Positions 1 to 64,000 of a stretch of 64,000 bases of DNA are shown here, piece after piece. Position 1 is the first letter of the stretch; the number at the start of each line of letters is the position of its first letter. The stretch lies in assembly GCA_905236635.1 (NCBI GenBank), contig CAJOCJ010000001.1, positions 1 to 64,000 on the forward strand. Reading direction: 5' to 3'. Both the position numbers and the translations under genes were made by a program. Source of the stretch: an uncultured Bacteroidales bacterium. Its GTDB lineage: Bacteria > Bacteroidota > Bacteroidia > Bacteroidales > F082. Under the pieces are notes generated by a model. It was not told the origin of the DNA. It saw nothing but the letters and a program-made list of their open reading frames with translations, and did no database searches.

Positions 1-665
1 ATGTCGCGGAAGTTGCCCATTCCTGTGTGGAGTGTCACTTCGGCGAAGTTAACATCCTGAAGCTCCATACGTTTCATCAAGATCTTGCTGAAATGCATGC
101 CGGCTGTAGGAGCTGCGACAGAGCCTTCCTGTGTTGCGTAGACTGTCTGATAGTTGAACTCGTCATCTTCTTCGACAGGACGTTGAATAACCTTCGGAAG
201 CGGTGTCTCGCCAAGTCCCATGATGACTTTTTTGAACTCATCGTGTGGGCCGTCGAACAAGAAACGCAGTGTACGGCCACGTGATGTGGTGTTGTCGATA
301 ACCTCGGCTACGAGCTCGTCATTCGGACCGAAATACAGCTTGTTGCCGATACGGATCTTACGGGCAGGGTCGACGAGGACGTCCCAGAGACGGCTCTCAG
401 GGTCGAGCTCGCGGAGCAACATCACCTCAATCTTTGCTCCGGTTTTCTCCTTCTCGCCATAGAGACGGGCAGGGAACACTCGTGAGTTGTTGATTACGAA
501 CAAATCGCCCGGATGGCAATATTCGAGGATGTCGCGGAATGTTTTGTGCTCAATGGTTTGAGTGTCGCGGTGCAAAACCATCATGCGGGCGTCTTCGCGC
601 TCTTTCGGCGGATACATAGCGATGAGGTCGTGCGGTAAATTGAACTTAAACTGTGATAGTTTCAT
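1..665 (-). CDS. queA: QueA, S-adenosylmethionine:tRNA ribosyltransferase-isomerase (3' end cut off by window)
   Basis: QueA transfers and isomerises the ribosyl moiety of SAM onto 7-aminomethyl-7-deazaguanine in tRNA, giving epoxyqueuosine; it is cytoplasmic. Translating the minus strand from the ATG at 665 gives [16 protein letters not shown], the typical QueA start, then [14 protein letters not shown], an IEVMLLREL segment, a long central beta domain, and [10 protein letters not shown] near residue 190, all recognisable QueA signatures. About 221 codons are present of a usual 340-350, so roughly the last third lies outside the window. A TAnnTTTG element at 708-715 suggests its own promoter. 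In Bacteroidales queA often follows truB in one cluster; here about 5 kb of unrelated genes separate them. The assignment is secure; only the missing C-terminus cannot be checked. Confidence 0.95.
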
Positions 666-707
666 TTCAAATATTTTTAATTATTTCACTTTTTCAGAAA
701 AGGAATG

Positions 708-715
708 CAAATATA
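708..715 (-). promoter_or_regulatory. Bacteroidetes-type -7 promoter element for queA
   Basis: The minus strand reads TATATTTG, matching TAnnTTTG, about 43 bases before the queA start. No other signal was checked. Confidence 0.5.
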
Positions 716-736
716 CATAAATAATTGATTTATAAG

Positions 737-813
737 CCATTAGCCATTAGGTATAAGCCATTAGCTTACAATGAAGCATTAAAAAAACTAATGGCTAATG
801 GCTGATTACTAAT
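737..813. repeat. Heptameric tandem repeats arranged as an inverted pair
   Basis: The left half repeats AGCCATT with a 7-bp period and the right half repeats AATGGCT, its complement, so the two arms could form a long hairpin. It sits just past the stop codon of the EIIC gene and before the queA promoter, so it may act as a terminator. It belongs to the degenerate 7-bp repeat family seen at seven other sites in the window. Confidence 0.7.
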
Positions 814-815
814 GG

Positions 816-1835
816 CTATTGTACCAACTTCAGATCTCCGTCTTTAATCAAGTTCAGTTTTCTAAAGATCTGACCGAAGCACCAAGTTAAAACTGCTGGT
901 AAAACAAAGCATATTAATAAGATTCCCCACCACATGTTGGCGCCTCCGTCAGGCATTGCCGAGATGACACCGAGAGGTCCGACCAAGCCGCAGGTACCCA
1001 TACCTGAGCCGATTGGCACGTTCTCGAGATGGAACACGCATGTTGCCAAAGGACCTGTGATAGCCGCTGTTAATGTCGGTGGAATCCATGTCAGAGGATG
1101 ACGTAAGATATTTGGCATCTGAAGCATCGAAGTGCCGAGACCTTGTGAGATGAGGCCACCCCAACGGTTTTCCTTGAAACTCATGACGGCGAAACCGACC
1201 ATCTGAGCACAACAACCGGCTGTTGCAGCACCTCCGGCGATACCGGAAAGTCCGATGGCGATACAAATTGCGGCACTTGAAATAGGCAACGTCAAAGCCA
1301 TTCCGATGCTGACAGAGACGATGATTCCCATCGCGAACGGATGCAGATTTGTTGCATACATGATGAAGTCGCCGAAAGCTGTCATGAAACGGCTGATGCC
1401 AGGACCGACAAACATCGCGAGTAAAATACCTGAAATGATTGTAACAGAAGGAGTTACAAGGATATCAACCTGAGTTTCTTTCGATACCATCTTGCCGAGC
1501 TCAGTGCTGATGACTACTGCGACGAGCACTCCGACTGGACCGCCCAAGGTGTTTCCAGCCACTCCGACGGCAACGGCGCTGAACATCACCAAAGCAGGGG
1601 CATGAAGAGCGTAAGCGATAGCCACTCCCATAGCTGGCCCTGCAGCGATTTTGCAGTATTTCGCAAACTCAACAAACATCGGGATATTCAAACGGCTTCC
1701 GATGGTGTCGAAAATCGTACCTATTAATAATGACGCGAACAAACCGAGCGCCATAGCGCCAAGAGCGTCAAGAAGATATGCCTTCGCCGAGACATCGACG
1801 TTTTTTCTTTTCAAAAATGATTTAAAGTTGCTCAT
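816..1835 (-). CDS. PTS EIIC-type membrane permease (PTS_EIIC_2 family)
   Basis: This 339-residue integral membrane protein resembles the PTS_EIIC_2 family of phosphotransferase-like sugar permeases. It has about nine hydrophobic segments, glycine-rich loops (GVAGNTLGGPVGVLVAVV, AAICIAIGLSGIAGGAATAG) and a conserved tail around IGSGMGTCGLVGPLGV. The family includes PfoR-like proteins whose substrate is not established. No EIIA, EIIB, HPr or enzyme I gene is visible nearby, so whether it works in a phosphotransfer system cannot be said from this window. Its start overlaps the end of the small upstream gene by 14 bases, which suggests translational coupling. The family is fairly sure, the substrate unknown. 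Confidence 0.85.
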   Translation of the reverse strand: MSNFKSFLKRKNVDVSAKAYLLDALGAMALGLFASLLIGTIFDTIGSRLNIPMFVEFAKYCKIAAGPAMGVAIAYALHAPALVMFSAVAVGVAGNTLGGPVGVLVAVVISTELGKMVSKETQVDILVTPSVTIISGILLAMFVGPGISRFMTAFGDFIMYATNLHPFAMGIIVSVSIGMALTLPISSAAICIAIGLSGIAGGAATAGCCAQMVGFAVMSFKENRWGGLISQGLGTSMLQMPNILRHPLTWIPPTLTAAITGPLATCVFHLENVPIGSGMGTCGLVGPLGVISAMPDGGANMWWGILLICFVLPAVLTWCFGQIFRKLNLIKDGDLKLVQ

Positions 1836-2082
1836 CTTTTATCCAATTTTTCAGTTCTTCAACACGTTTTTGATACTTTTCCAACTGACTTTCAACGAAA
1901 TCGTCGCTATATTTTCTATCGCAGAAGCCATTGCCGCGGGCGACGTATTCATCATCGTAGAGAGATCCTAAGACATCTTCATAGTTCTCAACATATTGTT
2001 GATTTTCAGCCAAAAGACGTTTTAAGTCGTCCAAATCGGCTTCAAAAGAGTCGCCTGAGGAAAAAATATAGCGTTTTTTCAT
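1822..2082 (-). CDS. Small acidic coiled-coil-like protein, unknown function
   Basis: I do not recognise this 86-residue protein. It is rich in Asp, Glu, Lys and Tyr, has no signal peptide or membrane segment, and its two halves look helical (DDLKRLLAENQQYVENYED and VESQLEKYQKRVEELKNW), consistent with a short coiled coil. It is the first gene of a two-gene unit with the EIIC permease, overlapping it by 14 bases. A TAATTTTG element at 2106-2113 gives it a likely promoter. The coupling suggests a link to the permease, perhaps as a regulator or partner, but this is inference only. Confidence 0.7.
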   Translation of the reverse strand: MKKRYIFSSGDSFEADLDDLKRLLAENQQYVENYEDVLGSLYDDEYVARGNGFCDRKYSDDFVESQLEKYQKRVEELKNWIKDEQL

Positions 2083-2105
2083 TAAAAATCACCGTTTTGA
2101 GGGCG

Positions 2106-2113
2106 CAAAATTA
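2106..2113 (-). promoter_or_regulatory. -7 promoter element for the small gene/EIIC unit
   Basis: The minus strand reads TAATTTTG about 24 bases before the start codon at 2082, an exact TAnnTTTG match. Confidence 0.5.
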
Positions 2114-2198
2114 CAAAATTTTAACCTGATTTTGCTGATATTTTCAATCTTTTTTGAAAAAAATGTAAAATTTTTTTGTCTATATGTAAAATATTCTT

Positions 2199-2206
2199 TA
2201 CTTTTG
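2199..2206 (+). promoter_or_regulatory. -7 promoter element for the membrane protein/XRE pair
   Basis: TACTTTTG matches TAnnTTTG and lies about 50 bases before the start at 2256; an AT-rich stretch precedes it. Confidence 0.5.
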
Positions 2207-2255
2207 CAGCGTTAACCATTCGAATTAAATGTTAAACCATTAAAAAATAAAAACT

Positions 2256-2717
2256 ATGAAAAAGAACTATTTGTTTCCGAACAGCTTCAAACCTGTCGGA
2301 GTGGCGCTTACCACAATTGCATTAATTGCATTAATCATCTGGGTTTGTTTGGAAACCAGCCCGGAATTCAAAATGCCCGCATTGATAAACGGGGATTTAT
2401 TCAGTGAAGGCAAGTATTTCTGCATGGCAGACTGCGGTTTGCTAACATTTATCATCCCAGTTCTTATCACCGGACTCATCTTTATCGGATTTTCAAAAGA
2501 AAAAATCGAGGATGAGTTTGTGAAAAGCATTCGGGAACAATGTCTTGTTTGGGCAACTTATTGTGCAGCTATCTTATTGGTTATCTTCACATTAACCATA
2601 TATAGCTGGTCTTATTTGTATGCCATGTACTCGATTTTCCCATTGTTCTTGATTCTTTTCATCATCAAATTCAGAATTGAGCTGTACAGAGCCAACAAAG
2701 AAGGAGGTGCACAATGA
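2256..2717 (+). CDS. Four-helix membrane protein paired with an XRE regulator
   Basis: This 153-residue protein has four predicted membrane helices: about residues 13-32, 65-85, 95-118 and 122-140. Hydrophilic loops include FSKEKIEDEFVKSIREQ between helices 2 and 3, and the C-terminus is charged. I recognise no catalytic motif. Its stop overlaps the start of the downstream helix-turn-helix gene as ATGA. Small membrane proteins coupled to a short Cro/CI-like regulator are common in Bacteroidetes and Firmicutes, and the regulator is usually thought to control the pair. Function unknown; the gene itself is well supported by its promoter and coupling. Confidence 0.8.
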   Translation: MKKNYLFPNSFKPVGVALTTIALIALIIWVCLETSPEFKMPALINGDLFSEGKYFCMADCGLLTFIIPVLITGLIFIGFSKEKIEDEFVKSIREQCLVWATYCAAILLVIFTLTIYSWSYLYAMYSIFPLFLILFIIKFRIELYRANKEGGAQ

Positions 2718-2914
2718 AAAACCGTTTGAAAATAGCGCGTGCTGAACTCAACATCACGCAGGAAGAGCTCGCAAAACGCATAGGAGTGAGCCGTCAGACC
2801 ATCAACGCGGTGGAATCGGGGAAATATGTTCCTTCGACAGTGCTGGCGCTGAAGATGGCGCAGGTGTTTGACAAAAAAGTGGAAGAGATCTTCATTTTGG
2901 AAGACGAAGATTGA
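2714..2914 (+). CDS. Short XRE-family helix-turn-helix regulator
   Basis: This 66-residue protein is essentially one Cro/CI-type HTH: LKIARAELNITQEELAKRIG, then VSRQTINAVESGKYVPS, then LALKMAQVFDKKVEEIFIL. It matches the YgzD-like family of single-domain DNA-binding proteins. The start is fixed by the ATGA overlap with the upstream membrane-protein gene, so the two are translationally coupled. It probably binds near its own promoter at about 2199, but no operator is obvious. A GTAGAGACG palindrome follows at 2939-2967 and may end the transcript. Confidence 0.92.
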   Translation: MKNRLKIARAELNITQEELAKRIGVSRQTINAVESGKYVPSTVLALKMAQVFDKKVEEIFILEDED

Positions 2915-2938
2915 TTTTTGATTTCATTTATAAAACAA

Positions 2939-2967
2939 GTAGAGACGCCATATTATGACGTCTCTAC
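2939..2967. repeat. GTAGAGACG palindromic repeat, copy 1
   Basis: A 29-bp inverted repeat starts GTAGAGACG and ends CGTCTCTAC with a short centre. It lies between convergent genes (the HTH gene and the 2993-4165 gene) and could act as a bidirectional terminator. Four further copies are at 26141, 28266, 29789 and 56677. Confidence 0.8.
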
Positions 2968-2992
2968 ATAGTGTTTAATAATGATTGAATGT

Positions 2993-4165
2993 TTATTTCA
3001 TTTCAAACCTTACTAATCTCAGTTCATTTTCTGAACCTTTAACCTTCTGAATTCCATACACATAGCCATTGTGGATAACGAATCTATTCTTTGTTATTGA
3101 AAGGTCGAAATCAGCGGATTGGAACGAGTTCTGAGAAATGGTTTTATTCTGATTAACAGAATAAGTATGGAAGGAGTTTTTACCAGCCTCTTCAATATAT
3201 TCAAAAAAGATGATATTGTCGCCATTGCCTTTCATTGCTGATGTAAACCATGATAATGTCAATGGCTCTGTGATGTAATTCATACCATTTTCAAGCCTTT
3301 GGACAAACTCTTGCTGTAATTCTGCTATTGTTTGTGGGTCCATATCATCAGACGACCAATTTGGAAACTCTTTCTTGTATTTTTCGATAGCTTCGGATTG
3401 CATTTTCTGCTGCTCTTCCACCGAGAGAGTCTTCGGCTTCCAATCAAGTTTCTTTTCAATAAGGTTGCTTTCAATGAAATTATAAAGTAAAAGTTTGCCG
3501 TTGTCGGGAATAGCTATTGCCAACACATTATCCGAAATCTTAATCATATCAATTCTGTGATTTATCAGTCTTTTGGCATATATTGTATAATCGTTTTTGG
3601 GAAATGTACTGTCTTCAAAATCATCGTAAATAATGTGGTATTTTTCGGTATTAACATCTAAAATCGCTACAAAATATCTCCATTGTTTTGTCCATGATGT
3701 ACCTCCAAAAAGAGCAATCTTGTTGTTTGCCAAAGGAATCATTTCATGGCTTGAGAAATCAATAGTTATATCTTTGACAATCAATCCATTATCATTAAAG
3801 AAATAGATAATTCCCTGACTGTTGTTCCCAGTGAAATAAAGGTTGTTTATTTTTCCGAAAACAGGTTGTAAGTTGAATGGTTTCTTCTTGCCGTCTTCAA
3901 AATAAATCTCGATGTCTTTCAAATGCTTGCCGTTTTTGTCAAACAAAGAATAACGGTTTTCATTGGTGTGACTGATCATGGCTGTACCATCGTCGAAGAC
4001 AGTCAGTTTTTTGGCGTTATACAACGTTCCGGCTTGTCCTAATGCATCAAAGAAATCTGAATCTTCAGTGATGGCGTAAGAGTTATCTTTTACAAGGTTA
4101 ATTGTCTGTGCATCAACGATATATGATGCAAATGCTAATGTGAGAATTAAAAATAGTTTTTTCAT
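2993..4165 (-). CDS. Secreted protein in the ECF sigma operon, unknown function
   Basis: A 390-residue protein with a clear signal peptide (MKKLFLILTLAFASYIVDAQ) and no lipobox or sorting domain, so it is probably periplasmic. The body has repeating short beta-strand patterns (LFDKNGKHLKDIEI, IYFFNDNGLIVKDITID, VAILDVNTEKYHIIYDD) that suggest a beta-propeller like the 6-bladed propeller proteins of Bacteroidetes. An Asp/Glu-rich helical insertion lies near residues 245-290. It is the third gene of an operon with an ECF sigma factor and anti-sigma factor, 11 bases after the latter. It may be the sigma factor's target or part of the signal-sensing step. Fold and role are inferences. Confidence 0.75.
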   Translation of the reverse strand: MKKLFLILTLAFASYIVDAQTINLVKDNSYAITEDSDFFDALGQAGTLYNAKKLTVFDDGTAMISHTNENRYSLFDKNGKHLKDIEIYFEDGKKKPFNLQPVFGKINNLYFTGNNSQGIIYFFNDNGLIVKDITIDFSSHEMIPLANNKIALFGGTSWTKQWRYFVAILDVNTEKYHIIYDDFEDSTFPKNDYTIYAKRLINHRIDMIKISDNVLAIAIPDNGKLLLYNFIESNLIEKKLDWKPKTLSVEEQQKMQSEAIEKYKKEFPNWSSDDMDPQTIAELQQEFVQRLENGMNYITEPLTLSWFTSAMKGNGDNIIFFEYIEEAGKNSFHTYSVNQNKTISQNSFQSADFDLSITKNRFVIHNGYVYGIQKVKGSENELRLVRFEMK

Positions 4166-4176
4166 AATCTTTATAT

Positions 4177-4602
4177 TTAAATGTTGTTATCCATATATGT
4201 AAACATTTGTTCTGTCATAGGTTTATTTGCATCGTATTCCTCGATGGTGAAGAAATCATAAATGTCGGAAACATTGTTTTTCTCAGGCTCATTTTTAATA
4301 CCTTTGATGATGAAAAATGCCAGCAAAATAGCGCAAGCCGTTGAAAGTGAAGAAATTAGAACGATTCTTAAAGTTCTTGCTTTCTTTGGTTGATAAGAAA
4401 TTTTGAATTCTGGAATTTCTATATCATTTGTAACCAGTCCATCAAATGAATTTTTCACTTTTTCCGAAAAAACACGCTGGTTTTCAACTTGTTTTTTGCA
4501 TTCTTCGCATGTTTCAAGATGCATTTCGACAGCAACTCTTTCTTCCGGAGAAAGTTCGTTGTCGATATATTTTTGAATCGTTATTTCATCAAAGTGTTTC
4601 AT
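4177..4602 (-). CDS. Membrane anti-sigma factor with zinc-finger motif
   Basis: This 141-residue protein has an N-terminal anti-sigma zinc finger with H28-x3-C32-x2-C35 (HLETCEEC), one transmembrane helix at about residues 78-99 and a short extracytoplasmic tail rich in Asp, Glu and Asn. Such proteins hold a cognate ECF sigma factor inactive at the membrane until an envelope signal arrives. It overlaps the upstream sigma gene by 14 bases, so the two are coupled. The periplasmic domain is only about 40 residues, too small for a FecR domain, so it is not a classic Bacteroidetes TonB-linked anti-sigma. Confidence 0.88.
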   Translation of the reverse strand: MKHFDEITIQKYIDNELSPEERVAVEMHLETCEECKKQVENQRVFSEKVKNSFDGLVTNDIEIPEFKISYQPKKARTLRIVLISSLSTACAILLAFFIIKGIKNEPEKNNVSDIYDFFTIEEYDANKPMTEQMFTYMDNNI

Positions 4603-5062
4603 ATCCCCTCCTTAATTTTTCCAAAATTCTTGATAAAGTCTTTCCGACAGAATTGAAGTTTGTACCTGTGATTTCTGCGATTTCCTTGTAAGAATAACCT
4701 TCACTGTAAAGCACTACCAGCGATTGGTCTTTGCCGTCGAGTTTTGAAATCAGATTCGATAAACTCATTAAATCTATCTGACTGTCAATAGTTTGCGATG
4801 TATTATCTTGTTTAGCAAAAGTTTCATCGGAAACGATTTTCTTATTTTTACGCAAGAAATCTACACCTTTATTTATAGTGCATCTGATGAGCCAGTTTTT
4901 AGAATCTTTTATGACTTTCTTATCGTTTTGAACGAAATAATATGCCATAAAAACATCATGAACCACATCGCGGGCAGCGTCATTATCGCGGAGCATTTTA
5001 GCCGCAATCCTGAACAAACGCTGATAGTTGCTTCGATATGTCAATTCAAACTCGGAATTCAT
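4589..5062 (-). CDS. ECF-type RNA polymerase sigma factor
   Basis: The 157-residue product has sigma region 2 at about residues 8-75 (FRIAAKMLRDNDAARDVVHDVF) and region 4 at about 100-150 (SLVVLYSEGYSYKEIAEITG, then VGKTLSRILEKLR, a helix-turn-helix). This is normal ECF architecture and length. It heads a three-gene unit with its anti-sigma and a secreted protein. A TATTTTTG element at 5120-5127 looks like a housekeeping promoter; autoregulation by the ECF factor itself is common but was not tested here. The stimulus is unknown. Confidence 0.93.
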   Translation of the reverse strand: MNSEFELTYRSNYQRLFRIAAKMLRDNDAARDVVHDVFMAYYFVQNDKKVIKDSKNWLIRCTINKGVDFLRKNKKIVSDETFAKQDNTSQTIDSQIDLMSLSNLISKLDGKDQSLVVLYSEGYSYKEIAEITGTNFNSVGKTLSRILEKLRRGYETL

Positions 5063-5119
5063 ATATCTGTCAAATCTCGTATATAAGACGTTTTAAAATG
5101 GTGTTTTGTGACATTGATG

Positions 5120-5127
5120 CAAAAATA
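5120..5127 (-). promoter_or_regulatory. -7 promoter element for the ECF sigma operon
   Basis: The minus strand reads TATTTTTG about 57 bases before the sigma factor start at 5062. Confidence 0.45.
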
Positions 5128-5164
5128 AATAACATTTTTGTAATTATTTAATCGAAAATATTAC

Positions 5165-5172
5165 TAATTTTG
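5165..5172 (+). promoter_or_regulatory. -7 promoter element for the 5218 gene
   Basis: TAATTTTG matches TAnnTTTG and ends 45 bases before the ATG at 5218. Confidence 0.5.
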
Positions 5173-5217
5173 AGACGTGGAATTAAAACTTAAGTTCAAT
5201 TACAAAAAACCATCATT

Positions 5218-5910
5218 ATGTTATTAACAATTTTAATCATTGTAGCGATGCTTGGCGCACCGGCATTGGCTATATTCGCAGTCTTCAAAAGAATTAAAAA
5301 CAACAATCCTGACATAGCCGGATATGTTTACAACGGAAAAGATTGGGTAGCTTGGATACTTGTGTTCAGTATCATCGCGTCATTATTTATTGGCTTTGTG
5401 ATGCCAATTTTTGATGGTACAAAAGGATATCATCCTGAATGGGGTCTTTTGGTATTAATTTTATTGGCTGTGGTGTTTTACATTTGCTACGCTATCATTG
5501 CTTTCGTTCCGGCTACCGCTGAAGAACTTGCACAAAGTAAGGAAGCTGGAAACACTGTTTTAGGCAGTATTGGTGATTCGGCAGCGTCTATTTTCAGTAT
5601 CATAATGGGTGTGATTGGCGCTACTCTTATCGCTCTTCCGGCTATGCTTGGTGAAGCCTTGAACCCAACCCTCGCTATTAAGAATATTGGAGGAACGATG
5701 TATAAAGTTGTCGGAACCGGCTTCGCTTACAGTGTCGGCGGAATTCTCATGTTTGCCTTTATCGCAATTATGATATTTGTGCTTATTTACTTTGCCGCAC
5801 TGGTTTTCGCAATCATAGGCACATTTGCAATTGGCATCATCGCAATAATAAAATTCATGAAAAACAATCAAAATCTTTTAAAGACTAAAGAAGTGGAAAT
5901 CAAAGAATAA
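5218..5910 (+). CDS. Polytopic membrane protein, unknown function
   Basis: This 230-residue protein is strongly hydrophobic, with about six membrane segments: residues 1-22, 42-62, 77-97, 123-145, 165-190 and 190-212. It ends in a basic/acidic tail (KFMKNNQNLLKTKEVEIKE). A glycine/serine-rich loop (AGNTVLGSIGDSAAS) lies between helices 3 and 4. I cannot place it in a named family. It is monocistronic, with its own promoter element at 5165, and runs into the 3' end of truB, overlapping that convergent gene by 11 bases. Confidence 0.75.
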   Translation: MLLTILIIVAMLGAPALAIFAVFKRIKNNNPDIAGYVYNGKDWVAWILVFSIIASLFIGFVMPIFDGTKGYHPEWGLLVLILLAVVFYICYAIIAFVPATAEELAQSKEAGNTVLGSIGDSAASIFSIIMGVIGATLIALPAMLGEALNPTLAIKNIGGTMYKVVGTGFAYSVGGILMFAFIAIMIFVLIYFAALVFAIIGTFAIGIIAIIKFMKNNQNLLKTKEVEIKE

Positions 5911-6616
5911 TTTCCGGTGTTTCCGGAGCTGTATCAATGAGCTTCTGCTTCAGTTCCATTAAATTCCAGGCGTCTTTCACGTCGAAATCACCGATTTTGG
6001 TGCGACGCAAACTTATTAAACAAGCTCCGTTGCCTAAAGCCCGGCCAAAGTCGTTCACCAACGAGCGGATGTAGGTGCCTTTGGAGCATTTCACCATGAA
6101 ATCAACCTTTGGGAAATTTGTCGTATCTATTTGAAAATCATCGATATGCACGAGACGTTCCTTCAGTTCGAGCTCCTCATCGGAACGGGCATAATCGAAA
6201 GCGCGCTTCCCCTGGATCTTGATAGCGGAAAACTTCGGCGGACGCTGCATTATATCTCCTATGAACTTTTTACGCGCCTCGTCTAACGCCTCGGCGCTGA
6301 TCCCGTCCGTCGGAAAGAACTTGTTCGGCTCACTCTCGAGGTCATACGTCGGTGTGGTTTGCCCCAACAGCATGGTTCCTGTGTAAACCTTCTCCTGTGC
6401 CTGGAAATTGTCGATTTGCTTGGTCATCCGTCCAGTGCAGAGTATCAACAACCCCGTCGCTAAAGGATCCAAGGTGCCAGCATGACCAACCTTCAACTTC
6501 CGAATCTGATGGTATTTCTTGATGACAGCACGAATCAGATTGACAACGTCGAACGACGTCCAATCCAATGGTTTGTCGATCAAAAAAACTTCTCCTTCTT
6601 CGAAATGAAAGTCCAT
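5900..6616 (-). CDS. truB: TruB, tRNA pseudouridine-55 synthase
   Basis: TruB isomerises U55 to pseudouridine in the T-loop of most tRNAs. The protein begins [20 protein letters not shown], the usual Bacteroidetes start, and carries the catalytic-loop motif GHAGTLDPLATG with catalytic Asp at residue 50. The RNA-binding KCSKGTYIRSLVNDFG segment and a short C-terminal domain follow. I chose the ATG at 6616, which overlaps the uppP stop as TAATG, rather than a TTG four codons upstream. The length (238 residues) fits short TruB proteins. It is the last gene of the ftsX-DUF3098-M28-uppP-truB run. Confidence 0.96.
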   Translation of the reverse strand: MDFHFEEGEVFLIDKPLDWTSFDVVNLIRAVIKKYHQIRKLKVGHAGTLDPLATGLLILCTGRMTKQIDNFQAQEKVYTGTMLLGQTTPTYDLESEPNKFFPTDGISAEALDEARKKFIGDIMQRPPKFSAIKIQGKRAFDYARSDEELELKERLVHIDDFQIDTTNFPKVDFMVKCSKGTYIRSLVNDFGRALGNGACLISLRRTKIGDFDVKDAWNLMELKQKLIDTAPETPEIIL

Positions 6617-7434
6617 TATGCGAAACAAATTGCCAAAACACCAACAATCACGCAGTATATCGCGAAATAGATAAGCTTGCCCTTCTTCACGATGCTAATC
6701 ATCCATTTGCAAGCCAAGCAGCCTGTGATGAACGCCGCCAGGAAGCCAATGATGAGCGCGAACGGCGAGATGCCTGCCATCGCCTCGTGGAAACCGACTT
6801 CCATCACATCTTTGAAATCGAGCAAGGCCTCACCTAAAATAGGCGGAATCACCATCAAAAACGAGAACTGGGCAAGCTTTTCCTTCTTATTTCCAAGCAA
6901 CAAACCTGTTGCAATAGTCGTTCCAGAGCGCGACAAGCCTGGCATGGTGGCGCAGGCCTGACCGATACCTATAATGAAAGCATGCCATCCCGAGATCTCC
7001 TCACGCTGACGCGGCTTTGCGAAATATGCGAAAGCAAGCAGTGTAGCGGTTATCAACAGCATGATGCCGACTATCAACAATCCTGAACCGAAGATTTCCT
7101 CGATGGTGTCTTTGAAAAACAAACCTACAATGACCACCGGAATCATCGAGATGAGGATGTTGATGGCGTATTTTGTGCCTCCGTTGAGGTTTTGGTACGA
7201 ATTCCATTTCTGTTTGGTAAACAGATCTTTAAAAATCCAAACCACCTCATGCCAAAGCACGGCCAAGGTGGCGCAGACTGTCGCGATATGCAGCACCACG
7301 TTAAACGTAAGGTTTTCCTCGCCGCTCATCCCGAAGATGTTCGACAAAATAGTGAGATGTCCACTACTCGACACGGGCAGGAACTCCGTCAAACCTTGGA
7401 GAATTCCAAGTAAAAGAGCTTGTAGCCAATCCAT
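6616..7434 (-). CDS. uppP: UppP, undecaprenyl-diphosphatase
   Basis: UppP (BacA) dephosphorylates undecaprenyl pyrophosphate to recycle the lipid carrier for peptidoglycan and other envelope polymers, and gives some bacitracin resistance. The 272-residue protein has the two family motifs: [14 protein letters not shown] with Glu17 and His27, and [13 protein letters not shown] with Arg169. About eight membrane helices are visible. It is coupled to truB by a TAATG overlap. Upstream, a 7-bp tandem repeat array (7438-7471) separates it from the M28 peptidase gene. Confidence 0.97.
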
Positions 7435-7437
7435 TTT

Positions 7438-7471
7438 AGTTAAAAGTTAAAGAGTTAAAAGTTAAAAGATG
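7438..7471. repeat. Heptameric tandem repeat array between M28 gene and uppP
   Basis: AGTTAAA is repeated with a 7-bp period and one shifted copy (GAGTTAAA). It fills most of the 65-bp gap between the M28 stop and the uppP start. Confidence 0.7.
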
Positions 7472-7499
7472 ACTATAGATGTCAACTGAAAATTTTTAA

Positions 7500-9032
7500 C
7501 TATTGTTTAATAAATCTCTTCGTCACAATATTTCCGTTTGGAGTAAAAATCCGCATCATGTAAAGTCCTGATGATAAGTCACTTATACGGATTTCTTCCA
7601 TATTTTTCCATACCGTTTTTACGCATTTTCCAACTAGATCGTAAATCTCAATTGAGGCAACTTCACCTTTTATAGTGATGACATCATTTGCGGGGTTAGG
7701 ATATATCTCGACATCATCGCTTTCAACTTCCAAAACACCAGAAGTATCATATAGGGTTGCCAGTTCTGCCAGGCATCCGATATTCATTCGGCAATATTGT
7801 TGTCCCATCTCGAAACTGTTAACACTTGTTCCGATTACATCGCTGGTGGTGTGGATATAAGGACTGTAATGCTGATAATCCTCGAAAGGATAAATTCCCA
7901 TATAACCGTGTTGGTTAAATGAGGTATGGTCGCTGTCGCCCTCGTCGAAATTGACATGGCGTACTGGCAGTTCCGGGAAATAAACACTCGCCACATTCAT
8001 GTAATAATTGCCTATCGGGGCCACAGAATTCGGATAAATCAAATCTATATGGATCGGGTCGCCAGGGTTAAGATAGCCATTCATGTCGTTGTTGAAATAA
8101 CCCAAAATCTGCATTTCTTGCTCTTGGCAACGCGATGCGTAAGCCTCGCTTCCGTAAAGTCCTTCCTCTTCGGCACCGTAGGCGCAATAAATAATTGAAT
8201 ATTCAAACTCATACTGTGTCATGATTCTGGCGCTTTCAAGTACCGAAGCAACTCCAGTGGCATTGTCGTCAGCACCAGGAGCACTAGTGCCTCCAGATAT
8301 AACATCCCAAGTAAACGAATCGAAATGGCTTCCGCAAACGACATACACATCAGGATAAATAGTACCGCGTTGGATGCCAATGACATTTGGCGCCGCATTG
8401 CCACTTCCAACCCATGAGGAAACGTAGAATGGTTGTTGTTCTACCTCCAAGCCAAGGGCTGCCATACGCGACGCCACCCAGTCGGAAGCAGCAAACGCCT
8501 GCTCTGACTTGAAAAAACGTCCTCCATAATCCTGAAGATGCTGCACCGTGGCTTGTAATGAATCCATATCAACCTGGTCCATCATCTCGCGAATGGTGGG
8601 GTTCTCTTCAGTGATGACAGGATAGTCGCGATGCGCTACTGCCATTTTTGCCTCTCTGTTGAAGATTGCCACCATTCCATCGTTTTTGAACGACTTTACT
8701 ATTCCATTGACAATCAATAGATTATCATTGCCGAATAAAACCTTTTCTTTAACATCGGAAATATAGCTTTCTTGACTGTTTTTATCACAATAAACAATGT
8801 AATAAACATCATTTTTTGCGAAAGCATGTTCATCCAAAACCATCATATTTTCGTCAACAACTTTAGCGGTAGCCAAAACGAAATTGTCGTTATAATAATG
8901 GATTTTCAGATTATTGTCGTTAAACAGTTTTTCTGTTTGCTGTTGATTTTCAACGTTTATCATCACGAACGACTGGGCATAAGTGCCTAACGTGATGAAT
9001 AGGACTGCAATGAGTAATAGTAATTTTTTCAT
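7500..9032 (-). CDS. Secreted M28 zinc aminopeptidase with T9SS sorting domain
   Basis: This 510-residue exopeptidase has a signal peptide (MKKLLLLIAVLFITLGTYAQ), an N-terminal domain of about 120 residues, an M28 catalytic domain at about 160-430 and a type IX C-terminal sorting domain at about 440-510. All five metal-ligand positions are present: H236 (GSHFDS), D255 (GADDNATG), E288/E289 (AEEEGLYGS), D316 (NNDMNGY) and H369 (SDHTSF). The sorting domain starts VEIYPNPAND and ends IVTKRFIKQ, so the protein should cross the outer membrane and be released or anchored by the T9SS. It lies 13 bases after DUF3098 and interrupts a cluster that is usually contiguous in Bacteroidales. It is paralogous to the 11572 gene. 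Confidence 0.92.
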   Translation of the reverse strand: MKKLLLLIAVLFITLGTYAQSFVMINVENQQQTEKLFNDNNLKIHYYNDNFVLATAKVVDENMMVLDEHAFAKNDVYYIVYCDKNSQESYISDVKEKVLFGNDNLLIVNGIVKSFKNDGMVAIFNREAKMAVAHRDYPVITEENPTIREMMDQVDMDSLQATVQHLQDYGGRFFKSEQAFAASDWVASRMAALGLEVEQQPFYVSSWVGSGNAAPNVIGIQRGTIYPDVYVVCGSHFDSFTWDVISGGTSAPGADDNATGVASVLESARIMTQYEFEYSIIYCAYGAEEEGLYGSEAYASRCQEQEMQILGYFNNDMNGYLNPGDPIHIDLIYPNSVAPIGNYYMNVASVYFPELPVRHVNFDEGDSDHTSFNQHGYMGIYPFEDYQHYSPYIHTTSDVIGTSVNSFEMGQQYCRMNIGCLAELATLYDTSGVLEVESDDVEIYPNPANDVITIKGEVASIEIYDLVGKCVKTVWKNMEEIRISDLSSGLYMMRIFTPNGNIVTKRFIKQ

Positions 9033-9045
9033 AGGATTATTGATT

Positions 9046-9306
9046 TTATTCTTTTGGTTTTTTCATAATTGCATAGAACTGTATGCCGAATCCGATTAAA
9101 ATAAGGATCGGAGCCAGGGTTATTCTTCTGAAGCTGAATATTCCCTCGTTGAACACATCTGGGTTATCTGAGCCACCACCTATCATCAATAAAAATCCGA
9201 CAAGGAGGAACGCCAGTCCGATAAGCACCCAGATATAGTTGCTGCGTCCAAAAGGCATCGGTTTTTGTTGTTTTTCTGTTGTTTTAACTTCGTTTTTTGT
9301 TGCCAT
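9046..9306 (-). CDS. DUF3098 small membrane protein
   Basis: An 86-residue protein with a polar N-terminus (PFGRSNYIWVLIGLAFL) and two membrane helices at about residues 26-44 and 63-80, joined by a loop with GGGSDNPDVFNEGIFSFRR. The layout and the PFGR..NY signature match DUF3098, a Bacteroidetes family normally found right after ftsX. Its function is not established; the constant position suggests a link to divisome or envelope work. It sits 16 bases after ftsX and 13 before the M28 gene. Confidence 0.93.
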   Translation of the reverse strand: MATKNEVKTTEKQQKPMPFGRSNYIWVLIGLAFLLVGFLLMIGGGSDNPDVFNEGIFSFRRITLAPILILIGFGIQFYAIMKKPKE

Positions 9307-9322
9307 ATCTCTAAATTTTTAA

Positions 9323-10204
9323 TTATTCGTAAAGTTCATCAACATCGGCACGGAGATATTTTCTCATAGAGAATAACGTCGATAAGGTTGTTAAAAGCAT
9401 GCCCAAAATGAGAACCGAAAGGTAGATTATTGCTATATTGCCGAAATTTACCAGCACCATGAGCTCCGGCACGTTTTTAAACATCGCCATGAGGAATATT
9501 GTGAGAAGGATTATCGACAGCAAAGCACCTATAATTCCTTGTATCACAAAGTATTTCATAAACGGTTTGATAATGAAACCTTCCGTCGCACCAACCAACT
9601 GCATGCTACGCACCACAAAGCGTTTTGAATATACCGACAGCCTCACGGTATGGCTTATCAGCGTCACCGCCATGATGAGAAGCACCAGTCCGACAAGCAG
9701 CAAAACCGCCGCTATCTTGTTGACATTCTTATCGATAGAGTGTATCAGCGACTTCTGTACATACACCTCTTTCACGTTTTTGTTTTTCAAAACCCACTGC
9801 TCGATCTTCGCTATGCTGTCGTTGTTGGCGTAATCTGAGTTAAAACGCACGTCTATTGAGGGTAGAAGTGGGTTATCGACATCGCCGAGCCACTCCAGAA
9901 TATCCTCGCCAAGATCTTCGGTAAGCCTACGCGTTGCCTCCTGTTGCGAGATGTATTCTGTGGATTTTACATATTTTTTCTTATCCAAAAGATGTTGATA
10001 ATCAATGATATCCTTTTCGGAAACACCTTTTTTCATCACTATTTCAAAACCCACATTTTCCTTGATGTAATCGGAGATTTTATTAGTGAAAAGAACCAAC
10101 GACGAGAATAGACTCAGTACAAACAATACCAGCATTATACTCATCAGAGAGATGAGATAAGAACCTCTTAAACGGCGTTTTGTTGTGGATTTTTCGCTTT
10201 TCAT
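9323..10204 (-). CDS. ftsX: FtsX-like permease of the cell division ABC complex
   Basis: FtsX with FtsE forms an ABC-type complex that activates peptidoglycan hydrolases at the division site. The 293-residue protein has the FtsX layout: a first helix at about residues 18-40, a periplasmic domain of about 120 residues, then three C-terminal helices at about 165-190, 215-240 and 260-282. MQLVGATEGFIIKPFM matches the family's conserved cytoplasmic loop. I use the ATG at 10204; a TTG six codons upstream lies inside the promoter element. ftsE is not adjacent, as is usual in Bacteroidetes. It heads the ftsX-DUF3098-uppP-truB run. Confidence 0.93.
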   Translation of the reverse strand: MKSEKSTTKRRLRGSYLISLMSIMLVLFVLSLFSSLVLFTNKISDYIKENVGFEIVMKKGVSEKDIIDYQHLLDKKKYVKSTEYISQQEATRRLTEDLGEDILEWLGDVDNPLLPSIDVRFNSDYANNDSIAKIEQWVLKNKNVKEVYVQKSLIHSIDKNVNKIAAVLLLVGLVLLIMAVTLISHTVRLSVYSKRFVVRSMQLVGATEGFIIKPFMKYFVIQGIIGALLSIILLTIFLMAMFKNVPELMVLVNFGNIAIIYLSVLILGMLLTTLSTLFSMRKYLRADVDELYE

Positions 10205-10219
10205 AACAGTATTAACTTG

Positions 10220-10227
10220 CAAAAGTA
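10220..10227 (-). promoter_or_regulatory. -7 promoter element for ftsX
   Basis: The minus strand reads TACTTTTG 15 bases before the ftsX ATG, giving a very short leader. It faces the divergent element at 10241-10248. Confidence 0.55.
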
Positions 10228-10240
10228 TAAAATTTTATTG

Positions 10241-10248
10241 TAATTTTG
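10241..10248 (+). promoter_or_regulatory. -7 promoter element for the M64 peptidase gene
   Basis: TAATTTTG matches TAnnTTTG and ends 16 bases before the ATG at 10265. Confidence 0.5.
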
Positions 10249-10264
10249 CAAAAAAATTATCAAC

Positions 10265-11542
10265 ATGAAGAGGATTTTGTTCGTCATTTTATCAACAATT
10301 TTGCTTTTTGGAAACATTAAAGTAAAAGGTCAAGTGGAATATGACAAGTATTTTACCGACAACCAGTTACGAATTGATTATTACCTTTTTGGCAATGCCG
10401 ACACGGTGTCGTATGCGCTCGATAAACTCGTGAAAGAACCGAAATGGGGAGGTCCTCGTGTCCAGCTGGTCGATGAAATGAACTACGGAATGTATTTTTT
10501 TGAGGTAACACTTCCAGATTCGGATGTGGTGCTTTATTCACATGGCTATTGCCTTCTTTTCGGCGAATGGCAGACGACAGAAGAGGCACAACATATCAAC
10601 AAAGGTTTCCATGAGTCGGTGGTGATGCCGTTCCCGAAAGAGACAGTATGGGTTACTTTTTACGCCAAAGACGACCATCTTAAGACATCCGAAATGATGC
10701 AGATTGTTGTTGATCCGAATGATTATTTCATAAAACCCTCTCCGCAGCTGCCTTACGAAATCATCAATATTTACGGCGACTATCCTGTTGAAAACGCTGT
10801 AGATATAGTGCTTCTGCCCGACGGATACACCGAGCAGGAGATGGGAAAGTTTGAGAAAGACTGTGAGTTTTTCGTGAAGAGTCTGTTCAGCTACGAGCCT
10901 TACAGCCGTTATAAAGACAGGTTTAACGTGCGCGCTATAAAGGTGCCATCGCAGGATTCAGATATCACCATGCCAGGTGACAAACTATATCGAAACACCG
11001 CCTTAAGCTGCAGTTTCTGGACTTTCGACAGTGAGCGTTACTGCATGACATATGACAACGAGACTATGAAAACATTGGCGGGCCAGGTGCCTTACGACCA
11101 AATTTACATCCTCGCAAATACCAAGAAATACGGTGGTGGTGGTATTTTCAACTCATATTGTGTGAGCACTACAGGCAACTCCTATTCGTCAGATGTTATT
11201 ATTCACGAGTTCGGGCATGGATTCGCGGGTCTGGCGGATGAATATGCTTATGATGGAACCGACAATTATTGTTTAGAAGTTGAGCCTTGGGAGCCTAACA
11301 TCACCACTTTAGTAGGTTTTGATTGCAAATGGCAGGATATGATTGGCAAGAAGACGCCAGTGCCGACGCCTGTTGAAAAGAAATATAACAATACAGTTGG
11401 TGTTTACGAAGGAGCGGGATATCAGAAAACCGGCATCTATCGTCCTATGATCGACTGCCTGATGAACACATTTAACGGCAAGAAGTTCTGTCCGGTCTGC
11501 GAACGTGCCATCGAGAGGATGATTAAACACTATACGGAATAG
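10265..11542 (+). CDS. Secreted M64-family (IgA peptidase) metalloprotease
   Basis: The 425-residue protein has a signal peptide (to about VKG at residue 22), an M64 N-terminal beta domain at about 25-155 and the catalytic domain at about 165-425. The zinc motif is HEFGHGFAGLADEY, beginning at His314. The catalytic domain starts VDIVLLPDGYTEQEMGKFEKD, characteristic of M64, and ends with a CLMNTFNGKKFCPVC pair of cysteines. The founding member cleaves immunoglobulin A, but most Bacteroidetes members have no tested substrate, so the IgA link should not be assumed. It lacks a T9SS sorting domain and a lipobox, so it may stay periplasmic. The gene is divergent from ftsX and stands alone. Confidence 0.93.
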   Translation: MKRILFVILSTILLFGNIKVKGQVEYDKYFTDNQLRIDYYLFGNADTVSYALDKLVKEPKWGGPRVQLVDEMNYGMYFFEVTLPDSDVVLYSHGYCLLFGEWQTTEEAQHINKGFHESVVMPFPKETVWVTFYAKDDHLKTSEMMQIVVDPNDYFIKPSPQLPYEIINIYGDYPVENAVDIVLLPDGYTEQEMGKFEKDCEFFVKSLFSYEPYSRYKDRFNVRAIKVPSQDSDITMPGDKLYRNTALSCSFWTFDSERYCMTYDNETMKTLAGQVPYDQIYILANTKKYGGGGIFNSYCVSTTGNSYSSDVIIHEFGHGFAGLADEYAYDGTDNYCLEVEPWEPNITTLVGFDCKWQDMIGKKTPVPTPVEKKYNNTVGVYEGAGYQKTGIYRPMIDCLMNTFNGKKFCPVCERAIERMIKHYTE

Positions 11543-11577
11543 TTTACTGTTTACTGTTTACCGTTTATTGTTTAATT
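11541..11577. repeat. Heptameric tandem repeat array at the M64 stop codon
   Basis: About five degenerate copies of TGTTTAC run from the M64 stop codon into the last codon of the convergent M28-like gene. They are the clearest 7-bp array in the window. Confidence 0.8.
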
Positions 11578-12762
11578 TTTGATAATTTTCCTTGTAACCA
11601 CATCGCCGTTTTTTAATAAAAATCGAACGATGTAAATTCCTGATTGTAAGTCGGTTACACGGATTTCTTCCATATTTTTCGAGATGAATTTTTTGGTGTA
11701 AACATGGCGGCCTAATATGTCAAATACCTCATATCGCTCAACTTCCTGATTATAGTCATCTATCTCATCAACTGATTGGTAAATAAGTCCAGCGGCATAA
11801 GCCACACAAGCAAGGTTGAGCTTTGTAAAAAGAGCAGCCTGCTCAAAACTGTTTACACTCAGACCTATTATATCTTCAGTTGAATGGATGTATGGCGAGA
11901 GATTGTTGACATCCTCGCTAGGTGATATTGCCTGATAGCCATTCCGATTAAATGACGAATAATCAGTGTCGCCACTAGGAAGCCATGCTTGACAAATATT
12001 TACATTTGGAAAATATGTATGGCAGACTTGTTTTACAAAATTTCCAAGCAGTGAATCACATTGCGTATATAAAAGATGTATGTGTATATCGTCGCCTGGG
12101 TTGAGATAACCTGTCATATCCAAGTTGAAATATGCGACTATATCCAGACTGTCATTACGACATTGTTTGGCATATTGATAGCTGCCGCAAAGACCGAATT
12201 CCTCGGCGTTCCAATTGGCAAAAACTATTGAGCGCTCAAAACTGTAATTGCTTAAAATTCTTGCTGTAGAAAGAATTCCTGCAACTCCAGAGGCATTATC
12301 ATCTGCACCAGGAGAAACAAGAGTGTCGGGATTGAAATCACCTTCTGTTATAACGTAAGAATCATAATGAGCGCCACAAACCACATATTCATTAGGATAT
12401 TTTGTACCACGTTTGAAAGCCAGCACATTAGGAGCAGTAGTAAACGGTTTTGGAACAGTATCCCAACTTGACTGTACAACAAAATCATGAAGATTTATAG
12501 AATCAATATCAAAATTTTCGTATTGCGAAACCAACCAGTCCTTTACATTATATATATGTATGGCATCGGCGCGGCGGTTAATATATGACGACAAATGATA
12601 CACGTCATTTTGAATTAAATTTTCATCAACTTGCTCCAGCATTTCCAAAATTTGGTAATTTTGTGACGTGATTTGCGGAAAAGTATGATCATAAAGATGT
12701 GGTATCTGCGAGCGGCAAATTAACGTCGAGATAAAAAACAATATGACCAAAACTTTTTTCAT
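11572..12762 (-). CDS. M28-like secreted peptidase paralogue with altered metal ligand and T9SS sorting domain
   Basis: A 396-residue paralogue of the 7500 gene with a signal peptide, an M28 domain at about 30-330 and a short T9SS sorting domain at about 335-396 ending TRKIIKN. Four metal positions are kept: H132 (GAHYDS), D154 (GADDNASG), E187/E188 (NAEEFG) and D215 (FNLDM). The fifth, His in its paralogue (SDHTSF), is Tyr268 here (TDYSSF), a change explainable by one base. The enzyme may therefore be inactive, bind one zinc or use Tyr as ligand. Its N-terminal domain is about 75 residues shorter than the paralogue's. The TATCTTTG promoter element ends four bases before the ATG, so the transcript may be leaderless. 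Confidence 0.9.
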   Translation of the reverse strand: MKKVLVILFFISTLICRSQIPHLYDHTFPQITSQNYQILEMLEQVDENLIQNDVYHLSSYINRRADAIHIYNVKDWLVSQYENFDIDSINLHDFVVQSSWDTVPKPFTTAPNVLAFKRGTKYPNEYVVCGAHYDSYVITEGDFNPDTLVSPGADDNASGVAGILSTARILSNYSFERSIVFANWNAEEFGLCGSYQYAKQCRNDSLDIVAYFNLDMTGYLNPGDDIHIHLLYTQCDSLLGNFVKQVCHTYFPNVNICQAWLPSGDTDYSSFNRNGYQAISPSEDVNNLSPYIHSTEDIIGLSVNSFEQAALFTKLNLACVAYAAGLIYQSVDEIDDYNQEVERYEVFDILGRHVYTKKFISKNMEEIRVTDLQSGIYIVRFLLKNGDVVTRKIIKN

Positions 12763-12766
12763 GTTG

Positions 12767-12774
12767 CAAAGATA
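12767..12774 (-). promoter_or_regulatory. -7 element four bases from the start codon (possible leaderless gene)
   Basis: The minus strand reads TATCTTTG, then CAAC, then ATG. With the usual spacing, transcription would start at or next to the A of the ATG. Confidence 0.55.
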
Positions 12775-13147
12775 TGTTTTTTATACAAATCATGTTTTTT
12801 AATTTGTTATAAATTAATAAAAAGAATAAATAAAAAATTAGATAAATAACTCTATGTTGATAACTCTTTAAGTAATTAAAAATCATAATGATAAGGTGTT
12901 GAAAAGTGTTGATTTTACTGTGTAATACAAAGAAATAAGTTTTCAAATCTTTCCAAATTTTTCTATTTTTTTAAACATAAAAATCTTATCATTTTTTATC
13001 AAAATTTTATTAACATTTTATTAAAATTAATGTTGATAATTTTTCTAAAATTGATTTTCAATAAGATACAAAAAAGGGGTAAAATTTTGCATTTTTATAA
13101 CTGATTAAAAATTAACGTAAAACGATTTTTTGTAAAAATTTTTTTTT
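12775..13147. other. Very AT-rich intergenic region with TGTTGA repeats
   Basis: This is the longest gap without a gene in the window. It is mostly A and T, and no open frame in it looks real. It has two copies of TGTTGATAA (12855-12863, 13031-13039), one mismatch from the DnaA-box form TGTGGATAA, plus two more TGTTGA copies near 12897-12912. It lies where gene orientation switches from mostly minus to mostly plus. A replication origin or another protein-binding region is possible; plain promoter DNA is the simpler alternative. Confidence 0.35.
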
Positions 13148-13155
13148 TATTTTTG
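13148..13155 (+). promoter_or_regulatory. -7 promoter element for rpiB
   Basis: TATTTTTG matches TAnnTTTG and ends 25 bases before the ATG at 13181. Confidence 0.5.
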
Positions 13156-13180
13156 TAAAAATTTTTCAACAATTTGTAAA

Positions 13181-13615
13181 ATGAATCAAATAATTCCTAT
13201 AGCATCTGATCACGGCGGATTTGCCATGAAAACCTATCTTATTGATAAACTGAAAGATAGCGGTTATGAAGTGAAAGATTACGGTTGTTACTCGGCAGAA
13301 AGTGTCGATTACCCCGATATGATACATCCTTTGGCTCAGGATATACAGGATGGAAAATATCCATTAGGAATTATACTTTGCGGCAGTGGCAATGGTGCCC
13401 AGATGACTGCCAACCATCATCCACATGTGAGAGCTGCTCTTTGCTGGAATGTGGAACTTGGCAAACTCGCCCGTCAACATAATGACGCCAATATTTTGGC
13501 ATTGCCGGGAAGGTTTATCAGCAATGAGTTGGCTTGGGATATTGTGAAGGCGTATCTGACAACGGATTTTGAGGGGGGAAGACATCTTAATAGAATTAGG
13601 AAAATAGATATTTAG
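13181..13615 (+). CDS. rpiB: RpiB, ribose-5-phosphate isomerase B
   Basis: RpiB interconverts ribose 5-phosphate and ribulose 5-phosphate in the non-oxidative pentose phosphate pathway; some members isomerise allose 6-phosphate. The 144-residue protein shows the family landmarks: IASDHGGFAMK with Asp10 and His11, ILCGSGNGAQMTAN with catalytic Cys67, the substrate-loop RQHNDANILALPGRFI, and a C-terminal FEGGRHLNRIRKI. Length is normal. It has its own promoter element at 13148 and is followed by lutB 50 bases later across a heptad array. The assignment is secure. Confidence 0.96.
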   Translation: MNQIIPIASDHGGFAMKTYLIDKLKDSGYEVKDYGCYSAESVDYPDMIHPLAQDIQDGKYPLGIILCGSGNGAQMTANHHPHVRAALCWNVELGKLARQHNDANILALPGRFISNELAWDIVKAYLTTDFEGGRHLNRIRKIDI

Positions 13616-13650
13616 TTTAGAGTTTAGAGTCAGTTTACAAGTTAAAGTTG
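13612..13650. repeat. Heptameric tandem repeats at the rpiB stop codon
   Basis: AGTTTAG occurs twice in tandem, followed by degenerate copies (CAGTTTAC, AGTTAAAG). The array includes the rpiB stop codon, as at other sites of this family. Confidence 0.6.
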
Positions 13651-13665
13651 GTTTTGTTTTAAATA

Positions 13666-15030
13666 ATGACAGAAAAAGGCGCGATATTTAGTCAGAACGT
13701 GAAAAAGGTGGCGTTTGATGGCGAACATCAGAAAAGAATGATGGATCGCTACGAATTCTTTTTGCGTGTGGCTGACGATTGTGCCAGGCATTATGCCAAT
13801 ATCAAACTAGAGAAAAACCGCGCTTTTAACATAAGAAACAAGGCTTTTAAGTATTACGACAAATATCTGGTGGATTTTGAGACCAATGTTAATAATAATG
13901 GTGGAAAAGTCCGTTGGGCTCGTGATGCTGAAGAGGCTAAATATATGATTTACAATATTTTAGAAAATGAAAAATCGAAAAATATTGTAAAAACCAAGAG
14001 TGTCCTCGCCGAAGAAATAGGGTTGATGCCATATTTGGAGATGAAAAAAATGGATGTCACCGAGACTGACACTGGTGATTTCATCTGTTATCAATTCAAC
14101 GAGAGGCCGTCAGATCCGAATCATCCGGCAGCACATAAGACAAAACAGGACATTGCTGAAGTTTATTCCGAGAAATTTTGTGTGAGCGATGACTTGAACG
14201 CCAGGCAGCTGATGACGGTGACACGTAAAGTGTTAAAAGACAAATATTTAAGTGCCGACGCCGCTATCACTGGTGCTGATTTTTTTGTTGCCGACACAGG
14301 TGATGTAGTCATCTCTGAAGACGAAGGAAATGTACTAAAATCGATATCAAACACTAAGGTTCACATTGTTTTAATAGGTATCGACAAACTCATTCCTACA
14401 ATTGACGACATAAGTGTTTTGTTACCCCTTTCGTCGCTATATGAGGTTACAAACATCAGAGTAAAATCATATTACACCATTTTAGGCAAGCCTCAGAAAG
14501 GTCAGAAGCTTTATATTGTATTGGTTGACAATAACCGATCGAATATGCTCTCGAGGGAGAAGCAGCGTACCATCATGACATGCATAGAATGTGGCGCCTG
14601 CCATAGTGTTTGTCCGGTTTTCAACACCATAGGCGGTCATGTCTATGACAACGCTTTCCCTGGACCTGTCGGCGTGGTACGGTCGATAGCCGACGGATAT
14701 GAGGAGTCGGCACATTTCGCCACTTTATGCGGTTCATGCCGCCAATGTGAGGAGTTTTGTCCAATGAACATCAAAATCAGCGACCTGGTGTTGAGAAACA
14801 GGATGGAAATTGCCCGAGAAGACGGCTCTTTACTGGGCGAGAAGAGAGTTTTCAACTTCATTATGAAACGTGTTGAAAACAGAAAGGACATGGATAAAAC
14901 GAAAGATTTCCTAAACAAGCTCGAGATGAAGCAGTTGCTTAAGAAATCTTGGGGGATACACAGGGAGATCCCGAAGTTTGCCGAAAAGAGCTTCTCGGAA
15001 TTATATTTAAGTATCCAATCAGAAAATTGA
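13666..15030 (+). CDS. lutB: LutB-type iron-sulfur/LUD-domain protein
   Basis: LutB is the iron-sulfur subunit of the LutABC L-lactate oxidising complex. This 454-residue protein has a LUD domain (about 60-295) with TGADFFVADTGDVVI, then two ferredoxin-type clusters: CIECGACHSVCPVF from Cys306 and CGSCRQCEEFCPM from Cys355. Usual LutB length is about 460-480. No lutA or lutC is adjacent, so partners must lie elsewhere or the protein acts in another redox complex. The end overlaps the convergent outer-membrane protein gene by 12 bases. The family is sure; the lactate role is inferred. Confidence 0.9.
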   Translation: MTEKGAIFSQNVKKVAFDGEHQKRMMDRYEFFLRVADDCARHYANIKLEKNRAFNIRNKAFKYYDKYLVDFETNVNNNGGKVRWARDAEEAKYMIYNILENEKSKNIVKTKSVLAEEIGLMPYLEMKKMDVTETDTGDFICYQFNERPSDPNHPAAHKTKQDIAEVYSEKFCVSDDLNARQLMTVTRKVLKDKYLSADAAITGADFFVADTGDVVISEDEGNVLKSISNTKVHIVLIGIDKLIPTIDDISVLLPLSSLYEVTNIRVKSYYTILGKPQKGQKLYIVLVDNNRSNMLSREKQRTIMTCIECGACHSVCPVFNTIGGHVYDNAFPGPVGVVRSIADGYEESAHFATLCGSCRQCEEFCPMNIKISDLVLRNRMEIAREDGSLLGEKRVFNFIMKRVENRKDMDKTKDFLNKLEMKQLLKKSWGIHREIPKFAEKSFSELYLSIQSEN

Positions 15031-15816
15031 ATATCCGTATCTGAAAGCCAGGGTGAAACCTAACTTATTCGCATCGTCGTAAGTCTCCGTTTTTGTGTTG
15101 TAAATTGTAGGATTTCCGCTATAAGAGCCGTCATTGGAAAACTCCCAGTAATGGTTTTCGACAGTTGTCTTCATATTTGTGTTGTACAGATCAAGACAGA
15201 AGCTGTAGCTTGAGCGGTTCACTTCAAATCCGAAGGCGAAAGATGTGAAATATCCTTGAACACGATAAACACCTGATGTTACCGTAACAAACTTTTCATA
15301 TTCTAGGGTTTCGTGGAATCCGTTTTCATCATAATAATAAATGGTTGGATCCAAGAGATGTTTTTTGATATAATAGGTGTCTTTATCAGCCTGTGTCCCG
15401 AAAAGATTCAGGGCATAGCCACCTTTAAGGTCAAAGAAAAACGAGAAATGTCTGTTTCCCAAATAAAACCTAGGGTTCACATATAAAGCCGCCGATACTC
15501 CGCCGTTGTTGCCATAGAAACCTCCGCCACCGCCAAGGTAGATGTATGGGTTGAATTGATAGCCATAGTTAGCAAGAAGGCTATAATTAAGACCAGAAGT
15601 TCCATGGTTTTTCAGATAGACATTGTTATTTGAATAACTTGAAGCCCAGCTATATTTTCCGAAAGTATTGATTTCACAAATATTTTCATAGTTACCGTAC
15701 CCAAAAGCTCCGATACCCACCTCTGGGCGGAACACGTAACCTTTTTCACGACCTGATTGTGCTGAAAGACTTAAAGCACTGATAATCAATACGATAATAA
15801 GAACAAACTTTTTCAT
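15019..15816 (-). CDS. Outer membrane beta-barrel protein, unknown function
   Basis: The 265-residue protein starts at the ATG at 15816 with signal peptide MKKFVLIIVLIISALSLSAQ. The rest alternates aromatic and polar residues as in small porin-like barrels: YSLLANYGYQFNPYIYLGGG, VSAALYVNPRFYLGNRHFSF, then a final strand LGFTLAFRYGYSIF ending in Phe. About eight to ten strands can be guessed. A TTG further upstream lies in the promoter element and is not the start. No partner genes are nearby, and I cannot name a substrate. Confidence 0.8.
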   Translation of the reverse strand: MKKFVLIIVLIISALSLSAQSGREKGYVFRPEVGIGAFGYGNYENICEINTFGKYSWASSYSNNNVYLKNHGTSGLNYSLLANYGYQFNPYIYLGGGGGFYGNNGGVSAALYVNPRFYLGNRHFSFFFDLKGGYALNLFGTQADKDTYYIKKHLLDPTIYYYDENGFHETLEYEKFVTVTSGVYRVQGYFTSFAFGFEVNRSSYSFCLDLYNTNMKTTVENHYWEFSNDGSYSGNPTIYNTKTETYDDANKLGFTLAFRYGYSIF

Positions 15817-15835
15817 AACAATAATATTTGTTTTG

Positions 15836-15843
15836 CAAAGATA
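15836..15843 (-). promoter_or_regulatory. -7 promoter element for the beta-barrel gene
   Basis: The minus strand reads TATCTTTG about 19 bases before the ATG at 15816. A heptad array abuts it on the upstream side. Confidence 0.55.
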
Positions 15844-15848
15844 CAAAA

Positions 15849-15880
15849 TAGTTAAAAGTTAATAGTTAAAAGTTAAAAGA
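15849..15880. repeat. Heptameric tandem repeat array upstream of the beta-barrel promoter
   Basis: Four AGTTAAA-type copies with a 7-bp period (one reads AGTTAAT) lie about where the -33 region of the barrel gene would be. Confidence 0.75.
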
Positions 15881-15897
15881 TTTTTTGACTAAATTTG

Positions 15898-15984
15898 GAA
15901 AATTTCGACTTTTAGATACTGTTTTGTGACGAAATTTCTCTATTTGTGATGAAATTAGAAAATTTTCGACCAAAAGATACTATT
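15898..15984. repeat. Degenerate direct repeat of about 27 bp, 60 bp apart
   Basis: GAAAATTTCGAC followed by TTTTAGATACTGTT at 15898-15923 recurs as GAAAATTTTCGAC, CAAAAGATACTATT at 15958-15984. Related TTGTGACGAAATT and TTGTGATGAAATT segments lie between. It fills the gap after pnuT; function unknown. Confidence 0.5.
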
Positions 15985-15989
15985 GGTAT

Positions 15990-16574
15990 TTAGAGTGAAG
16001 TCGAACTGACGACCATCTTTTTCCATTTCAAGTAGCCAAAAACTGCAATTATCACATAAATGGCATAGAGGCAGGCTTTGAATGGGATGTCTTTGAAGAA
16101 ATACAAGCCGCATGTGACCACATCGACGGCGATCCAGATAAACCACTGCTCGAGATATTTATGCGCTAAAGCCCATATTCCTATGATGCTTAAAGCTGTT
16201 GTGAAGCTGTCGGCAATAGGAACGTTGCTATTTGTGAAGTTGGTGAGTATCAAATAGATGACAAACCATACTAATAAGATTATTCCGAGCCATGGCAGTA
16301 TAAGTTTTTTAGGAAAATGGCGGATTGGAAGCTCTTTTTTCTCGGAAGAGCCGTGTACCCATTTCCAATAGCCGTAAACGGTCATTGCGAGGTAATAAAA
16401 CTCCATGCCGCAGTCGGCGTACAGGCCTTTTTGGTAATAGAGCACGATGCCGAGTGCCTGCATCATGAAGCCGACCAGCCACATCCAAACACTGGCCCGA
16501 TATTCAAAGAGGATATAAGCCAGTCCGAGGACTGTGGTGACGATGTCGAGCCAGTGTTTTGCGATGAATTCCAT
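15990..16574 (-). CDS. pnuT: PnuT, PnuC-family thiamine transporter
   Basis: PnuC-type proteins carry vitamins (nicotinamide riboside, riboflavin, thiamine) across the inner membrane by facilitated diffusion, with trapping by phosphorylation. The 194-residue product has about seven helices and family signatures: YILFEYRASVWMWLVG, YYQKGLYADCGMEFYYL, YGYWKW and the C-terminal EQWFIWIAVDVVTCGLYF. Its ATG overlaps the stop of the TonB receptor gene, and both are downstream of a TPP riboswitch. This context marks it as the thiamine member, PnuT. No thiamine kinase is visible nearby. Confidence 0.9.
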   Translation of the reverse strand: MEFIAKHWLDIVTTVLGLAYILFEYRASVWMWLVGFMMQALGIVLYYQKGLYADCGMEFYYLAMTVYGYWKWVHGSSEKKELPIRHFPKKLILPWLGIILLVWFVIYLILTNFTNSNVPIADSFTTALSIIGIWALAHKYLEQWFIWIAVDVVTCGLYFFKDIPFKACLYAIYVIIAVFGYLKWKKMVVSSTSL

Positions 16575-18973
16575 TAGAATTTAAGAGTTAAGTTAGCCAT
16601 CATGTTAAAGCCAGCCATAGGTATGAAGCCAATCTGATAGTAGCGGTTGTCGTTAGGATGACCGTAGCTTTCGGCGATTGCCGAGTAGACCCATCCGCTG
16701 GCGGCGTAGCGTTTGTTGAAAATATTGTTGAAATTTATCTTAAAGATAGCTTCTTTCACGAACTTTTTAGGCTTGTATGTGTAGCTGGCGCTCACATTGG
16801 AGGTGGAATAACCCGGCAAAGAGCGGTCGATGTTTTCGGTGTTGTCGAGATACATTCTCGAGACATAGTTGGTGTTCCATGTCAACGCTATTCCTTTATG
16901 GTGGAAGGTGATGAAACCGTTAAGTATTACTGATGGTGAGAACGCCAAGGTAGAGTTGTCGTAATGTATTGTCTGCGAGCCGTTATCCCAGTCTTCGACT
17001 ACCTCATCGAAATCCTTGATTTTATTTTGGCTGAGGGCGGCATTGGCTTCAATGGTAAGCCAAGATGTCGGATTGATGCCGGCTTGCAGTTCGATACCCA
17101 TACGGTATGATTTCTTGATGTTAGTGGTGAGAGCCTCGCCTATATCGCTTACTTGACCTGTCTGTACGAACTGGTTGTTATAATCCATATAATAAAGGTT
17201 GGCGCCTGCTGACCAGATGTTGGTTCCGTAGTTATAACCCAATTCATAATCAATGAGTTGCTCAGGTTTTGGGAAAGGGTAGGAGCCGTTGTCGGTGAAG
17301 TTGTTTCTTTCAGGCTCACGGTTGCTCATTGCCACTGAGGCGTAGGCGTGGTGAGCGTTGAGGTCGAAAGCTATACCGCCTTTAGGGTTGAAGAAGTTAT
17401 AGTTTTCGTTGACGTCGAGGACCTGGTTGACGAAGTTATCGTTTTCGTCTTTAATGAACTTATCGTTAACACCAATGGTTTTATAGTCGACATGGCGATA
17501 TTGTGCGTCGCCGAACACGTTCCAGTTTTCACCTATTCTGTAGGTAGCTCTGAGGAACACGTTACCGTCGAGTTTTTTTGCATCGGAGTCGTAGTACTGA
17601 TACTTGCCGTTTGCGAGATATTTGTCAGCTATCTCTTCGTCGGCGATATATGTCACATAGCCGAAGTGGTTACCGTCGAAATGTTGCATTGAGAGACCGC
17701 TGATGAGTTCGAGACGTTCGTTTTTATAACGTGTATACCACACGAATCCGTATGTGTTTTGTGAAAGGCCTTTTTTACGCACCACGTCAGATTTCTTCGA
17801 TTTACCGTCGGTTTTGAACTCGTTGATACCGAATTTGTCGGCTAATTTGTTGTTTGGACGGAATTCGTCGTAGAATCCGTAGCCGTAGGTATAATACAAC
17901 GATGCCGCTGTTGCCCAGTTGTCGTTGATTTCCCAAGCTGTGGAGAGGATGTTGTGGTCTTGCCAGAAGTTGTCGGTGGTCTTATCCCAGTAGCTTCCGT
18001 CGTTGAGTTTATAGCGTTCGGTCTTGTAGTTGCCGTTTTCGTCTTTCACGAAAAGTCCGTTCTCGTCGGTGACGAGTCGTTCGTATAGGTTGTTAAACTG
18101 TCCGAGGCCGGCGTTCCACATATCTCCGTAGGTGTGGATGCCTGTTTTTGTTGAATAGGACCATGTGCCGTCGTCGTAGCAGCCGTCCATAAGTGAATAG
18201 TCGTTGTTACCTGCGACTACGCCGTTCCAGGCTTGTCCGGTGTTCTCGAAGTTACCGATGTTTTTATATCTGATGATGAATTTGTTGCTGTTGTACGAGA
18301 TGCCGCCGTAGTAGCTTCCGCTGCGTCCGCTGGTGCCGTGTATGAAGCCGTTGGTATTTGTCTCATGATAAGCTCCGTCGATGACTATGTGGTTCCAGAG
18401 CAGTCCGGTGGAGGCTTTGACACCGAAGTTAAGGGTGTTGAACGAGCCGTATGAGCCTGTTATCTCGGCACTTGGTTTGAACGACGGCATGCCGGTGAGG
18501 AGCACGATAGAGCCTCCGAAGGCGCCGTCGCCGTTTGTTGATGAGCCCACGCCACGGCGTATCTGGACGTCGCTGAGCAGGGCGCCATATCCGTTCATGT
18601 TAGCCCAGAACACGCATTGGTCTTCCGGTGAGTTGAGCGGCACGCCATCGAGGGTGACGTTGATACGTGAGTCACCGGCGCCACGGATACGCATGTAGCT
18701 TGTGCCGGTGCCGACACCATTCTCGCTCCACGAGATGATGCCAGGTGTCTTAGCAAACAGGAAAGGCAGCTCCTTACCTGTGTTGGAGAAGTCGCTGAGC
18801 ACGTTTTTGTCGAGTTCTGTCATGGCGAATGGAGCGTTTTTCTTAACTCTCACACCGCTTACCACCACCTCCTGGAGCATTTCATAGCTTGTGGTGTCGA
18901 TAACGATTTCATTCTGCGCATTCACATTTGCTGCAAAAAAGAAAGCAGCGATACAAAGAAAAATTCTTTTCAT
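16574..18973 (-). CDS. TonB-dependent outer membrane receptor, probably for thiamine
   Basis: This 799-residue receptor has a signal peptide (to about NAQ at residue 20), a plug domain at about 30-150 (EVVVSGVRVKKNAPFAMTEL, then SYMRIRGAGDSRINVTLDGV) and a beta-barrel up to the terminal strand MANLTLKF. TonB receptors use the proton motive force via TonB-ExbBD to import scarce nutrients across the outer membrane. It lies directly under a TPP riboswitch and is coupled to pnuT, so thiamine or a precursor is the likely substrate. No SusD-like partner is present. Length is normal. Substrate is inferred from regulation. Confidence 0.93.
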   Translation of the reverse strand: MKRIFLCIAAFFFAANVNAQNEIVIDTTSYEMLQEVVVSGVRVKKNAPFAMTELDKNVLSDFSNTGKELPFLFAKTPGIISWSENGVGTGTSYMRIRGAGDSRINVTLDGVPLNSPEDQCVFWANMNGYGALLSDVQIRRGVGSSTNGDGAFGGSIVLLTGMPSFKPSAEITGSYGSFNTLNFGVKASTGLLWNHIVIDGAYHETNTNGFIHGTSGRSGSYYGGISYNSNKFIIRYKNIGNFENTGQAWNGVVAGNNDYSLMDGCYDDGTWSYSTKTGIHTYGDMWNAGLGQFNNLYERLVTDENGLFVKDENGNYKTERYKLNDGSYWDKTTDNFWQDHNILSTAWEINDNWATAASLYYTYGYGFYDEFRPNNKLADKFGINEFKTDGKSKKSDVVRKKGLSQNTYGFVWYTRYKNERLELISGLSMQHFDGNHFGYVTYIADEEIADKYLANGKYQYYDSDAKKLDGNVFLRATYRIGENWNVFGDAQYRHVDYKTIGVNDKFIKDENDNFVNQVLDVNENYNFFNPKGGIAFDLNAHHAYASVAMSNREPERNNFTDNGSYPFPKPEQLIDYELGYNYGTNIWSAGANLYYMDYNNQFVQTGQVSDIGEALTTNIKKSYRMGIELQAGINPTSWLTIEANAALSQNKIKDFDEVVEDWDNGSQTIHYDNSTLAFSPSVILNGFITFHHKGIALTWNTNYVSRMYLDNTENIDRSLPGYSTSNVSASYTYKPKKFVKEAIFKINFNNIFNKRYAASGWVYSAIAESYGHPNDNRYYQIGFIPMAGFNMMANLTLKF

Positions 18974-19002
18974 TTTTTTTGAACTTTTTGTTAATAAATG
19001 TG

Positions 19003-19093
19003 AAGGGGAAAATCGGTAATATCCATCCCTACGCCGGCATTACCCGGATCAGGTTTTTAGGGTATCATCTCAGCCCCCAAAGGAGCACCCCTT
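19003..19093 (-). promoter_or_regulatory. TPP (THI-box) riboswitch
   Basis: Read on the minus strand, the leader has the THI-element core: GGGGGCTGAGATGATACCC, then CCTGATCCGGGTAATGCCGG, then CGTAGGGA. Flanking AGGGG and CCCCTT can pair as the closing stem. Binding of thiamine pyrophosphate normally lowers expression of the downstream genes. Here it controls the TonB receptor and pnuT, about 30 bases before the receptor start. Confidence 0.96.
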
Positions 19094-19105
19094 GAATTTC
19101 GAGTG

Positions 19106-19113
19106 CAAAAATA
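19106..19113 (-). promoter_or_regulatory. -7 promoter element for the thiamine operon
   Basis: The minus strand reads TATTTTTG about 13 bases before the first riboswitch base, so transcription would begin just ahead of the aptamer. Confidence 0.6.
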
Positions 19114-19149
19114 AGACTTTTTTGATTATAATGACGAACAAATATTTAT

Positions 19150-19157
19150 TATCTTTG
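19150..19157 (+). promoter_or_regulatory. -7 promoter element for the GH89 gene
   Basis: TATCTTTG matches TAnnTTTG and ends 20 bases before the ATG at 19178. Confidence 0.55.
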
Positions 19158-19177
19158 CAGAAATAAATTTGAAAACT

Positions 19178-21397
19178 ATGAAAAAGCTGTATCTCATCGT
19201 CTTTTTATGCTGTTTGTTAGGCATTTCGTGTAGTAAAAAAGAGACCGACCCCGAAGTCATCGCCATGCGCGGACTGGTGGAGCGAGTGGTGCCTGAATAT
19301 TCGAAACATATTGTGCTTCAACGACTTAACGACACTATTGACTGTTTTGAAATTGAGACGATAGGAAAAAATTTGGTTATCAGAGGCAACGACGCCAACA
19401 GCATGGCGGTGGGATTGAACCATTACCTTAAATATTATTGCAAGGCTCAATATTCGTGGTTTGAGACTGAGAAACTCGAGATTCCTTCGAATATGCCGAA
19501 GGTACCTGAAAAGGTACGCTTGAATGCCCGTGTGCCCGATCGTTTCTTCTTGAATTATTGCACTTTCGGCTATACCATGCCGTGGTGGGGTTGGTCGCAA
19601 TGGGAGCATTTCATCGACTGGATGGCGCTCAACGGTATCAACCTGCCGCTGGCTATCACCGGACAGGAGTCGGTATGGTATGAGGTGTGGAGCGAGTTGG
19701 GTCTGACTGATGACGAGATCCGCAGCTATTTCACGGGTCCGGCGCATCTGCCATGGCACAGGATGCAGAACATCGACCGCTGGGGCGGGCCGCTGCCGAT
19801 GGTGTGGCTCGACAACCAGAAAGCGTTGCAGAAGCATATTGTGGCACGCGAAAGAGAACTTAACATGAAGCCCGTATTGCCAGGTTTTGCCGGCCATGTG
19901 CCACCATGCATCAAACGGTTATATCCAGATGCTCCGTTGGCGTCGTTGGGCGACTGGGCAGGTTTCGACAGCACCTGCTGGTGCAAATTCCTCGACCCAT
20001 TGGATCCGCTTTATACCGAGATACAGAAGAAATTTATCGCCAAGCAGACGGAGTTTTATGGCACAGACCATATCTATGGCATCGACATTTTCAACGAGCT
20101 TATGCCACCGAGCTGGGAGCCTGAATATCTGGCACGTGTCAGCCGTCAGGTTTATGAGTCGTTGGAAGCGGCTGACCCCGAGGCGAAGTGGCTCGAGATG
20201 GCATGGCTGTTCTGGAACGAGCGCCAATACTGGGAGGTTGACAACAGAATAGAGGCATATATCACTTCAATGCCGATTGACAGACATATCATGCTCGATT
20301 ATTATTGTGAGCGGCAGCCGGTGTGGGAGCGTACCGACGCCTATTATGGCGTGCCTTACATCTGGTGCTACCTTGGCAACTTCGGCGGAAACTCAATGCT
20401 GGCGGGCAATCTGAACATCGTAAATGAACGCATCGAACACGCATTCGAGGCTGGTGGCGACAACTTCATAGGCATCGGCTCAACGCTCGAGGGCTTCGAC
20501 TGCAACCCGTTTATGTATGAATATGTGTTTGAAAAAGCCTGGGACAACCCGCTGACAAAGGACGTCGACGCATGGGTGGAATGCCTCGCCGACCAAAGAG
20601 CGGGAAAAGTTGATGAAAACATGCGTGAGGCTTGGTGTTTATTGGCCGACAGCGTTTACAACAAGGTGTCGTCGCCAGGACAATGTGTGCGTATCAACCA
20701 ACGCCCAACAACTGGAAACATCAAGGATTACAGGCAGTATTACATAGCGCCGACGTATAGATACAGCAACATCGTCTTACTTGACGTGCTCGACAACCTG
20801 TTGGCTTCGGACTGCAACACTCGCACGCAACATTTCGACATTGTAAATGTTACAAGGCAGCTTTTGGGTAACTATTTCAGCGATTTGTATGCCGATTATA
20901 TCAAGGCGTATTCTGAGAAGGATTATGATAAAATGTACGAAATTGAGGCAATTATGACCTCGATTTTGGATGACACAGATAAGATTTTGGCTACGGAACC
21001 AGCTTTCCTTGTCGGAAAATGGATAAAAGACGCGCGAGCCATAGGAAACACTGAAGAAGAGAAGGATTATTTCGAGAGCAACGCACGTAACATCATCACC
21101 ACTTGGGGCGAGGAGGACGCTTTGTTAAATGAATATGCTTCTCGCGCCTGGGCAGGACTTACCGAGACCTACTACGCCTATCGCTGGAAGGAGTTCTTCA
21201 AAGACATGGACGCCGCTATTGCCGAAGGCAAGGATTTCGATGAGGTGGCTTATCACAACCGCATCTGCAAATACGAAGGCCAGTGGTGGCGTGAGCGTCT
21301 TGGAGAATTCAGTGCCGAGCCTCAAGGCGACGCCATAGAGATTGCAAAATCAATAGTTGAAAAGTATCGTGATCAGTTGGAAAAACGGTATCGTTAG
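19178..21397 (+). CDS. GH89 alpha-N-acetylglucosaminidase lipoprotein
   Basis: GH89 enzymes remove terminal alpha-linked N-acetylglucosamine, for example from heparan sulfate or mucin-type glycans. The 739-residue protein starts at the ATG at 19178 (a TTG three codons earlier is less likely) and has a lipoprotein signal with Cys18 (LLGISC). An N-terminal alpha/beta domain covers about 25-105; the catalytic barrel runs from RFFLNYCTFGYTMPWWGW to about residue 480. The expected acid/base Glu307 (IFNELMPPS) and nucleophile Glu438 (STLEGFDC) are present, as in human NAGLU. A helical C-terminal domain follows. It stands alone, without Sus genes, so it is not part of an obvious glycan-utilisation locus here. 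Confidence 0.95.
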   Translation: MKKLYLIVFLCCLLGISCSKKETDPEVIAMRGLVERVVPEYSKHIVLQRLNDTIDCFEIETIGKNLVIRGNDANSMAVGLNHYLKYYCKAQYSWFETEKLEIPSNMPKVPEKVRLNARVPDRFFLNYCTFGYTMPWWGWSQWEHFIDWMALNGINLPLAITGQESVWYEVWSELGLTDDEIRSYFTGPAHLPWHRMQNIDRWGGPLPMVWLDNQKALQKHIVARERELNMKPVLPGFAGHVPPCIKRLYPDAPLASLGDWAGFDSTCWCKFLDPLDPLYTEIQKKFIAKQTEFYGTDHIYGIDIFNELMPPSWEPEYLARVSRQVYESLEAADPEAKWLEMAWLFWNERQYWEVDNRIEAYITSMPIDRHIMLDYYCERQPVWERTDAYYGVPYIWCYLGNFGGNSMLAGNLNIVNERIEHAFEAGGDNFIGIGSTLEGFDCNPFMYEYVFEKAWDNPLTKDVDAWVECLADQRAGKVDENMREAWCLLADSVYNKVSSPGQCVRINQRPTTGNIKDYRQYYIAPTYRYSNIVLLDVLDNLLASDCNTRTQHFDIVNVTRQLLGNYFSDLYADYIKAYSEKDYDKMYEIEAIMTSILDDTDKILATEPAFLVGKWIKDARAIGNTEEEKDYFESNARNIITTWGEEDALLNEYASRAWAGLTETYYAYRWKEFFKDMDAAIAEGKDFDEVAYHNRICKYEGQWWRERLGEFSAEPQGDAIEIAKSIVEKYRDQLEKRYR

Positions 21398-23046
21398 ACT
21401 TTCTTACCAACAAATCGGACGATAAGTGCAAGTGCTGCCAACCCAGCGAGGAATGCTATCCATGATGGCAGGCCGAGTGAGGTTGGCAGCACTCCTATTA
21501 ATACTGCCACCGTGCCGACGGTGATGGCATACGGCATCTGCGTGCTGACATGCTGCAGATGGTCGCAGCCAGAGGCCAGGGAACTCATTATGGTGGTGTC
21601 GGAGATAGGCGAGCAGTGGTCACCCATGACGGCACCAGCCAACACTGAAGCCACCACGTTGTAAAACAACGGCATGGTGGCATCGACGCTCATCCCGTCG
21701 CTTATGCAAAGCATCCACGAAGCTGGCAAAATCAAAGGATAGAGTATCGCCATGGTGCCCCAGGAAGTGCCTGTCGAGAAGCCTATCAAAGCGGCTAAGA
21801 TGAAGGTGAGCACTGGCACCAATACAGGCGAGAGCGACCATTGGAGCAGGAGCTGCGAGACAAACTCTGCCGTGTGCATGTCTTTGGTTATCAACGATAT
21901 AGACCATGCCATCGTAAGGATCAAAACAGCATTTAACATCGTTTTTATGCCTTCAATAACCTCTTCCATGATTTTTGAAAACTCCAACGAGCCGCGGCAT
22001 AATGTCATGATGATGGCGGTCAGAAGCGAGAGAAGCGACGACCACATCAGGGCGAGGAAAGAGTTAGCTTCGCCAATAGTTGCTGATATTTTTGCAAAGA
22101 AACCATTAGTCGGGTCGTTCCAGGTTTCAGGGTTATATCCAGTGGCAAAAAGACCAATTATAGTACCGAAAATCAATACCAAAAGAGGTATCAGGGCATC
22201 GGCAAGATGAGCGTTTTCTTTTGAGTTTTCTGTATTTTCAGAAGTGTTTGGTGTTACTGTTCTCGCTTTTCGTTCGGCATGGAGCATCGGGCCGTAGTCG
22301 CGTTGCGAGAATATCAACATCAAGACAAATCCCAGGGTTAAAATGGGGTAGAAGCTGTATTTCAATGAGTTGATAAACACGTAATAAGCGTTTGCCTCAA
22401 GTCCGATGACATCGAGTCCGTCCTGGATGTAACTCAACTCGGCGCCGATCCATGTCGTTACGAAGGCTATAGCTACTACCGGCGCCGAGGTGGAGTCCAC
22501 GATATATGACAGTTTCTCTCGCGATATCTTGAGCTTATCGGCGATAGGACGCATGGTGTTGCCGACAACAAGAGTGTTTGAGTAGTCGTCGAAAAACACG
22601 CAGAGATCCATGATGAATGTCATGAGTTGCCCGGAACGTGGACCTTTGGCGCGTTTTGACAGCCAGTTGACCACGCCTCGCATACCTCCGTTGGCTGTGA
22701 TGAGTCGCACCATGCCTCCGATAAGCAGCGTAAACACTATGATTTGCATGTGTTCGTCCTCGTATAGCGAGCCGACGATATAAGTGTCAACCGTGCGCAG
22801 AAGTCCGCCTCCGAGAGCCTCAGCAGGGCCGTGTCCGCCATACAACGCCATGATGAAAGCGCCGACCAAAATGCCGAAAAACAAAGAAGAAATCACCTCT
22901 TTAACAATCAGAGCCATCACTATCGCGATGAGCGGTGGCACTATCGAAAGCCACATCGGCATATTTCCGGAAACGGGGAAAATATATAGCAAAATGACGC
23001 TCAAAACGAGAATCAGGGGTATCGTTAGCCAAAGTTTTTTCTTCAT
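21394..23046 (-). CDS. NhaC-family Na+/H+ antiporter
   Basis: The 550-residue inner-membrane protein has about 12-13 helices and NhaC-superfamily signatures: FFGILVGAF, LCVFFDDYSNTLVVGNTMRP with the conserved FDDY, STSAPVVAIAFVTTWIGAE, and IGFSTGTSWGTMAILYPL, then MGDHCSPISDTTIMSSLASG. The family also includes malate/lactate exchangers, so the substrate is not certain. The 3' end overlaps the convergent GH89 stop by 4 bases. The promoter element (23061-23068) lies next to a REP-like inverted repeat. Confidence 0.92.
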   Translation of the reverse strand: MKKKLWLTIPLILVLSVILLYIFPVSGNMPMWLSIVPPLIAIVMALIVKEVISSLFFGILVGAFIMALYGGHGPAEALGGGLLRTVDTYIVGSLYEDEHMQIIVFTLLIGGMVRLITANGGMRGVVNWLSKRAKGPRSGQLMTFIMDLCVFFDDYSNTLVVGNTMRPIADKLKISREKLSYIVDSTSAPVVAIAFVTTWIGAELSYIQDGLDVIGLEANAYYVFINSLKYSFYPILTLGFVLMLIFSQRDYGPMLHAERKARTVTPNTSENTENSKENAHLADALIPLLVLIFGTIIGLFATGYNPETWNDPTNGFFAKISATIGEANSFLALMWSSLLSLLTAIIMTLCRGSLEFSKIMEEVIEGIKTMLNAVLILTMAWSISLITKDMHTAEFVSQLLLQWSLSPVLVPVLTFILAALIGFSTGTSWGTMAILYPLILPASWMLCISDGMSVDATMPLFYNVVASVLAGAVMGDHCSPISDTTIMSSLASGCDHLQHVSTQMPYAITVGTVAVLIGVLPTSLGLPSWIAFLAGLAALALIVRFVGKKV

Positions 23047-23060
23047 CTATATAATTTTTG

Positions 23061-23068
23061 CAAAAATA
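23061..23068 (-). promoter_or_regulatory. -7 promoter element for the antiporter gene
   Basis: The minus strand reads TATTTTTG about 14 bases before the start at 23046. Confidence 0.5.
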
Positions 23069-23081
23069 ATAATAATTTGTT

Positions 23082-23195
23082 CGTCATTTCGACTGAAGTG
23101 AAATAAAATGGAACGGAATTGAGAAATCCTCCAACAACGAAAGCTTATGGAATTGGAAGATTTCTCGACTACACTTCGTTTCGCTCGAAATGACA
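23082..23195. repeat. REP-like long inverted repeat with CGTCATTTCGA arms, copy A
   Basis: The left arm reads CGTCATTTCGACTGAAGTG and the right arm ends CTTCGTTTCGCTCGAAATGAC, its near complement, giving a roughly 114-bp imperfect hairpin with GAGAAATC and GATTTCTC inside. Single arms of the same element occur at 47747-47787 and 52111-52157. It lies between divergent promoters, so it is not a terminator for either neighbour. Confidence 0.75.
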
Positions 23196-23231
23196 AGAAA
23201 AAAATACTATTAATCATGTCAGAAAAATTTG

Positions 23232-23239
23232 TATTTTTG
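23232..23239 (+). promoter_or_regulatory. -7 promoter element for the cobalamin-riboswitch operon
   Basis: TATTTTTG matches TAnnTTTG and lies immediately before the riboswitch. Confidence 0.55.
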
Positions 23240-23242
23240 CAG

Positions 23243-23385
23243 TCGCTTTGGAAAAGGGAACGCTGTGTGAATCGGCGACAGTACCCGCTGCTGTGAGTCC
23301 CGCGAAAAGGCCTGTCAACAATGCCACTGTCGAAAGATGGGAAGGCGGCAGGCTGGGATGAGTCAGAAGACCTTGCCAGGCATTA
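23243..23385 (+). promoter_or_regulatory. Cobalamin (B12) riboswitch
   Basis: The leader carries the conserved cobalamin aptamer pieces in order: GGGAACGC, GTGTGAATC, CGACAGTACCCGCTGCTGTG, GAGTCCCGCGAAAAGGCC, GCCACTG, GGGAAGG and the B12 box GATGAGTCAGAAGACCTTGCC (split here only for reading). The box ends about 50 bases before the ATG at 23426. Cobalamin binding normally represses the genes downstream, here a DUF4465 surface protein and a CoA-transferase. Confidence 0.95.
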
Positions 23386-23425
23386 TAGTAAAATTTATTT
23401 CGGGATTAAAATTAAATTAAACAAA

Positions 23426-26317
23426 ATGAAAAAGTGTTTCTTTTTAGCACTGTCGCTGCTATTTGCGACAATCGTAAATGCCCAACTGTCAGGCACTTAC
23501 ACCATCAACAGCAATTCTTCTGCAAGCCCCGACTACACCTCGCTCAGCGCGGCGGCATCGGCATTGTCGGCTGGCGTCAACGGTCAGGTGGTTTTTGAAA
23601 TCGCCCCTGGAACGTATGAGGAATACGTCGGCCTTGGCAGTATCAGCGGAACAAGCGAGACCAACCGTGTGATCTTCAGAGGCATGGGCGCCGACAACCA
23701 ACAGGTTGTGATCACAAGCAACGCCGGCGATACCGACAACAGCACCATCAAACTCGACAGGACAGATTATGTCACTTTTGAAAATATGACGGTGACTACC
23801 ACATCTACAAACAAGGCCGTGCTGGTGAAGATGATGAACGGCAACACTTGCGACCGTTTCGAAAACGTACGATTCATAGGAGCTGTCTCCAACACCAGTC
23901 TCGACAACAACAAATGTCTCGTTTATCGCATCAGCGGCGAATGGATCGACTATAACAACGAGTTTGTGGGCTGCCATTTCGAAAACGGTTACATTGGCTT
24001 GTATTATCAAGGGCATAATATCTACACGCTCAACGACGGCGTTTTGGTGGAAAACTGCACCTTTTTAAATCAGTCGTTCAAGAGTATTTATATCAGTTTT
24101 ACTGACCATGCCATAGTGCGCGGCAACACCATCACCAACCACACCCACGATGTTTTGACCAACTATCACGCCATGGATTTGTTGAGAATCCGTTATAACA
24201 GCATCATTGAAAACAACGTGATAAACGTGACACGTAATTATAATTATGCCACGGTGTTTGAGATACGTCCTGCTATGGGAACCGATACAGAACCTATAAT
24301 CATCCGAAATAACATCATCAATTTTGTTTGTAATGTAAACACCAGTTGGTGCTGCGAGTTGGACGACGTCAACAGCAGCTATGTCTATTTTGTGCACAAC
24401 ACCATAAAATGCTCCGGCAACAGCAACTGTGGCATTATGATTGTCGATAAAGACTGGTCTAATTTGTATATTTACAATAACTTGTTTGTAAATGAAGCCA
24501 CAGGATACGTGTTGCGTTTCAATAAAAATTCTGCAGACCGGTTCAGCGACTACAATAGGGCTCAGTTCTCGGGCAGCTGTTTCGGAAGGCTAGCCACCAC
24601 CGATTGCCCTACTATAGCCGACTGGAACTCTGCCACAGGATTAGATGCCAATTCTTCTCTCTGTACTCCTAACTTTGTGGGTAACAACGACTTACATATC
24701 ACAAATACGAGCGGTTTGACGGTTGAAAATCCGCTTTCATACGTCACAACCGACATCGACGGCCAGGCTCGTTCTACTTCAGAACCTTGCGCTGGAGCTG
24801 ATGAATATGCTTTGGGCACAAACCTGCCTCCAGTCGTGGCAAACCCTGTTTCAAACATCACTTTTGAGACATATCCGGCAAACCAGACAGTCGATTTGAC
24901 CAACACCTTCAACGACCCTGACGACCCGAACGAAAATATAGCGATTACAATAGCTTCGAACAGCAATCCGACACTTGTTTCGGCAACTCTTAACAACAGA
25001 GCTTTGACGGTGACACGTCTCGTGGCGACCGGCGGAGCGGCTACAATAACACTGAATGCAGAAAGCGCGGGACAGTCGGTGCAGACTTCATTTTCAGTTG
25101 AATGTTTGTCCGATGATATGCCACCTGTAGTGGCCAACCAGATTGAGCCTATAAGCTTCACGGATTATCCGCAGAGCTTCACTTTCGACATCACCAATGC
25201 GTTTGACGACCCTGACAACAATAACGATTTCATTGAAATTGAAGTTTATAGTTGTCCTTCGGAAATAACGGCAATAATTGACGATGACGAAGAAAACCTT
25301 ACGGTGTCAAGAAATACCGCTAATGCTTTTACAAACAAGACTTTAGTGCTTCGTGCGACAAGTAACGGCAAGCATGTCGACATGGATATCAGCGTGTCGG
25401 GTGTGGAAGTTGTGGTAACCGTTGGCACTGCCACTTTCGATGACGTGACGCTTGGTTCAAACGGCTATTGGCAGGGCGTGGAAGGCGACAATGAGATGTT
25501 CAGTGGCGGTTGGCTGTTCTACAATTATTACATGTCAGATTACAATTTCTGGGGCGGTTTCACGGCATCCAACCATTCTGATTTGTCGCTGTCCGGACTA
25601 GACGCGCAATACACAGCGGCATCGGGAAGCGGTTACGATGGTTCGTCTCAATACGGTGTGGCATACACCATGGGTATCCCCTGCGATGTCTATGCCGTTG
25701 ACGGCCAAGCACATACAGTTACAGGTTGCTATGTGACAAACAACGTTTGGGCCTATCAAAACATTCACGACGGCGATGCCACGGCGACAGCGTTCGGTGG
25801 TCCTACAGGCAATGACCCAGACTGGTTCAAACTCACTGCTACGGGCAAAGACGCTAATGGCAATACCATTGGAACAGCCGAGTTTTACCTCGCCGACTAT
25901 CGTTTTGACAACAATGACGAGGATTATGTTTTGAATACATGGGAATGGTTCGATTTGAGCACGCTTGGCGCAGTTAATAAAATCACATTCAGCCTTTCTT
26001 CGTCGAAAAACGATTATGGTGGCATGATTACGCCGGCATATTTCTGTATAGATGATTTCAATGGTGTTACACCTGACGGAATTGAGGAAAATAATTTGGA
26101 TATCGCGGTTTACCCGAATCCTGCACATGATTTCATATCCGTAGAGACGATGTGCACATCGTCTCTGCAATGCGTTGAAATATTTGACATTACAGGCAAA
26201 AAAATCCTGACCTCATCTGAATCAAAAATTGATGTCAGCGCATTGCCGGCAGGCGTTTATTTCATTTTGGTTTGCACAGAAAATCAGAGATTTGTTGAAA
26301 AAATCATCAAACAATAA
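23426..26317 (+). CDS. T9SS-exported beta-helix/DUF4465 protein under cobalamin control
   Basis: The 963-residue protein starts at the ATG at 23426 (MKKCFFLALSLLFATIVNAQ); an in-frame extension upstream would run into the riboswitch. Residues about 25-430 look like a parallel beta-helix (repeated NNxI, VRGNTITNH, IIRNNIINF). Two tandem Ig/cadherin-like modules follow (DLTNTFNDPDDPNENI; DITNAFDDPDNNNDFI) to about 665. A DUF4465 domain covers about 670-880 (FDDVTLGSNGYWQGVEG; FYLADYRFDNND). The T9SS sorting domain (VYPNPAHDFISVE to EKIIKQ) ends it. A 28-bp palindromic repeat is inserted in frame in that sorting domain at 26141. From memory, DUF4465 proteins often sit under B12 riboswitches and some Bacteroides surface proteins in such loci bind cobalamin; a capture role here is inferred. 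Confidence 0.88.
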   Translation: MKKCFFLALSLLFATIVNAQLSGTYTINSNSSASPDYTSLSAAASALSAGVNGQVVFEIAPGTYEEYVGLGSISGTSETNRVIFRGMGADNQQVVITSNAGDTDNSTIKLDRTDYVTFENMTVTTTSTNKAVLVKMMNGNTCDRFENVRFIGAVSNTSLDNNKCLVYRISGEWIDYNNEFVGCHFENGYIGLYYQGHNIYTLNDGVLVENCTFLNQSFKSIYISFTDHAIVRGNTITNHTHDVLTNYHAMDLLRIRYNSIIENNVINVTRNYNYATVFEIRPAMGTDTEPIIIRNNIINFVCNVNTSWCCELDDVNSSYVYFVHNTIKCSGNSNCGIMIVDKDWSNLYIYNNLFVNEATGYVLRFNKNSADRFSDYNRAQFSGSCFGRLATTDCPTIADWNSATGLDANSSLCTPNFVGNNDLHITNTSGLTVENPLSYVTTDIDGQARSTSEPCAGADEYALGTNLPPVVANPVSNITFETYPANQTVDLTNTFNDPDDPNENIAITIASNSNPTLVSATLNNRALTVTRLVATGGAATITLNAESAGQSVQTSFSVECLSDDMPPVVANQIEPISFTDYPQSFTFDITNAFDDPDNNNDFIEIEVYSCPSEITAIIDDDEENLTVSRNTANAFTNKTLVLRATSNGKHVDMDISVSGVEVVVTVGTATFDDVTLGSNGYWQGVEGDNEMFSGGWLFYNYYMSDYNFWGGFTASNHSDLSLSGLDAQYTAASGSGYDGSSQYGVAYTMGIPCDVYAVDGQAHTVTGCYVTNNVWAYQNIHDGDATATAFGGPTGNDPDWFKLTATGKDANGNTIGTAEFYLADYRFDNNDEDYVLNTWEWFDLSTLGAVNKITFSLSSSKNDYGGMITPAYFCIDDFNGVTPDGIEENNLDIAVYPNPAHDFISVETMCTSSLQCVEIFDITGKKILTSSESKIDVSALPAGVYFILVCTENQRFVEKIIKQ
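26141..26168. repeat. GTAGAGACG palindromic repeat, copy 2, inside a coding sequence
   Basis: A near-perfect 28-bp palindrome (GTAGAGACG, ATGTGCACAT, CGTCTCTGC) lies in frame in the sorting domain of the 23426 gene and encodes roughly residues 906-914 (ETMCTSSLQ). The same core occurs outside genes at 56677. Confidence 0.85.
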
Positions 26318-26322
26318 TCGCC

Positions 26323-27642
26323 ATGAAGAAGCAATATCAAGCGGTTTCTGCCGAGGAAGCCGTGAAAGTCATAAAATCAGGCGATCATGTGCACATCAGC
26401 TCGGTGTCAAGTGTGCCACAATGTCTGGTGAAAGCCTTGTGTGACCGCGGTCGTGCAGGCGAGTTGAAAAACGTGTATATCCATCACCTTCATACCGAAG
26501 GGGCTGCGCCTTATGTCAACCCAGAGTTTGAGGGTATCTTCCAGCATAACGCATTCTTCGTCGGCGCTAACGTCCGTGAGAGCGTGCAGAAAGGCTTGGC
26601 AGATTATATCCCGGTATTTTTAGGTGAGACTTCAAAGCTTTACCGCGAAAAATATATCAAATGCAACGTGGCGATGATACAGGTGTGTCCGCCCGACAAG
26701 TTCGGATACGTGTCGTTGGGCTCGTCGGTCGATGCGACCCTTGCCGCCATGGAGAGCTCCGAGTTCGTCATCGCTGTTGTCAACAAACATGTGCCGAGGA
26801 CCTTTGGCGATGCGCTTGTTCACATCAGCAGAATCAATGTCTTTGTTGAAGACGACACCCCGTTGCTCACCGTCGATATGCCTGAGCCTAACGAGGTGGA
26901 GAAGACAATAGGGCGTTATTGTGCCGAGCTAATCGAAGACGGTGCCTGCCTTCAGATGGGAATCGGAAGCATTCCAAATGCCATTTTGTCGTGCCTACAC
27001 AACCATAAAAACATAGGTATCCACACAGAGATGTTCTCCGACGGCATTCTTCCCTTGATAAAGAAAGGTGTACTCAACGGAAACAATAAGAAACTCGATA
27101 GAGGCAAGATTGTCTCGACTTTCGTGATGGGTTCGCAGAAGATCTACAATTTTATCGATGAGAACCCCATGGTGCTGATGAAAGACGTGGAGTACACCAA
27201 CGATCCGTTCATCATTGCGCAGCAGCCCAAGATGACGTCTATCAACTCGGCCATTCAGGTCGATTTGTCGGGACAGGTGTGTGCCGACTCGTTGGGAGAG
27301 CGCATCTATTCGGGCGTGGGCGGTCAGATAGACTTCGTCTATGGAGCCTCGCGTTCGAAAGGAGGCAAGGCCATCATCGCCATGCCTTCGACCACACGAA
27401 AAGGCATCAACAAGATTGTGCCTGCTCTGGATCTTGGCTCAGGCGCTGTCACCACACGTAACCATATCCATTGGTTTATCACGGAATATGGCGCGGTGAA
27501 CCTCTATGGTCGTTCGTTGCAGGAAAGGGCAAAGCTCATCATCTCGGTGGCTCATCCGAAGTATCAGGAAGAGCTCGAAGAGGCGGCGTTCAAGCGTTTC
27601 GGACCGCATTATCATTATATTTGCAGAAATAATTTGATTTAA
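26323..27642 (+). CDS. Acetyl-CoA hydrolase/CoA-transferase family enzyme (4-hydroxybutyrate/butyrate type)
   Basis: The 439-residue cytoplasmic enzyme belongs to the class I CoA-transferase family that includes 4-hydroxybutyrate, butyryl and propionyl/succinyl CoA-transferases. It shows the N-terminal GDHVHISSVSSVPQ, the CoA-site VCPPDKFGYVSLGSSVD, GIGSIPNAIL, the catalytic-Glu motif IHTEMFSDG (Glu236), and GGQIDFVYGASRSKGGKAI. Length fits the 430-450 residue butyryl/4-hydroxybutyrate branch, but the acyl substrate cannot be read from sequence alone. It begins 5 bases after the DUF4465 gene, so it should share its cobalamin-riboswitch control. That would link CoA transfer to B12 shortage, for example when B12-dependent methylmalonyl-CoA mutase is limiting. 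Confidence 0.92.
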   Translation: MKKQYQAVSAEEAVKVIKSGDHVHISSVSSVPQCLVKALCDRGRAGELKNVYIHHLHTEGAAPYVNPEFEGIFQHNAFFVGANVRESVQKGLADYIPVFLGETSKLYREKYIKCNVAMIQVCPPDKFGYVSLGSSVDATLAAMESSEFVIAVVNKHVPRTFGDALVHISRINVFVEDDTPLLTVDMPEPNEVEKTIGRYCAELIEDGACLQMGIGSIPNAILSCLHNHKNIGIHTEMFSDGILPLIKKGVLNGNNKKLDRGKIVSTFVMGSQKIYNFIDENPMVLMKDVEYTNDPFIIAQQPKMTSINSAIQVDLSGQVCADSLGERIYSGVGGQIDFVYGASRSKGGKAIIAMPSTTRKGINKIVPALDLGSGAVTTRNHIHWFITEYGAVNLYGRSLQERAKLIISVAHPKYQEELEEAAFKRFGPHYHYICRNNLI

Positions 27643-27657
27643 GATTGAAAATAGTTT

Positions 27658-27665
27658 TATTTTTG
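27658..27665 (+). promoter_or_regulatory. -7 promoter element for the MarC gene
   Basis: TATTTTTG ends 19 bases before the ATG at 27685, suggesting a transcript separate from the riboswitch operon. Confidence 0.5.
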
Positions 27666-27684
27666 CAAAAATTATTGAATTAAA

Positions 27685-28269
27685 ATGAACATCAATTTTG
27701 TAGAAATCTTTGGCGCTTTCTTCGTGATGGCGGCAATCATCGATATCTTCGGTTCTATACCGATTTTCGTGAGCATGAGGGAGCAAAACAAGGTCATCAA
27801 GGCGGGGCAGGCCTGTCTGGTGGCTTTGGCGTTGTTTCTGGCATTTTTCTTTGCGGGCGACGGACTTTTGAAACTGTTCGGAATAGACAAGGAATCCTTT
27901 GCAGTTGCAGGCTCTTTCGTGCTGTTCGTGTTGGCGGTTGAGATGATTTTAGGCAGAGAAATCATTAAAAATGAAAGTAACAACAGTGGTGCAAGCATAG
28001 TGCCTGTGGCATTTCCGTTGATTGCCGGTCCGGGTGCCTTGACGGGTCTTCTCTCCTTGCGCGCCGATTACGCAGTTGTCAACATCCTGATAGGCTTGCT
28101 GTTGAACATCTTACTCGATTATTTTGTTATTCGCCATCTTGATAAAATCCAAAAATTATTGGGCCAGAACCTGATTTTCATTTTAAGAAAATTCTTTGGC
28201 GTGATTTTGCTGGCGATAGCGGTGAATATGTTTGTCAATAACATAATGGTGATTATTTCAAGGGTGTAG
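27685..28269 (+). CDS. MarC-family integral membrane protein
   Basis: The 194-residue protein has six membrane helices and the MarC pattern: FFVMAAIIDIFGSIPIFVSM, then a long helix, VPVAFPLIAGPGALTGLLSL and the C-terminal LRKFFGVILLAIAVNMFVN. The family was once linked to multiple antibiotic resistance, but that role was not upheld; function is uncertain. Its stop codon TAG is the second to fourth base of a GTAGAGACG palindrome (28266-28293), which may also end the transcript. Confidence 0.93.
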   Translation: MNINFVEIFGAFFVMAAIIDIFGSIPIFVSMREQNKVIKAGQACLVALALFLAFFFAGDGLLKLFGIDKESFAVAGSFVLFVLAVEMILGREIIKNESNNSGASIVPVAFPLIAGPGALTGLLSLRADYAVVNILIGLLLNILLDYFVIRHLDKIQKLLGQNLIFILRKFFGVILLAIAVNMFVNNIMVIISRV

Positions 28270-28293
28270 AGACGTACGACCGTACGTCTTTAC
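28266..28293. repeat. GTAGAGACG palindromic repeat, copy 3, supplying the marC stop
   Basis: The 28-bp palindrome runs GTAGAGACGTAC to GTACGTCTTTAC and is followed by ATTATTTTATT, so it may work as a terminator. The MarC stop codon TAG lies at its left edge. Confidence 0.75.
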
Positions 28294-28319
28294 ATTATTT
28301 TATTGCAAAAATTTGCAAA

Positions 28320-29150
28320 ATGAAACAAAAGGTTATCCTTCTTACTGGAGCGAGCAGTGGCATCGGTTTCGATACTGCTTTAATGCTTGCTAATCAAGGA
28401 CATAAAGTTTATGCAGCGGCACGAAGAGTCGATATGATGGAACCTCTTCGCGAGAAAGGCGTGGTGATAATTAAAATGGACGTCACCGATGAAACGTCCA
28501 TGGTCGAAGGCGTGAATGCTGTCATGGAGGCCGAGGGTCGCATTGACGTGCTTGTCAACAACGCAGGTTACGGTTACTTCGGAGCTGTCGAGAATGTCAC
28601 CATGTCCGAGGCTCGGCGGCAAGTGGAGGTCAACGTGTTCGGACTCGCCCGCTTGTGCCAGCTGGTGCTCCCGATAATGCGAAAACAAGGTTCGGGACGC
28701 ATTGTTAACACCTCTTCTGTGGCAGGAAGGGCTGTGTTGCCGTTTGGAGGTTGGTATCATGTGTCGAAGTATTCTGTCGAGGCTCTGAGCGACGCTCTTC
28801 GCATGGAGATGAAGCCTTTCGGCATCGATGTGGTGATGATTGAGCCGGGTGGCATCCGTACCGCTTGGGGACATATCGCCGCCGACAATCTAGCTGAGTC
28901 TTCGAAGGGAACGCCATACGAGTCGGCGGCGATGAATGAAGCCGCGATGTTGCACTTTGCATACGACTCGAAATGGATGTCCTCGCCAAAAGTCGTCGCC
29001 CGCGCCATGAGCAAGGCCGTCAACCGCCGTCATCCTCGCGCAAGATACAGAATCGGGGCTTTTTCGGAAACGATAGTGTTTTTCCACTGGCTTCTCCCCG
29101 CCAAATGGTGGGACGCAATGATGCGAAGGCTGGCGAAGGTGAAAATATGA
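28320..29150 (+). CDS. Short-chain dehydrogenase/reductase
   Basis: The 276-residue SDR has the NAD(P)-binding TGASSGIG near residue 10, an Arg pair after strand 2 (AARRVD) favouring NADP, the NNAGYG motif near 85, catalytic Ser (NTSSVAG), and YHVSK with the Tyr/Lys pair near 150. A C-terminal hydrophobic/basic end (WLLPAKWWDAMMRRLAKVKI) may touch the membrane. The substrate is unknown. It shares an ATGA overlap with the HD gene that follows, so the two are probably coupled. Confidence 0.93.
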   Translation: MKQKVILLTGASSGIGFDTALMLANQGHKVYAAARRVDMMEPLREKGVVIIKMDVTDETSMVEGVNAVMEAEGRIDVLVNNAGYGYFGAVENVTMSEARRQVEVNVFGLARLCQLVLPIMRKQGSGRIVNTSSVAGRAVLPFGGWYHVSKYSVEALSDALRMEMKPFGIDVVMIEPGGIRTAWGHIAADNLAESSKGTPYESAAMNEAAMLHFAYDSKWMSSPKVVARAMSKAVNRRHPRARYRIGAFSETIVFFHWLLPAKWWDAMMRRLAKVKI

Positions 29151-29773
29151 TTTTTATGACAATTAATCCAGAAATATCATATTATATCTCCTCGGAAATC
29201 CTACCTCGCTACGATGCTTTCGACGCTGCTCACCGTCGCGACCATGTGGAGATGGTCATCAAGCAAAGTCTTGAGATTGCGGAGCACCTTGACGTGGACG
29301 AGAACATGGTTTACGTCATCGCGGCATATCACGACACTGGGCTTTGCGAGGGTAGGGAACATCATCATGAGGTGTCGGCAAAGATTATAAAAGCCGATGA
29401 AAACCTTCGGAAATGGTTCACCGAAGAGCAGATTCAGACCATGGCGGATGCCGCCGAAGACCACCGTGCATCGGCGAAAAACGCCCCTCGTACCATCTAT
29501 GGTCGCATCGTGGCGGAGGCTGACCGCTTCATCGACCCCGAGACCATCGTATGCCGCACCATACAATACGGTCTCGACAATTATCCGGAGCTCGGGAAAG
29601 AAGCGCAGTACGACCGAATGATGCAGCATCTTCACGAGAAATATGGCCGTAACGGCTATCTCAAATTATGGTTTCCTGAATCGCCAAATACCGCCAGATT
29701 GGAGCGATTACGCCAGATGATTGACGAAGAAACCGAAATCAACCGGATTTTTGAGGATTATTTTAGGAAATAA
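29147..29773 (+). CDS. HD-domain phosphohydrolase-like protein
   Basis: This 208-residue protein carries an HD-type metal site: AAHRRDHVEMV, then the HD pair in IAAYHDTGLCEG and EHHHEVSA, and EDHRAS with AEADRFIDPE further on. HD proteins hydrolyse phosphoesters such as nucleotides; the substrate here is unknown. I start it at the ATG at 29147 because it overlaps the SDR stop as ATGA; an internal ATG at 29156 (MTINPEISYY) is an equal candidate. A frame extending further back lies wholly inside the SDR gene and is a shadow. A palindromic repeat follows at 29789. Confidence 0.88.
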   Translation: MIFMTINPEISYYISSEILPRYDAFDAAHRRDHVEMVIKQSLEIAEHLDVDENMVYVIAAYHDTGLCEGREHHHEVSAKIIKADENLRKWFTEEQIQTMADAAEDHRASAKNAPRTIYGRIVAEADRFIDPETIVCRTIQYGLDNYPELGKEAQYDRMMQHLHEKYGRNGYLKLWFPESPNTARLERLRQMIDEETEINRIFEDYFRK

Positions 29774-29788
29774 ATACCGAATAAAAAC

Positions 29789-29816
29789 GTAGAGACGTGC
29801 CATGGCGCGTCTCTAC
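29789..29816. repeat. GTAGAGACG palindromic repeat, copy 4
   Basis: A 28-bp palindrome with CCATGG at its centre lies between the convergent HD and M13 genes and could end both transcripts. Confidence 0.8.
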
Positions 29817-29845
29817 TTCTTTAACATCTATTATCTTTTATCTCT

Positions 29846-31909
29846 TTACCAAAGCACCACGCGTTTCTCAGGCTCGAGCCACATTCCGTCGCCCGGTTGG
29901 ACGTCGAATGCTTCGACGAACTCTGTCACCTGCGGCAGTGCCACATTGACGCGGTTGCGGCCGAGTGAATGCACGTCCATCTGGGTGAGCTGCAAGGCTG
30001 CCTTCGGGCGGATGTTGCTAGCCCACACCGCTGCGTAAGCAAGGAAGAAACGCTGCTCAGGTGTGAAGCCATCCATAAGCTCAGGGTTGACCTGACCTTC
30101 TTTCATGGCGTTGTGCATGGCGAGATAACTCACATGCAAGCCGCCGTTGTCGGCGATGTTTTCACCTAATGTCAACTCACCATTTCCGTGGATGAGACCG
30201 AGTTCAGGGTCATCGACAGCGATAGCGTTGTTGAATGCATCGATGAGCGCCTGTTTGTTATTGTCGAAGTTCTTGGCGTCTTCTTCTGTCCACCAGTCGT
30301 TGAGGTTACCGTCTTTGTCGTACTGGCGGCCCTGGTCGTCGTATCCGTGTGTCAGCTCGTGGCCTATCACCACGCCGATGGCACCGTAGTTGGCGGCCTC
30401 GTCAGCGTTCATGTTGAAGAACGGAGGCTGGAGGATAGCGGCAGGGAAGCAGATCTCGTTGGTGGTCGGGTTGTAGTAGGCGTTGACAGTTTGAGGTGTC
30501 ATGCCCCACTCGTTGCGGTTCACTGGCTTGTTGATCTTGCTGAACATATAATCCATGTCGAACTCGTTGCTGCGGATCACGTTGGCTAGGTAGCTGTCGT
30601 CTTTGATTTCCAGACCGCTATAGTCGCGCCATTCATCCGGATAGCCAATCTTCACCAGCAAAGTGCCGAGTTTCTCGTGTGCGTTGGCCTTGGTGGCGTC
30701 GGTCATCCACTCGGCCATGTCGATACGCTGTCCGAGTGCTGTCACGAGGTTCTGCACCAATGTCTCCATACGTGTCTTAGCCTCTGCCGGGAAGTATTTC
30801 TCTACGTAAAGCTGTCCGAGAGCCTCGCCCATGGCGCCGTCAACGGTTGCGGTGACGCGTTTCCAGCGTGGACGGTTCTGCTCGCGGCCGCTCAAAAGAC
30901 GTCCGTAGAAGTCGAAACTGGTCTCAATGAAGTCATCGCTGAGGTAACTTGTGGCGCCGTTGATGGCATGCCATGCAAAGTAAGCCTTAAAGGTGGCTAT
31001 GTCGGTGTCGCCTAGCACGTCGCTGACCTCTTTGAAATATTTAGGCTGAGCGATATTGAAGCTCTCCATTCCGTCGAGGATGCCCATGTTATCGAAGTAT
31101 TCGTTCCAGTTGATGTTTGGTGTCAACTCGGCGGCTGTCTCCGTGGTGTAACGGTTGAAAGTCGCAATAGGGTTACGGTTCTCGAGGCGTGTGTTCTGTG
31201 CCTTGGCGAGACGTGTCTCGAAGCTCATCACCATCTTGGCGAGCTCGTCAGGCTTGTATCCTGTCATGTTGTCAAAGCCTGTCATGCCAAACAGCTTGGT
31301 CATCATATCGACGTAGCCTTTGCGGATGTTGATGTTGTTACCTTCGTCGGAGAGGTAGTAGTCGCGGTCGCCCAGACCGAGTCCGCTCTGGTAAGCCCAA
31401 GCAAGGCACATATTGGCGTCGTCAACGTCGGCCTCGCCAAACACACCAAACAACACATGGCTGCCACGGTGATGCATCTCCATCAAGGCATTCCACACAT
31501 CGTCTTTTGTCGTGATATTGTTGATTTTCTCGAGGTAAGGCATCAAAGGTGCCACGCCCTGCTCCTGCAGACGGACGCTGTCCATGCCGATGTTGTAAAA
31601 CATGGCTATCTTCTCGGCTATCGAGCCTTCGGGGTTCTCCTGCTCGCTCACCGTATTGATGATGTCGCGGAGGTCTTTCTGTGCGTTCTCTGCCAGCACG
31701 TCGAAGGCGCCGTAGCGTGAGTGTTCTGCGTCGAGAGGGTTGTTTTTCATCCAGCCGCCGCAAGCATACTGATAGAAATCGTCCTGCAGACGTGCTGTTG
31801 TGTCTAAGTTGTCCATGTTCACGCCTGAAGTGAGTTGTTTCTCAGGCTTATTTTGACAACCTGTAGCGATAATTGCCATAGCTGCAATAATTAAAAGGGT
31901 TTTCTTCAT
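29846..31909 (-). CDS. M13-family (PepO/neprilysin-like) metallopeptidase lipoprotein
   Basis: M13 enzymes are zinc endopeptidases that cut short peptides. The 687-residue protein has a lipoprotein signal with Cys18 (IATGC), an M13 N-terminal helical domain (DDFYQYACGGWMKNNP) and a C-terminal catalytic domain with NAYYNPTTNEICFPAAIL, the zinc motif HELTH near residue 516 and GENIADNGG carrying the third ligand Glu. It ends FDVQPGDGMWLEPEKRVVLW, typical for the family. Length matches PepO-type members. The mature protein is probably membrane-anchored and faces the periplasm or surface. It is monocistronic. Confidence 0.96.
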   Translation of the reverse strand: MKKTLLIIAAMAIIATGCQNKPEKQLTSGVNMDNLDTTARLQDDFYQYACGGWMKNNPLDAEHSRYGAFDVLAENAQKDLRDIINTVSEQENPEGSIAEKIAMFYNIGMDSVRLQEQGVAPLMPYLEKINNITTKDDVWNALMEMHHRGSHVLFGVFGEADVDDANMCLAWAYQSGLGLGDRDYYLSDEGNNINIRKGYVDMMTKLFGMTGFDNMTGYKPDELAKMVMSFETRLAKAQNTRLENRNPIATFNRYTTETAAELTPNINWNEYFDNMGILDGMESFNIAQPKYFKEVSDVLGDTDIATFKAYFAWHAINGATSYLSDDFIETSFDFYGRLLSGREQNRPRWKRVTATVDGAMGEALGQLYVEKYFPAEAKTRMETLVQNLVTALGQRIDMAEWMTDATKANAHEKLGTLLVKIGYPDEWRDYSGLEIKDDSYLANVIRSNEFDMDYMFSKINKPVNRNEWGMTPQTVNAYYNPTTNEICFPAAILQPPFFNMNADEAANYGAIGVVIGHELTHGYDDQGRQYDKDGNLNDWWTEEDAKNFDNNKQALIDAFNNAIAVDDPELGLIHGNGELTLGENIADNGGLHVSYLAMHNAMKEGQVNPELMDGFTPEQRFFLAYAAVWASNIRPKAALQLTQMDVHSLGRNRVNVALPQVTEFVEAFDVQPGDGMWLEPEKRVVLW

Positions 31910-31942
31910 TTTTATTAAAATTAATTCTTATGAAATTTTTTG

Positions 31943-31950
31943 CAAAAATA
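31943..31950 (-). promoter_or_regulatory. -7 promoter element for the M13 gene
   Basis: The minus strand reads TATTTTTG about 33 bases before the start at 31909. Confidence 0.5.
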
Positions 31951-31994
31951 TGAAAAATAACATTTCTAATTTTGGATTTTTTCCAAATATTTCT

Positions 31995-32002
31995 TAATTT
32001 TG
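31995..32002 (+). promoter_or_regulatory. -7 promoter element for bcp and following gene
   Basis: TAATTTTG matches TAnnTTTG and ends 37 bases before the ATG at 32040. Confidence 0.5.
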
Positions 32003-32039
32003 CCAATGATATAAATTTTGAATATTAAATCTTAAAAAT

Positions 32040-32483
32040 ATGTTAGCAAAAGGCACTAAAGCCCCTTATTTTGAGGGTAAAGACGAAAACGGAAATGTAA
32101 TAAAACTCACTGATTTCGCTGGCAAGAAGTTGGTTTTGTATTTCTATCCGAAAGACAGCACCCCTGGATGCACCGCCGAGGCTTGCGACTTAAGGGATAA
32201 CTATAATCGTTTTATCTCATTGGGATACAATGTGTTAGGAGTGAGTCGCGACAGTGCCGCCTCGCATCAGAAGTTCATCGCGAAATACGAACTGCCATTC
32301 CACCTCATCGCCGACCAAGATTTGACGATTTTGAAGGCCTACGAGGCTTGGGGCGAGAAGAAAATGTACGGCAAAGTGACTGAAGGAACGCTTCGCACGA
32401 CCTACGTCATCGATGAAAACGGTGTTATAATAGACGCTATCGGTAAAGTCGATACAAAAAATCATAGTGCACAAATTTTGTAA
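32040..32483 (+). CDS. bcp: Bcp/PrxQ-type thioredoxin-dependent peroxiredoxin
   Basis: The enzyme reduces hydrogen peroxide and organic peroxides using thioredoxin. The 147-residue protein has the peroxiredoxin core YFYPKDSTPGCTAEACDLRD with peroxidatic Cys44 and, five residues on, Cys49, the resolving pattern of atypical 2-Cys Bcp enzymes. GVSRDSAASHQKF and LRTTYVIDENGVI follow as usual. Length is normal. The EEP-family gene starts 2 bases after its stop, so both are probably one transcript. Confidence 0.96.
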   Translation: MLAKGTKAPYFEGKDENGNVIKLTDFAGKKLVLYFYPKDSTPGCTAEACDLRDNYNRFISLGYNVLGVSRDSAASHQKFIAKYELPFHLIADQDLTILKAYEAWGEKKMYGKVTEGTLRTTYVIDENGVIIDAIGKVDTKNHSAQIL

Positions 32484-32485
32484 TT

Positions 32486-33409
32486 ATGCGAAGACTTGTA
32501 TTTATTGCTATTTTCGCCATTTCGATACTTTCTGCGACAGCGCAGGAGATGCTCGTCGGCTCGTATAACATCCGTTATAAAAACCGTAATGATAGCCTTA
32601 ACGGAGACATCTGGACCAAACGTTGTCAGGTGATCTGCGACCAGGTCAACTTCATGAATCCGCTTATTTTCGGCACACAAGAGGTGCTCTACGGACAGCT
32701 TCAGGACTTGCTGAAAGGTCTCGACGGCTACGATTACATCGGCATCGGTCGTGACGACGGCGAACGCGCTGGAGAATATGAAGCTATTTTCTATAAAAAA
32801 GACAAACTCAAAATCCTCGACAGCGGCAACTTCTGGCTGAGCGAGACACCCGAAAAACCTGGCCTCGGCTGGGATGCCGCCTGCATCCGCATCTGCACCT
32901 GGGGCAAGTTCCAAGTCAATGCCAAGAAGAAAAAAGACCGTACGACATTCTATTTTTTCAACCTCCACATGGACCACGTCGGCATCGTGGCGCGTCGAGA
33001 GGCGGCGAAGCTGGTGGTCGAGCGCATCCGTGAGATTGCTCAAGGCGCTCCCGTCATTCTGACCGGCGACTTTAACGTCGACCAAACAAACGAAATCTAT
33101 AATATCTTTACTGATTCAGGATTGCTGAAAGACTCCTACGAAGCTGCGCGTATCCGCTTCGCTGAAAACGGCACCTTCAACGCTTTTAAGACCGAATATT
33201 TCACCACTAGCCGCATCGACCATGTCTTTGTGTCACCATCAACAAACGTTGAGGCTTACGGCGTTTTGACAAATAGTTATTGGATTAAAAATCCAGAGTC
33301 TAAAATAGCAGAAAAAGCCTCCGACGCGCCACAAGAAATATGGTTTAGCAACACCACCCGCAAAAACCCATCGGATCATTATCCGGTTTTTGTAAAGATT
33401 ATTTTATAA
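32486..33409 (+). CDS. Secreted endonuclease/exonuclease/phosphatase-family protein
   Basis: The 307-residue protein has a signal peptide (to about ATAQ at residue 19) and the EEP fold motifs: SYNIRYKN, IFGTQEV with catalytic Glu, HMDHVG, LTGDFNVDQTNEIY and a final RKNPSDHYPVF with the catalytic Asp-His. The family cleaves phosphodiester or phosphomonoester bonds in nucleic acids, inositol phosphates or sphingomyelin; the substrate is unknown here. The secretion signal favours a periplasmic role in phosphate or nucleic-acid breakdown. It follows bcp by 2 bases. Confidence 0.92.
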   Translation: MRRLVFIAIFAISILSATAQEMLVGSYNIRYKNRNDSLNGDIWTKRCQVICDQVNFMNPLIFGTQEVLYGQLQDLLKGLDGYDYIGIGRDDGERAGEYEAIFYKKDKLKILDSGNFWLSETPEKPGLGWDAACIRICTWGKFQVNAKKKKDRTTFYFFNLHMDHVGIVARREAAKLVVERIREIAQGAPVILTGDFNVDQTNEIYNIFTDSGLLKDSYEAARIRFAENGTFNAFKTEYFTTSRIDHVFVSPSTNVEAYGVLTNSYWIKNPESKIAEKASDAPQEIWFSNTTRKNPSDHYPVFVKIIL

Positions 33410-33436
33410 ATTTGTAATTAAACAAAACTTAATAAC

Positions 33437-35755
33437 ATGGCAACATCGAAAAACACAAAGATGGCACATATCGTCAACCTTATGTCCATCGCAGGAATAG
33501 ACGGAAATATCTCGGAAGATGAAAAAAATGTCATCTTCAAGATAGCCCAAAATTTCGATTTTACTGAAGAGGATTTTAACACCTGCATCGAGGCATGGCA
33601 GCAGATCGACGAGAGCAACCTTGAGACAATAGTGCCCGAAGACGATGAAGATAAATATGAGTTTTTGAAAAACATGGTCCTCGTGATGATGGTCGATGGC
33701 GAGATTGACGAAAAAGAACGCATCTATATTGCGGGACTGGCCGAACAGTTTGGCGTTGACGGCGAAGAGGCTGTTGATGAGCTGATAAAAATCGTTTATG
33801 ACGAATATTTTGGCGATAATGAGGACTCTGAAGAAGACGACGTTTTCGAAGATGTCGATGACGAGTCGCAGATAGCCATGGGCAAGAGCAACCTTCAGTT
33901 TAAAGAGGTCGTGGAGGCCTTCGACGAGCTGTTTATGCCTGCCTGCCGTAATGCTGATGCGCTCCAGTATTTTCTGGTGATTCCGGATACCGACACACGT
34001 CTGTTTATGCTTACCGAAGAACAGCTCAATAAGGTTCAGATGATGGCCGACAGAGGCTTCGGCGTCGCACAGTATGTCCTCGGCCGCTACCATTTTGTGG
34101 TGAAACCCGAGGATGACTCCATCACCAAGGCCGTGGAGCTTTTCGAGGCTGCCCTGAAAAACGACATCGTCAACGCATTGGCGGCATTGGCACAGCTCAA
34201 CCTGCTGGGATACTATGGTCCGATCGACGTCGACTCATATAACAAAACCCTCGACAAAGCTATCGAAGAGGGTAGTGCTTTGGCTCTTAAGATGAGGATG
34301 GAAGACATAGTCTTCGGCCGTAATGACATGGAGATGAACCCGAAAAAAGTCATAGACTATCTCAAGGATAACTTCCTGAAAGACGAGAGTGTGGCCGAGA
34401 TGTATCCGTATTTCTACGAGGTGCTGGGCGACGCCTACAACAAGAAAGGCAACAAAGCCAAGGCCGCCGAGTGTTATGAGCAAGCTGTGGAACTGGGCTA
34501 TTTCGAGGCGGCCTACAAACAGCATTCGGTGAAGCTCGAAGGTCTAAACCCAATGGCAAGAGAGATGTACAACATGGTTATCGAGATGGAGTGCGACGAC
34601 AACCGTCCAGGTTGTTTCATCCTTCATGCGATGTTGCTTGGCGAGGCTTACGAAGGACAGGATGCGGCCCAGCGTAAAGAAACGGCCAAGAAAATCATAG
34701 AAGAACTCGAAAAAGACTACAACCTCGGCATGGGCGAGGCTGCCACGAAGCTCGGCGACATCTATTACAACGGCGAATATGGCATCAAACGCAACATTCG
34801 GGCGGCGTGGGACTGGTATTACCGTGGCACCTTGCGCGAGGACGGTGGAGCGTTTGCGGGCATGGCCAACATGGTGAAAGACGGCAACTGCCCCGACAAC
34901 CTGCCTGACAACTATCTCGAGTGGTGCCAGATTAATGCAAAACGTCGCAGCAACGCCACGGAAGACACGTATTTCATCGCCGTCATCAAGCCCGACGGTC
35001 AAACCATCGCCTATCGTTTCATCAAGGACGACTGGGACAAGGTGGCGGGCTATGTAGGTGCAAAACGTCTGGCTCCAATCAGAGTCGATGCGCATAAAAA
35101 CCTCACCGCATGGGTTGACCCCGAGGCACCACGTAAGGGTCTGCCGATGAATGTGGTTGGACAGAAATTCTTGAAAGGTGTCATCGCTGGCGACATCGTG
35201 CTCACCCAGACCGACGACATATGGGATCCGATGCTGTTTATGGATGCCAACGAGATTAAGAACGTAGTCGAAGCCCTTGGCGGTAAGCTGGTGCAGGTCG
35301 TCAACGACGAGCTTGCCTTGAGCAAGGAGAAACGCGAATATACCAAGATTACCAAGGACTTGCTGAAGTCGTCGAAAGGCTTTGTGGCGCGCATACAGCC
35401 CGACAATACAGCGCATATCGTCGATTCTAACCATAAGCTGTTTGCTTTGGTCGAAGAAGACATCTACGACCCGATGCGTCTGGAAAGCCTCTATAAGATT
35501 GGCGAGAAACTAGGTCTGAAAGGCCATCTCACCATATGGACAGACAACTCGGCACTGCGCAAGCAGATGGTGATGTACAACAAAAACGAGATAAACGCCA
35601 TTGGAACGAAGATTTTCCCAGGTCCGGTGGCCGACAACTTCTTCGTGGCGATGGAGGATGAAAACTACAACATCATGCTATTTGACGATGTCGAACAGCT
35701 GAAACAGGTGTTAGTGGCGCTGGGTGTCAAACCCGAAAACATCATAAAAGACTAA
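33437..35755 (+). CDS. TerB-like/Sel1-repeat protein with a duplicated C-terminal domain
   Basis: I recognise parts of this 772-residue cytoplasmic protein but not the whole. Residues about 5-115 resemble a TerB/DnaJ-associated helical domain (SIAGIDGNISEDEKNVIFKI; MVDGEIDEKERIYIAGLAEQ), followed by an acidic linker (DNEDSEEDDVFEDVDDES). About 195-505 has Sel1/TPR-like repeats (GVAQYVLGRYHF, EVLGDAYNKKGNKAKAAECY, ATKLGDIYYNGEYGIKRN). From about 510 to the end two copies of a roughly 115-residue module stand in tandem; matching pieces include AHKNLTAWVD with GHLTIWTDN and LMPMNVVGQK-like MVMYNKNEINAIGTKIF. It has no signal peptide. A strong terminator follows at 35757. A scaffold or stress role is conceivable but unsupported. 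Confidence 0.8.
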   Translation: MATSKNTKMAHIVNLMSIAGIDGNISEDEKNVIFKIAQNFDFTEEDFNTCIEAWQQIDESNLETIVPEDDEDKYEFLKNMVLVMMVDGEIDEKERIYIAGLAEQFGVDGEEAVDELIKIVYDEYFGDNEDSEEDDVFEDVDDESQIAMGKSNLQFKEVVEAFDELFMPACRNADALQYFLVIPDTDTRLFMLTEEQLNKVQMMADRGFGVAQYVLGRYHFVVKPEDDSITKAVELFEAALKNDIVNALAALAQLNLLGYYGPIDVDSYNKTLDKAIEEGSALALKMRMEDIVFGRNDMEMNPKKVIDYLKDNFLKDESVAEMYPYFYEVLGDAYNKKGNKAKAAECYEQAVELGYFEAAYKQHSVKLEGLNPMAREMYNMVIEMECDDNRPGCFILHAMLLGEAYEGQDAAQRKETAKKIIEELEKDYNLGMGEAATKLGDIYYNGEYGIKRNIRAAWDWYYRGTLREDGGAFAGMANMVKDGNCPDNLPDNYLEWCQINAKRRSNATEDTYFIAVIKPDGQTIAYRFIKDDWDKVAGYVGAKRLAPIRVDAHKNLTAWVDPEAPRKGLPMNVVGQKFLKGVIAGDIVLTQTDDIWDPMLFMDANEIKNVVEALGGKLVQVVNDELALSKEKREYTKITKDLLKSSKGFVARIQPDNTAHIVDSNHKLFALVEEDIYDPMRLESLYKIGEKLGLKGHLTIWTDNSALRKQMVMYNKNEINAIGTKIFPGPVADNFFVAMEDENYNIMLFDDVEQLKQVLVALGVKPENIIKD

Positions 35756-35756
35756 T

Positions 35757-35789
35757 AAAAAAAGGATGTCAACCGACATCCTTTTTCTT
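35757..35789. terminator. Intrinsic terminator, probably bidirectional
   Basis: AAAAGGATGTC and GACATCCTTTT form a perfect stem with an AACC loop, flanked by A-runs and T-runs. It sits between the convergent TerB-like and lipocalin-like genes and could serve both. Confidence 0.9.
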
Positions 35790-35790
35790 T

Positions 35791-36210
35791 TTACATCTTA
35801 ACGATTCGGAACGTCATGATCTCGTAGCCGTCGGGCGTCTCCTCGAGTTCCACCCACGGGTTGACTTTCTCGCCGAGAATCTCACCTTCGGTTTTTGAGT
35901 CGTACATAGGCTTGCCATTCTCGATCTTCCAGTCGAACGACTCCGCGACAAGCAAACCGTCTCTCAATGAGCACTCACCTGCAGCCACAGCAGCGTCAAC
36001 CTCTTCTTTTGCGTCTTCCGGAATCTCGAACATAATGTCCATCTTGCCGTCTTTGCCGAACTCGAAGATAGCACTGGCGCTTTGTTTGATGTCTTCATCC
36101 ACATCCGGATTTTTCATAGCTTCTGTGACATTTATCCAGATCATCTTATCTGTCTTGGCATCGAATGTCTTAAGCTCACTGATTTTCCATCTACCGATTA
36201 AATCTTTCAT
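35791..36210 (-). CDS. Small lipocalin-like cytoplasmic protein, unknown function
   Basis: This 139-residue protein starts at the ATG at 36210; an upstream extension has no support. It has no signal peptide. It begins MKDLIGRWKISELKTFD, like the first strand of lipocalin-like or THAP4/nitrobindin-type barrels, and continues with strand patterns SAIFEFGKDGKMDIMFEIP, ESFDWKIENGKPMYDSKTE and PDGYEIMTFRIVKM. I would call it a lipocalin-like fold with low certainty. A TAACTTTG element at 36250 supports its start. It ends 2 bases from the shared terminator. Confidence 0.7.
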   Translation of the reverse strand: MKDLIGRWKISELKTFDAKTDKMIWINVTEAMKNPDVDEDIKQSASAIFEFGKDGKMDIMFEIPEDAKEEVDAAVAAGECSLRDGLLVAESFDWKIENGKPMYDSKTEGEILGEKVNPWVELEETPDGYEIMTFRIVKM

Positions 36211-36249
36211 AATGTTGATGTTTAATGTTAATGCCTTTAATATGTTCTG

Positions 36250-36257
36250 CAAAGTTA
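36250..36257 (-). promoter_or_regulatory. -7 promoter element for the lipocalin-like gene
   Basis: The minus strand reads TAACTTTG about 39 bases before the ATG at 36210. Confidence 0.5.
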
Positions 36258-36299
36258 AAAAAATTATGTCAAAAAATGGTTTTTATGGAAAAAAAATTG

Positions 36300-36307
36300 T
36301 ATTTTTG
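36300..36307 (+). promoter_or_regulatory. -7 promoter element for the lipoprotein/radical SAM pair
   Basis: TATTTTTG matches TAnnTTTG and ends 20 bases before the ATG at 36328. Confidence 0.6.
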
Positions 36308-36327
36308 CAGTGTTATAACATAAAAAA

Positions 36328-36603
36328 ATGAAAAAATTCGGTCGAACAATTTGGATTTGGATCCTTTCAGGACTGGCATTCTTAGGTGCTTGCGGTTCGA
36401 ACAAAGGCTTGTCGAAAAACGAGAGAGCACAGCTGGTTAAGGAACGTGACTCCATCCAGGAAATCATCAAAAGTCGCGAAAATTCTTGCGTTTACGGCTC
36501 ACCAGAGATCATCAAGGAATATGGTGCCGAGACACGCCGTCTGCGTGAACAGCTCAACGAAATCAACACTCGTTTAGAAGAGGATGACGCAAAGAAGAAG
36601 TGA
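36328..36603 (+). CDS. Small lipoprotein of the rSAM/lipoprotein system
   Basis: The 91-residue precursor has a lipoprotein signal with Cys22 (FLGACGSN) and then an almost entirely helical body (LSKNERAQLVKERDSIQEII; ETRRLREQLNEINTRLEE) broken by a short motif SCVYGSPEI at about 53-61. It overlaps the downstream radical SAM gene by 20 bases in another frame, so the two should be made together. From memory it matches a Bacteroidetes lipoprotein family defined by this partnership (TIGR04134-like). The helix break with Cys, Tyr and Pro is an obvious candidate site for modification. Its function is unknown. Confidence 0.88.
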   Translation: MKKFGRTIWIWILSGLAFLGACGSNKGLSKNERAQLVKERDSIQEIIKSRENSCVYGSPEIIKEYGAETRRLREQLNEINTRLEEDDAKKK

Positions 36604-37675
36604 CAAGCTCGGCTTTAACAAACGAATAAGGCTTGAGCTGAACCGCGTAAACCTCCAACAACGCACGGAGGAACACGAACTTCACCAACTTTTCTGGGAA
36701 TGCACCCTGAGGTGCAACCTTAGTTGCCGCCATTGTGGCAGCGACTGTCGTATGCTGTCCGAGCAGAACGATATGCCTTTGGCTGATTTTCTTAAGGTTT
36801 TAGATGAGATTAAGCTTTATGAGGACCCTTCTAACGTGATGGTCATCACCACTGGAGGCGAGCCGATGATGCGTCGCGACTTAGCCCAATGCGGCGGCGA
36901 GATATCCAAACGAGGCTTTGTCTGGGGCATGGTGACAAACGGCATGCTGCTCACCCCCGACAAACTCGACGAATTAGTGGAAAATGGACTCAAATCCATA
37001 GCCGTGAGCTTCGACGGATTCGAGGAAGACCATAACTGGATGCGCGGTAACTCATTGAGTTACAAGAATGTACTTGTGGCTGTCGAGGCCCTGAAACAGC
37101 ATCCGACATTGACCTGGGACGTGATAACATGCGTCAACCAAAGGACGATACAATACCTTCCAAAATTTAAGGATTTCCTTGTCTCTCTGGGAATAAAACG
37201 CTGGCGACTATTCACGGTGTTCCCGTTCGGGCGCGCCGCCGATGACCCTGAGCTCCAACTGTCTGATTCTCAATTTGTTGAGATGCTTGAATTTATCAAG
37301 CAGACCCGTCTCGAAGGCAAGATTCGTGCCGACTACGGCTGTGACGGCTTCCTCGGCAAGTACGAGGGGGAAGTCCGAAATCACTACTTCTCTTGTAGCG
37401 CCGGCATCAACGTCGCGTCGGTGCTCGCCGACGGCTCCATCTCCGGTTGCCTCAGCATCCGCGCCGACTACCATCAAGGAAACATATATAAAGACAGTTT
37501 CTGGGACGTATGGAAGAACCGTTTTGAGCTCTACCGCGACCGCAAATGGATGAAGACCGACGAATGCGCCAAATGCAAAATGTGGCGCTACTGCCTCGGC
37601 AACGGCATGCACCTCCGCGACGGCGAAGGAAAACTACATGTCTGCCAATATCATAAGATTATTTCCTCACGATAA
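36584..37675 (+). CDS. Radical SAM/SPASM enzyme of the rSAM/lipoprotein system
   Basis: Radical SAM enzymes cleave SAM at a 4Fe-4S cluster to start radical chemistry, often to modify peptides. This 363-residue protein has the cluster motif C44-NLS-C48-RH-C51, extra Cys40 and Cys55, the TTGGEPMMRRD segment, and a SPASM-like C-terminal region with cysteines in YFSCSAGINVASVLADGS, SGCLSI, CAKCKMWRYCLGNGM and HVCQYH for auxiliary clusters. It overlaps the lipoprotein gene by 20 bases. From memory this is the TIGR04133-like partner family. The reaction product has not, to my knowledge, been described. The 3' end overlaps the convergent SDR gene by 17 bases. Confidence 0.92.
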   Translation: MTQRRSDKLGFNKRIRLELNRVNLQQRTEEHELHQLFWECTLRCNLSCRHCGSDCRMLSEQNDMPLADFLKVLDEIKLYEDPSNVMVITTGGEPMMRRDLAQCGGEISKRGFVWGMVTNGMLLTPDKLDELVENGLKSIAVSFDGFEEDHNWMRGNSLSYKNVLVAVEALKQHPTLTWDVITCVNQRTIQYLPKFKDFLVSLGIKRWRLFTVFPFGRAADDPELQLSDSQFVEMLEFIKQTRLEGKIRADYGCDGFLGKYEGEVRNHYFSCSAGINVASVLADGSISGCLSIRADYHQGNIYKDSFWDVWKNRFELYRDRKWMKTDECAKCKMWRYCLGNGMHLRDGEGKLHVCQYHKIISSR

Positions 37676-38414
37676 CGCTTCCGCTGCCCTGATAGGTGGC
37701 GAGGATAAGCACCTCGGCAATCTGCACGTGTTCCGGTGCGTTGGAGGCATACACTGCCACGTCGGCGATGTCGTCACCCGTCAACGGCTCGATGCCTTTA
37801 TACACCTTGGCGGCGCGCTCGGTGTCACCATGGAAACGCACGTTGCTGAAGTTGGTCTCCACTAGTCCCGGTTTGAGGTTTGTGACGCGTATGTTGCTGT
37901 CGGCCACATCGAGACGAAGTCCATCAGATAAGGTCTTAACGGCAGATTTTGTCGCGCAATAGACGTTGCCGTTGGCGTATGCCGCGTCGCCTGCCACAGA
38001 ACCCACGTTGATGATATGTCCGCGGTTGCGTTCCATCATGCCGGGGACGATAAGACGTGTCATCGTCAGCAGACCTTTGATGTTGGTGTCGATCATCGTC
38101 TCCCAGTCATCGAAATCGCCTTTATATTCAGGCTCAAGTCCGAGTGCCAGACCCGCGTTGTTGACCAAGACATCGATGTCTTTCCATTCGTTTGGAAGGT
38201 TGTTGATGCATTCAGCCGCTTTTTCGCGGTCACGGACATCGAATGCCAATGTCAGCACCTTGGTGTCTTTGGCTTCCAGTTCTTTTTTAATCTCTTCGAG
38301 ACGTTGAACGTTACGGCCTGTGAGTATGAGTCTGTCGCCATTTTCGGCGAATTTGCGCGCGCATCCGAGTCCTATGCCGCTCGTGGCGCCTGTTATCAAC
38401 ACTATCTTGTTCAT
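37659..38414 (-). CDS. YdfG-like short-chain dehydrogenase
   Basis: The 251-residue SDR starts at the ATG at 38414 (MNKIVLITGATSGIGLGCAR). It has TGATSGIG, LTGRN, a DVRD motif, NNAGLALG, SVAGDAAYANGNVYCATKSA with the Ser-Tyr-Lys triad, and a C-terminus PEHVQIAEVLILATYQGSG close to E. coli YdfG, which reduces 3-hydroxy acids such as malonic semialdehyde and oxidises L-allo-threonine and serine. That activity is inferred from likeness. A TATTTTTG element at 38430 lies 15 bases before the start. It overlaps the radical SAM gene tail to tail. Confidence 0.92.
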   Translation of the reverse strand: MNKIVLITGATSGIGLGCARKFAENGDRLILTGRNVQRLEEIKKELEAKDTKVLTLAFDVRDREKAAECINNLPNEWKDIDVLVNNAGLALGLEPEYKGDFDDWETMIDTNIKGLLTMTRLIVPGMMERNRGHIINVGSVAGDAAYANGNVYCATKSAVKTLSDGLRLDVADSNIRVTNLKPGLVETNFSNVRFHGDTERAAKVYKGIEPLTGDDIADVAVYASNAPEHVQIAEVLILATYQGSGSVIVRK

Positions 38415-38429
38415 TTCAAAATATTTTTG

Positions 38430-38437
38430 CAAAAATA
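38430..38437 (-). promoter_or_regulatory. -7 promoter element for the YdfG-like gene
   Basis: The minus strand reads TATTTTTG. It is half of a palindrome, ATATTTTTGCAAAAATAT, so the reverse strand has the same motif. Confidence 0.5.
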
Positions 38438-38449
38438 TTAAAAAACGTG

Positions 38450-38457
38450 TATTTTTG
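38450..38457 (+). promoter_or_regulatory. -7 promoter element for the M6 peptidase gene
   Basis: TATTTTTG ends 30 bases before the ATG at 38488. Confidence 0.55.
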
Positions 38458-38487
38458 CAACTCAAAATTAAAAAGACTTAATCTAAA

Positions 38488-40023
38488 ATGAAAAAAAGTT
38501 TTATAAAAACCTTATTCGCCTTATTAATGGCGCTCTCTGTTATTCCTATGAGAGCTCAGATTGTTGACAGAGACCTCACCAACCTTGTGATTTTCATGCG
38601 TTTCGCCGACGATGAGGAGATTACACACGACTTTCCGTCGATCGACACCATGTTCAACGGCAAGACACCAGGTTATCTCAGCATCTCCAATTTCTATGAC
38701 GTGATGACGTATGGCCATATCAATTACCACACGGTGTATACCAACAACATACAGAATAATCAGATTGTCTCTTATCAGGATGAGATGCCTCGCGGTTATT
38801 TCATGCCATATAGCCCGTCGAACCCGCAGGGATATACTGGTGAGTTGCCGTTTATGGGCATCTGCCGTAGAGAGGCCGAGCTGCTGGCACGCGCTTTCGA
38901 CTATGTCAATGAAAATCATCTCGTTGACGACAATGTGGTGCTCGACGGTGATGGCGACGGATTTATCGACAACGTGAGTTTTGTGGTGAAAGGCGGCACA
39001 GGCGAGTGGGCCTCCATCCTGTGGCCACACATGGAGTTTTTCCCGCACGACTCCATCGACCATCAGGTGGTGGTCAACGGTGTCAAGCCGAACACGTTTA
39101 ACCTTGAATTTGAAGGCTCTTCCACATATTTCACTGCCGATGTGTTCCGTCACGAGATGGGCCATTCGCTTTGTCTGCCCGATCTCTACCATTACATCCA
39201 CTACACTAGTGTATCACCGGCAGGAAGCTGGGATATGATGGGTTATAACTATGCCCCAAATCATACTGCGGCAATCTATAAAAACAAGATTTTGCATGTG
39301 TGCGACGACCCAATACAGATCACCGAATCCGGCGACTATACGTTAAACAGCGTAGGATCCAGCCAGTCGCAAAACTGTTATTACATAAAATCCGCCATCG
39401 ACACCACACAATGGTTTGTGCTTGAATATCGCAGATATTGGGACCTTTTCGACGAGGGCATTCCTGGCTGCGGACTTATCGTGGCACGTTGGAACGACGC
39501 GGTGCCGCTCGACTACGATGGAATGTTTGCCAACGCCTTCTTCGACAACCTTACAGTGATGCACCAATACTGGATTTTCAGACCAGGCAGCAGCAGCGAC
39601 ATCCAGAACGGCCAGCTCAGCAGAGCACATTTCTGTCAGGCGGAAAACCGCACATCATTCGGTCCGACCACTAACCCGCATCCGTATCTCACCGACGGCA
39701 CGCCAGAGACGAGCTTTGAGATCACCGACATTCAGGAAAACGGCACACAGCTGACGTTTCATGTCCATTTCTTCGCCGACGATATTGAAGAAACAGAAAG
39801 CGAAGATGGCATAACGGTCTATCCAAATCCTGCTACCGATTTCATTAAGATTCAAGGCGACTATGTCTCGTATGAGCTGTATGATGTTGTTGGAAAACGT
39901 CTGGAAAGCATGTCGGCAAATATGGAAGAAATCCGTGTAACTGATTTACAATCAGGTATTTATATCATTCGATTTATTATGAATGACGGCAATGTGGTTA
40001 CCAAGAAATTTGTCAAAAAATAA
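38488..40023 (+). CDS. Secreted M6-family metalloprotease with T9SS sorting domain
   Basis: M6 (immune-inhibitor-A type) peptidases are secreted zinc endopeptidases. The 511-residue protein has a signal peptide (to about RAQ at residue 24), the M6 domain at about 30-430 with LVIFMRFADDEE, a calcium-like DGDGDGFIDNV segment, and the zinc motif HEMGHSLCLPD from His222. A sorting domain at about 435-511 (VYPNPATDFIKIQGDY; NMEEIRVTDLQSG; TKKFVKK) should direct T9SS export. That domain is almost identical in DNA and protein to the one on the 11572 gene. It stands alone between divergent SDR and co-directional radA. Confidence 0.94.
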   Translation: MKKSFIKTLFALLMALSVIPMRAQIVDRDLTNLVIFMRFADDEEITHDFPSIDTMFNGKTPGYLSISNFYDVMTYGHINYHTVYTNNIQNNQIVSYQDEMPRGYFMPYSPSNPQGYTGELPFMGICRREAELLARAFDYVNENHLVDDNVVLDGDGDGFIDNVSFVVKGGTGEWASILWPHMEFFPHDSIDHQVVVNGVKPNTFNLEFEGSSTYFTADVFRHEMGHSLCLPDLYHYIHYTSVSPAGSWDMMGYNYAPNHTAAIYKNKILHVCDDPIQITESGDYTLNSVGSSQSQNCYYIKSAIDTTQWFVLEYRRYWDLFDEGIPGCGLIVARWNDAVPLDYDGMFANAFFDNLTVMHQYWIFRPGSSSDIQNGQLSRAHFCQAENRTSFGPTTNPHPYLTDGTPETSFEITDIQENGTQLTFHVHFFADDIEETESEDGITVYPNPATDFIKIQGDYVSYELYDVVGKRLESMSANMEEIRVTDLQSGIYIIRFIMNDGNVVTKKFVKK

Positions 40024-40041
40024 AGTTTAAAACAAAACAAT

Positions 40042-41409
40042 ATGCCAAAAACAAAAACAGTATTTTTTTGTAAGGAGTGTGGCAATGAATCGCCGAAATG
40101 GATAGGCCATTGCCCAGGTTGCGGAGCGTGGAACAGCTACGTGGAAGAGACGGTGGTGACAGGAAAAGACAGCAAATCCGTTTCAAAAGACATTGATATT
40201 CAAGGTTTTAAAAGCAAGCCGACGCCCATTCGCGAGGTCACGAGTGCACAAGAAAAACGTCTCGACTTAGGCTACGACGAGCTTAATAGAGTGCTAGGCG
40301 GCGGCTTGGTGCCAGGCTCACTGATACTTCTTGGTGGCGAGCCGGGAATCGGCAAATCGACACTTCTCCTCCAGATGGCACTGCACATTAAGAAAACGGT
40401 GCTTTATGTGTCGGGAGAGGAGAGCCAGCAGCAAATCAAGATGCGTGCCGACAGAATCGGGATAAAAAACGATAACTGTCTGATACTCAATGAGACGGAT
40501 ACACAATCTATCTTGAAACACGTCAAAGACACACAGCCCGACATCGTGATTATCGACTCGATTCAGACGCTGGAGTCACCGACAGTGGAGGCTACGGCAG
40601 GCAGCATCACACAGATACGCGAGACGGCAGCGGAGATGAACAAGATAGCGAAGTCGTTTCATGTGCCGGTATTCCTCATCGGTCATATCACCAAGGACGG
40701 CACCATCGCCGGACCTAAGATTTTGGAGCATATCGTCGATACCGTTTTGCAGTTTGAAGGCGACCGCCACTACGGCTTCAGGATTCTGAGGACCGTGAAA
40801 AACCGCTTCGGCTCATCGTCGGAGCTCGGCATCTTCGAGATGAACGCCGAGGGCTTGAGAGAGGTGAAAAACCCTAGTGAAATCTTGCTCTCGCAGCGTG
40901 AGACGTCGGTCAGCGGCATCGCCATTGCCGCCATGGTGGAAGGCATGCGTCCGATGCTCGTGGAGACGCAGGCGCTGGTCAGCTCGGCGGCTTACGGCAC
41001 CCCTCAGCGCTCCAGCACAGGCTTCGATATCCGCCGACTGAACATGCTTCTGGCGGTGCTGGAGAAACGCGCTGGCTTCCGTCTGGGCGCCAAAGACGTG
41101 TTCCTCAACATCGCGGGCGGCCTGCGTGTCGATGACCCCGCCATGGACCTCGCCGTAGTGGCGGCCGTGCTGTCGTCGAGCGAAGACGTGGCAATAGATG
41201 GAAGATGTGCCTTTGCAGCGGAGGTCGGACTTTCGGGAGAAGTCAGAGCAGTGAATAGGGTGGAGGCACGTATCGCCGAAGCCGACAAACTCGGTTTCGA
41301 CAAGATTTTTATCTCGAAATATAGCGTTAAAGGTCTCGACACCAGTAAATTCAGGATAAAAGTGGTGCCGATTGCGACGATAGGACAACTGTTTAAAGAG
41401 TTGTTTTAA
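40042..41409 (+). CDS. radA: RadA/Sms DNA recombination and repair ATPase
   Basis: RadA is a RecA-like helicase that drives branch migration during recombination. The 455-residue protein has the N-terminal zinc finger CKECGNESPKWIGHCPGC, Walker A GGEPGIGKSTLLLQ near residue 100, Walker B VIIDSIQTL, the RadA-specific KNRFG motif and a C-terminal Lon-like domain (GLRVDDPAMDLAVVAA; GLSGEVRAV). Length is typical. It is 18 bases after the M6 gene but functionally unrelated. Its stop overlaps the LD-carboxypeptidase stop by 4 bases on the other strand. Confidence 0.98.
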   Translation: MPKTKTVFFCKECGNESPKWIGHCPGCGAWNSYVEETVVTGKDSKSVSKDIDIQGFKSKPTPIREVTSAQEKRLDLGYDELNRVLGGGLVPGSLILLGGEPGIGKSTLLLQMALHIKKTVLYVSGEESQQQIKMRADRIGIKNDNCLILNETDTQSILKHVKDTQPDIVIIDSIQTLESPTVEATAGSITQIRETAAEMNKIAKSFHVPVFLIGHITKDGTIAGPKILEHIVDTVLQFEGDRHYGFRILRTVKNRFGSSSELGIFEMNAEGLREVKNPSEILLSQRETSVSGIAIAAMVEGMRPMLVETQALVSSAAYGTPQRSSTGFDIRRLNMLLAVLEKRAGFRLGAKDVFLNIAGGLRVDDPAMDLAVVAAVLSSSEDVAIDGRCAFAAEVGLSGEVRAVNRVEARIAEADKLGFDKIFISKYSVKGLDTSKFRIKVVPIATIGQLFKELF

Positions 41410-42224
41410 CCCAAAATAATGGCCCTGTTATCATCTATATGTCCTGCGGGATAGTCCCAAACCACAGGATAACCGTATTCTTTCACCTTCTCGGCAATGA
41501 TTTCTTTGGCTGTCATGCCAAACGGGATGGTGTTGTCGTGCATGTCGGTGAACGCCCCCACGATGAGGCCTTTCAGATGAGCGAGTTTTCCAGCCCGTTT
41601 CAGCGCCATCATCATACGGTCGATATGATACAGGTATTCGTCTAGATCTTCGATAAATAAGAATTTTCCGTCCGTTTCCGGAAACAGATCCGACCCCAAC
41701 ATTGAATACAAAACGGACAGATTTCCGCCAACAATCGGCGTTGCTTGTGCGGACGTGGCGCGCTGCGTCCCTACGGTTAACGCCTCATACAATGATTCCA
41801 ACGCCTCTTTGGTGTCGTTAGGGAAATTTATCGGCATCGTCCCGTGAATGCTTTGATAACCAAGTTGTTGCATCTTCGCGTGCAGCACTGTCACGTCGCT
41901 GTAACCCACAATCCATTTCGGATGTTTCTCAAAATTCGAAAAATCCAGTTTGTCCACAATCCTGATAGTGCCATAGCCTCCTCTTGCGCAGAAGATGGCG
42001 TCAATGTCGTCGCGGTCAAGGTAATCTTGCATCACGCTGGCACGAAAGTCGTCGTCGCCCGCAAGTTGGTGATACTCAGCGAACAAGCGGTCGTCATAGA
42101 CGGGCACGAAGCCTTTTTCTTCAATCCATTTCACGGCATAGGCAATCTCCTCGCGGCTTATCTTTCTTGCCGGCGCCACGATGGCAATCTTCGAGTCTTT
42201 TTTAAGATATTGGGGTGTTTTCAT
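41406..42224 (-). CDS. LD-carboxypeptidase (S66 family), C-terminally short
   Basis: S66 LD-carboxypeptidases remove the terminal D-Ala from tetrapeptides during murein recycling. The 272-residue protein has the catalytic Ser109 (VGYSDVT), Glu192 (FLFIEDLDEY) and His262 (PAGHIDDN), so the triad is complete. Relatives I know run about 25-30 residues past this His; here the protein ends at NRAIILG, and the stop overlaps the radA stop. Loss of the last strand or strands may reduce stability. The TAATTTTG element ends 4 bases before the ATG, so the transcript may be leaderless. There is no signal peptide, which fits a cytoplasmic enzyme. Confidence 0.93.
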   Translation of the reverse strand: MKTPQYLKKDSKIAIVAPARKISREEIAYAVKWIEEKGFVPVYDDRLFAEYHQLAGDDDFRASVMQDYLDRDDIDAIFCARGGYGTIRIVDKLDFSNFEKHPKWIVGYSDVTVLHAKMQQLGYQSIHGTMPINFPNDTKEALESLYEALTVGTQRATSAQATPIVGGNLSVLYSMLGSDLFPETDGKFLFIEDLDEYLYHIDRMMMALKRAGKLAHLKGLIVGAFTDMHDNTIPFGMTAKEIIAEKVKEYGYPVVWDYPAGHIDDNRAIILG

Positions 42225-42228
42225 ATCG

Positions 42229-42236
42229 CAAAATTA
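42229..42236 (-). promoter_or_regulatory. -7 element four bases from the start codon (possible leaderless gene)
   Basis: The minus strand reads TAATTTTG, CGAT, ATG. With usual spacing the first transcribed base would be at or next to the start codon. Confidence 0.5.
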
Positions 42237-42267
42237 CAAAATTTAATGCACATTCAAGATTTTTTTG

Positions 42268-42275
42268 TATTTTTG
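42268..42275 (+). promoter_or_regulatory. -7 promoter element for guaB
   Basis: TATTTTTG ends 38 bases before the ATG at 42314. Confidence 0.5.
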
Positions 42276-42313
42276 CAGATTAATTAAATAGAAAATAATT
42301 AAAACTGCATATT

Positions 42314-43786
42314 ATGTCAAAAAATGAAAAATTTGTCGAAGAAGGCTTGACTTACGACGACGTATTGCTTATTCCGGCATACAGCGACATCATCCCTCGC
42401 GACGCCGATCTGAGAACCAACTTCTCACGCCGCATCAGGCTTAACATCCCGATTGTCACCGCTGGCATGGACACCGTCACCGAGGCCCCGATGGCTATTG
42501 CTATCGCTCAAGAAGGCGGCATAGGCGTGCTGCATAAGAACATGACAATCGAACAGCAGGCCGCCGAGGTGACGAAGGTGAAACGTGCTGAAAACGGCAT
42601 GATCATCAACCCTGTCACCATCAAAGAAGGCGCTCTCGTACGCGACGCCCTCAAACTCATGAACGACTACCACATCGGCGGCATCCCGGTCGTCAACGAT
42701 GACAACGTCCTCGTGGGTATCGTCACCAACCGTGACCTCCGCTTCGAGCGTAAAACAGACCGTCCGATCTCGGAAGTGATGACAAAAGACAACCTCATCA
42801 CCACCACCGAGTTCACCGACTTCGCGACAGCCGCCGACATCCTTCAGGAGCATAAGATAGAGAAGCTGCCCGTCGTCGACAAGCACAACCACCTCATCGG
42901 ACTTATCACATACAAAGATATCATCAAGATCAAGGCTCGTCCTAACGCTTCGAAAGACGAGCACGGCCGTCTGAGAGTAGCTGCCGCCGTGGGTATCACC
43001 TACAACACCATGGAACGCGCCCACGCTCTCGTCGATGCCGGCGTCGACGCCATCGTCGTCGATACCGCCCACGGCCACTCGAAGAACGTGTTCAACGTCA
43101 CCAAAGAGCTTCGTAAGGCGTTCCCTAACATCGACCTCGTCATCGGTAACATCGCCACAGCAGAGGCGGCACGCGACCTCGCAAAACTCGACGTCGACGC
43201 CATAAAAGTGGGTATCGGACCTGGCTCCATCTGCACGACACGTATCATCGCAGGTATCGGAGTGCCACAGCTCACAGCAGTATATAACGTCTCTGAAGCC
43301 CTCAAAGGCACAGGCATCCCTGTCATCGCCGACGGCGGCATCCGTTACACAGGCGACATCGTGAAGGCTATCGCAGCAGGCGCTTCAACAATCATGGCAG
43401 GCTCATTGTTCGCAGGCGTCAACGAGTCACCAGGCGACACAATCATCTTCGAGGGCCGTAAATACAAGACATACCGCGGCATGGGCTCACTCGAGGCTAT
43501 GCAACATGGCTCGAAAGACCGTTATTTCCAGGATATGGAAGACGACATCAAGAAACTCGTTCCAGAAGGCATCGTCGGCCGCGTGCCATACAAAGGAAGC
43601 CTCTCGGAAGTGGTTTATCAGATGGTCGGCGGACTCCGCGCAGGCATGGGCTACACAGGCTCACATACCATCGAGGAGCTGCATAACGCACGTTTCATCA
43701 AGATCACAGCATCGGGCATGAACGAGAGCCATCCGCACGACATCACCATCACTCAGGAATCACCTAACTATAGCAGGAAAGCATAA
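42314..43786 (+). CDS. guaB: GuaB, inosine-5'-monophosphate dehydrogenase
   Basis: GuaB oxidises IMP to XMP with NAD, the first step to GMP. The 490-residue protein shows the TIM barrel start ([36 protein letters not shown]), two CBS domains at about 95-205 (VKRAENG to IIKIKARP), the catalytic loop [13 protein letters not shown] with Cys, the [15 protein letters not shown] segment and the mobile flap RYFQDMEDD. Length and start are standard. A 7-bp repeat array follows its stop, before the PPIase operon. Confidence 0.98.
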
Positions 43787-43845
43787 TAAAGTTTACGGTT
43801 TACCGTTTATAGTTTAATAGCTTAGTAGCTTAATAGTTTAATAGA
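43787..43845. repeat. Heptameric tandem repeat array after guaB
   Basis: About eight degenerate 7-bp units (AGTTTAC, GGTTTAC, CGTTTAT, AGTTTAA and CTTAGTAG-like variants) run from the guaB stop toward the PPIase gene. It is the longest array of this family in the window. Confidence 0.75.
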
Positions 43846-43864
43846 GATAAGATAGAAGAAAACT

Positions 43865-45868
43865 ATGAAAACAGTAAGATCATTATTACTTCTCGTCATT
43901 TTGACTCCATCATTGCTCTTTGCACAAGGTTGGAAAAACAAGACATTGGTTCAGATAGGCGACAAAGCCATCTCTGCCAAGGAGTTTATGGAGGTTTATG
44001 AGAAAAACAACGTCAACAGCGAAGTCATCGACAAGAAGAGCGTCGACGAATATCTCGACATGTATACCATTTTCAAGCTGAAAGTCCTTGAAGCTGAGAA
44101 TCTCAAGATGGATACGCTGCCAAAATTCATAAAAGAATACAAGAATTACCGCCAACAGCTCGCGAAGCCGTATTTCTCGAACGACGCTGCTACAGAGATG
44201 CTCGTGGAGGAGGCTTACGACCGTATGCAGTATGATGTCAACGCGTCGCATATCCTTATAAAATGCGACCCTCACGCTGTCCCGGCTGACACCATAAAAG
44301 CATACAATAAGGCCTTGGAAGCCCGTAACCGCATCCTCAAAGGTGAGGACTTCGGCGATGTTGCTGTGGAGTTGTCCGACGACCCGTCGGCACGCGATAT
44401 AGCAGCAATCCCAGGCAAACAGCGTGCCTATAAGGGCAACCGCGGAACCCTTGGATATTTCACGGCTTTCGATATGGTTTATCCTTTCGAGTCGGCAGTA
44501 TATAACGCCAAGATTGACGAGGTGTCGATGCCGGTGCGTACCGACTTCGGCTATCATATCATAAAGCTTAATTCGAAGACTCCGGCCTGCGGAACAATAC
44601 GTGCGGCTCATATCTTCCTTCATATTGACGAGACAGACCCTATGAAGAGCGACTCGGCATTGCGTGAAAAGGCCTTTAATATCTATAAAGAATTAGATAA
44701 AGACGGCAAGAACTGGGAGAGCATGGTGAAGAAATATTCCGACGACAAAGGCAGCGCACAACATGGCGGACAACTCAATCCATTCAGAGTAAGCCAGATA
44801 GTCCCTGAGTTCATCACCGCCATCAAACAACTGAAAGAAAACGAGATATCAGAGCCTGTCAGGACCAACTACGGCTATCATATCATCCGACTTATCGGAG
44901 AATCGGGAGTTAGAAGTTTCGAAGAGGAAAAAGACAATATCACCAAACGCGTCGAGAAAGACATGCGTGCCAAGGTGAGCGACGAACAGGTGTTGAGACG
45001 TCTCAAGAAAGACAATAAATTCAAGGAATACACAAAGGTGAAAGACGCTTTCATCGCCACTATCGACACCACCTTGCAAGAAGGTAAATATGTCGTTGCA
45101 GAAGGCGTCGACACCAACAAGACACTCTTCAAATTCGGCAAACAGCAGTATAAGATTGCCGATTTCATCAAATATATCGAGGAGCACCAGCAGGCACAGC
45201 CGTTTATGTCGGCAGGTTCGTACGCCTACCAGCTCTATGATGAGTTCTTGAAAGATTCAGCATTTTCTTACGAAGACGCTCATCTCGAGGAGAAACATCC
45301 CGACTTCAAGTTGCTCGTTCAGGAATATCACGACGGCATACTGCTCTTCGACCTGATGGACAAGCAGGTGTGGAAGAAAGCCGAGCTTGACACCGCTGGC
45401 ATCAAGCAGTACTACGATAATCATAAAGACGATTACATGTGGGGCAAACGCGTCAAGACTATTTTGATTACCGTCAACAACGACGAGAGCCTTGCAAGAG
45501 CTGAGGAACTTATCAACATGAATATACCCGTCGACAGCATCAAAGCAATTGTAAAAGCTGAAGGATTGAAGGGTATAAAAGTGAGATCGCCATTCTTCCA
45601 GCAGGGCGACGATGTGGATATCGACGAAACAGAGTGGAAAGCCGGCACCATCCGCGTGATCCCTTCGACAGTTGACAAAACCACGAAACTCGTCAAAATC
45701 CTTGAGGTTCGCGAGCCAGAGCCGAAGACGTATAAAGAGACAAGAGGCGTCATCATTTCGGCTTATCAGGCTAAACTTGAAGATGATTGGGTGAAGGAGC
45801 TTAAGGCCAAGTATCCTGTGACAATCAACGAGAAAGTGTTGAATAAGGTTAAAAAAAGCTATAAATGA
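43865..45868 (+). CDS. Exported peptidyl-prolyl isomerase with two parvulin domains
   Basis: The 667-residue protein has a signal peptide (to about LFAQ at residue 19), a SurA/PpiD-type N-terminal helical region (IGDKAISAKEFMEVYEKN), and two PpiC/parvulin domains at about 120-235 (VNASHILIKC) and 240-345 (IRAAHIFLHI), each ending in the YGYHIIKL or YGYHIIRL signature. A long C-terminal region (about 350-667) has a third, weaker PPIase-like stretch (WGKRVKTILITVNNDE). Such proteins help outer-membrane proteins fold in the periplasm. Its stop overlaps the next gene start as ATGA; surA follows. Confidence 0.93.
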   Translation: MKTVRSLLLLVILTPSLLFAQGWKNKTLVQIGDKAISAKEFMEVYEKNNVNSEVIDKKSVDEYLDMYTIFKLKVLEAENLKMDTLPKFIKEYKNYRQQLAKPYFSNDAATEMLVEEAYDRMQYDVNASHILIKCDPHAVPADTIKAYNKALEARNRILKGEDFGDVAVELSDDPSARDIAAIPGKQRAYKGNRGTLGYFTAFDMVYPFESAVYNAKIDEVSMPVRTDFGYHIIKLNSKTPACGTIRAAHIFLHIDETDPMKSDSALREKAFNIYKELDKDGKNWESMVKKYSDDKGSAQHGGQLNPFRVSQIVPEFITAIKQLKENEISEPVRTNYGYHIIRLIGESGVRSFEEEKDNITKRVEKDMRAKVSDEQVLRRLKKDNKFKEYTKVKDAFIATIDTTLQEGKYVVAEGVDTNKTLFKFGKQQYKIADFIKYIEEHQQAQPFMSAGSYAYQLYDEFLKDSAFSYEDAHLEEKHPDFKLLVQEYHDGILLFDLMDKQVWKKAELDTAGIKQYYDNHKDDYMWGKRVKTILITVNNDESLARAEELINMNIPVDSIKAIVKAEGLKGIKVRSPFFQQGDDVDIDETEWKAGTIRVIPSTVDKTTKLVKILEVREPEPKTYKETRGVIISAYQAKLEDDWVKELKAKYPVTINEKVLNKVKKSYK

Positions 45869-46383
45869 AACGCATTGTAATCGGGTTGGTCTGCCTTCTG
45901 GCATTAGTGTCGTGTCATAATGCAAATAATGGCAATGACGATAAGGTTATTGCCAAAGTCTATGACAAGGTGCTATACCAATCTGATTTACAAAACGTTA
46001 TGTATCAAGGTATTAGCCATACTGACAGCATCGTAAGGGCGAAGTCTTTTATCGACAAATGGATTCGCCGACAGTTGCTGATACACGAGGCTGAAGAGAA
46101 CATCGACAAATCGGAACTCGATTTCTCAAAACAGATAGAGGAATATCGTAACTCATTGATAATCTTTAGATATGAGACGATAATGATAGAAAAGAATCTC
46201 GACACCGTTGTTTCCGATAGGGATATAGCGAATTATATCGAAAAAGGCAATGTCTCGATGGATATGGACGAGAACGCAATAAGGTCTATCATATTGAATA
46301 TGAGAAAGAAAGAGTTGATTGAGAAGATGAATAACAGTCTTTATAACAAGGCTGTCAAGAATGGAATTTTTGAAATTTATTAA
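45865..46383 (+). CDS. SurA-N-like lipoprotein without PPIase domain
   Basis: The 172-residue lipoprotein (Cys17 in LALVSCHN) resembles the N-terminal helical region of SurA-like chaperones (VIAKVYDKVLYQSDLQNVM; FIDKWIRRQLLIHEAEENID) but lacks a parvulin domain. It ends soon after a C-terminal helix (AIRSIILNMRKKELIEKMN). It is translationally coupled to the upstream double-parvulin gene and followed 9 bases later by surA, a three-gene order I recall from other Bacteroidetes. It probably joins them in handling unfolded outer-membrane proteins. Confidence 0.85.
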   Translation: MKRIVIGLVCLLALVSCHNANNGNDDKVIAKVYDKVLYQSDLQNVMYQGISHTDSIVRAKSFIDKWIRRQLLIHEAEENIDKSELDFSKQIEEYRNSLIIFRYETIMIEKNLDTVVSDRDIANYIEKGNVSMDMDENAIRSIILNMRKKELIEKMNNSLYNKAVKNGIFEIY

Positions 46384-46392
46384 AACAAAGAT

Positions 46393-47745
46393 ATGAAGCT
46401 AAGAAAGATTTTTGCTTTAATTGCTCTTGTAACAGTTTGTGTTTCAACGACATATGCTCAGCAGCAGGTCATTGACAAGATTGTGGCTGTTGTGGGTAAA
46501 AACATCATTATGCAGTCGGACATTGAGGAGCAATACATGCAATTCAGGCTTCAGGGCGGCATCAAGGGCAGCGCCTCGTCGATACGTTGCGAGATCCTTG
46601 AAGACCAGCTCTTTCAGAAACTGATGCTCAACCAGGCGGAGCTCGACAGTATCGAAGTCACCGACTCGCAGGTGGAGCAGGAATTGGACTATCGAATCCG
46701 TTATTTCTTAAGTCAGCTGGGCTCGCAGGAGAAAGTTGAGAAATATTTCAACAAGACCATGAATGAGATAAAAGATGAGCTTCGGGAGAACATCAAAAAC
46801 CAGAAACTCATCGAAGAGGTGCAGCGTAATATTGTGGAGGGTCTCAGCGCCACCCCTAGCGACGTGCGCGAGTTTTTCAACAGCATCCCGAGCGACTCCA
46901 TACCTATGGTGAGCGCACAATATGAGATAGCGCAGCTGGTGAAGAGGCCGCCTATCACCCTCGACGAGAAACTTGAGGTGAAAGACCGTCTCTATGACCT
47001 CCGCAGCCGTATCTTGAAAGGCGAGCGTTTCTCGACTCTGGCTTTGCTTTACTCCGAAGACCCTGGTTCTGCCAAGAAAGGCGGCGAGCTTGGATTCCAT
47101 GGCAGAGGCGAGTTCGCCCCGGAGTTTGAAGCCGCGGCGTTCGCTCTGAAAGACGGCGAGATCTCCGAGGTGGTCGAGACAGAATATGGATTCCATATCA
47201 TCCAGATGATCGAACGCCGCGGCGATTACGTCAACGTCAGGCATATACTGCTCACGGTGAAGGTGTCGCCCGAGGCGCTGCAACAGGCATATATGGAACT
47301 CGACACCATCGCCAACCTCATACGTAACGACAGCATCACCTTTGACGAGGCAGTGAGAAAATACTCCGACGAAGACGACAAGGTGAATGGCGGATACTTG
47401 GTGAACCCCAACAACGGCAGCACCATGTTCGCCGCCGAGGAACTCGACCAGCAGGTGTCGGTGGTCGTCAACAGGCTTCAGGTGGGCGAGGTGAGCAGCC
47501 CCGTGCCGATGAAGACGAAAAACGACAAAGACGCTTATAGGTTATTGATAATCAAGAGAAAAACCACACCGCATAAAGCCAACCTGCAAGACGACTACGC
47601 CCTGATACAACAGTGGACAATGCAGAAACTGCGTCAGGACGCCATCAACAAATGGATTGAGGCGAAGTCAAACAAGGCATACGTGAAAATCAGTGACGAC
47701 TACTGCGGCTGTGATTTTCAATTTGACTGGAAAATTAACAAGTAA
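46393..47745 (+). CDS. surA: SurA-like periplasmic chaperone/peptidyl-prolyl isomerase
   Basis: SurA escorts outer-membrane proteins through the periplasm. The 450-residue protein has a signal peptide (to about TYAQ at residue 22), the SurA N-terminal domain (VIDKIVAVVGKNIIMQSDIE) and two parvulin domains: about 170-275 (AQYEIAQLV to YGFHIIQMIE) and 278-390 (VNVRHILLTV to DAYRLLIIKR), then a C-terminal helix returning to the N-domain. Length and layout match SurA. A REP-like arm starts 1 base after its stop codon. Confidence 0.94.
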   Translation: MKLRKIFALIALVTVCVSTTYAQQQVIDKIVAVVGKNIIMQSDIEEQYMQFRLQGGIKGSASSIRCEILEDQLFQKLMLNQAELDSIEVTDSQVEQELDYRIRYFLSQLGSQEKVEKYFNKTMNEIKDELRENIKNQKLIEEVQRNIVEGLSATPSDVREFFNSIPSDSIPMVSAQYEIAQLVKRPPITLDEKLEVKDRLYDLRSRILKGERFSTLALLYSEDPGSAKKGGELGFHGRGEFAPEFEAAAFALKDGEISEVVETEYGFHIIQMIERRGDYVNVRHILLTVKVSPEALQQAYMELDTIANLIRNDSITFDEAVRKYSDEDDKVNGGYLVNPNNGSTMFAAEELDQQVSVVVNRLQVGEVSSPVPMKTKNDKDAYRLLIIKRKTTPHKANLQDDYALIQQWTMQKLRQDAINKWIEAKSNKAYVKISDDYCGCDFQFDWKINK

Positions 47746-47746
47746 T

Positions 47747-47787
47747 CGTCATTTCGACTGAAGTGAAACGGAATGGAGAAATCTTTC
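47747..47787. repeat. REP-like element arm with CGTCATTTCGA, copy B
   Basis: One arm (CGTCATTTCGACTGAAGTG, then AAACGGAATGGAGAAATC) lies directly after the surA stop codon. The partner arm seen at 23082-23195 is missing. Confidence 0.7.
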
Positions 47788-47818
47788 ACTAAGGTAAGTT
47801 TTAATAAAGGGAATTATT

Positions 47819-48778
47819 ATGTATAGCTCAGATGTTGAAGGAGCAAAGGCTCTGGTTGAAAAATATAATTCTTTAAAAAAAGAAATCGGTAAGGTCATCG
47901 TCGGACAACACGAGGTGATTCACGATACCATTTTATCGATATTCTGCCAAGGACACGTGCTTCTGGTAGGTGTCCCTGGACTTGCCAAGACATTGTTGAT
48001 CAACACCATAGGACAGGCTTTAGGTTTGACTTTCAACCGTATTCAGTTCACTCCCGACCTGATGCCGAGCGACATTGTCGGTACCGAGATTTTGGACGAG
48101 TCGCGACAGTTCAAGTTTGTGAAAGGACCTGTGTTTGCCAACATCATCCTCGCCGACGAGATCAACCGTACGCCTCCTAAGACGCAGGCTGCCTTGCTTG
48201 AGGCGATGCAGGAGAAAAACGTCACTGTCTCGGGCAAGACATACAAGCTTAGCGAGCCGTTCTTCGTCCTCGCCACACAGAACCCCATCGAGCAGGAAGG
48301 CACCTATCCGCTTCCTGAGGCGCAGCTCGACCGTTTCATGTTCAACCTCATGCTCGACTATCCTTCGTACGAGGAGGAGATTGCAGTCGTGAAGAACACC
48401 ACCGCTGCCAACGACAACAAGGTGGAGGCGGTGATGAGCGCCGATGAGATTCTCTATTTTCAGCAGCTCGTGCGTCGTGTGCCGGTGCCTGACAACGTCT
48501 ATGAATACGCTGTTAATCTCGTTTCCAAGACACGTCCTGGCACAGAGCGTGCCCATGAGTATGCCGACAGATACTTGAGCTGGGGCGCGGGTCCGCGTGC
48601 TTCGCAATATCTCATCATAGGTGCCAAGGCCAATGCCCTTATGGGCGGCAAGTTCTCGCCCGACATCGAAGACGTGAAAAAAGTAGCGGTGCCGGTTCTC
48701 CGACACCGCCTAGTCCGTAACTACACCGCTCAAGCTGAAGGTATCAGCATTGAGCAGATTATCAAAGATTTGCTTTAG
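47819..48778 (+). CDS. MoxR-family AAA+ ATPase
   Basis: MoxR ATPases act as chaperones that help assemble or activate partner proteins, often with von Willebrand A-domain proteins. The 319-residue protein has Walker A GVPGLAKTLLIN near residue 50, Walker B ILADEINRTPPKTQAALLEA, sensor-1 FVLATQNPIEQEGTYPLPEAQ and arginine finger region LDRFMFNL. Length is standard. In Bacteroidetes it is often followed by DUF58 and VWA genes (the BatA/BatD set), but here the next gene is on the other strand and overlaps by 4 bases, so the usual partners are absent from this spot. Confidence 0.96.
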   Translation: MYSSDVEGAKALVEKYNSLKKEIGKVIVGQHEVIHDTILSIFCQGHVLLVGVPGLAKTLLINTIGQALGLTFNRIQFTPDLMPSDIVGTEILDESRQFKFVKGPVFANIILADEINRTPPKTQAALLEAMQEKNVTVSGKTYKLSEPFFVLATQNPIEQEGTYPLPEAQLDRFMFNLMLDYPSYEEEIAVVKNTTAANDNKVEAVMSADEILYFQQLVRRVPVPDNVYEYAVNLVSKTRPGTERAHEYADRYLSWGAGPRASQYLIIGAKANALMGGKFSPDIEDVKKVAVPVLRHRLVRNYTAQAEGISIEQIIKDLL

Positions 48779-49326
48779 AAGGTATAGCCTATTTTAAAAC
48801 AAAACGTACAGGCCCATCCTTCAACCGTTTTTCCGACCGAAACGAATCCCAATGGATTTGCGCCAAAATAAGTTTTAACGTATTTTGCCTGATGGATATT
48901 TGCACAAATGGCTAAATTAAATCTATCATCTATCTTGACACCCAATCCAGGCTCTAGCAGCAAAAGCGATTTCTGCCAATCGAAATCGTAAGCCCATCCT
49001 GCATCCAAAAGCATAAACGGGATCTGACCTTTTTTGGTGAAATTGATTTTTATTCTGCAACGAATAGGAACAAGCCAACTTGATATGTCACTTGATAAAT
49101 CGTCCACAGTTTGGGCAAGTTTTGTATATCTGCATCCCCAGCTGGCACCAAGCGCAAAATAGTCATTAAGATTATAGCTATAAACCAGATCTGCCCCTAC
49201 GGAAAATTTGGTAAAACCATTTATGCCGCCACCGCCATATATTTCCATAGACTTCTCAAACTTTTGAGCATTGGAAACGCCTGCCAGACAAAGCAAAGCT
49301 AGAAGAGTCGTTATAGCTTTTTTCAT
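48775..49326 (-). CDS. Small outer membrane beta-barrel protein
   Basis: The 183-residue protein has a signal peptide (MKKAITTLLALLCLAGVSNA) and alternating strands typical of an eight-stranded barrel: GINGFTKFSVGADLVYSYNL, FALGASWGCRYTKLAQ, PFMLLDAGWAYDFDW, and a C-terminal strand WACTFCFKIGYTF ending in Phe. No function can be assigned. Its 3' end overlaps the MoxR stop by 4 bases, and its promoter element at 49356 adjoins the terminator of the upstream dipeptidase gene. Confidence 0.8.
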   Translation of the reverse strand: MKKAITTLLALLCLAGVSNAQKFEKSMEIYGGGGINGFTKFSVGADLVYSYNLNDYFALGASWGCRYTKLAQTVDDLSSDISSWLVPIRCRIKINFTKKGQIPFMLLDAGWAYDFDWQKSLLLLEPGLGVKIDDRFNLAICANIHQAKYVKTYFGANPLGFVSVGKTVEGWACTFCFKIGYTF

Positions 49327-49355
49327 AGTTGATGTTGTTTAAATGTTTCACACTG

Positions 49356-49363
49356 CAAAGATA
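49356..49363 (-). promoter_or_regulatory. -7 promoter element for the small barrel gene
   Basis: The minus strand reads TATCTTTG 29 bases before the ATG at 49326. Confidence 0.55.
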
Positions 49364-49398
49364 AAAAAATGAGAAAACAAACGTTTTCTCATTTTTTT
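49363..49398. terminator. Intrinsic terminator after the C69 dipeptidase gene
   Basis: AAAAAAATGAGAAAAC and GTTTTCTCATTTTTTT form a perfect 16-bp stem with a four-base loop and end in a T-run on the minus strand. It separates the dipeptidase operon from the barrel gene. Confidence 0.9.
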
Positions 49399-49399
49399 C

Positions 49400-49421
49400 T
49401 AATGGGTAACGGCTAATAAAC
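49400..49421. repeat. Short heptameric repeat over the dipeptidase stop codon
   Basis: TAATGGG, TAACGGC and TAATAAA follow each other with a 7-bp period and overlap the last codons and stop of the C69 gene. Confidence 0.5.
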
Positions 49422-51152
49422 CTTAAGTTTGTCACCAGTCTGTTCGATGATAGCCTTGTAGAACTCGTCGCTGTACTTAGGCTGTTCCACTTTCGGAGCT
49501 ATGTACTTGTAACCATCAGGTTTTTCCTGCGGAGTCTTAACATTGCCATCCATATACTTCACAAACAGATAATGATAGAAGGCCTTCCAGTCGGCGCAGA
49601 GCTTCATTGCCTCGGTGTTGGAATACTTGGTGAGGAACTTCACAGCGTCGTCTGGGTTGTTGGCATAGATCTCAGCCGCCTTAGTGTTGATGTTTTGTAC
49701 CGATTTCACCCAGCCCTGCTCGTATTCGGCCTGTTTTGCCGCAATCTCTGGATGGATGTAGTCGTATTTGGTGTATGCGAAGTTTGACACCTGGTTGAAG
49801 ATCCAGAAGCCTGCTGTCTCCGACCACTCCATCATCGAGCCGTTGCCTTCGCGATAGCAGAGTGGAATCTCTGTCATACAGGTGTACATCGGGCAATACA
49901 CGGTGTTGGCGCAGTCATCGACGCCCCACCAGATGATACCGCCAATCTCGGGAATTCTGTTGCCGTTGCTCTGCGACACGAATGAGAAACCTGTTTGCTG
50001 TGTTGCGGTGGTTCTTTCATGCACATATTCTACGCCATCGACTTCAAATCCCATCGGGCGCCAGCGGTATGGGCAGTGGAACGGACCCGCTCCGAGGTCG
50101 AGCGACATGTCGAGCTCGGTGCCCTCGAGGTGGTCACGCATGAAGTTCATCATGTCGAGCACCGACACCTTCTTGTTTGGCTTCACCCACAGAGGCATCC
50201 TGTTGCTCGGGAAGTTCTCGGTGGTCTGTGCGACACCCTTCTCGTATGGCTTGGCACGCTTGATGTCGCGACCGGTTGCATAGTCCCAGTAGGCGTCCAT
50301 ACCGTCGGTAACCTGGTTGAACATAGCCCACACACGGATTTCGCAGGCACGTGCGCCGCTGAAATCGACAGGAGCATAGACGTCGGAGAACGAGAAATCC
50401 TCGTCTTTGCCGGCATACAGGTTGTTTTTCTTTGCAAACGAGATGACATCTTCGGCATAGATGCAGTCGATGCTCTTGTCGTTCATGAATCTCTTGAAGT
50501 CCTTAGATGTGACAGATGTCTTGTTTTTCTTGGCGAGAGGGAAGGTGGTGATACGTGCCTGGTTGGCGTGTCCGCATACATATCCGTCGGGGATGCGGCG
50601 TGCTACCCATACCATGCCTTTCTCAAATTTGCCCTTGCCTATGAGTTCCATAATCCAGACCTCTTCGGTGTCGGCGATAGAGAAAGACTCACCTTCGCTG
50701 ATATAGCCATATTTTGCTGTGAGTTCCGCAATGTTCTTGATGGCTTCGCGGGCTGTCTTGCAACGTTGCAGAGAGATGTAGATCAAGGTGCCATAGTCCA
50801 TTATGCCGTCGCCCTCCCAGAGGCACTCCAGGCCGCCGTATGTCGTCTCGCCGATGGCAAGTTGGTATTCGTTCATGTTGCCTACCACGTTATAGGTGTG
50901 ACGCACCTCTGGAATCTGTCCGAGGAAACGTCCGCTGTCCCAGTCGTAGATATCGCGCATGGTGCCCTCAGGATAGTCGGCAGCAGGATAATGATACAAC
51001 TCTCCGTAAAGCACATGAGAATCAGCGGCATACGATATCATGGTCGAGCCGTCGGCCGATGCGCCCTTAGTAACGAGGAAGTTGGTGCATGCCATAGCCT
51101 CCGTCATGCCGAGAAGGCTAACAATTGCTAATAATGTCAAGAAATTTTTCAT
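49413..51152 (-). CDS. C69-family dipeptidase (PepD-like)
   Basis: C69 dipeptidases are N-terminal nucleophile hydrolases that cut dipeptides; activity needs removal of the segment before a Cys. The 579-residue protein has a signal peptide ending MTEAMA, directly followed by the putative nucleophile Cys22 in ACTNFLVTKGASADGSTM. The body carries NEYQLAIGETTYGG, EEVWIMELIGKGKFEKG, the RIPDGYVCGHANQARIT motif and NRIPEIGGIIWWGVDDC. Length suits secreted Bacteroidetes members. It shares a 4-base overlap with ribF, probably one operon, and ends in a strong terminator. Confidence 0.94.
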   Translation of the reverse strand: MKNFLTLLAIVSLLGMTEAMACTNFLVTKGASADGSTMISYAADSHVLYGELYHYPAADYPEGTMRDIYDWDSGRFLGQIPEVRHTYNVVGNMNEYQLAIGETTYGGLECLWEGDGIMDYGTLIYISLQRCKTAREAIKNIAELTAKYGYISEGESFSIADTEEVWIMELIGKGKFEKGMVWVARRIPDGYVCGHANQARITTFPLAKKNKTSVTSKDFKRFMNDKSIDCIYAEDVISFAKKNNLYAGKDEDFSFSDVYAPVDFSGARACEIRVWAMFNQVTDGMDAYWDYATGRDIKRAKPYEKGVAQTTENFPSNRMPLWVKPNKKVSVLDMMNFMRDHLEGTELDMSLDLGAGPFHCPYRWRPMGFEVDGVEYVHERTTATQQTGFSFVSQSNGNRIPEIGGIIWWGVDDCANTVYCPMYTCMTEIPLCYREGNGSMMEWSETAGFWIFNQVSNFAYTKYDYIHPEIAAKQAEYEQGWVKSVQNINTKAAEIYANNPDDAVKFLTKYSNTEAMKLCADWKAFYHYLFVKYMDGNVKTPQEKPDGYKYIAPKVEQPKYSDEFYKAIIEQTGDKLKVY

Positions 51153-52084
51153 AGTTTGTTATTTAAAATGTTAATAATTTGCTGTTCGTCAATGCCAATT
51201 TGGCGTTTCAAGGCTTCAAAATTATCAAATTTTTCGTCATCTCTGACAAAATCCACAAATCTTATTTTTATCTCTTTATCGTAAAGATTGTTGTCGAAGC
51301 CAATGATATGGGTCTCAATGCTTTGTGGACGGTCGTCATGCAGCGTCGGGCGTTTGCCAATATACGTCATCGAAGGATAAGATTTGCCGTCGATTTCTGC
51401 GAAAGTGGCATATACACCAGGTCTTTCGATGAGCTTAAACTCTTCTGAAACCTCAATATTTGCTGTCGGATAGCCTAATTCGTGTCCCACTTGCCGTCCG
51501 TGAACCACCGTGCCGGTATATGAAAAGTCGTATCCGAGGAGTTTGTTGGCGTTTTTCACATCTCCATTTTCTAAAAAATGACGTATCTTGGTTGAGCTAA
51601 CTGCCACATTGTCAACGTCTTGCTCTTGGATCTTTTCTACTTTAAAATGGTATTGGTTGCCGAGTTCATAGAGCATCTCGAAGTCACCGGTGCGTCCTTT
51701 TCCGAAATGATGGTCGTAGCCGATGATAAGCACTGCCGGATGGATTTTTTTTACAATAAAATCTTTGATGAATTCTTCCGATGAGATGGCGGCGAACTCT
51801 TTTGTAAATTTTATAATGATAAGATTATCAATGCCTAACGCCTCTAGATGACGTATCTTCTCCTCCTGTGTCGTGATGAATTTTATTCCTGCGCCGCTGC
51901 TCAATACCTGTCTCGGATGAGGGTAAAACGTCACCACCACGCTCTCGCCTTCCATCTCCTTCGCGCGTCTCACCATGTTTCTCAGAATCTCCTGATGCCC
52001 ACGATGCACCCCGTCGAACGTCCCGATGGTAACGACGGCGTTTGGTACAGTCTTAAAATCGTCTATGTTATAATAAACATTCAT
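51149..52084 (-). CDS. ribF: RibF, bifunctional riboflavin kinase/FAD synthetase
   Basis: RibF makes FMN from riboflavin and then FAD. The 311-residue protein has the nucleotidyltransferase domain first (VTIGTFDGVHRGHQEILRN; VVTFYPHPRQVL; VLIIGYDHHFGKGR; VSSTKIRHFLENGDV), then the kinase domain from about 185 (GTVVHGRQVGHELGYPTANI; RPGVYATFAEIDGKSYPSMTYIGKRPT). Length is standard. It follows asd after a 43-bp gap and overlaps the dipeptidase start by 4 bases. Confidence 0.97.
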   Translation of the reverse strand: MNVYYNIDDFKTVPNAVVTIGTFDGVHRGHQEILRNMVRRAKEMEGESVVVTFYPHPRQVLSSGAGIKFITTQEEKIRHLEALGIDNLIIIKFTKEFAAISSEEFIKDFIVKKIHPAVLIIGYDHHFGKGRTGDFEMLYELGNQYHFKVEKIQEQDVDNVAVSSTKIRHFLENGDVKNANKLLGYDFSYTGTVVHGRQVGHELGYPTANIEVSEEFKLIERPGVYATFAEIDGKSYPSMTYIGKRPTLHDDRPQSIETHIIGFDNNLYDKEIKIRFVDFVRDDEKFDNFEALKRQIGIDEQQIINILNNKL

Positions 52085-52110
52085 CTATACAAAAGTCATC
52101 CTTGGTTGAA

Positions 52111-52157
52111 GATTTCTCCACTACGCTTCACTTCGTTATGCTTTGCTCGAAATGACG
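52111..52157. repeat. REP-like element arm, copy C, overlapping the asd 3' end
   Basis: GATTTCTCCACTACGCTTC through GCTCGAAATGACGGG matches the right arm of the element at 23082-23195. It covers the asd stop codon and its last ten codons. Confidence 0.75.
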
Positions 52158-53132
52158 GGAAACCAAGTATTCCGCAATCTCCACAGCGTTGGTGGCAGCA
52201 CCTTTTCTAATATTGTCGCTCACTACCCAGAAATTGAAACCGTTTGCAATGCTGTTGTCGCGTCGCATCCTACCAACGAACACCTCGTCTCTGTCGTATG
52301 CCATGATAGGCGTCGGATACAGATTTTGACTTGGGTCATCAGTCACGATAATACCTGGGGTATGTTCCAAGATATCTCTAATTTCTTGAACATCATATGG
52401 TTGCAAGAATTCGACATTCACCGATTCGGAGTGTCCGCCATAGACTGGAACGCGTGCCACTGTTGCCGAGACAGCGATATTGGAATGTAAAATCTTGTTT
52501 GTTTCGAAAATCAGTTTCTCTTCCTCTGTGGTATTGCCGTCCTCAAGGAAATTGCCTCCGTGAGGGATGATATTCTCGTGTATCTGATGAGGATATGCTG
52601 GGTTTTCAGCCTTCTCGCCGCGTTGTTCGCAATGCAGTTGGTTGAGTCCCTTGATGCCGCTGCCGCTCACCGACTGATATGTCGAGACCACTATACGTTT
52701 GATGCCATAACGACGATGCATAGGAGCCAAAACCATCACCAGTTCTATTGTCGAGCAGTTTGGGTTGGCGATGATATGAGTGTCGGCAGTGATGTCGCTA
52801 GCGTTGATCTCAGGAACAACCAGCGGGATACCCACTTTCTTACGCCATGCCGAGCTGTTATCAACCACGTAAGTGCCTTTGGCAGCAAACAATGGCGCGT
52901 ATTTCAGCGAGGCATCGGCACCCGCCGAGAATATCGCTATGTCTGGACATTTCTCTATAGCGTCTTCAACAGAGATCAAAGTGTGTTTTTTGCCTTTGAA
53001 AAGTGTCGTTTTGCCTATCGAACGCTCCGATGCCGCCACGATAAGCTCGTCAATGGGAAGATTACGCTCCTCCAAAACCTGAAGCATCTTCTGTCCGACC
53101 AAACCTGTGACTCCAATAACTGCTACTTTCAT
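52128..53132 (-). CDS. asd: Asd, aspartate-semialdehyde dehydrogenase
   Basis: Asd reduces aspartyl phosphate to aspartate semialdehyde, the branch point to Lys/diaminopimelate, Thr and Met. The 334-residue protein starts at the ATG at 53132, with a GGAGG ribosome-binding site 8 bases ahead, unusually strong for this genome. It has the Rossmann motif VIGVTGLVGQ, catalytic Cys126 (ANPNCSTIEL), YQSVSGSGIKGLNQLH and VPVYGGHSESVNVEF. The last ten residues (SRHFEQSITK) are encoded by an arm of a REP-like repeat, not by normal family sequence. A gene-distal repeat insertion is the likely cause. Confidence 0.97.
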   Translation of the reverse strand: MKVAVIGVTGLVGQKMLQVLEERNLPIDELIVAASERSIGKTTLFKGKKHTLISVEDAIEKCPDIAIFSAGADASLKYAPLFAAKGTYVVDNSSAWRKKVGIPLVVPEINASDITADTHIIANPNCSTIELVMVLAPMHRRYGIKRIVVSTYQSVSGSGIKGLNQLHCEQRGEKAENPAYPHQIHENIIPHGGNFLEDGNTTEEEKLIFETNKILHSNIAVSATVARVPVYGGHSESVNVEFLQPYDVQEIRDILEHTPGIIVTDDPSQNLYPTPIMAYDRDEVFVGRMRRDNSIANGFNFWVVSDNIRKGAATNAVEIAEYLVSRHFEQSITK

Positions 53133-53158
53133 GTCTTTGTCCTCCAAATTGTAAAATG

Positions 53159-53242
53159 TTATTTACAAATAAGCCTTTTTTGTAAACATTTTTTTAGATT
53201 TCCTTCGCTTTTATGCAAGTTGTGTTAATTCTTATTTACAAA
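53159..53242. promoter_or_regulatory. Direct repeats TTATTTACAAA between asd and the lamin-tail gene
   Basis: TTATTTACAAA occurs at 53159-53169 and 53232-53242 in the divergent intergenic region, both followed by A-rich DNA. The spacing (73 bp, about seven helical turns) could suit a regulator, but chance is possible in this AT-rich stretch. Confidence 0.3.
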
Positions 53243-53266
53243 CGCAAAACCTAAAATTTATTATCA

Positions 53267-53274
53267 TACTTTTG
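53267..53274 (+). promoter_or_regulatory. -7 promoter element for the lamin-tail gene
   Basis: TACTTTTG matches TAnnTTTG and ends 37 bases before the ATG at 53312. Confidence 0.5.
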
Positions 53275-53311
53275 TGCAAAAATAGCAAAAAAATCACTAA
53301 CATTTGTAGTT

Positions 53312-55885
53312 ATGGGTGCAAAAATGTTTCATATTTTGGCATACCTTTTATTAATACTGCCGCTTTCGGGTTTCTGTCAGGTTGTCGACGACTTCTCGGA
53401 CGGCGATTTCACTGCCAATCCGACGTGGACGGGCACCGATGAGCTCTTTATGGTGAACTCCAACAACACCCTGCAACTCAACGCCCCTGCTGCCGGTAAT
53501 GCATGGCTTTTTTGTGATGACGACATTGCAGCTGGCGTTGGTGACGGCAAATTCGAATGGCATTTCTGGCTTAAAGAAGCATTTTCGCCTTCAGGCAACA
53601 ATTTTAGTGATGTCTATCTATGTGATAACTATTTCGTCCGGTTTGGAGAGGCGGGGAGTAACGATGTTGTCGATTTGCAACGTGTCGAGGGTTCTTCATC
53701 CGTTAGCGTCTGCCGTGGCACCGACACGTTTATAGCGTCATCGTTTTCCGCCTACTTCAAGGTGACACGCGACGACCACGGTGAATGGAAAATATTCGTC
53801 GATAAAGATGGAATGGGCGACTATCTCCTTGAGGCTCAAGGTTTTGACGATACTTATGAACCTTCCGGACATTTTGGGATAAAATGCACTTATAGCAACA
53901 GCAACGTCAAGAAGATATATCTTGACGACGTCTATGCTGGCGCTCTCATCATAGACACACAGCCGCCGACGCTAAATAACATAGAGGTGTTGCTTTACAA
54001 CAAGCTGCAACTCGATTTCGACGAGCCTGTCGATAACGTCTTCGCCCTCGATGCCAACAACTATACTCTTGACCATCAGATAGGTCATCCAATGTATGCC
54101 GAATATAATGGCAACAACCGCTCATCCGTGATACTGTCGTTTTCAAAAACAATAGAAGAAGGTGTTAATTATACGTTGACAATCAATAAGATACAAGATA
54201 TGGAGGGCAATGTCGCGGAGAATGTCACCTATACCTTCTGTCATTATAACGTTCATGAAAACGACATAGTGGTGAACGAGATTATGGCCGACCCCGAGCC
54301 GATTGTGGGGCTGCCGCCGTATGAATATGTGGAGTTGTATAACACCACCAACCATTCCATCAATTTGCAAGGCTGGTCTTTTGCCATTGGAAACAGCGAA
54401 AAAGAGATAACACAAGATATTGAAATTCAGTCAGATAGCTATTTGATTTTATGTAAAGAAGACGCCGTGCCTTATATGTCAGATTATGGTGAATGTGTGG
54501 GTTTTGCCTCGTTTTCTATACCAAATTCTGGTTCTTTGATTTATATTAAGTTTCATTTAATTTTAGTTTTTGAGGTTACGTACAGTAACTCTTGGTATCG
54601 AGACAATGAGAAGTCCGACGGCGGATGGTCGTTGGAGCAGATCGACCCACACTCACCATGTTTGGAGGCTGAAAACTGGCGTGCCAGCTGCGACTATCGT
54701 GGAGGCACTCCAGGTGCGCAAAACTCTGTAATTGGCGAGGTCTTCGTCACCCCTGGCATTGACTATATCGACGTGTTGTCGTCGAACAGCATAGAGGTGT
54801 TTTTCAATCAGAAGATGCTGTCGTCGTCGCTTGAAAACACTGATAATTACACGATAATTGAATTTGATTCTCATCCTAATACGGCAAGCCCGTCAGAAGA
54901 CAATAAAAGCGTAACCTTGGTTTTTCAACAACATTTCATTGGCAAAAGATTTTATAAACTTTCGGTTTTTGATGCTTCAAATTGTATGGGAGTACCGGTC
55001 TTCGACGGTTGTGGTTACGCTTTCGGGCTCCCCGACGACGCGGTTGCGGGCGATGTGGTCATCAACGAGATTTTGTTTGACCCCATCAGTCCCGCAGCCG
55101 ACTACGTTGAGCTTTACAACAACTCTGATAAGGTGCTGAATATCAGCGACTTCAAGCTTGGGATGGTGAAGGAGTCGTTCCCGAGTCCTCCCGACACCAC
55201 TATAAAGGTTATAACTTCCGAAAACCGCCAGATAATGCCGCGGCAATATGTTCTGTTGACCACATCGCCCGCAGAGATAGCGTCGCAATATGACTGTGAG
55301 AGCAAGAATTTCCTTCGTATGAGCTCTTTTCCGTCGTATCCCAACAGCGGCGCGGCGGCCTTGCTGTTGTTTAGAGATACTGTCATCGATGCGATGAGCT
55401 ATTCCGAAAGCTCGCATTATCCGTTACTGACCACCACCAAGGGCGTAGCGCTCGAGCGTGTGAGTCCGGACATCAGCTCGTCGGACCCCGAAAACTGGCA
55501 TTCCGCCGCCGCGCCGCTATATGGCACCCCTGGATACCGTAACTCGGTGTTTGTCGAAAACGAGGAAAGCACTGCCGTTGTCGAGATGGTTCCGCCTGTG
55601 TTTTCTCCCGATGGCGACGGCTTCGACGACATCACCACCGTCAACCTGTCGGATTTCGATGTCGGTTATACGGCACGAATCAAGATTTTCGACTCGCACG
55701 GACACTTTGTCAGGGATCTGGTGAGCGGACAAAACATAGCAAACCAAAATCGTTTCGTGTGGAACGGTCTCGACGACAACGGCAGAATAGTGCCGGCGGG
55801 GATATATGTTGTGTTTGTGGAAGTGTTTGATGTTCATGGAGATATAAAACGATTCAAGAAGGCCGTCGTCGTGGCGTCAAAATAA
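53312..55885 (+). CDS. Secreted lamin-tail-domain surface protein with gliding-type C-terminus
   Basis: The 857-residue protein has a signal peptide (to about GFCQ at residue 23), a concanavalin-like N-terminal domain at about 25-215, a Big_5-like Ig domain (PPTLNNIEVLLYNKLQLDFD), and two lamin-tail domains at about 310-470 (DIVVNEIMADPEPIVG) and 575-750 (DVVINEILFDPISPA) separated by a second Ig-like module. The C-terminus (PVFSPDGDGFDDIT to FKKAVVVASK) resembles the FlgD-like or gliding-associated T9SS end (type B-like). Such proteins sit on the surface, often of gliding Bacteroidetes; no enzyme motif is seen. An AT-rich patch at about 54510-54590 alters the first lamin-tail domain. Confidence 0.87.
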   Translation: MGAKMFHILAYLLLILPLSGFCQVVDDFSDGDFTANPTWTGTDELFMVNSNNTLQLNAPAAGNAWLFCDDDIAAGVGDGKFEWHFWLKEAFSPSGNNFSDVYLCDNYFVRFGEAGSNDVVDLQRVEGSSSVSVCRGTDTFIASSFSAYFKVTRDDHGEWKIFVDKDGMGDYLLEAQGFDDTYEPSGHFGIKCTYSNSNVKKIYLDDVYAGALIIDTQPPTLNNIEVLLYNKLQLDFDEPVDNVFALDANNYTLDHQIGHPMYAEYNGNNRSSVILSFSKTIEEGVNYTLTINKIQDMEGNVAENVTYTFCHYNVHENDIVVNEIMADPEPIVGLPPYEYVELYNTTNHSINLQGWSFAIGNSEKEITQDIEIQSDSYLILCKEDAVPYMSDYGECVGFASFSIPNSGSLIYIKFHLILVFEVTYSNSWYRDNEKSDGGWSLEQIDPHSPCLEAENWRASCDYRGGTPGAQNSVIGEVFVTPGIDYIDVLSSNSIEVFFNQKMLSSSLENTDNYTIIEFDSHPNTASPSEDNKSVTLVFQQHFIGKRFYKLSVFDASNCMGVPVFDGCGYAFGLPDDAVAGDVVINEILFDPISPAADYVELYNNSDKVLNISDFKLGMVKESFPSPPDTTIKVITSENRQIMPRQYVLLTTSPAEIASQYDCESKNFLRMSSFPSYPNSGAAALLLFRDTVIDAMSYSESSHYPLLTTTKGVALERVSPDISSSDPENWHSAAAPLYGTPGYRNSVFVENEESTAVVEMVPPVFSPDGDGFDDITTVNLSDFDVGYTARIKIFDSHGHFVRDLVSGQNIANQNRFVWNGLDDNGRIVPAGIYVVFVEVFDVHGDIKRFKKAVVVASK

Positions 55886-55923
55886 ATTGCAAGAAAAAGA
55901 CCGAAGGTATTAAAAAATATTCG

Positions 55924-55931
55924 TACCTTTG
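55924..55931 (+). promoter_or_regulatory. -7 promoter element for the LysE-family gene
   Basis: TACCTTTG is an exact TAnnTTTG match 24 bases before the ATG at 55956; an in-frame TTG inside it is not a start. Confidence 0.6.
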
Positions 55932-55955
55932 TCGTTTGTAGCAAAGTATAGATAT

Positions 55956-56675
55956 ATGGTCTTTTTTCACGGCGCATTGATGGGTCTGACCCTGGCAACG
56001 ATCTTCGGATTCGGGCCTGCGTTTTTTTTATTGATTCAGACCAGCATCAGCAAGGGTTTCAAGAGGGCTTTGATATTCGACCTTGGCGTCTTGCTGAGCG
56101 ACGTCATCGTTGTAGTGTTGATGATGCTTACATCTATACAACTCACCCTCGACGACAGTGCCAACATGGTGGTGGCGGGCATCACCGCAGGTTTGATAAT
56201 CATAGGTTTCGGCATCTTCACATACTATAGCAAACCTGAGAAGATAGTGGCTCGCTCGGAGAAGAAGAGCGCCCAGCTCGCCGAGATGGATAAGAAATTC
56301 GAGAAGATAGACCAGCGTTTCGATAAAATAGATGAGAAACTCGACATCAAACGCGAGGGTCCGAGATGGTATGTCGTCCTCTCGAAGGGCTTCGTGATGA
56401 ACATCTTCAACCCGTTCATCTGGGTGTTCTGGATGACGACGGTTGCAACAGTCTCAGGTACAGAGATTTACAATGGTAACGATTATCTCGTGGGGCTGTT
56501 TTTCCTAGGTACCTTCACCACGGTCTTCGCCATCGACATACTGAAAATCGTAGGTGCCTACTCCTTGAAACGTTTCTTCACCGAGCGCCGCATGAAACTC
56601 CTCAACCATGGCACAGGTATAGTCCTGGCGCTATGCGGTTTGGCACTTATTATCAGGGTGATTTTCTTCAGATAA
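55956..56675 (+). CDS. LysE-family transporter
   Basis: LysE-type exporters pump amino acids or other small solutes out of the cell. The 239-residue protein starts at the ATG at 55956 and has six helices: about 3-28, 40-62, 70-88, 148-172, 182-202 and 215-235. The family's GFGPAFFLLIQTSISKGFKR start is present. A charged coiled-coil-like insertion (EKKSAQLAEMDKKFEKIDQR) between helices 3 and 4 is longer than in classic LysE. The exported substrate is unknown. Confidence 0.9.
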   Translation: MVFFHGALMGLTLATIFGFGPAFFLLIQTSISKGFKRALIFDLGVLLSDVIVVVLMMLTSIQLTLDDSANMVVAGITAGLIIIGFGIFTYYSKPEKIVARSEKKSAQLAEMDKKFEKIDQRFDKIDEKLDIKREGPRWYVVLSKGFVMNIFNPFIWVFWMTTVATVSGTEIYNGNDYLVGLFFLGTFTTVFAIDILKIVGAYSLKRFFTERRMKLLNHGTGIVLALCGLALIIRVIFFR

Positions 56676-56676
56676 T

Positions 56677-56704
56677 GCAGAGACGATGTGTACATCGTCT
56701 TTAC
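56677..56704. repeat. GTAGAGACG-type palindromic repeat, copy 5
   Basis: A 28-bp palindrome (GCAGAGACGATGTG, TACATCGTCTTTAC) fills the gap between the stops of the convergent LysE and recJ genes and shares its GACGATGTG core with the copy at 26141. Confidence 0.8.
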
Positions 56705-58429
56705 CTAGAATTTAATATCCTTCACATTCAACTGCAAGGTTGTCTTTCCTTGCCAGAAATTCTCTTCTATGTAGTAGCACATGGTGAACGGCTCCTTGTC
56801 GTGGATGCGCTCATAGAGGTCGCCTTTCTGGAATGCGATGCCTGAAAACACAAAGTCAGTATTGCCTTGTTGCATCACGCTGAGTTTCAGGTGTTTACGG
56901 TTGCCGACGGCGCGTGAGAAGCCCGCATCGACCACGTTTCTTGTGAGGAACACAGGCGAGAGGTTACCTGGTCCGAACGGCGCAAACTGCTTGAGGATAC
57001 GCACGAACTTAGGCGTGATGTTGGTGAAGTCCATCTCGATGTCGACGTTGAGCTCAGGGGTGAGGTCGTCGTCTTCGAGGTGCTCAGAGACATATTTCTC
57101 AAAACGCTCTGAAAACTCTTGTAAATTCTCAGGTTTCAGAGATAATCCCGCTGCATATTTATGTCCACCGAAGTGCTCGAGGATGTCGGAGCACGAGTCG
57201 ATGGCGTCGTAGATGTCGAAGTTCTTGATGGAACGTGCCGAGCCCGTGATGAGGTTGCCTGAGCGTGTCAGCACTATCGTCGGGCGGTAGTACGAGTCGG
57301 TGAGTCGTGACGCCACGATGCCGATGACGCCCTTATGCCAGTTCTCGTTGAATATCACGGTGCTCTTGGCGTTACGCATCTTCTCGTCGGCGTCAATCAT
57401 TTGAAGAGCCTCTTCTGTGATGGCGTTGTCAAACTCACGACGTTTTGAGTTGAGGTCGTTAATGCTTGCTGCGAGTTTCTCGGCGTGGTCTTTGTTCGTT
57501 GCAAGAAGCAGACGCACTGAGTCGCTTGCTTTCTCCAGACGGCCTGCCGCGTTGATACGTGGTCCAATGAGGAATACCAAGTCGCTGATAGTCAACTCTT
57601 TATCTCCTACGTTCTTCTGTTCGGCCTGACGAAGCACTGCCGCTATGCCCGGACGCGGGTTCTTGTTGAGCTGGATGAGTCCGAAGTATGCCAGAACACG
57701 GTTCTCGCCTGTGATAGGTACTATATCTGCTGCGATGCTAACTGCAACATAGTCAAGGAGTTCGTACACTTCTTCTATAGGACGGCCGAGGCGCATCGCA
57801 AGTGCTGTGACGAGCTTGAAGCCCACGCCGCAGCCCGAGAGCTCTTTGTAAGGATACTCGCAGTCGGGACGTTTCGAGTCAAGCACCGCCACGGCGTTAG
57901 GTATCACCTCGTCCGGACGGTGATGGTCGCAGATGATGAAGTCGACGCCGCGTTGGTTGGCATATTCTATCTTCTCCACCGCCTTGATGCCGCAGTCGAG
58001 CACAATGACGAGACCGAAGCCGTTGTCGGCGGCATAGTCGATGCCTTTATATGAGATTCCGTACCCTTCCTCGTAACGGTCAGGGATGTAAAATTCTATC
58101 TTCTTCTTGTTGACAAAATTCTTGAGATACGTGTAAATCAAGGCGACAGCGGTGGTTCCATCGACGTCGTAGTCGCCGTAGATGAGGATCTTCTCGCCGT
58201 CGTGCATGGCCTTCTGCAGACGGTCGACAGCCTTGTCCATGTCTTTCATCAAGAACGGGTCGTGGAGCTGTGACAATGACGGACGGAAGAAGTTTTTAGC
58301 CTCGTCAAAATTGGTGATTCCACGCTGAACGAGCAAAATAGCCAAAATCTCGTCGATGCCCAGCGACTCCGACAAGCTTTTAACTAATTGTTTATCTACA
58401 TCTTGTGCTATTATCCAGCGCGTTTCCAA
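56705..58429 (-). CDS. recJ: RecJ, single-strand-specific DNA exonuclease, with TTG start
   Basis: RecJ degrades single-stranded DNA 5' to 3' in recombination and mismatch repair. The 574-residue protein carries the DHH-family motifs: ILIYGDYDVDGTTAVALIY, VLDCGIKAV, ICDHHRPDEVIPNA, a GIAADIVPITGENR-like VSIAADIVPIT, and the DHHA1 region SARSIKNFDIYDAIDSC with GGHKYAAGLS. The protein must begin at the TTG at 58429 (TTG GAA ACG): no ATG occurs between it and the upstream in-frame stop five codons before, and the next Met lies about 60 residues in. A TAATTTTG promoter element lies 16-23 bases upstream. Confidence 0.96.
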   Translation of the reverse strand: METRWIIAQDVDKQLVKSLSESLGIDEILAILLVQRGITNFDEAKNFFRPSLSQLHDPFLMKDMDKAVDRLQKAMHDGEKILIYGDYDVDGTTAVALIYTYLKNFVNKKKIEFYIPDRYEEGYGISYKGIDYAADNGFGLVIVLDCGIKAVEKIEYANQRGVDFIICDHHRPDEVIPNAVAVLDSKRPDCEYPYKELSGCGVGFKLVTALAMRLGRPIEEVYELLDYVAVSIAADIVPITGENRVLAYFGLIQLNKNPRPGIAAVLRQAEQKNVGDKELTISDLVFLIGPRINAAGRLEKASDSVRLLLATNKDHAEKLAASINDLNSKRREFDNAITEEALQMIDADEKMRNAKSTVIFNENWHKGVIGIVASRLTDSYYRPTIVLTRSGNLITGSARSIKNFDIYDAIDSCSDILEHFGGHKYAAGLSLKPENLQEFSERFEKYVSEHLEDDDLTPELNVDIEMDFTNITPKFVRILKQFAPFGPGNLSPVFLTRNVVDAGFSRAVGNRKHLKLSVMQQGNTDFVFSGIAFQKGDLYERIHDKEPFTMCYYIEENFWQGKTTLQLNVKDIKF

Positions 58430-58565
58430 AACAAAAAATTTTTAACTCGCAAAATTAAGAAATTTTTTTCAGATTTTCAAGAAAAAAAGGAATTTTTTTG
58501 AATAAAAAAATAAAATAATATAACTCGTTAATAATTAACAAAATACAAATACCAAAAAATTCTTT

Positions 58566-58592
58566 AAACTATAAACCATAAACTGTAAACTT
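58566..58592. repeat. Short heptameric repeat between recJ and purH
   Basis: AACTATA, AACCATA, AACTGTA and AACT follow with a 7-bp period just ahead of the purH promoter element. Confidence 0.6.
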
Positions 58593-58597
58593 TTTAT

Positions 58598-58605
58598 TAT
58601 ATTTG
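58598..58605 (+). promoter_or_regulatory. -7 promoter element for purH-mreBCD
   Basis: TATATTTG ends 22 bases before the purH ATG at 58628. Confidence 0.55.
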
Positions 58606-58627
58606 CAAGTTAAAACATGAGCAGAAA

Positions 58628-60118
58628 ATGTCATCAAAAAAAATTACAAGTGCTTTAATATCAGTATTTTATAAGACTGATCTCGATAAAATCGTCGCTC
58701 TTTTGAAAAAGAACGGCGTCCAGATTTATGCTACGGGCGGAACACTTGATTTTATCAAGAAAATCGACGATTCCGTTCGTTCGGTGGAGTCGCTGACGGG
58801 CTATCCTTCAATCCTGGGAGGTCGTGTGAAGACCCTGCATCCGAAGGTGTTTGGCGGCATCCTCGGCCGTCTCGACAACGACACCGACCTCGCTGAGATG
58901 AAACAATATGAGATTCCTGCTCTCGACCTCGTCATCGTCGACCTCTATCCGTTTGAGGAGACAGTGCGTAATACTACCGACGAGGCTCAGATAATCGAAA
59001 AGATCGACATAGGCGGCATTTCGCTCATCCGCGCAGGTGCTAAGAACTTCAAGGACTGTCTCATCGTGCCTTCTTCAAATTATTACAAAGAATTTATGGA
59101 GATGTACGAAAAACAAAGCGGTTGCACCACTTTAGACGACAGGAAACGCTTTGCGAGATATGCCTTCGCCACCAGTTCACACTACGACACGGCCATCTAC
59201 AACTGGTTTGCGGGTGAGACAGTGACACCGCTGAGATATGGCGAAAACCCTCATCAGCAGGCGGTCTTCAACGGCAACCTCGATGACGTCTTCGAGAAGC
59301 TGCACGGCAAAGACCTGTCGTATAACAACCTCCTCGACCTCGACGCGGGACTTAACCTCATCCGCGAGTTCGATGAGCCGACATTCGCCATCTTGAAACA
59401 CAACAACCCTTGCGGAATAGCCTCAAGAAATACAATATCAGAGGCTTACGATGCTGCGCTGGCTGGGGATCCGGTCTCGGCATTCGGAGGAGTGTTTGTC
59501 AGCAACCGCAAAATCGACGTCAAGACGGCGGAAGAGATGAACAAGATGTTCTTTGAGGTGTGCGTCGCCCCCGACTACGCAGACGGCGTACTCGACATAC
59601 TCTTCTCGAAGAAAAATCGTATAGTGTTGAAATTGAAATCAAATAGTTTTCCTGCAAAAGTCTATAAATCGGCACTCAACGGCATCCTCGAACAGGACCG
59701 CGACTTACATACCGAGACGAAAGCCGATTTTACGGCAGTGACAGAAAAACAGATTGATAATCAAGATGTTGACGATCTGATTTTTGCTAACAAGATAGTG
59801 AAACACAGTCGTTCCAACGCCATAGTGCTGGCGAAAAACAAACAGCTTTACGCTTCCGGCATAGGTCAGACCTCACGGGTCGACTCGCTGCGGCAGGCCA
59901 TCGCCAAGGCTAAGAGCTTCAACTTCGACCTCAAGGGCGCGGTGCTGGCATCCGACGCATTCTTCCCGTTCTCCGACTGCGTGGAGATAGCCAGCGAGGC
60001 AGGCATAAAATCAATAATTCAACCTGGCGGCTCGGTGCGCGACCAAGAGTCGATCGATGCCTGTAACAAGCTCGGAATCGCCATGGTTTTCACTGGATTC
60101 AGACATTTTAAACATTAA
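58628..60118 (+). CDS. purH: PurH, AICAR formyltransferase/IMP cyclohydrolase
   Basis: PurH catalyses the last two steps of IMP synthesis. The 496-residue protein has the N-terminal cyclohydrolase domain (LLKKNGVQIYATGGTLDFI; SLTGYPSILGGRVKTLHPKV) and the C-terminal formyltransferase domain (LRYGENPHQQAVF; AILKHNNPCGIAS with the Lys-His pair; SDAFFPFSDCVEIA; IQPGGSVRDQESI; MVFTGFRHFKH). Length and end are standard. An out-of-frame ATG at 58617 starts only a 13-codon frame. The mreB gene starts 5 bases after the stop, so purH and mreBCD are probably co-transcribed. Confidence 0.98.
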   Translation: MSSKKITSALISVFYKTDLDKIVALLKKNGVQIYATGGTLDFIKKIDDSVRSVESLTGYPSILGGRVKTLHPKVFGGILGRLDNDTDLAEMKQYEIPALDLVIVDLYPFEETVRNTTDEAQIIEKIDIGGISLIRAGAKNFKDCLIVPSSNYYKEFMEMYEKQSGCTTLDDRKRFARYAFATSSHYDTAIYNWFAGETVTPLRYGENPHQQAVFNGNLDDVFEKLHGKDLSYNNLLDLDAGLNLIREFDEPTFAILKHNNPCGIASRNTISEAYDAALAGDPVSAFGGVFVSNRKIDVKTAEEMNKMFFEVCVAPDYADGVLDILFSKKNRIVLKLKSNSFPAKVYKSALNGILEQDRDLHTETKADFTAVTEKQIDNQDVDDLIFANKIVKHSRSNAIVLAKNKQLYASGIGQTSRVDSLRQAIAKAKSFNFDLKGAVLASDAFFPFSDCVEIASEAGIKSIIQPGGSVRDQESIDACNKLGIAMVFTGFRHFKH

Positions 60119-60123
60119 GACAT

Positions 60124-61146
60124 ATGGGATTATTTTCATTTTTCGATAAAGAATTGGCAATAGACCTCGGCACAGCCAACACCATCATCATGTATAACGA
60201 CAAAGTGGTGGTCGACGAGCCGTCAATCGTTGCCATTAAACGCGACACACAACAGATCATGGCGGTGGGTAAACGCGCTATGATGATGCATGGTAAGACT
60301 CACGAAAACATTAAGACCATCAGGCCTTTGCGTGACGGTGTCATCGCCGACTTCCAGGCCGCCGAGTTCATGCTCAGGGAGATGATCAAGATGATAAACT
60401 TCCACCGTTCGCTGTTCCCTCCGGCGTTGAAGATGGTTATCTGCATCCCTTCGGGTATCACCGAGGTGGAGGAGAGAGCCGTCAAAGACAGCGCGGAACA
60501 GGCAGGCGCCAAAGAGGTTCGACTGATTCACGAGCCTATGGCAGCCGCAATCGGTATCGGCATAGACGTGCTCGAGCCAATGGGTAACATGATCGTCGAC
60601 ATCGGAGGCGGTACCTCGGAAATCGCCGTCATCGCACTCGGCGGCATCGTCACCAACAAGTCGATCCGTATCGCAGGCGACGACTTCACCGACGAGATTG
60701 TCGAATACATGCGTAAAGAGCATAACCTCAACGTGGGTGAGCGCACCGCCGAGCTGATAAAGATTGAAGTCGGCGCCGCCATCCAGGAACTCGACAACCC
60801 GCCTCAAGACTATGCTGTGCACGGACGCGACATGCTCACGGGTATCCCGAAAGAGATAAGCGTCAACTACAAAGAGATAGCTCACTGCCTCGACAAGAGC
60901 GTGTCGAAGATTGAGACGGCAGTGCTTAACACCCTCGAGACAACACCACCTGAGCTCTCAGCCGATATCTATCGCACCGGTATCTATCTGACGGGTGGCG
61001 GCGCCTTGCTGAGAGGCCTCGACAAACGTCTGCACGACAAGACACAGTTGCCGATACACGTGGCAGAAGACCCGTTGCGCGCAGTGGCACGCGGCACAGG
61101 CATAGCACTGAAGAACTTCGACGGATTCCCATTCCTGATTAAGTAA
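60124..61146 (+). CDS. mreB: MreB, actin-like cell shape protein
   Basis: MreB filaments guide side-wall peptidoglycan synthesis in rod cells. The 340-residue protein has the actin-fold nucleotide motifs: phosphate-1 LAIDLGTANTIIMYNDK, PSGITEVEERAV, EPMAAAIGIG, phosphate-2 MIVDIGGGTSEIAVIALGG, and the adenosine motif LTGGGALLRGLD. The length is normal. It lies 5 bases after purH and 3 bases before mreC. The protein implies a rod-shaped cell or at least an elongation machinery. Confidence 0.98.
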   Translation: MGLFSFFDKELAIDLGTANTIIMYNDKVVVDEPSIVAIKRDTQQIMAVGKRAMMMHGKTHENIKTIRPLRDGVIADFQAAEFMLREMIKMINFHRSLFPPALKMVICIPSGITEVEERAVKDSAEQAGAKEVRLIHEPMAAAIGIGIDVLEPMGNMIVDIGGGTSEIAVIALGGIVTNKSIRIAGDDFTDEIVEYMRKEHNLNVGERTAELIKIEVGAAIQELDNPPQDYAVHGRDMLTGIPKEISVNYKEIAHCLDKSVSKIETAVLNTLETTPPELSADIYRTGIYLTGGGALLRGLDKRLHDKTQLPIHVAEDPLRAVARGTGIALKNFDGFPFLIK

Positions 61147-61149
61147 GGG

Positions 61150-61950
61150 ATGTATAACTTATTCATTTTCATAAGGAAATATAATGCAGTAATACTTTTT
61201 ATTCTGCTGGAAGTGCTGTGCTTCATCATGATAGTGCAGAGCCTTCCATATCATAATAGAAAGATGGCCAACGTGTCGAACAGCATCTCCGGAGGGATTC
61301 ATAAGACGACATCCAATTGGAACGACTATCTGCATCTGAGAAGTGAAAATGAAGCCTTGGTAGAGCATAACGCATTGTTACTGAAACGATTAGGCTGCGA
61401 AGAAGCCGAAGCCGACACTGCTTATTACGACGATGTGTTCACCTATATCCCGGCAAGGGTTGTCAACAACAGCATCTACGAGATGAACAACTACATCGTC
61501 ATCGACAAAGGCAGCGTCGACGGCATCGAACCTGACATGGGTGTGATTTGTGGCAACGGCGTGGTGGGCAAGGTGCTCAACGTGACACAACACTTCGCCT
61601 CGGTGATGAGTATGCTTAATTCTTACTCGATAATAAGCTGCAGATTCATTGATAATCAATATGTTGCAAATGTCGTTTGGGATAATGGAAACTACCGTTA
61701 CGGACTGGTAAAAGACATCCCTTCGCATCTTATTATCAAGGTGGGCGACACTTTGGTCACTAGCGGTTTTTCCAATTCTTTCCCGGCCGACGTGCTGGTG
61801 GGAACGATAGAGGAGAAAGGCGAAGACGACGAGAATATGTTCAGCACCGCGAAACTGAAGTTTTCAACAAATTTCAGCACTTTGCGATACGTTTACGTAG
61901 TTAAGAATAACTTTAAATCGGAGATTGACTCGCTATGTATAACACGTTGA
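61150..61950 (+). CDS. mreC: MreC, rod shape-determining protein
   Basis: MreC is a bitopic inner-membrane protein of the elongasome. The 266-residue product has an N-terminal membrane helix (about 11-30, VILFILLEVLCFIMIVQ), a coiled-coil stretch (YLHLRSENEALVEHNALLL) and the periplasmic beta domains with NNYIVIDKGSVDGIEPDMGV, GVVGKVLNVT and GDTLVTSGFSNSFPADVLVG. All are standard MreC features. It overlaps mreD by 16 bases. Confidence 0.96.
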   Translation: MYNLFIFIRKYNAVILFILLEVLCFIMIVQSLPYHNRKMANVSNSISGGIHKTTSNWNDYLHLRSENEALVEHNALLLKRLGCEEAEADTAYYDDVFTYIPARVVNNSIYEMNNYIVIDKGSVDGIEPDMGVICGNGVVGKVLNVTQHFASVMSMLNSYSIISCRFIDNQYVANVVWDNGNYRYGLVKDIPSHLIIKVGDTLVTSGFSNSFPADVLVGTIEEKGEDDENMFSTAKLKFSTNFSTLRYVYVVKNNFKSEIDSLCITR

Positions 61951-62447
61951 TACGCAACATATTACGATTTGTTATTCTGCTAGTGGTGCAGTTGCTGGTG
62001 TTCGACAACCTGCTTTTCGGCAACTATATCCACCCATATATCTACGTGCTTTTCGTGTTGCTTCTGCCGTTTGACACCCCGAAATGGCGTCTTTTGATTG
62101 ACGGTTTCCTTATTGGAATTGCTGTTGATATCTTCAACGGAACGCCCGGACTCAACGCGGCTGCGACAGTTTTTATGGCATTCGTAAGGCCATTTATCAT
62201 TAATATCACAGCTAGAAAGAGCGACATCGATGGTAAAAACGCCCCGACGGTCACGGAGATGGGACTACAATGGTTTGCGCTGTATGCCTTGCTGTTGATA
62301 TTGCTTCACAACCTTGTGCTTTTCTGGATGGAGGCGTTCAGTATCAAGCTGTTAGGTATTGTCTTAATAGAGACATTGCTGAGCGCGCCTATATCATTAT
62401 TGTTGATAATTATTATAATTTATATTTTCAAACCACTTAAAAGATAA
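61935..62447 (+). CDS. mreD: MreD-like rod shape-determining membrane protein
   Basis: The 170-residue protein has five to six membrane segments (FVILLVVQLLVFDNLLFG; YIYVLFVLLLPF; LIDGFLIGIAVDIFNGTPGLN; ALYALLLILLHNLVLF; LLLIIIIIYIF), in the layout of Bacteroidetes MreD. The DIFNGTPGLNAAATVFMAF segment is characteristic. The start overlaps mreC by 16 bases. The usual downstream genes for PBP2 (mrdA) and RodA are missing at this spot; a TlpA-like lipoprotein gene follows 3 bases later. Confidence 0.9.
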   Translation: MYNTLIRNILRFVILLVVQLLVFDNLLFGNYIHPYIYVLFVLLLPFDTPKWRLLIDGFLIGIAVDIFNGTPGLNAAATVFMAFVRPFIINITARKSDIDGKNAPTVTEMGLQWFALYALLLILLHNLVLFWMEAFSIKLLGIVLIETLLSAPISLLLIIIIIYIFKPLKR

Positions 62448-62450
62448 AGT

Positions 62451-63452
62451 ATGAAAAGACTGTTCTTAGCATTGTTGGTCATGGTGGGATTGGCATCATG
62501 CAACAACTCATTCAAAATCAATGTGAATCTTGAAAATTCAGATGGAAAAACCGTTTATCTGGAGAGATATGACGGAACAGAAATGAATATTATGGACTCG
62601 GTCGTGGCAAAAGCCAACCAGGCTGCCTTTAAAGTAAAGAAAAACGACAACCCCGATGCTTATCTGATTATGATGGACGGCTGGAAAAGACCATTGGCGT
62701 TCTTTGCTGATAATCAAGATGTTACAATCACGGGTGACTGTCAAATATATAACAGAATCAAAGTTTCGGCTTCCGAGAGTCAGGGAAAGCTTAACGATTT
62801 TATGGTGGTAGCCAATCAAATAGTGTTAGATGATGATATGTATCATTATACGGCAGAATTTGTGAAACAAAACCTCGATAATCCGTTGGCTCCGTATGTG
62901 TTGTACCGTTACAAATGGGCATATCCGGTTAGTGATTTGGAAAATCTGGCTGCAGAGATGCCTGAGGATATGCAGAGCGGCTACAAAGCTTTGCTTTTGC
63001 AATATATCGAAGGTTTGAAAAACACGGAAATTGGCAAGCCATACATCAATTTCACCCAAAAAGATGTGAATGGCGAAGATTTTTCATTGTCTGATGTCAT
63101 CGGAAAGTCAAAAGTCATAATCCTCGACTTCTGGGCTTCGTGGTGCCCCGACTGCCGTAGAGAAAATCCGCAACTTGTTGAAATCTATGACGAATTCAAA
63201 GACAAAGGCTTGGACATTGTAAGCGTGTCGTTTGACGTTGACGAGGTGGCATGGAAAAAAGCCATAGCCGATGATAACCTTTATTGGAAAAACCATGTTT
63301 CGGACCTCAGAGGATGGGGCAACGAGACCGCCGACCTGTATACCATAGCGTTTATTCCGCAGAATATTGTTTTTGATCAAAACGGTCAGATTATCGGCAA
63401 AAACCTGGTCGGCGACCAACTTAGAGACTGTGTTTTATCAGTTTTAAGATAA
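62451..63452 (+). CDS. DUF4369/TlpA-like thiol-disulfide oxidoreductase lipoprotein
   Basis: The 333-residue lipoprotein (Cys17 in GLASCNN) has a DUF4369 N-terminal beta domain (about 20-125; KTVYLERYDGTEMNIMDS, ANQAAFKVKKND), a helical middle and a thioredoxin-fold C-terminal domain from about 200 with the active site WASWCPDCRREN. It would act in the periplasm on disulfides; the partner is unknown. Only 3 bases separate it from mreD, so it may be in the mre transcript, an unusual neighbour for that operon. A 134-bp gap with a promoter element follows. Confidence 0.93.
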   Translation: MKRLFLALLVMVGLASCNNSFKINVNLENSDGKTVYLERYDGTEMNIMDSVVAKANQAAFKVKKNDNPDAYLIMMDGWKRPLAFFADNQDVTITGDCQIYNRIKVSASESQGKLNDFMVVANQIVLDDDMYHYTAEFVKQNLDNPLAPYVLYRYKWAYPVSDLENLAAEMPEDMQSGYKALLLQYIEGLKNTEIGKPYINFTQKDVNGEDFSLSDVIGKSKVIILDFWASWCPDCRRENPQLVEIYDEFKDKGLDIVSVSFDVDEVAWKKAIADDNLYWKNHVSDLRGWGNETADLYTIAFIPQNIVFDQNGQIIGKNLVGDQLRDCVLSVLR

Positions 63453-63557
63453 TTTTTTTTCTGTGTAAGATGCAGCAAAAGCTGACATTTTACGTTAAAG
63501 AATAAAAAAAGAAAAAATTTTTCATTTTTTTCTTGCATGTAAAAAAATTTTACTATT

Positions 63558-63565
63558 TTTGCAGT
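63558..63565 (+). promoter_or_regulatory. -7 promoter element for the ABC ATPase gene
   Basis: TATTTTTG-like sequence in ACTATTTTTGCAG lies about 24 bases before the ATG at 63587; the start coordinate may be off by a base or two. Confidence 0.45.
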
Positions 63566-63586
63566 GTCTTAGATACGTAATACACT

Positions 63587-64000
63587 ATGATAAAGCTTGA
63601 AAATATAAACAAGACGTATTTCGGAGCGCAGCCTCTGCATGTGTTGAAAGGCATCGACCTGCATGTGGAGGAGGGCGAGCTGGTGTCGATCATGGGCGCG
63701 TCGGGTTCGGGAAAATCCACCTTATTAAATATAATAGGTATCCTCGACAATTACGATGAGGGCGATTATTACCTTGCAGGAAACCTGGTGAAGAACCTTT
63801 CGGAGAATCAGGCGGCGGAATATCGTAACAAGCTCATAGGCTTTATATTCCAGTCGTTTAACCTCATCCCGTTTAAGACTGCCCTCGAAAATGTGGCCTT
63901 GCCGTTGTTTTATCAAGGTGTGAACCGTAAGAAACGCAACACTATGGCGATGGAATACCTCGAGCGTTTCGGATTGAAAGACTGGGCCGATCATTATCCG
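63587..64000 (+). CDS. MacB-type ABC transporter ATP-binding protein (cut by window end)
   Basis: The first 138 codons of an ABC ATPase are present: MIKLENINKTYFGAQPLHVLKGI, Walker A MGASGSGKSTLLNIIG near residue 40 and the Q-loop in FIFQSFNLIPFKTALENVALPL. The signature motif and Walker B lie outside. The LNIIGILDNYDEGDYYLAG stretch fits the MacB/LolD group that exports peptides, drugs or lipoproteins with a FtsX-like permease. The partner permease is probably just to the right. The start is the first in-frame ATG after a promoter element. Confidence 0.93.
   Translation, partial: MIKLENINKTYFGAQPLHVLKGIDLHVEEGELVSIMGASGSGKSTLLNIIGILDNYDEGDYYLAGNLVKNLSENQAAEYRNKLIGFIFQSFNLIPFKTALENVALPLFYQGVNRKKRNTMAMEYLERFGLKDWADHYP

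Follow-up and report, generated by a model that had tools for sequence, protein, structure and literature searches.

A class I CoA-transferase gene behind cobalamin riboswitches in one clade of Bacteroidales, here next to a DUF4465 surface protein

A gene for a class I CoA-transferase (CoAT) lies behind a cobalamin riboswitch in an uncultured Bacteroidales bacterium, and this placement recurs throughout one clade of its relatives. In the window, the 64,000-nucleotide stretch of DNA analyzed here, the riboswitch is followed by a gene for a surface protein with a DUF4465 domain and then by the CoAT gene. We lean modestly towards reading the whole as a B12-repressed operon that pairs a cobamide-scavenging surface protein with a CoAT acting as a metabolic bypass.

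A search with the full RF00174 model (cmscan) placed the cobalamin riboswitch aptamer at 23203–23395 on the forward strand, with 75.7 bits against a gathering score of 31.5 (E = 7.2e-17). The B12 box is present, and the same aptamer was recovered in a whole-genome search for RF00174. It had been recognized in an earlier sequence-only reading, whose start at 23243 is 40 bases inside the match. The first gene (23426–26317, +; ATG at 23426, stop ending at 26317) codes for a 963-aa protein, predicted to be exported, with a signal-like N-terminus (by eye), a strand-rich part, two Ig-like domains, the DUF4465 domain, and a T9SS tail, in that order. The CoAT gene (26323–27642, +) begins with an ATG five bases past the stop of the first gene, and its product contains both AcetylCoA_hydro and AcetylCoA_hyd_C Pfam domains, in agreement with the class I assignment made from the sequence. 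A MarC-family membrane protein (PF01914; 27685–28269, +) is encoded 42 bases after the CoAT and is the probable third gene of the operon.

Two other features of the window were recorded. A TPP riboswitch (79.1 bits; 19009–19102, −) precedes genes at 15990–18973 (−), first for a TonB-dependent receptor and next for a protein of the NMN-transporter family (PF04973); this is probably an operon for thiamin uptake. Directly 5′ of the cobalamin riboswitch, a stretch of about 100 bases (23086–23195) resembles a small mobile or REP-like element and has inverted ends (ATTTCGACTGAAGTGAAA ... TTTCGCTCGAAATGACA); with up to two mismatches allowed, the window contains no second copy of its right end.

The DUF4465 domain (25538–26059, +) was identified by sequence and by structure. 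PF14717 matches residues 705–878 with 177.3 bits, far above the cut-off of 25 (E = 4.7e-52). Foldseek, given an AF2 model of the domain built with 35 aligned sequences (pLDDT 78.4, pTM 0.82), found nine structures at E ≤ 0.001; each of them is a DUF4465 structure, and 9hmu ranks first. TM-scores are 0.76 to 9hmu and 0.72 to 9qpm, and the model has the augmented jelly-roll fold of BtuJ1 and D5EK51. The HI-loop tyrosine of BtuJ1, Y245, corresponds to Y872 here; the TPAY motif is present and the tyrosine is invariant in the 35 aligned domains. At the DE-helix site, pairwise alignment places BtuJ1 Y146 opposite W775, with Y777 two residues away, and both residues are invariant in the same 35 domains. 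Very tight cobalamin binding has been measured for the DUF4465 proteins BtuJ1 and BtuJ2 (PMC12751083), and B12 binding is reported for six other, diverse DUF4465 proteins (PMC13398666). Judged from sequence and model, the domain in the window is very likely to bind cobamide as well. Corrinoid capture by this protein, as first suggested from the letters, is thus well supported by family membership, by fold matches restricted to DUF4465, and by Y872.

The remaining parts of the 963-aa protein were matched to different degrees. Por_Secre_tail was found at residues 895–961 (E = 8.4e-14) and TIGR04183 agrees, which delimits a type A T9SS sorting domain at 26108–26308 (+; PF18962/TIGR04183). The genome has 71 sorting-tail matches at E ≤ 0.001, and PorV, the sole component of the T9SS machinery that was sought, was found. 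The earlier reading had also described an Ig region and a beta-helix. For the Ig pair, Foldseek returned mostly tandem Ig and cadherin chains (E 2e-7 to 2e-4) at low TM-scores, which is weak structural support. The beta-helix was read from the pattern of short strands in a predicted structure with pLDDT 75.5, and no beta-helix chain is among the 50 Foldseek matches listed.

We take IPR026444 to be the T9SS sorting domain. It is present at the C-terminus of 229 of 824 DUF4465 family members (PMC12751083), so T9SS export is not unusual for this family. The window protein shares its family (DUF4465/IPR027828), fold, and TPAY-type loop tyrosine with BtuJ1 and BtuJ2 of Bacteroides thetaiotaomicron and D5EK51 of Coraliomargarita, and BtuJ is likewise encoded in cobalamin-riboswitch operons (PMC12751083). 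BtuJ is a small lipoprotein whose partners are other btu genes, whereas in the window the DUF4465 domain occupies a late position in a protein of 963 aa that carries a T9SS tail, and its partner is the CoAT. Because DUF4465 is the published BtuJ family and includes C-terminally sorted forms, the scavenging half of the locus is known biology, as is the cobalamin riboswitch itself.

Pfam scans of 37 window proteins (7 at E 0.1, 30 at E 1e-10) identified no ABC-type B12 transporter. The earlier statement that BtuB and BtuFCD are absent therefore holds for these proteins, but for BtuB it does not extend to the genome (2.05 Mb), which has five cobalamin riboswitches including the one in the window. 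A second riboswitch precedes a pair elsewhere in the genome that consists of a TonB receptor and a DUF5074 protein (BtuG-type propeller). The remaining three lead a 576-aa protein for which Pfam gives no hit at E 0.001, two proteins with T9SS tails, and an fn3 protein of 1577 aa. These T9SS-tail, 576-aa, and 1577-aa proteins, with riboswitch-led genes at L007 4550–6968, L006 5289–7348, and L008 3434–8494, are candidates for unnamed cobamide-handling surface proteins.

Relatives of the CoAT were searched for in public genomes, and the best 80 of 142 were examined. These comprise 68 clade loci at 87.7%–95.2% identity (66 assemblies, two with two loci each) and 12 distant loci at 70.3%–74.4%. The aptamer is located right before the CoAT, here called direct order, in 44 of the 68 clade loci; 43 were called by a pattern search, with the aptamer core 48–279 nt before the CoAT start, and one (L049) by Rfam at 57 bits, beyond the pattern search. 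Another 15 have the order of the window, aptamer, DUF4465 gene, and CoAT, including L022 with a shortened middle gene (319 aa) and L016 and L017, where the CoAT start overlaps the stop of the DUF4465 gene. In three (L040, L036, and L047) a giant fn3 surface protein stands between aptamer and CoAT, and the aptamers of L036 and L047 are visible only in extended upstream DNA (L126/L127). The remaining six (L026, L033, L037, L050, L055, and L058) stop at or near contig ends; 412 bases of the L037 contig extend beyond the stretch read, and by analogy with L036 its aptamer could lie there. Rfam confirmed all 21 pattern-called aptamers that were checked (16 direct, four of window type, and L040). It also found further aptamers (L049, + strand, 5611 and 8496; L033 and L040, − strand), so the pattern counts are lower bounds.

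No cobalamin aptamer was detected at the 12 distant loci within about 6 kb of upstream DNA (1.3–4.1 kb for L083, L085, and L091). None was detected at 17 order-wide homologues (49%–70% identity) within at most about 3 kb upstream, while all three clade controls run alongside were positive; L134 has 487 bases upstream, L147 2.3 kb beyond the gene, and an aptamer 3.2–6 kb away, a spacing that the order of the window has, would escape this search. Within the upstream stretches read, no riboswitch-CoAT link was therefore found outside the clade. In a CoAT tree of 79 rows, from which L062 and L086 were omitted (in-frame stops), the clade has support of 97/96 and its deepest branches show the direct order. 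Four arrangement labels need nine changes on this tree, where many forks are weak; L033 (upstream unknown) was labeled direct, L026 as DUF4465, and L037, L050, L055, and L058 as fn3. The arrangement counts and the tree together indicate that the link is old in this one clade and was kept through rearrangement.

A MarC gene follows on the same strand within 700 nt of the CoAT at 60 of the 68 clade loci and at three of the 12 distant loci. The latter pairs have no riboswitch and would suit a CoAT that is a passenger behind B12-controlled genes, with no functional link to B12. We regard this as very improbable given the 44 relatives with an aptamer directly before the gene, and we are nearly sure that the CoAT truly belongs to the B12 regulon. 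The neighbor survey gives that membership, proposed from a single locus, stronger support than the sequence-only reading could have known.

Other genes near the CoAT were observed in this survey. Deeper clade members encode a 93-aa protein without a Pfam match between CoAT and MarC (L072 7334–7612 and similar). One cluster of giant surface proteins recurs behind or beside the riboswitch CoAT at L036, L040, and L047, and is also present at, among others, L027, L031, L039, L041, L044, and L054. Their fn3 domains were checked with Pfam in L027 and L040 only, and the cluster is a possible B12-linked family.

The leaders were then compared for promoter and expression platform. A TAnnTTTG motif, which we take to be the Bacteroidota-type −7 promoter element, matches at 23232–23239 (+). 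Because this position is within the 5′ portion of the RF00174 match, the transcript may lack the 5′ arm that Rfam draws for P1. The motif occurs 24–44 nt before the GGGAA core in all 60 leaders compared (43 direct and 17 others, including the window) and in 2.6% of random 60-nt stretches from the same loci, a background that is not matched to intergenic A+T content. A P13-like hairpin with a 4-bp stem (located by script) and a CGGGA loop is found at 23394–23410 (+), 15 nt before the start codon; at −0.7 kcal/mol for the piece (RNAfold) it is a weak, candidate expression platform. The fold of the window leader, computed without the kissing loop, gave no signal relative to shuffled sequences (z = 0.15). 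Of 16 aligned leaders of the window type, 14 retain the hairpin sequence and two, L020 and L022, have both arms changed; the 43 direct leaders have a CGGGA-loop hairpin of 5–7 bp behind the aptamer with varying stem letters (L030 included).

Terminator-like elements were called in 13 of the 43 direct leaders automatically and in 15 by eye (adding L057 and L060). In 11, a strong hairpin, with GCUGC and a U-run at its end, uses 8–10 of the 14 bases of the P13-like hairpin. Four direct leaders (L034, L045, L057, and L060) have a different terminator-like hairpin just before the CoAT, and one was also seen by eye at that position in L033, L036, and L037 (L040 to L063 fall outside this by-eye check). 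Read-through to the CoAT is for that reason uncertain at these seven loci, above all in the fn3 arrangement.

Since terminator and P13-like hairpin share bases in the 11 leaders, activation by B12 is possible there, and the folded leader of L064 keeps the P13-like hairpin while its terminator does not form (a fold without pseudoknot or kinetics). This would suit a CoAT that simply acts as the propionyl-CoA:succinate (or acetate) CoA-transferase in B12-dependent propionate formation, with at least some of the riboswitches turned on with B12 by P13 blocking the terminator. We consider that alternative unlikely. In the window and in 15 relatives, the CoAT and a scavenger are behind one leader, and scavengers are expected to be off with B12. 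Cobalamin riboswitches of Bacteroides were repressed by B12 in reporter and transcript data of two papers (PMC12751083, PMC6143338), which favors repression. By this analogy, the riboswitch in the window is likely to be off when B12 is present.

The identity of the CoAT was examined with homologs and gene content. It belongs to the 4-hydroxybutyrate/butyryl-CoA transferase group, and E236, a candidate catalytic glutamate, aligns with E238 of 3gk7, presumably the catalytic residue of that enzyme. The five best solved relatives (2oas, 9vag, 3eh7, 3gk7, and 3d3u), homologous to the CoAT over nearly its whole length, are all named 4-hydroxybutyrate CoA-transferase; the window CoAT differs from them in having a cobalamin riboswitch and no PF03241 protein in its genome. 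These names would point to a true 4-hydroxybutyrate CoA-transferase that feeds succinate into butyrate formation while the mutase stands idle. Gene content was compared in 40 clade genomes (those of 39 of the 68 clade loci plus the genome of the window) and seven genomes from outside the clade. PF03241 (4-hydroxybutyryl-CoA dehydratase-like) matches occur in eight of these 47 genomes, all eight within the clade, and are lacking in this genome (~91% complete), in 32 of the 40 clade genomes, and in all seven outside. Five of the eight matches are weaker, and the three strongest adjoin a second, separate CoA-transferase. With PF03241 in only eight of 40, the 4-hydroxybutyrate name misfits the pathway content of most clade genomes and such a role is scarcely credible; we set the label aside for this protein, as no PF03241 dehydratase was found in its genome.

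The best NCBIfam match of the CoAT is TIGR03948, butyryl-CoA:acetate CoA-transferase, at 313 bits against a cut-off of 674.8. This genome also has a run of genes for lysine 5,6-aminomutase beta, a CoA-transferase subunit, crotonase, 3-hydroxybutyryl-CoA dehydrogenase, acyl-CoA dehydrogenase, and Etf. Both would agree with a butyrate exit enzyme (butyryl-CoA:acetate) that would be required whenever the B12-dependent lysine route fails to provide acetoacetate to accept CoA. We find this improbable: the aminomutase beta subunit is present in 30 of 40 clade genomes, and the 10 without it still have the CoAT, which weakens the lysine/butyrate route as a cause of the regulation. Two assembly features were also noted. 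The pair of aminomutase beta and CoA-transferase subunit is present in two copies (L096, G000:C39; L098, G000:C5), one of them on a 3.2-kb contig, which may reflect contamination or strain variation. The gene for the methylmalonyl-CoA mutase large subunit (L097, G000:C25, 1562–3600) is apparently split in two frames near C25:3388, which appears to be an assembly error or a damaged gene.

Methylmalonyl-CoA mutase was matched in 38 of the 40 clade genomes. Exactly one full-length AcetylCoA_hyd_C (PF13336) protein is present in 35 of them and two in the other five; a single match was taken as the riboswitch CoAT irrespective of gene place. PF01144 CoA-transferases are present in 34. The CoAT is the only PF13336 or PF01144 enzyme in five clade genomes (assemblies may be incomplete), and four of these have the mutase, which suits both a bypass and the role in B12-dependent propionate formation described above. 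In an order-wide survey of 119 genomes, 45 had no match, 20 had a CoAT orthologue (≥54% identity), and 26 others had a type of about 500 aa at 29%–34% identity, assigned by length and alignment. None of the 20 also has the ~500-aa type (hypergeometric P = 0.004, kinship ignored). This mutual exclusion is a hint that the CoAT may stand in for that type. Both the lone PF13336 match and the exclusion add weight to an ordinary propionate-route enzyme.

The reading that we prefer for the locus is the following. The operon, with its own promoter, would comprise the cobalamin riboswitch, the T9SS-exported BtuJ-type protein, the CoAT, and probably the MarC-family protein. When cobamide is scarce, the riboswitch would permit expression of these genes. 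The surface protein could then gather cobamides and deliver them to the TonB receptor and BtuG-type pair encoded elsewhere, while the CoAT would keep acyl-CoA and CoA moving (e.g., from acetyl-CoA to succinate or propionate) at times when cofactor is lacking for methylmalonyl-CoA mutase. We give such a bypass role for the CoAT an even chance.

There are partial precedents for this arrangement. MetE is a B12-independent isozyme under cobalamin riboswitch control. A fatty-acid desaturase was proposed as another B12-independent isozyme controlled in this way (PMC2211319). Both resemble the present case in that a sensor stands before a metabolic gene that may replace an idle B12 enzyme; they are isozymes of B12 enzymes, whereas the CoAT is not an isozyme of any B12 enzyme. 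Xylanibacter ruminicola KHP1, one of the rumen Bacteroidales, has several cobalamin riboswitches, and its succinate pathway includes a CoA-transferase step that is coupled to the B12-dependent mutase; B12 decides whether X. ruminicola forms propionate (PMC11575231). None of its four riboswitches is reported to be near propionate pathway genes (PMC11575231), whereas here the CoAT is behind one. A literature search, with most subscription papers out of reach, turned up no recognizable report of a link between a B12 riboswitch and a CoA-transferase.

The new part is thus the CoAT behind cobalamin riboswitches, kept across dozens of assemblies that by title are mostly from the ruminant gut. A broader and rather doubtful proposal is that, in one rumen-type Bacteroidales clade, what is usually the only enzyme of the acetyl-CoA hydrolase/transferase family is directly cobalamin-sensed. 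B12 might then switch acid output at the RNA level through varied platforms (terminator or start-site hairpin), with some leaders possibly activated by B12. The source organism, a gut bacterium, is related to Bacteroidales of the rumen, and in its close relatives the CoAT stays behind such a sensor though the neighbors change. If our reading is true, acid fermentation would be linked to B12 supply directly at the genetic level, and cobamide scavenging and central metabolism would be tied together in one regulon.
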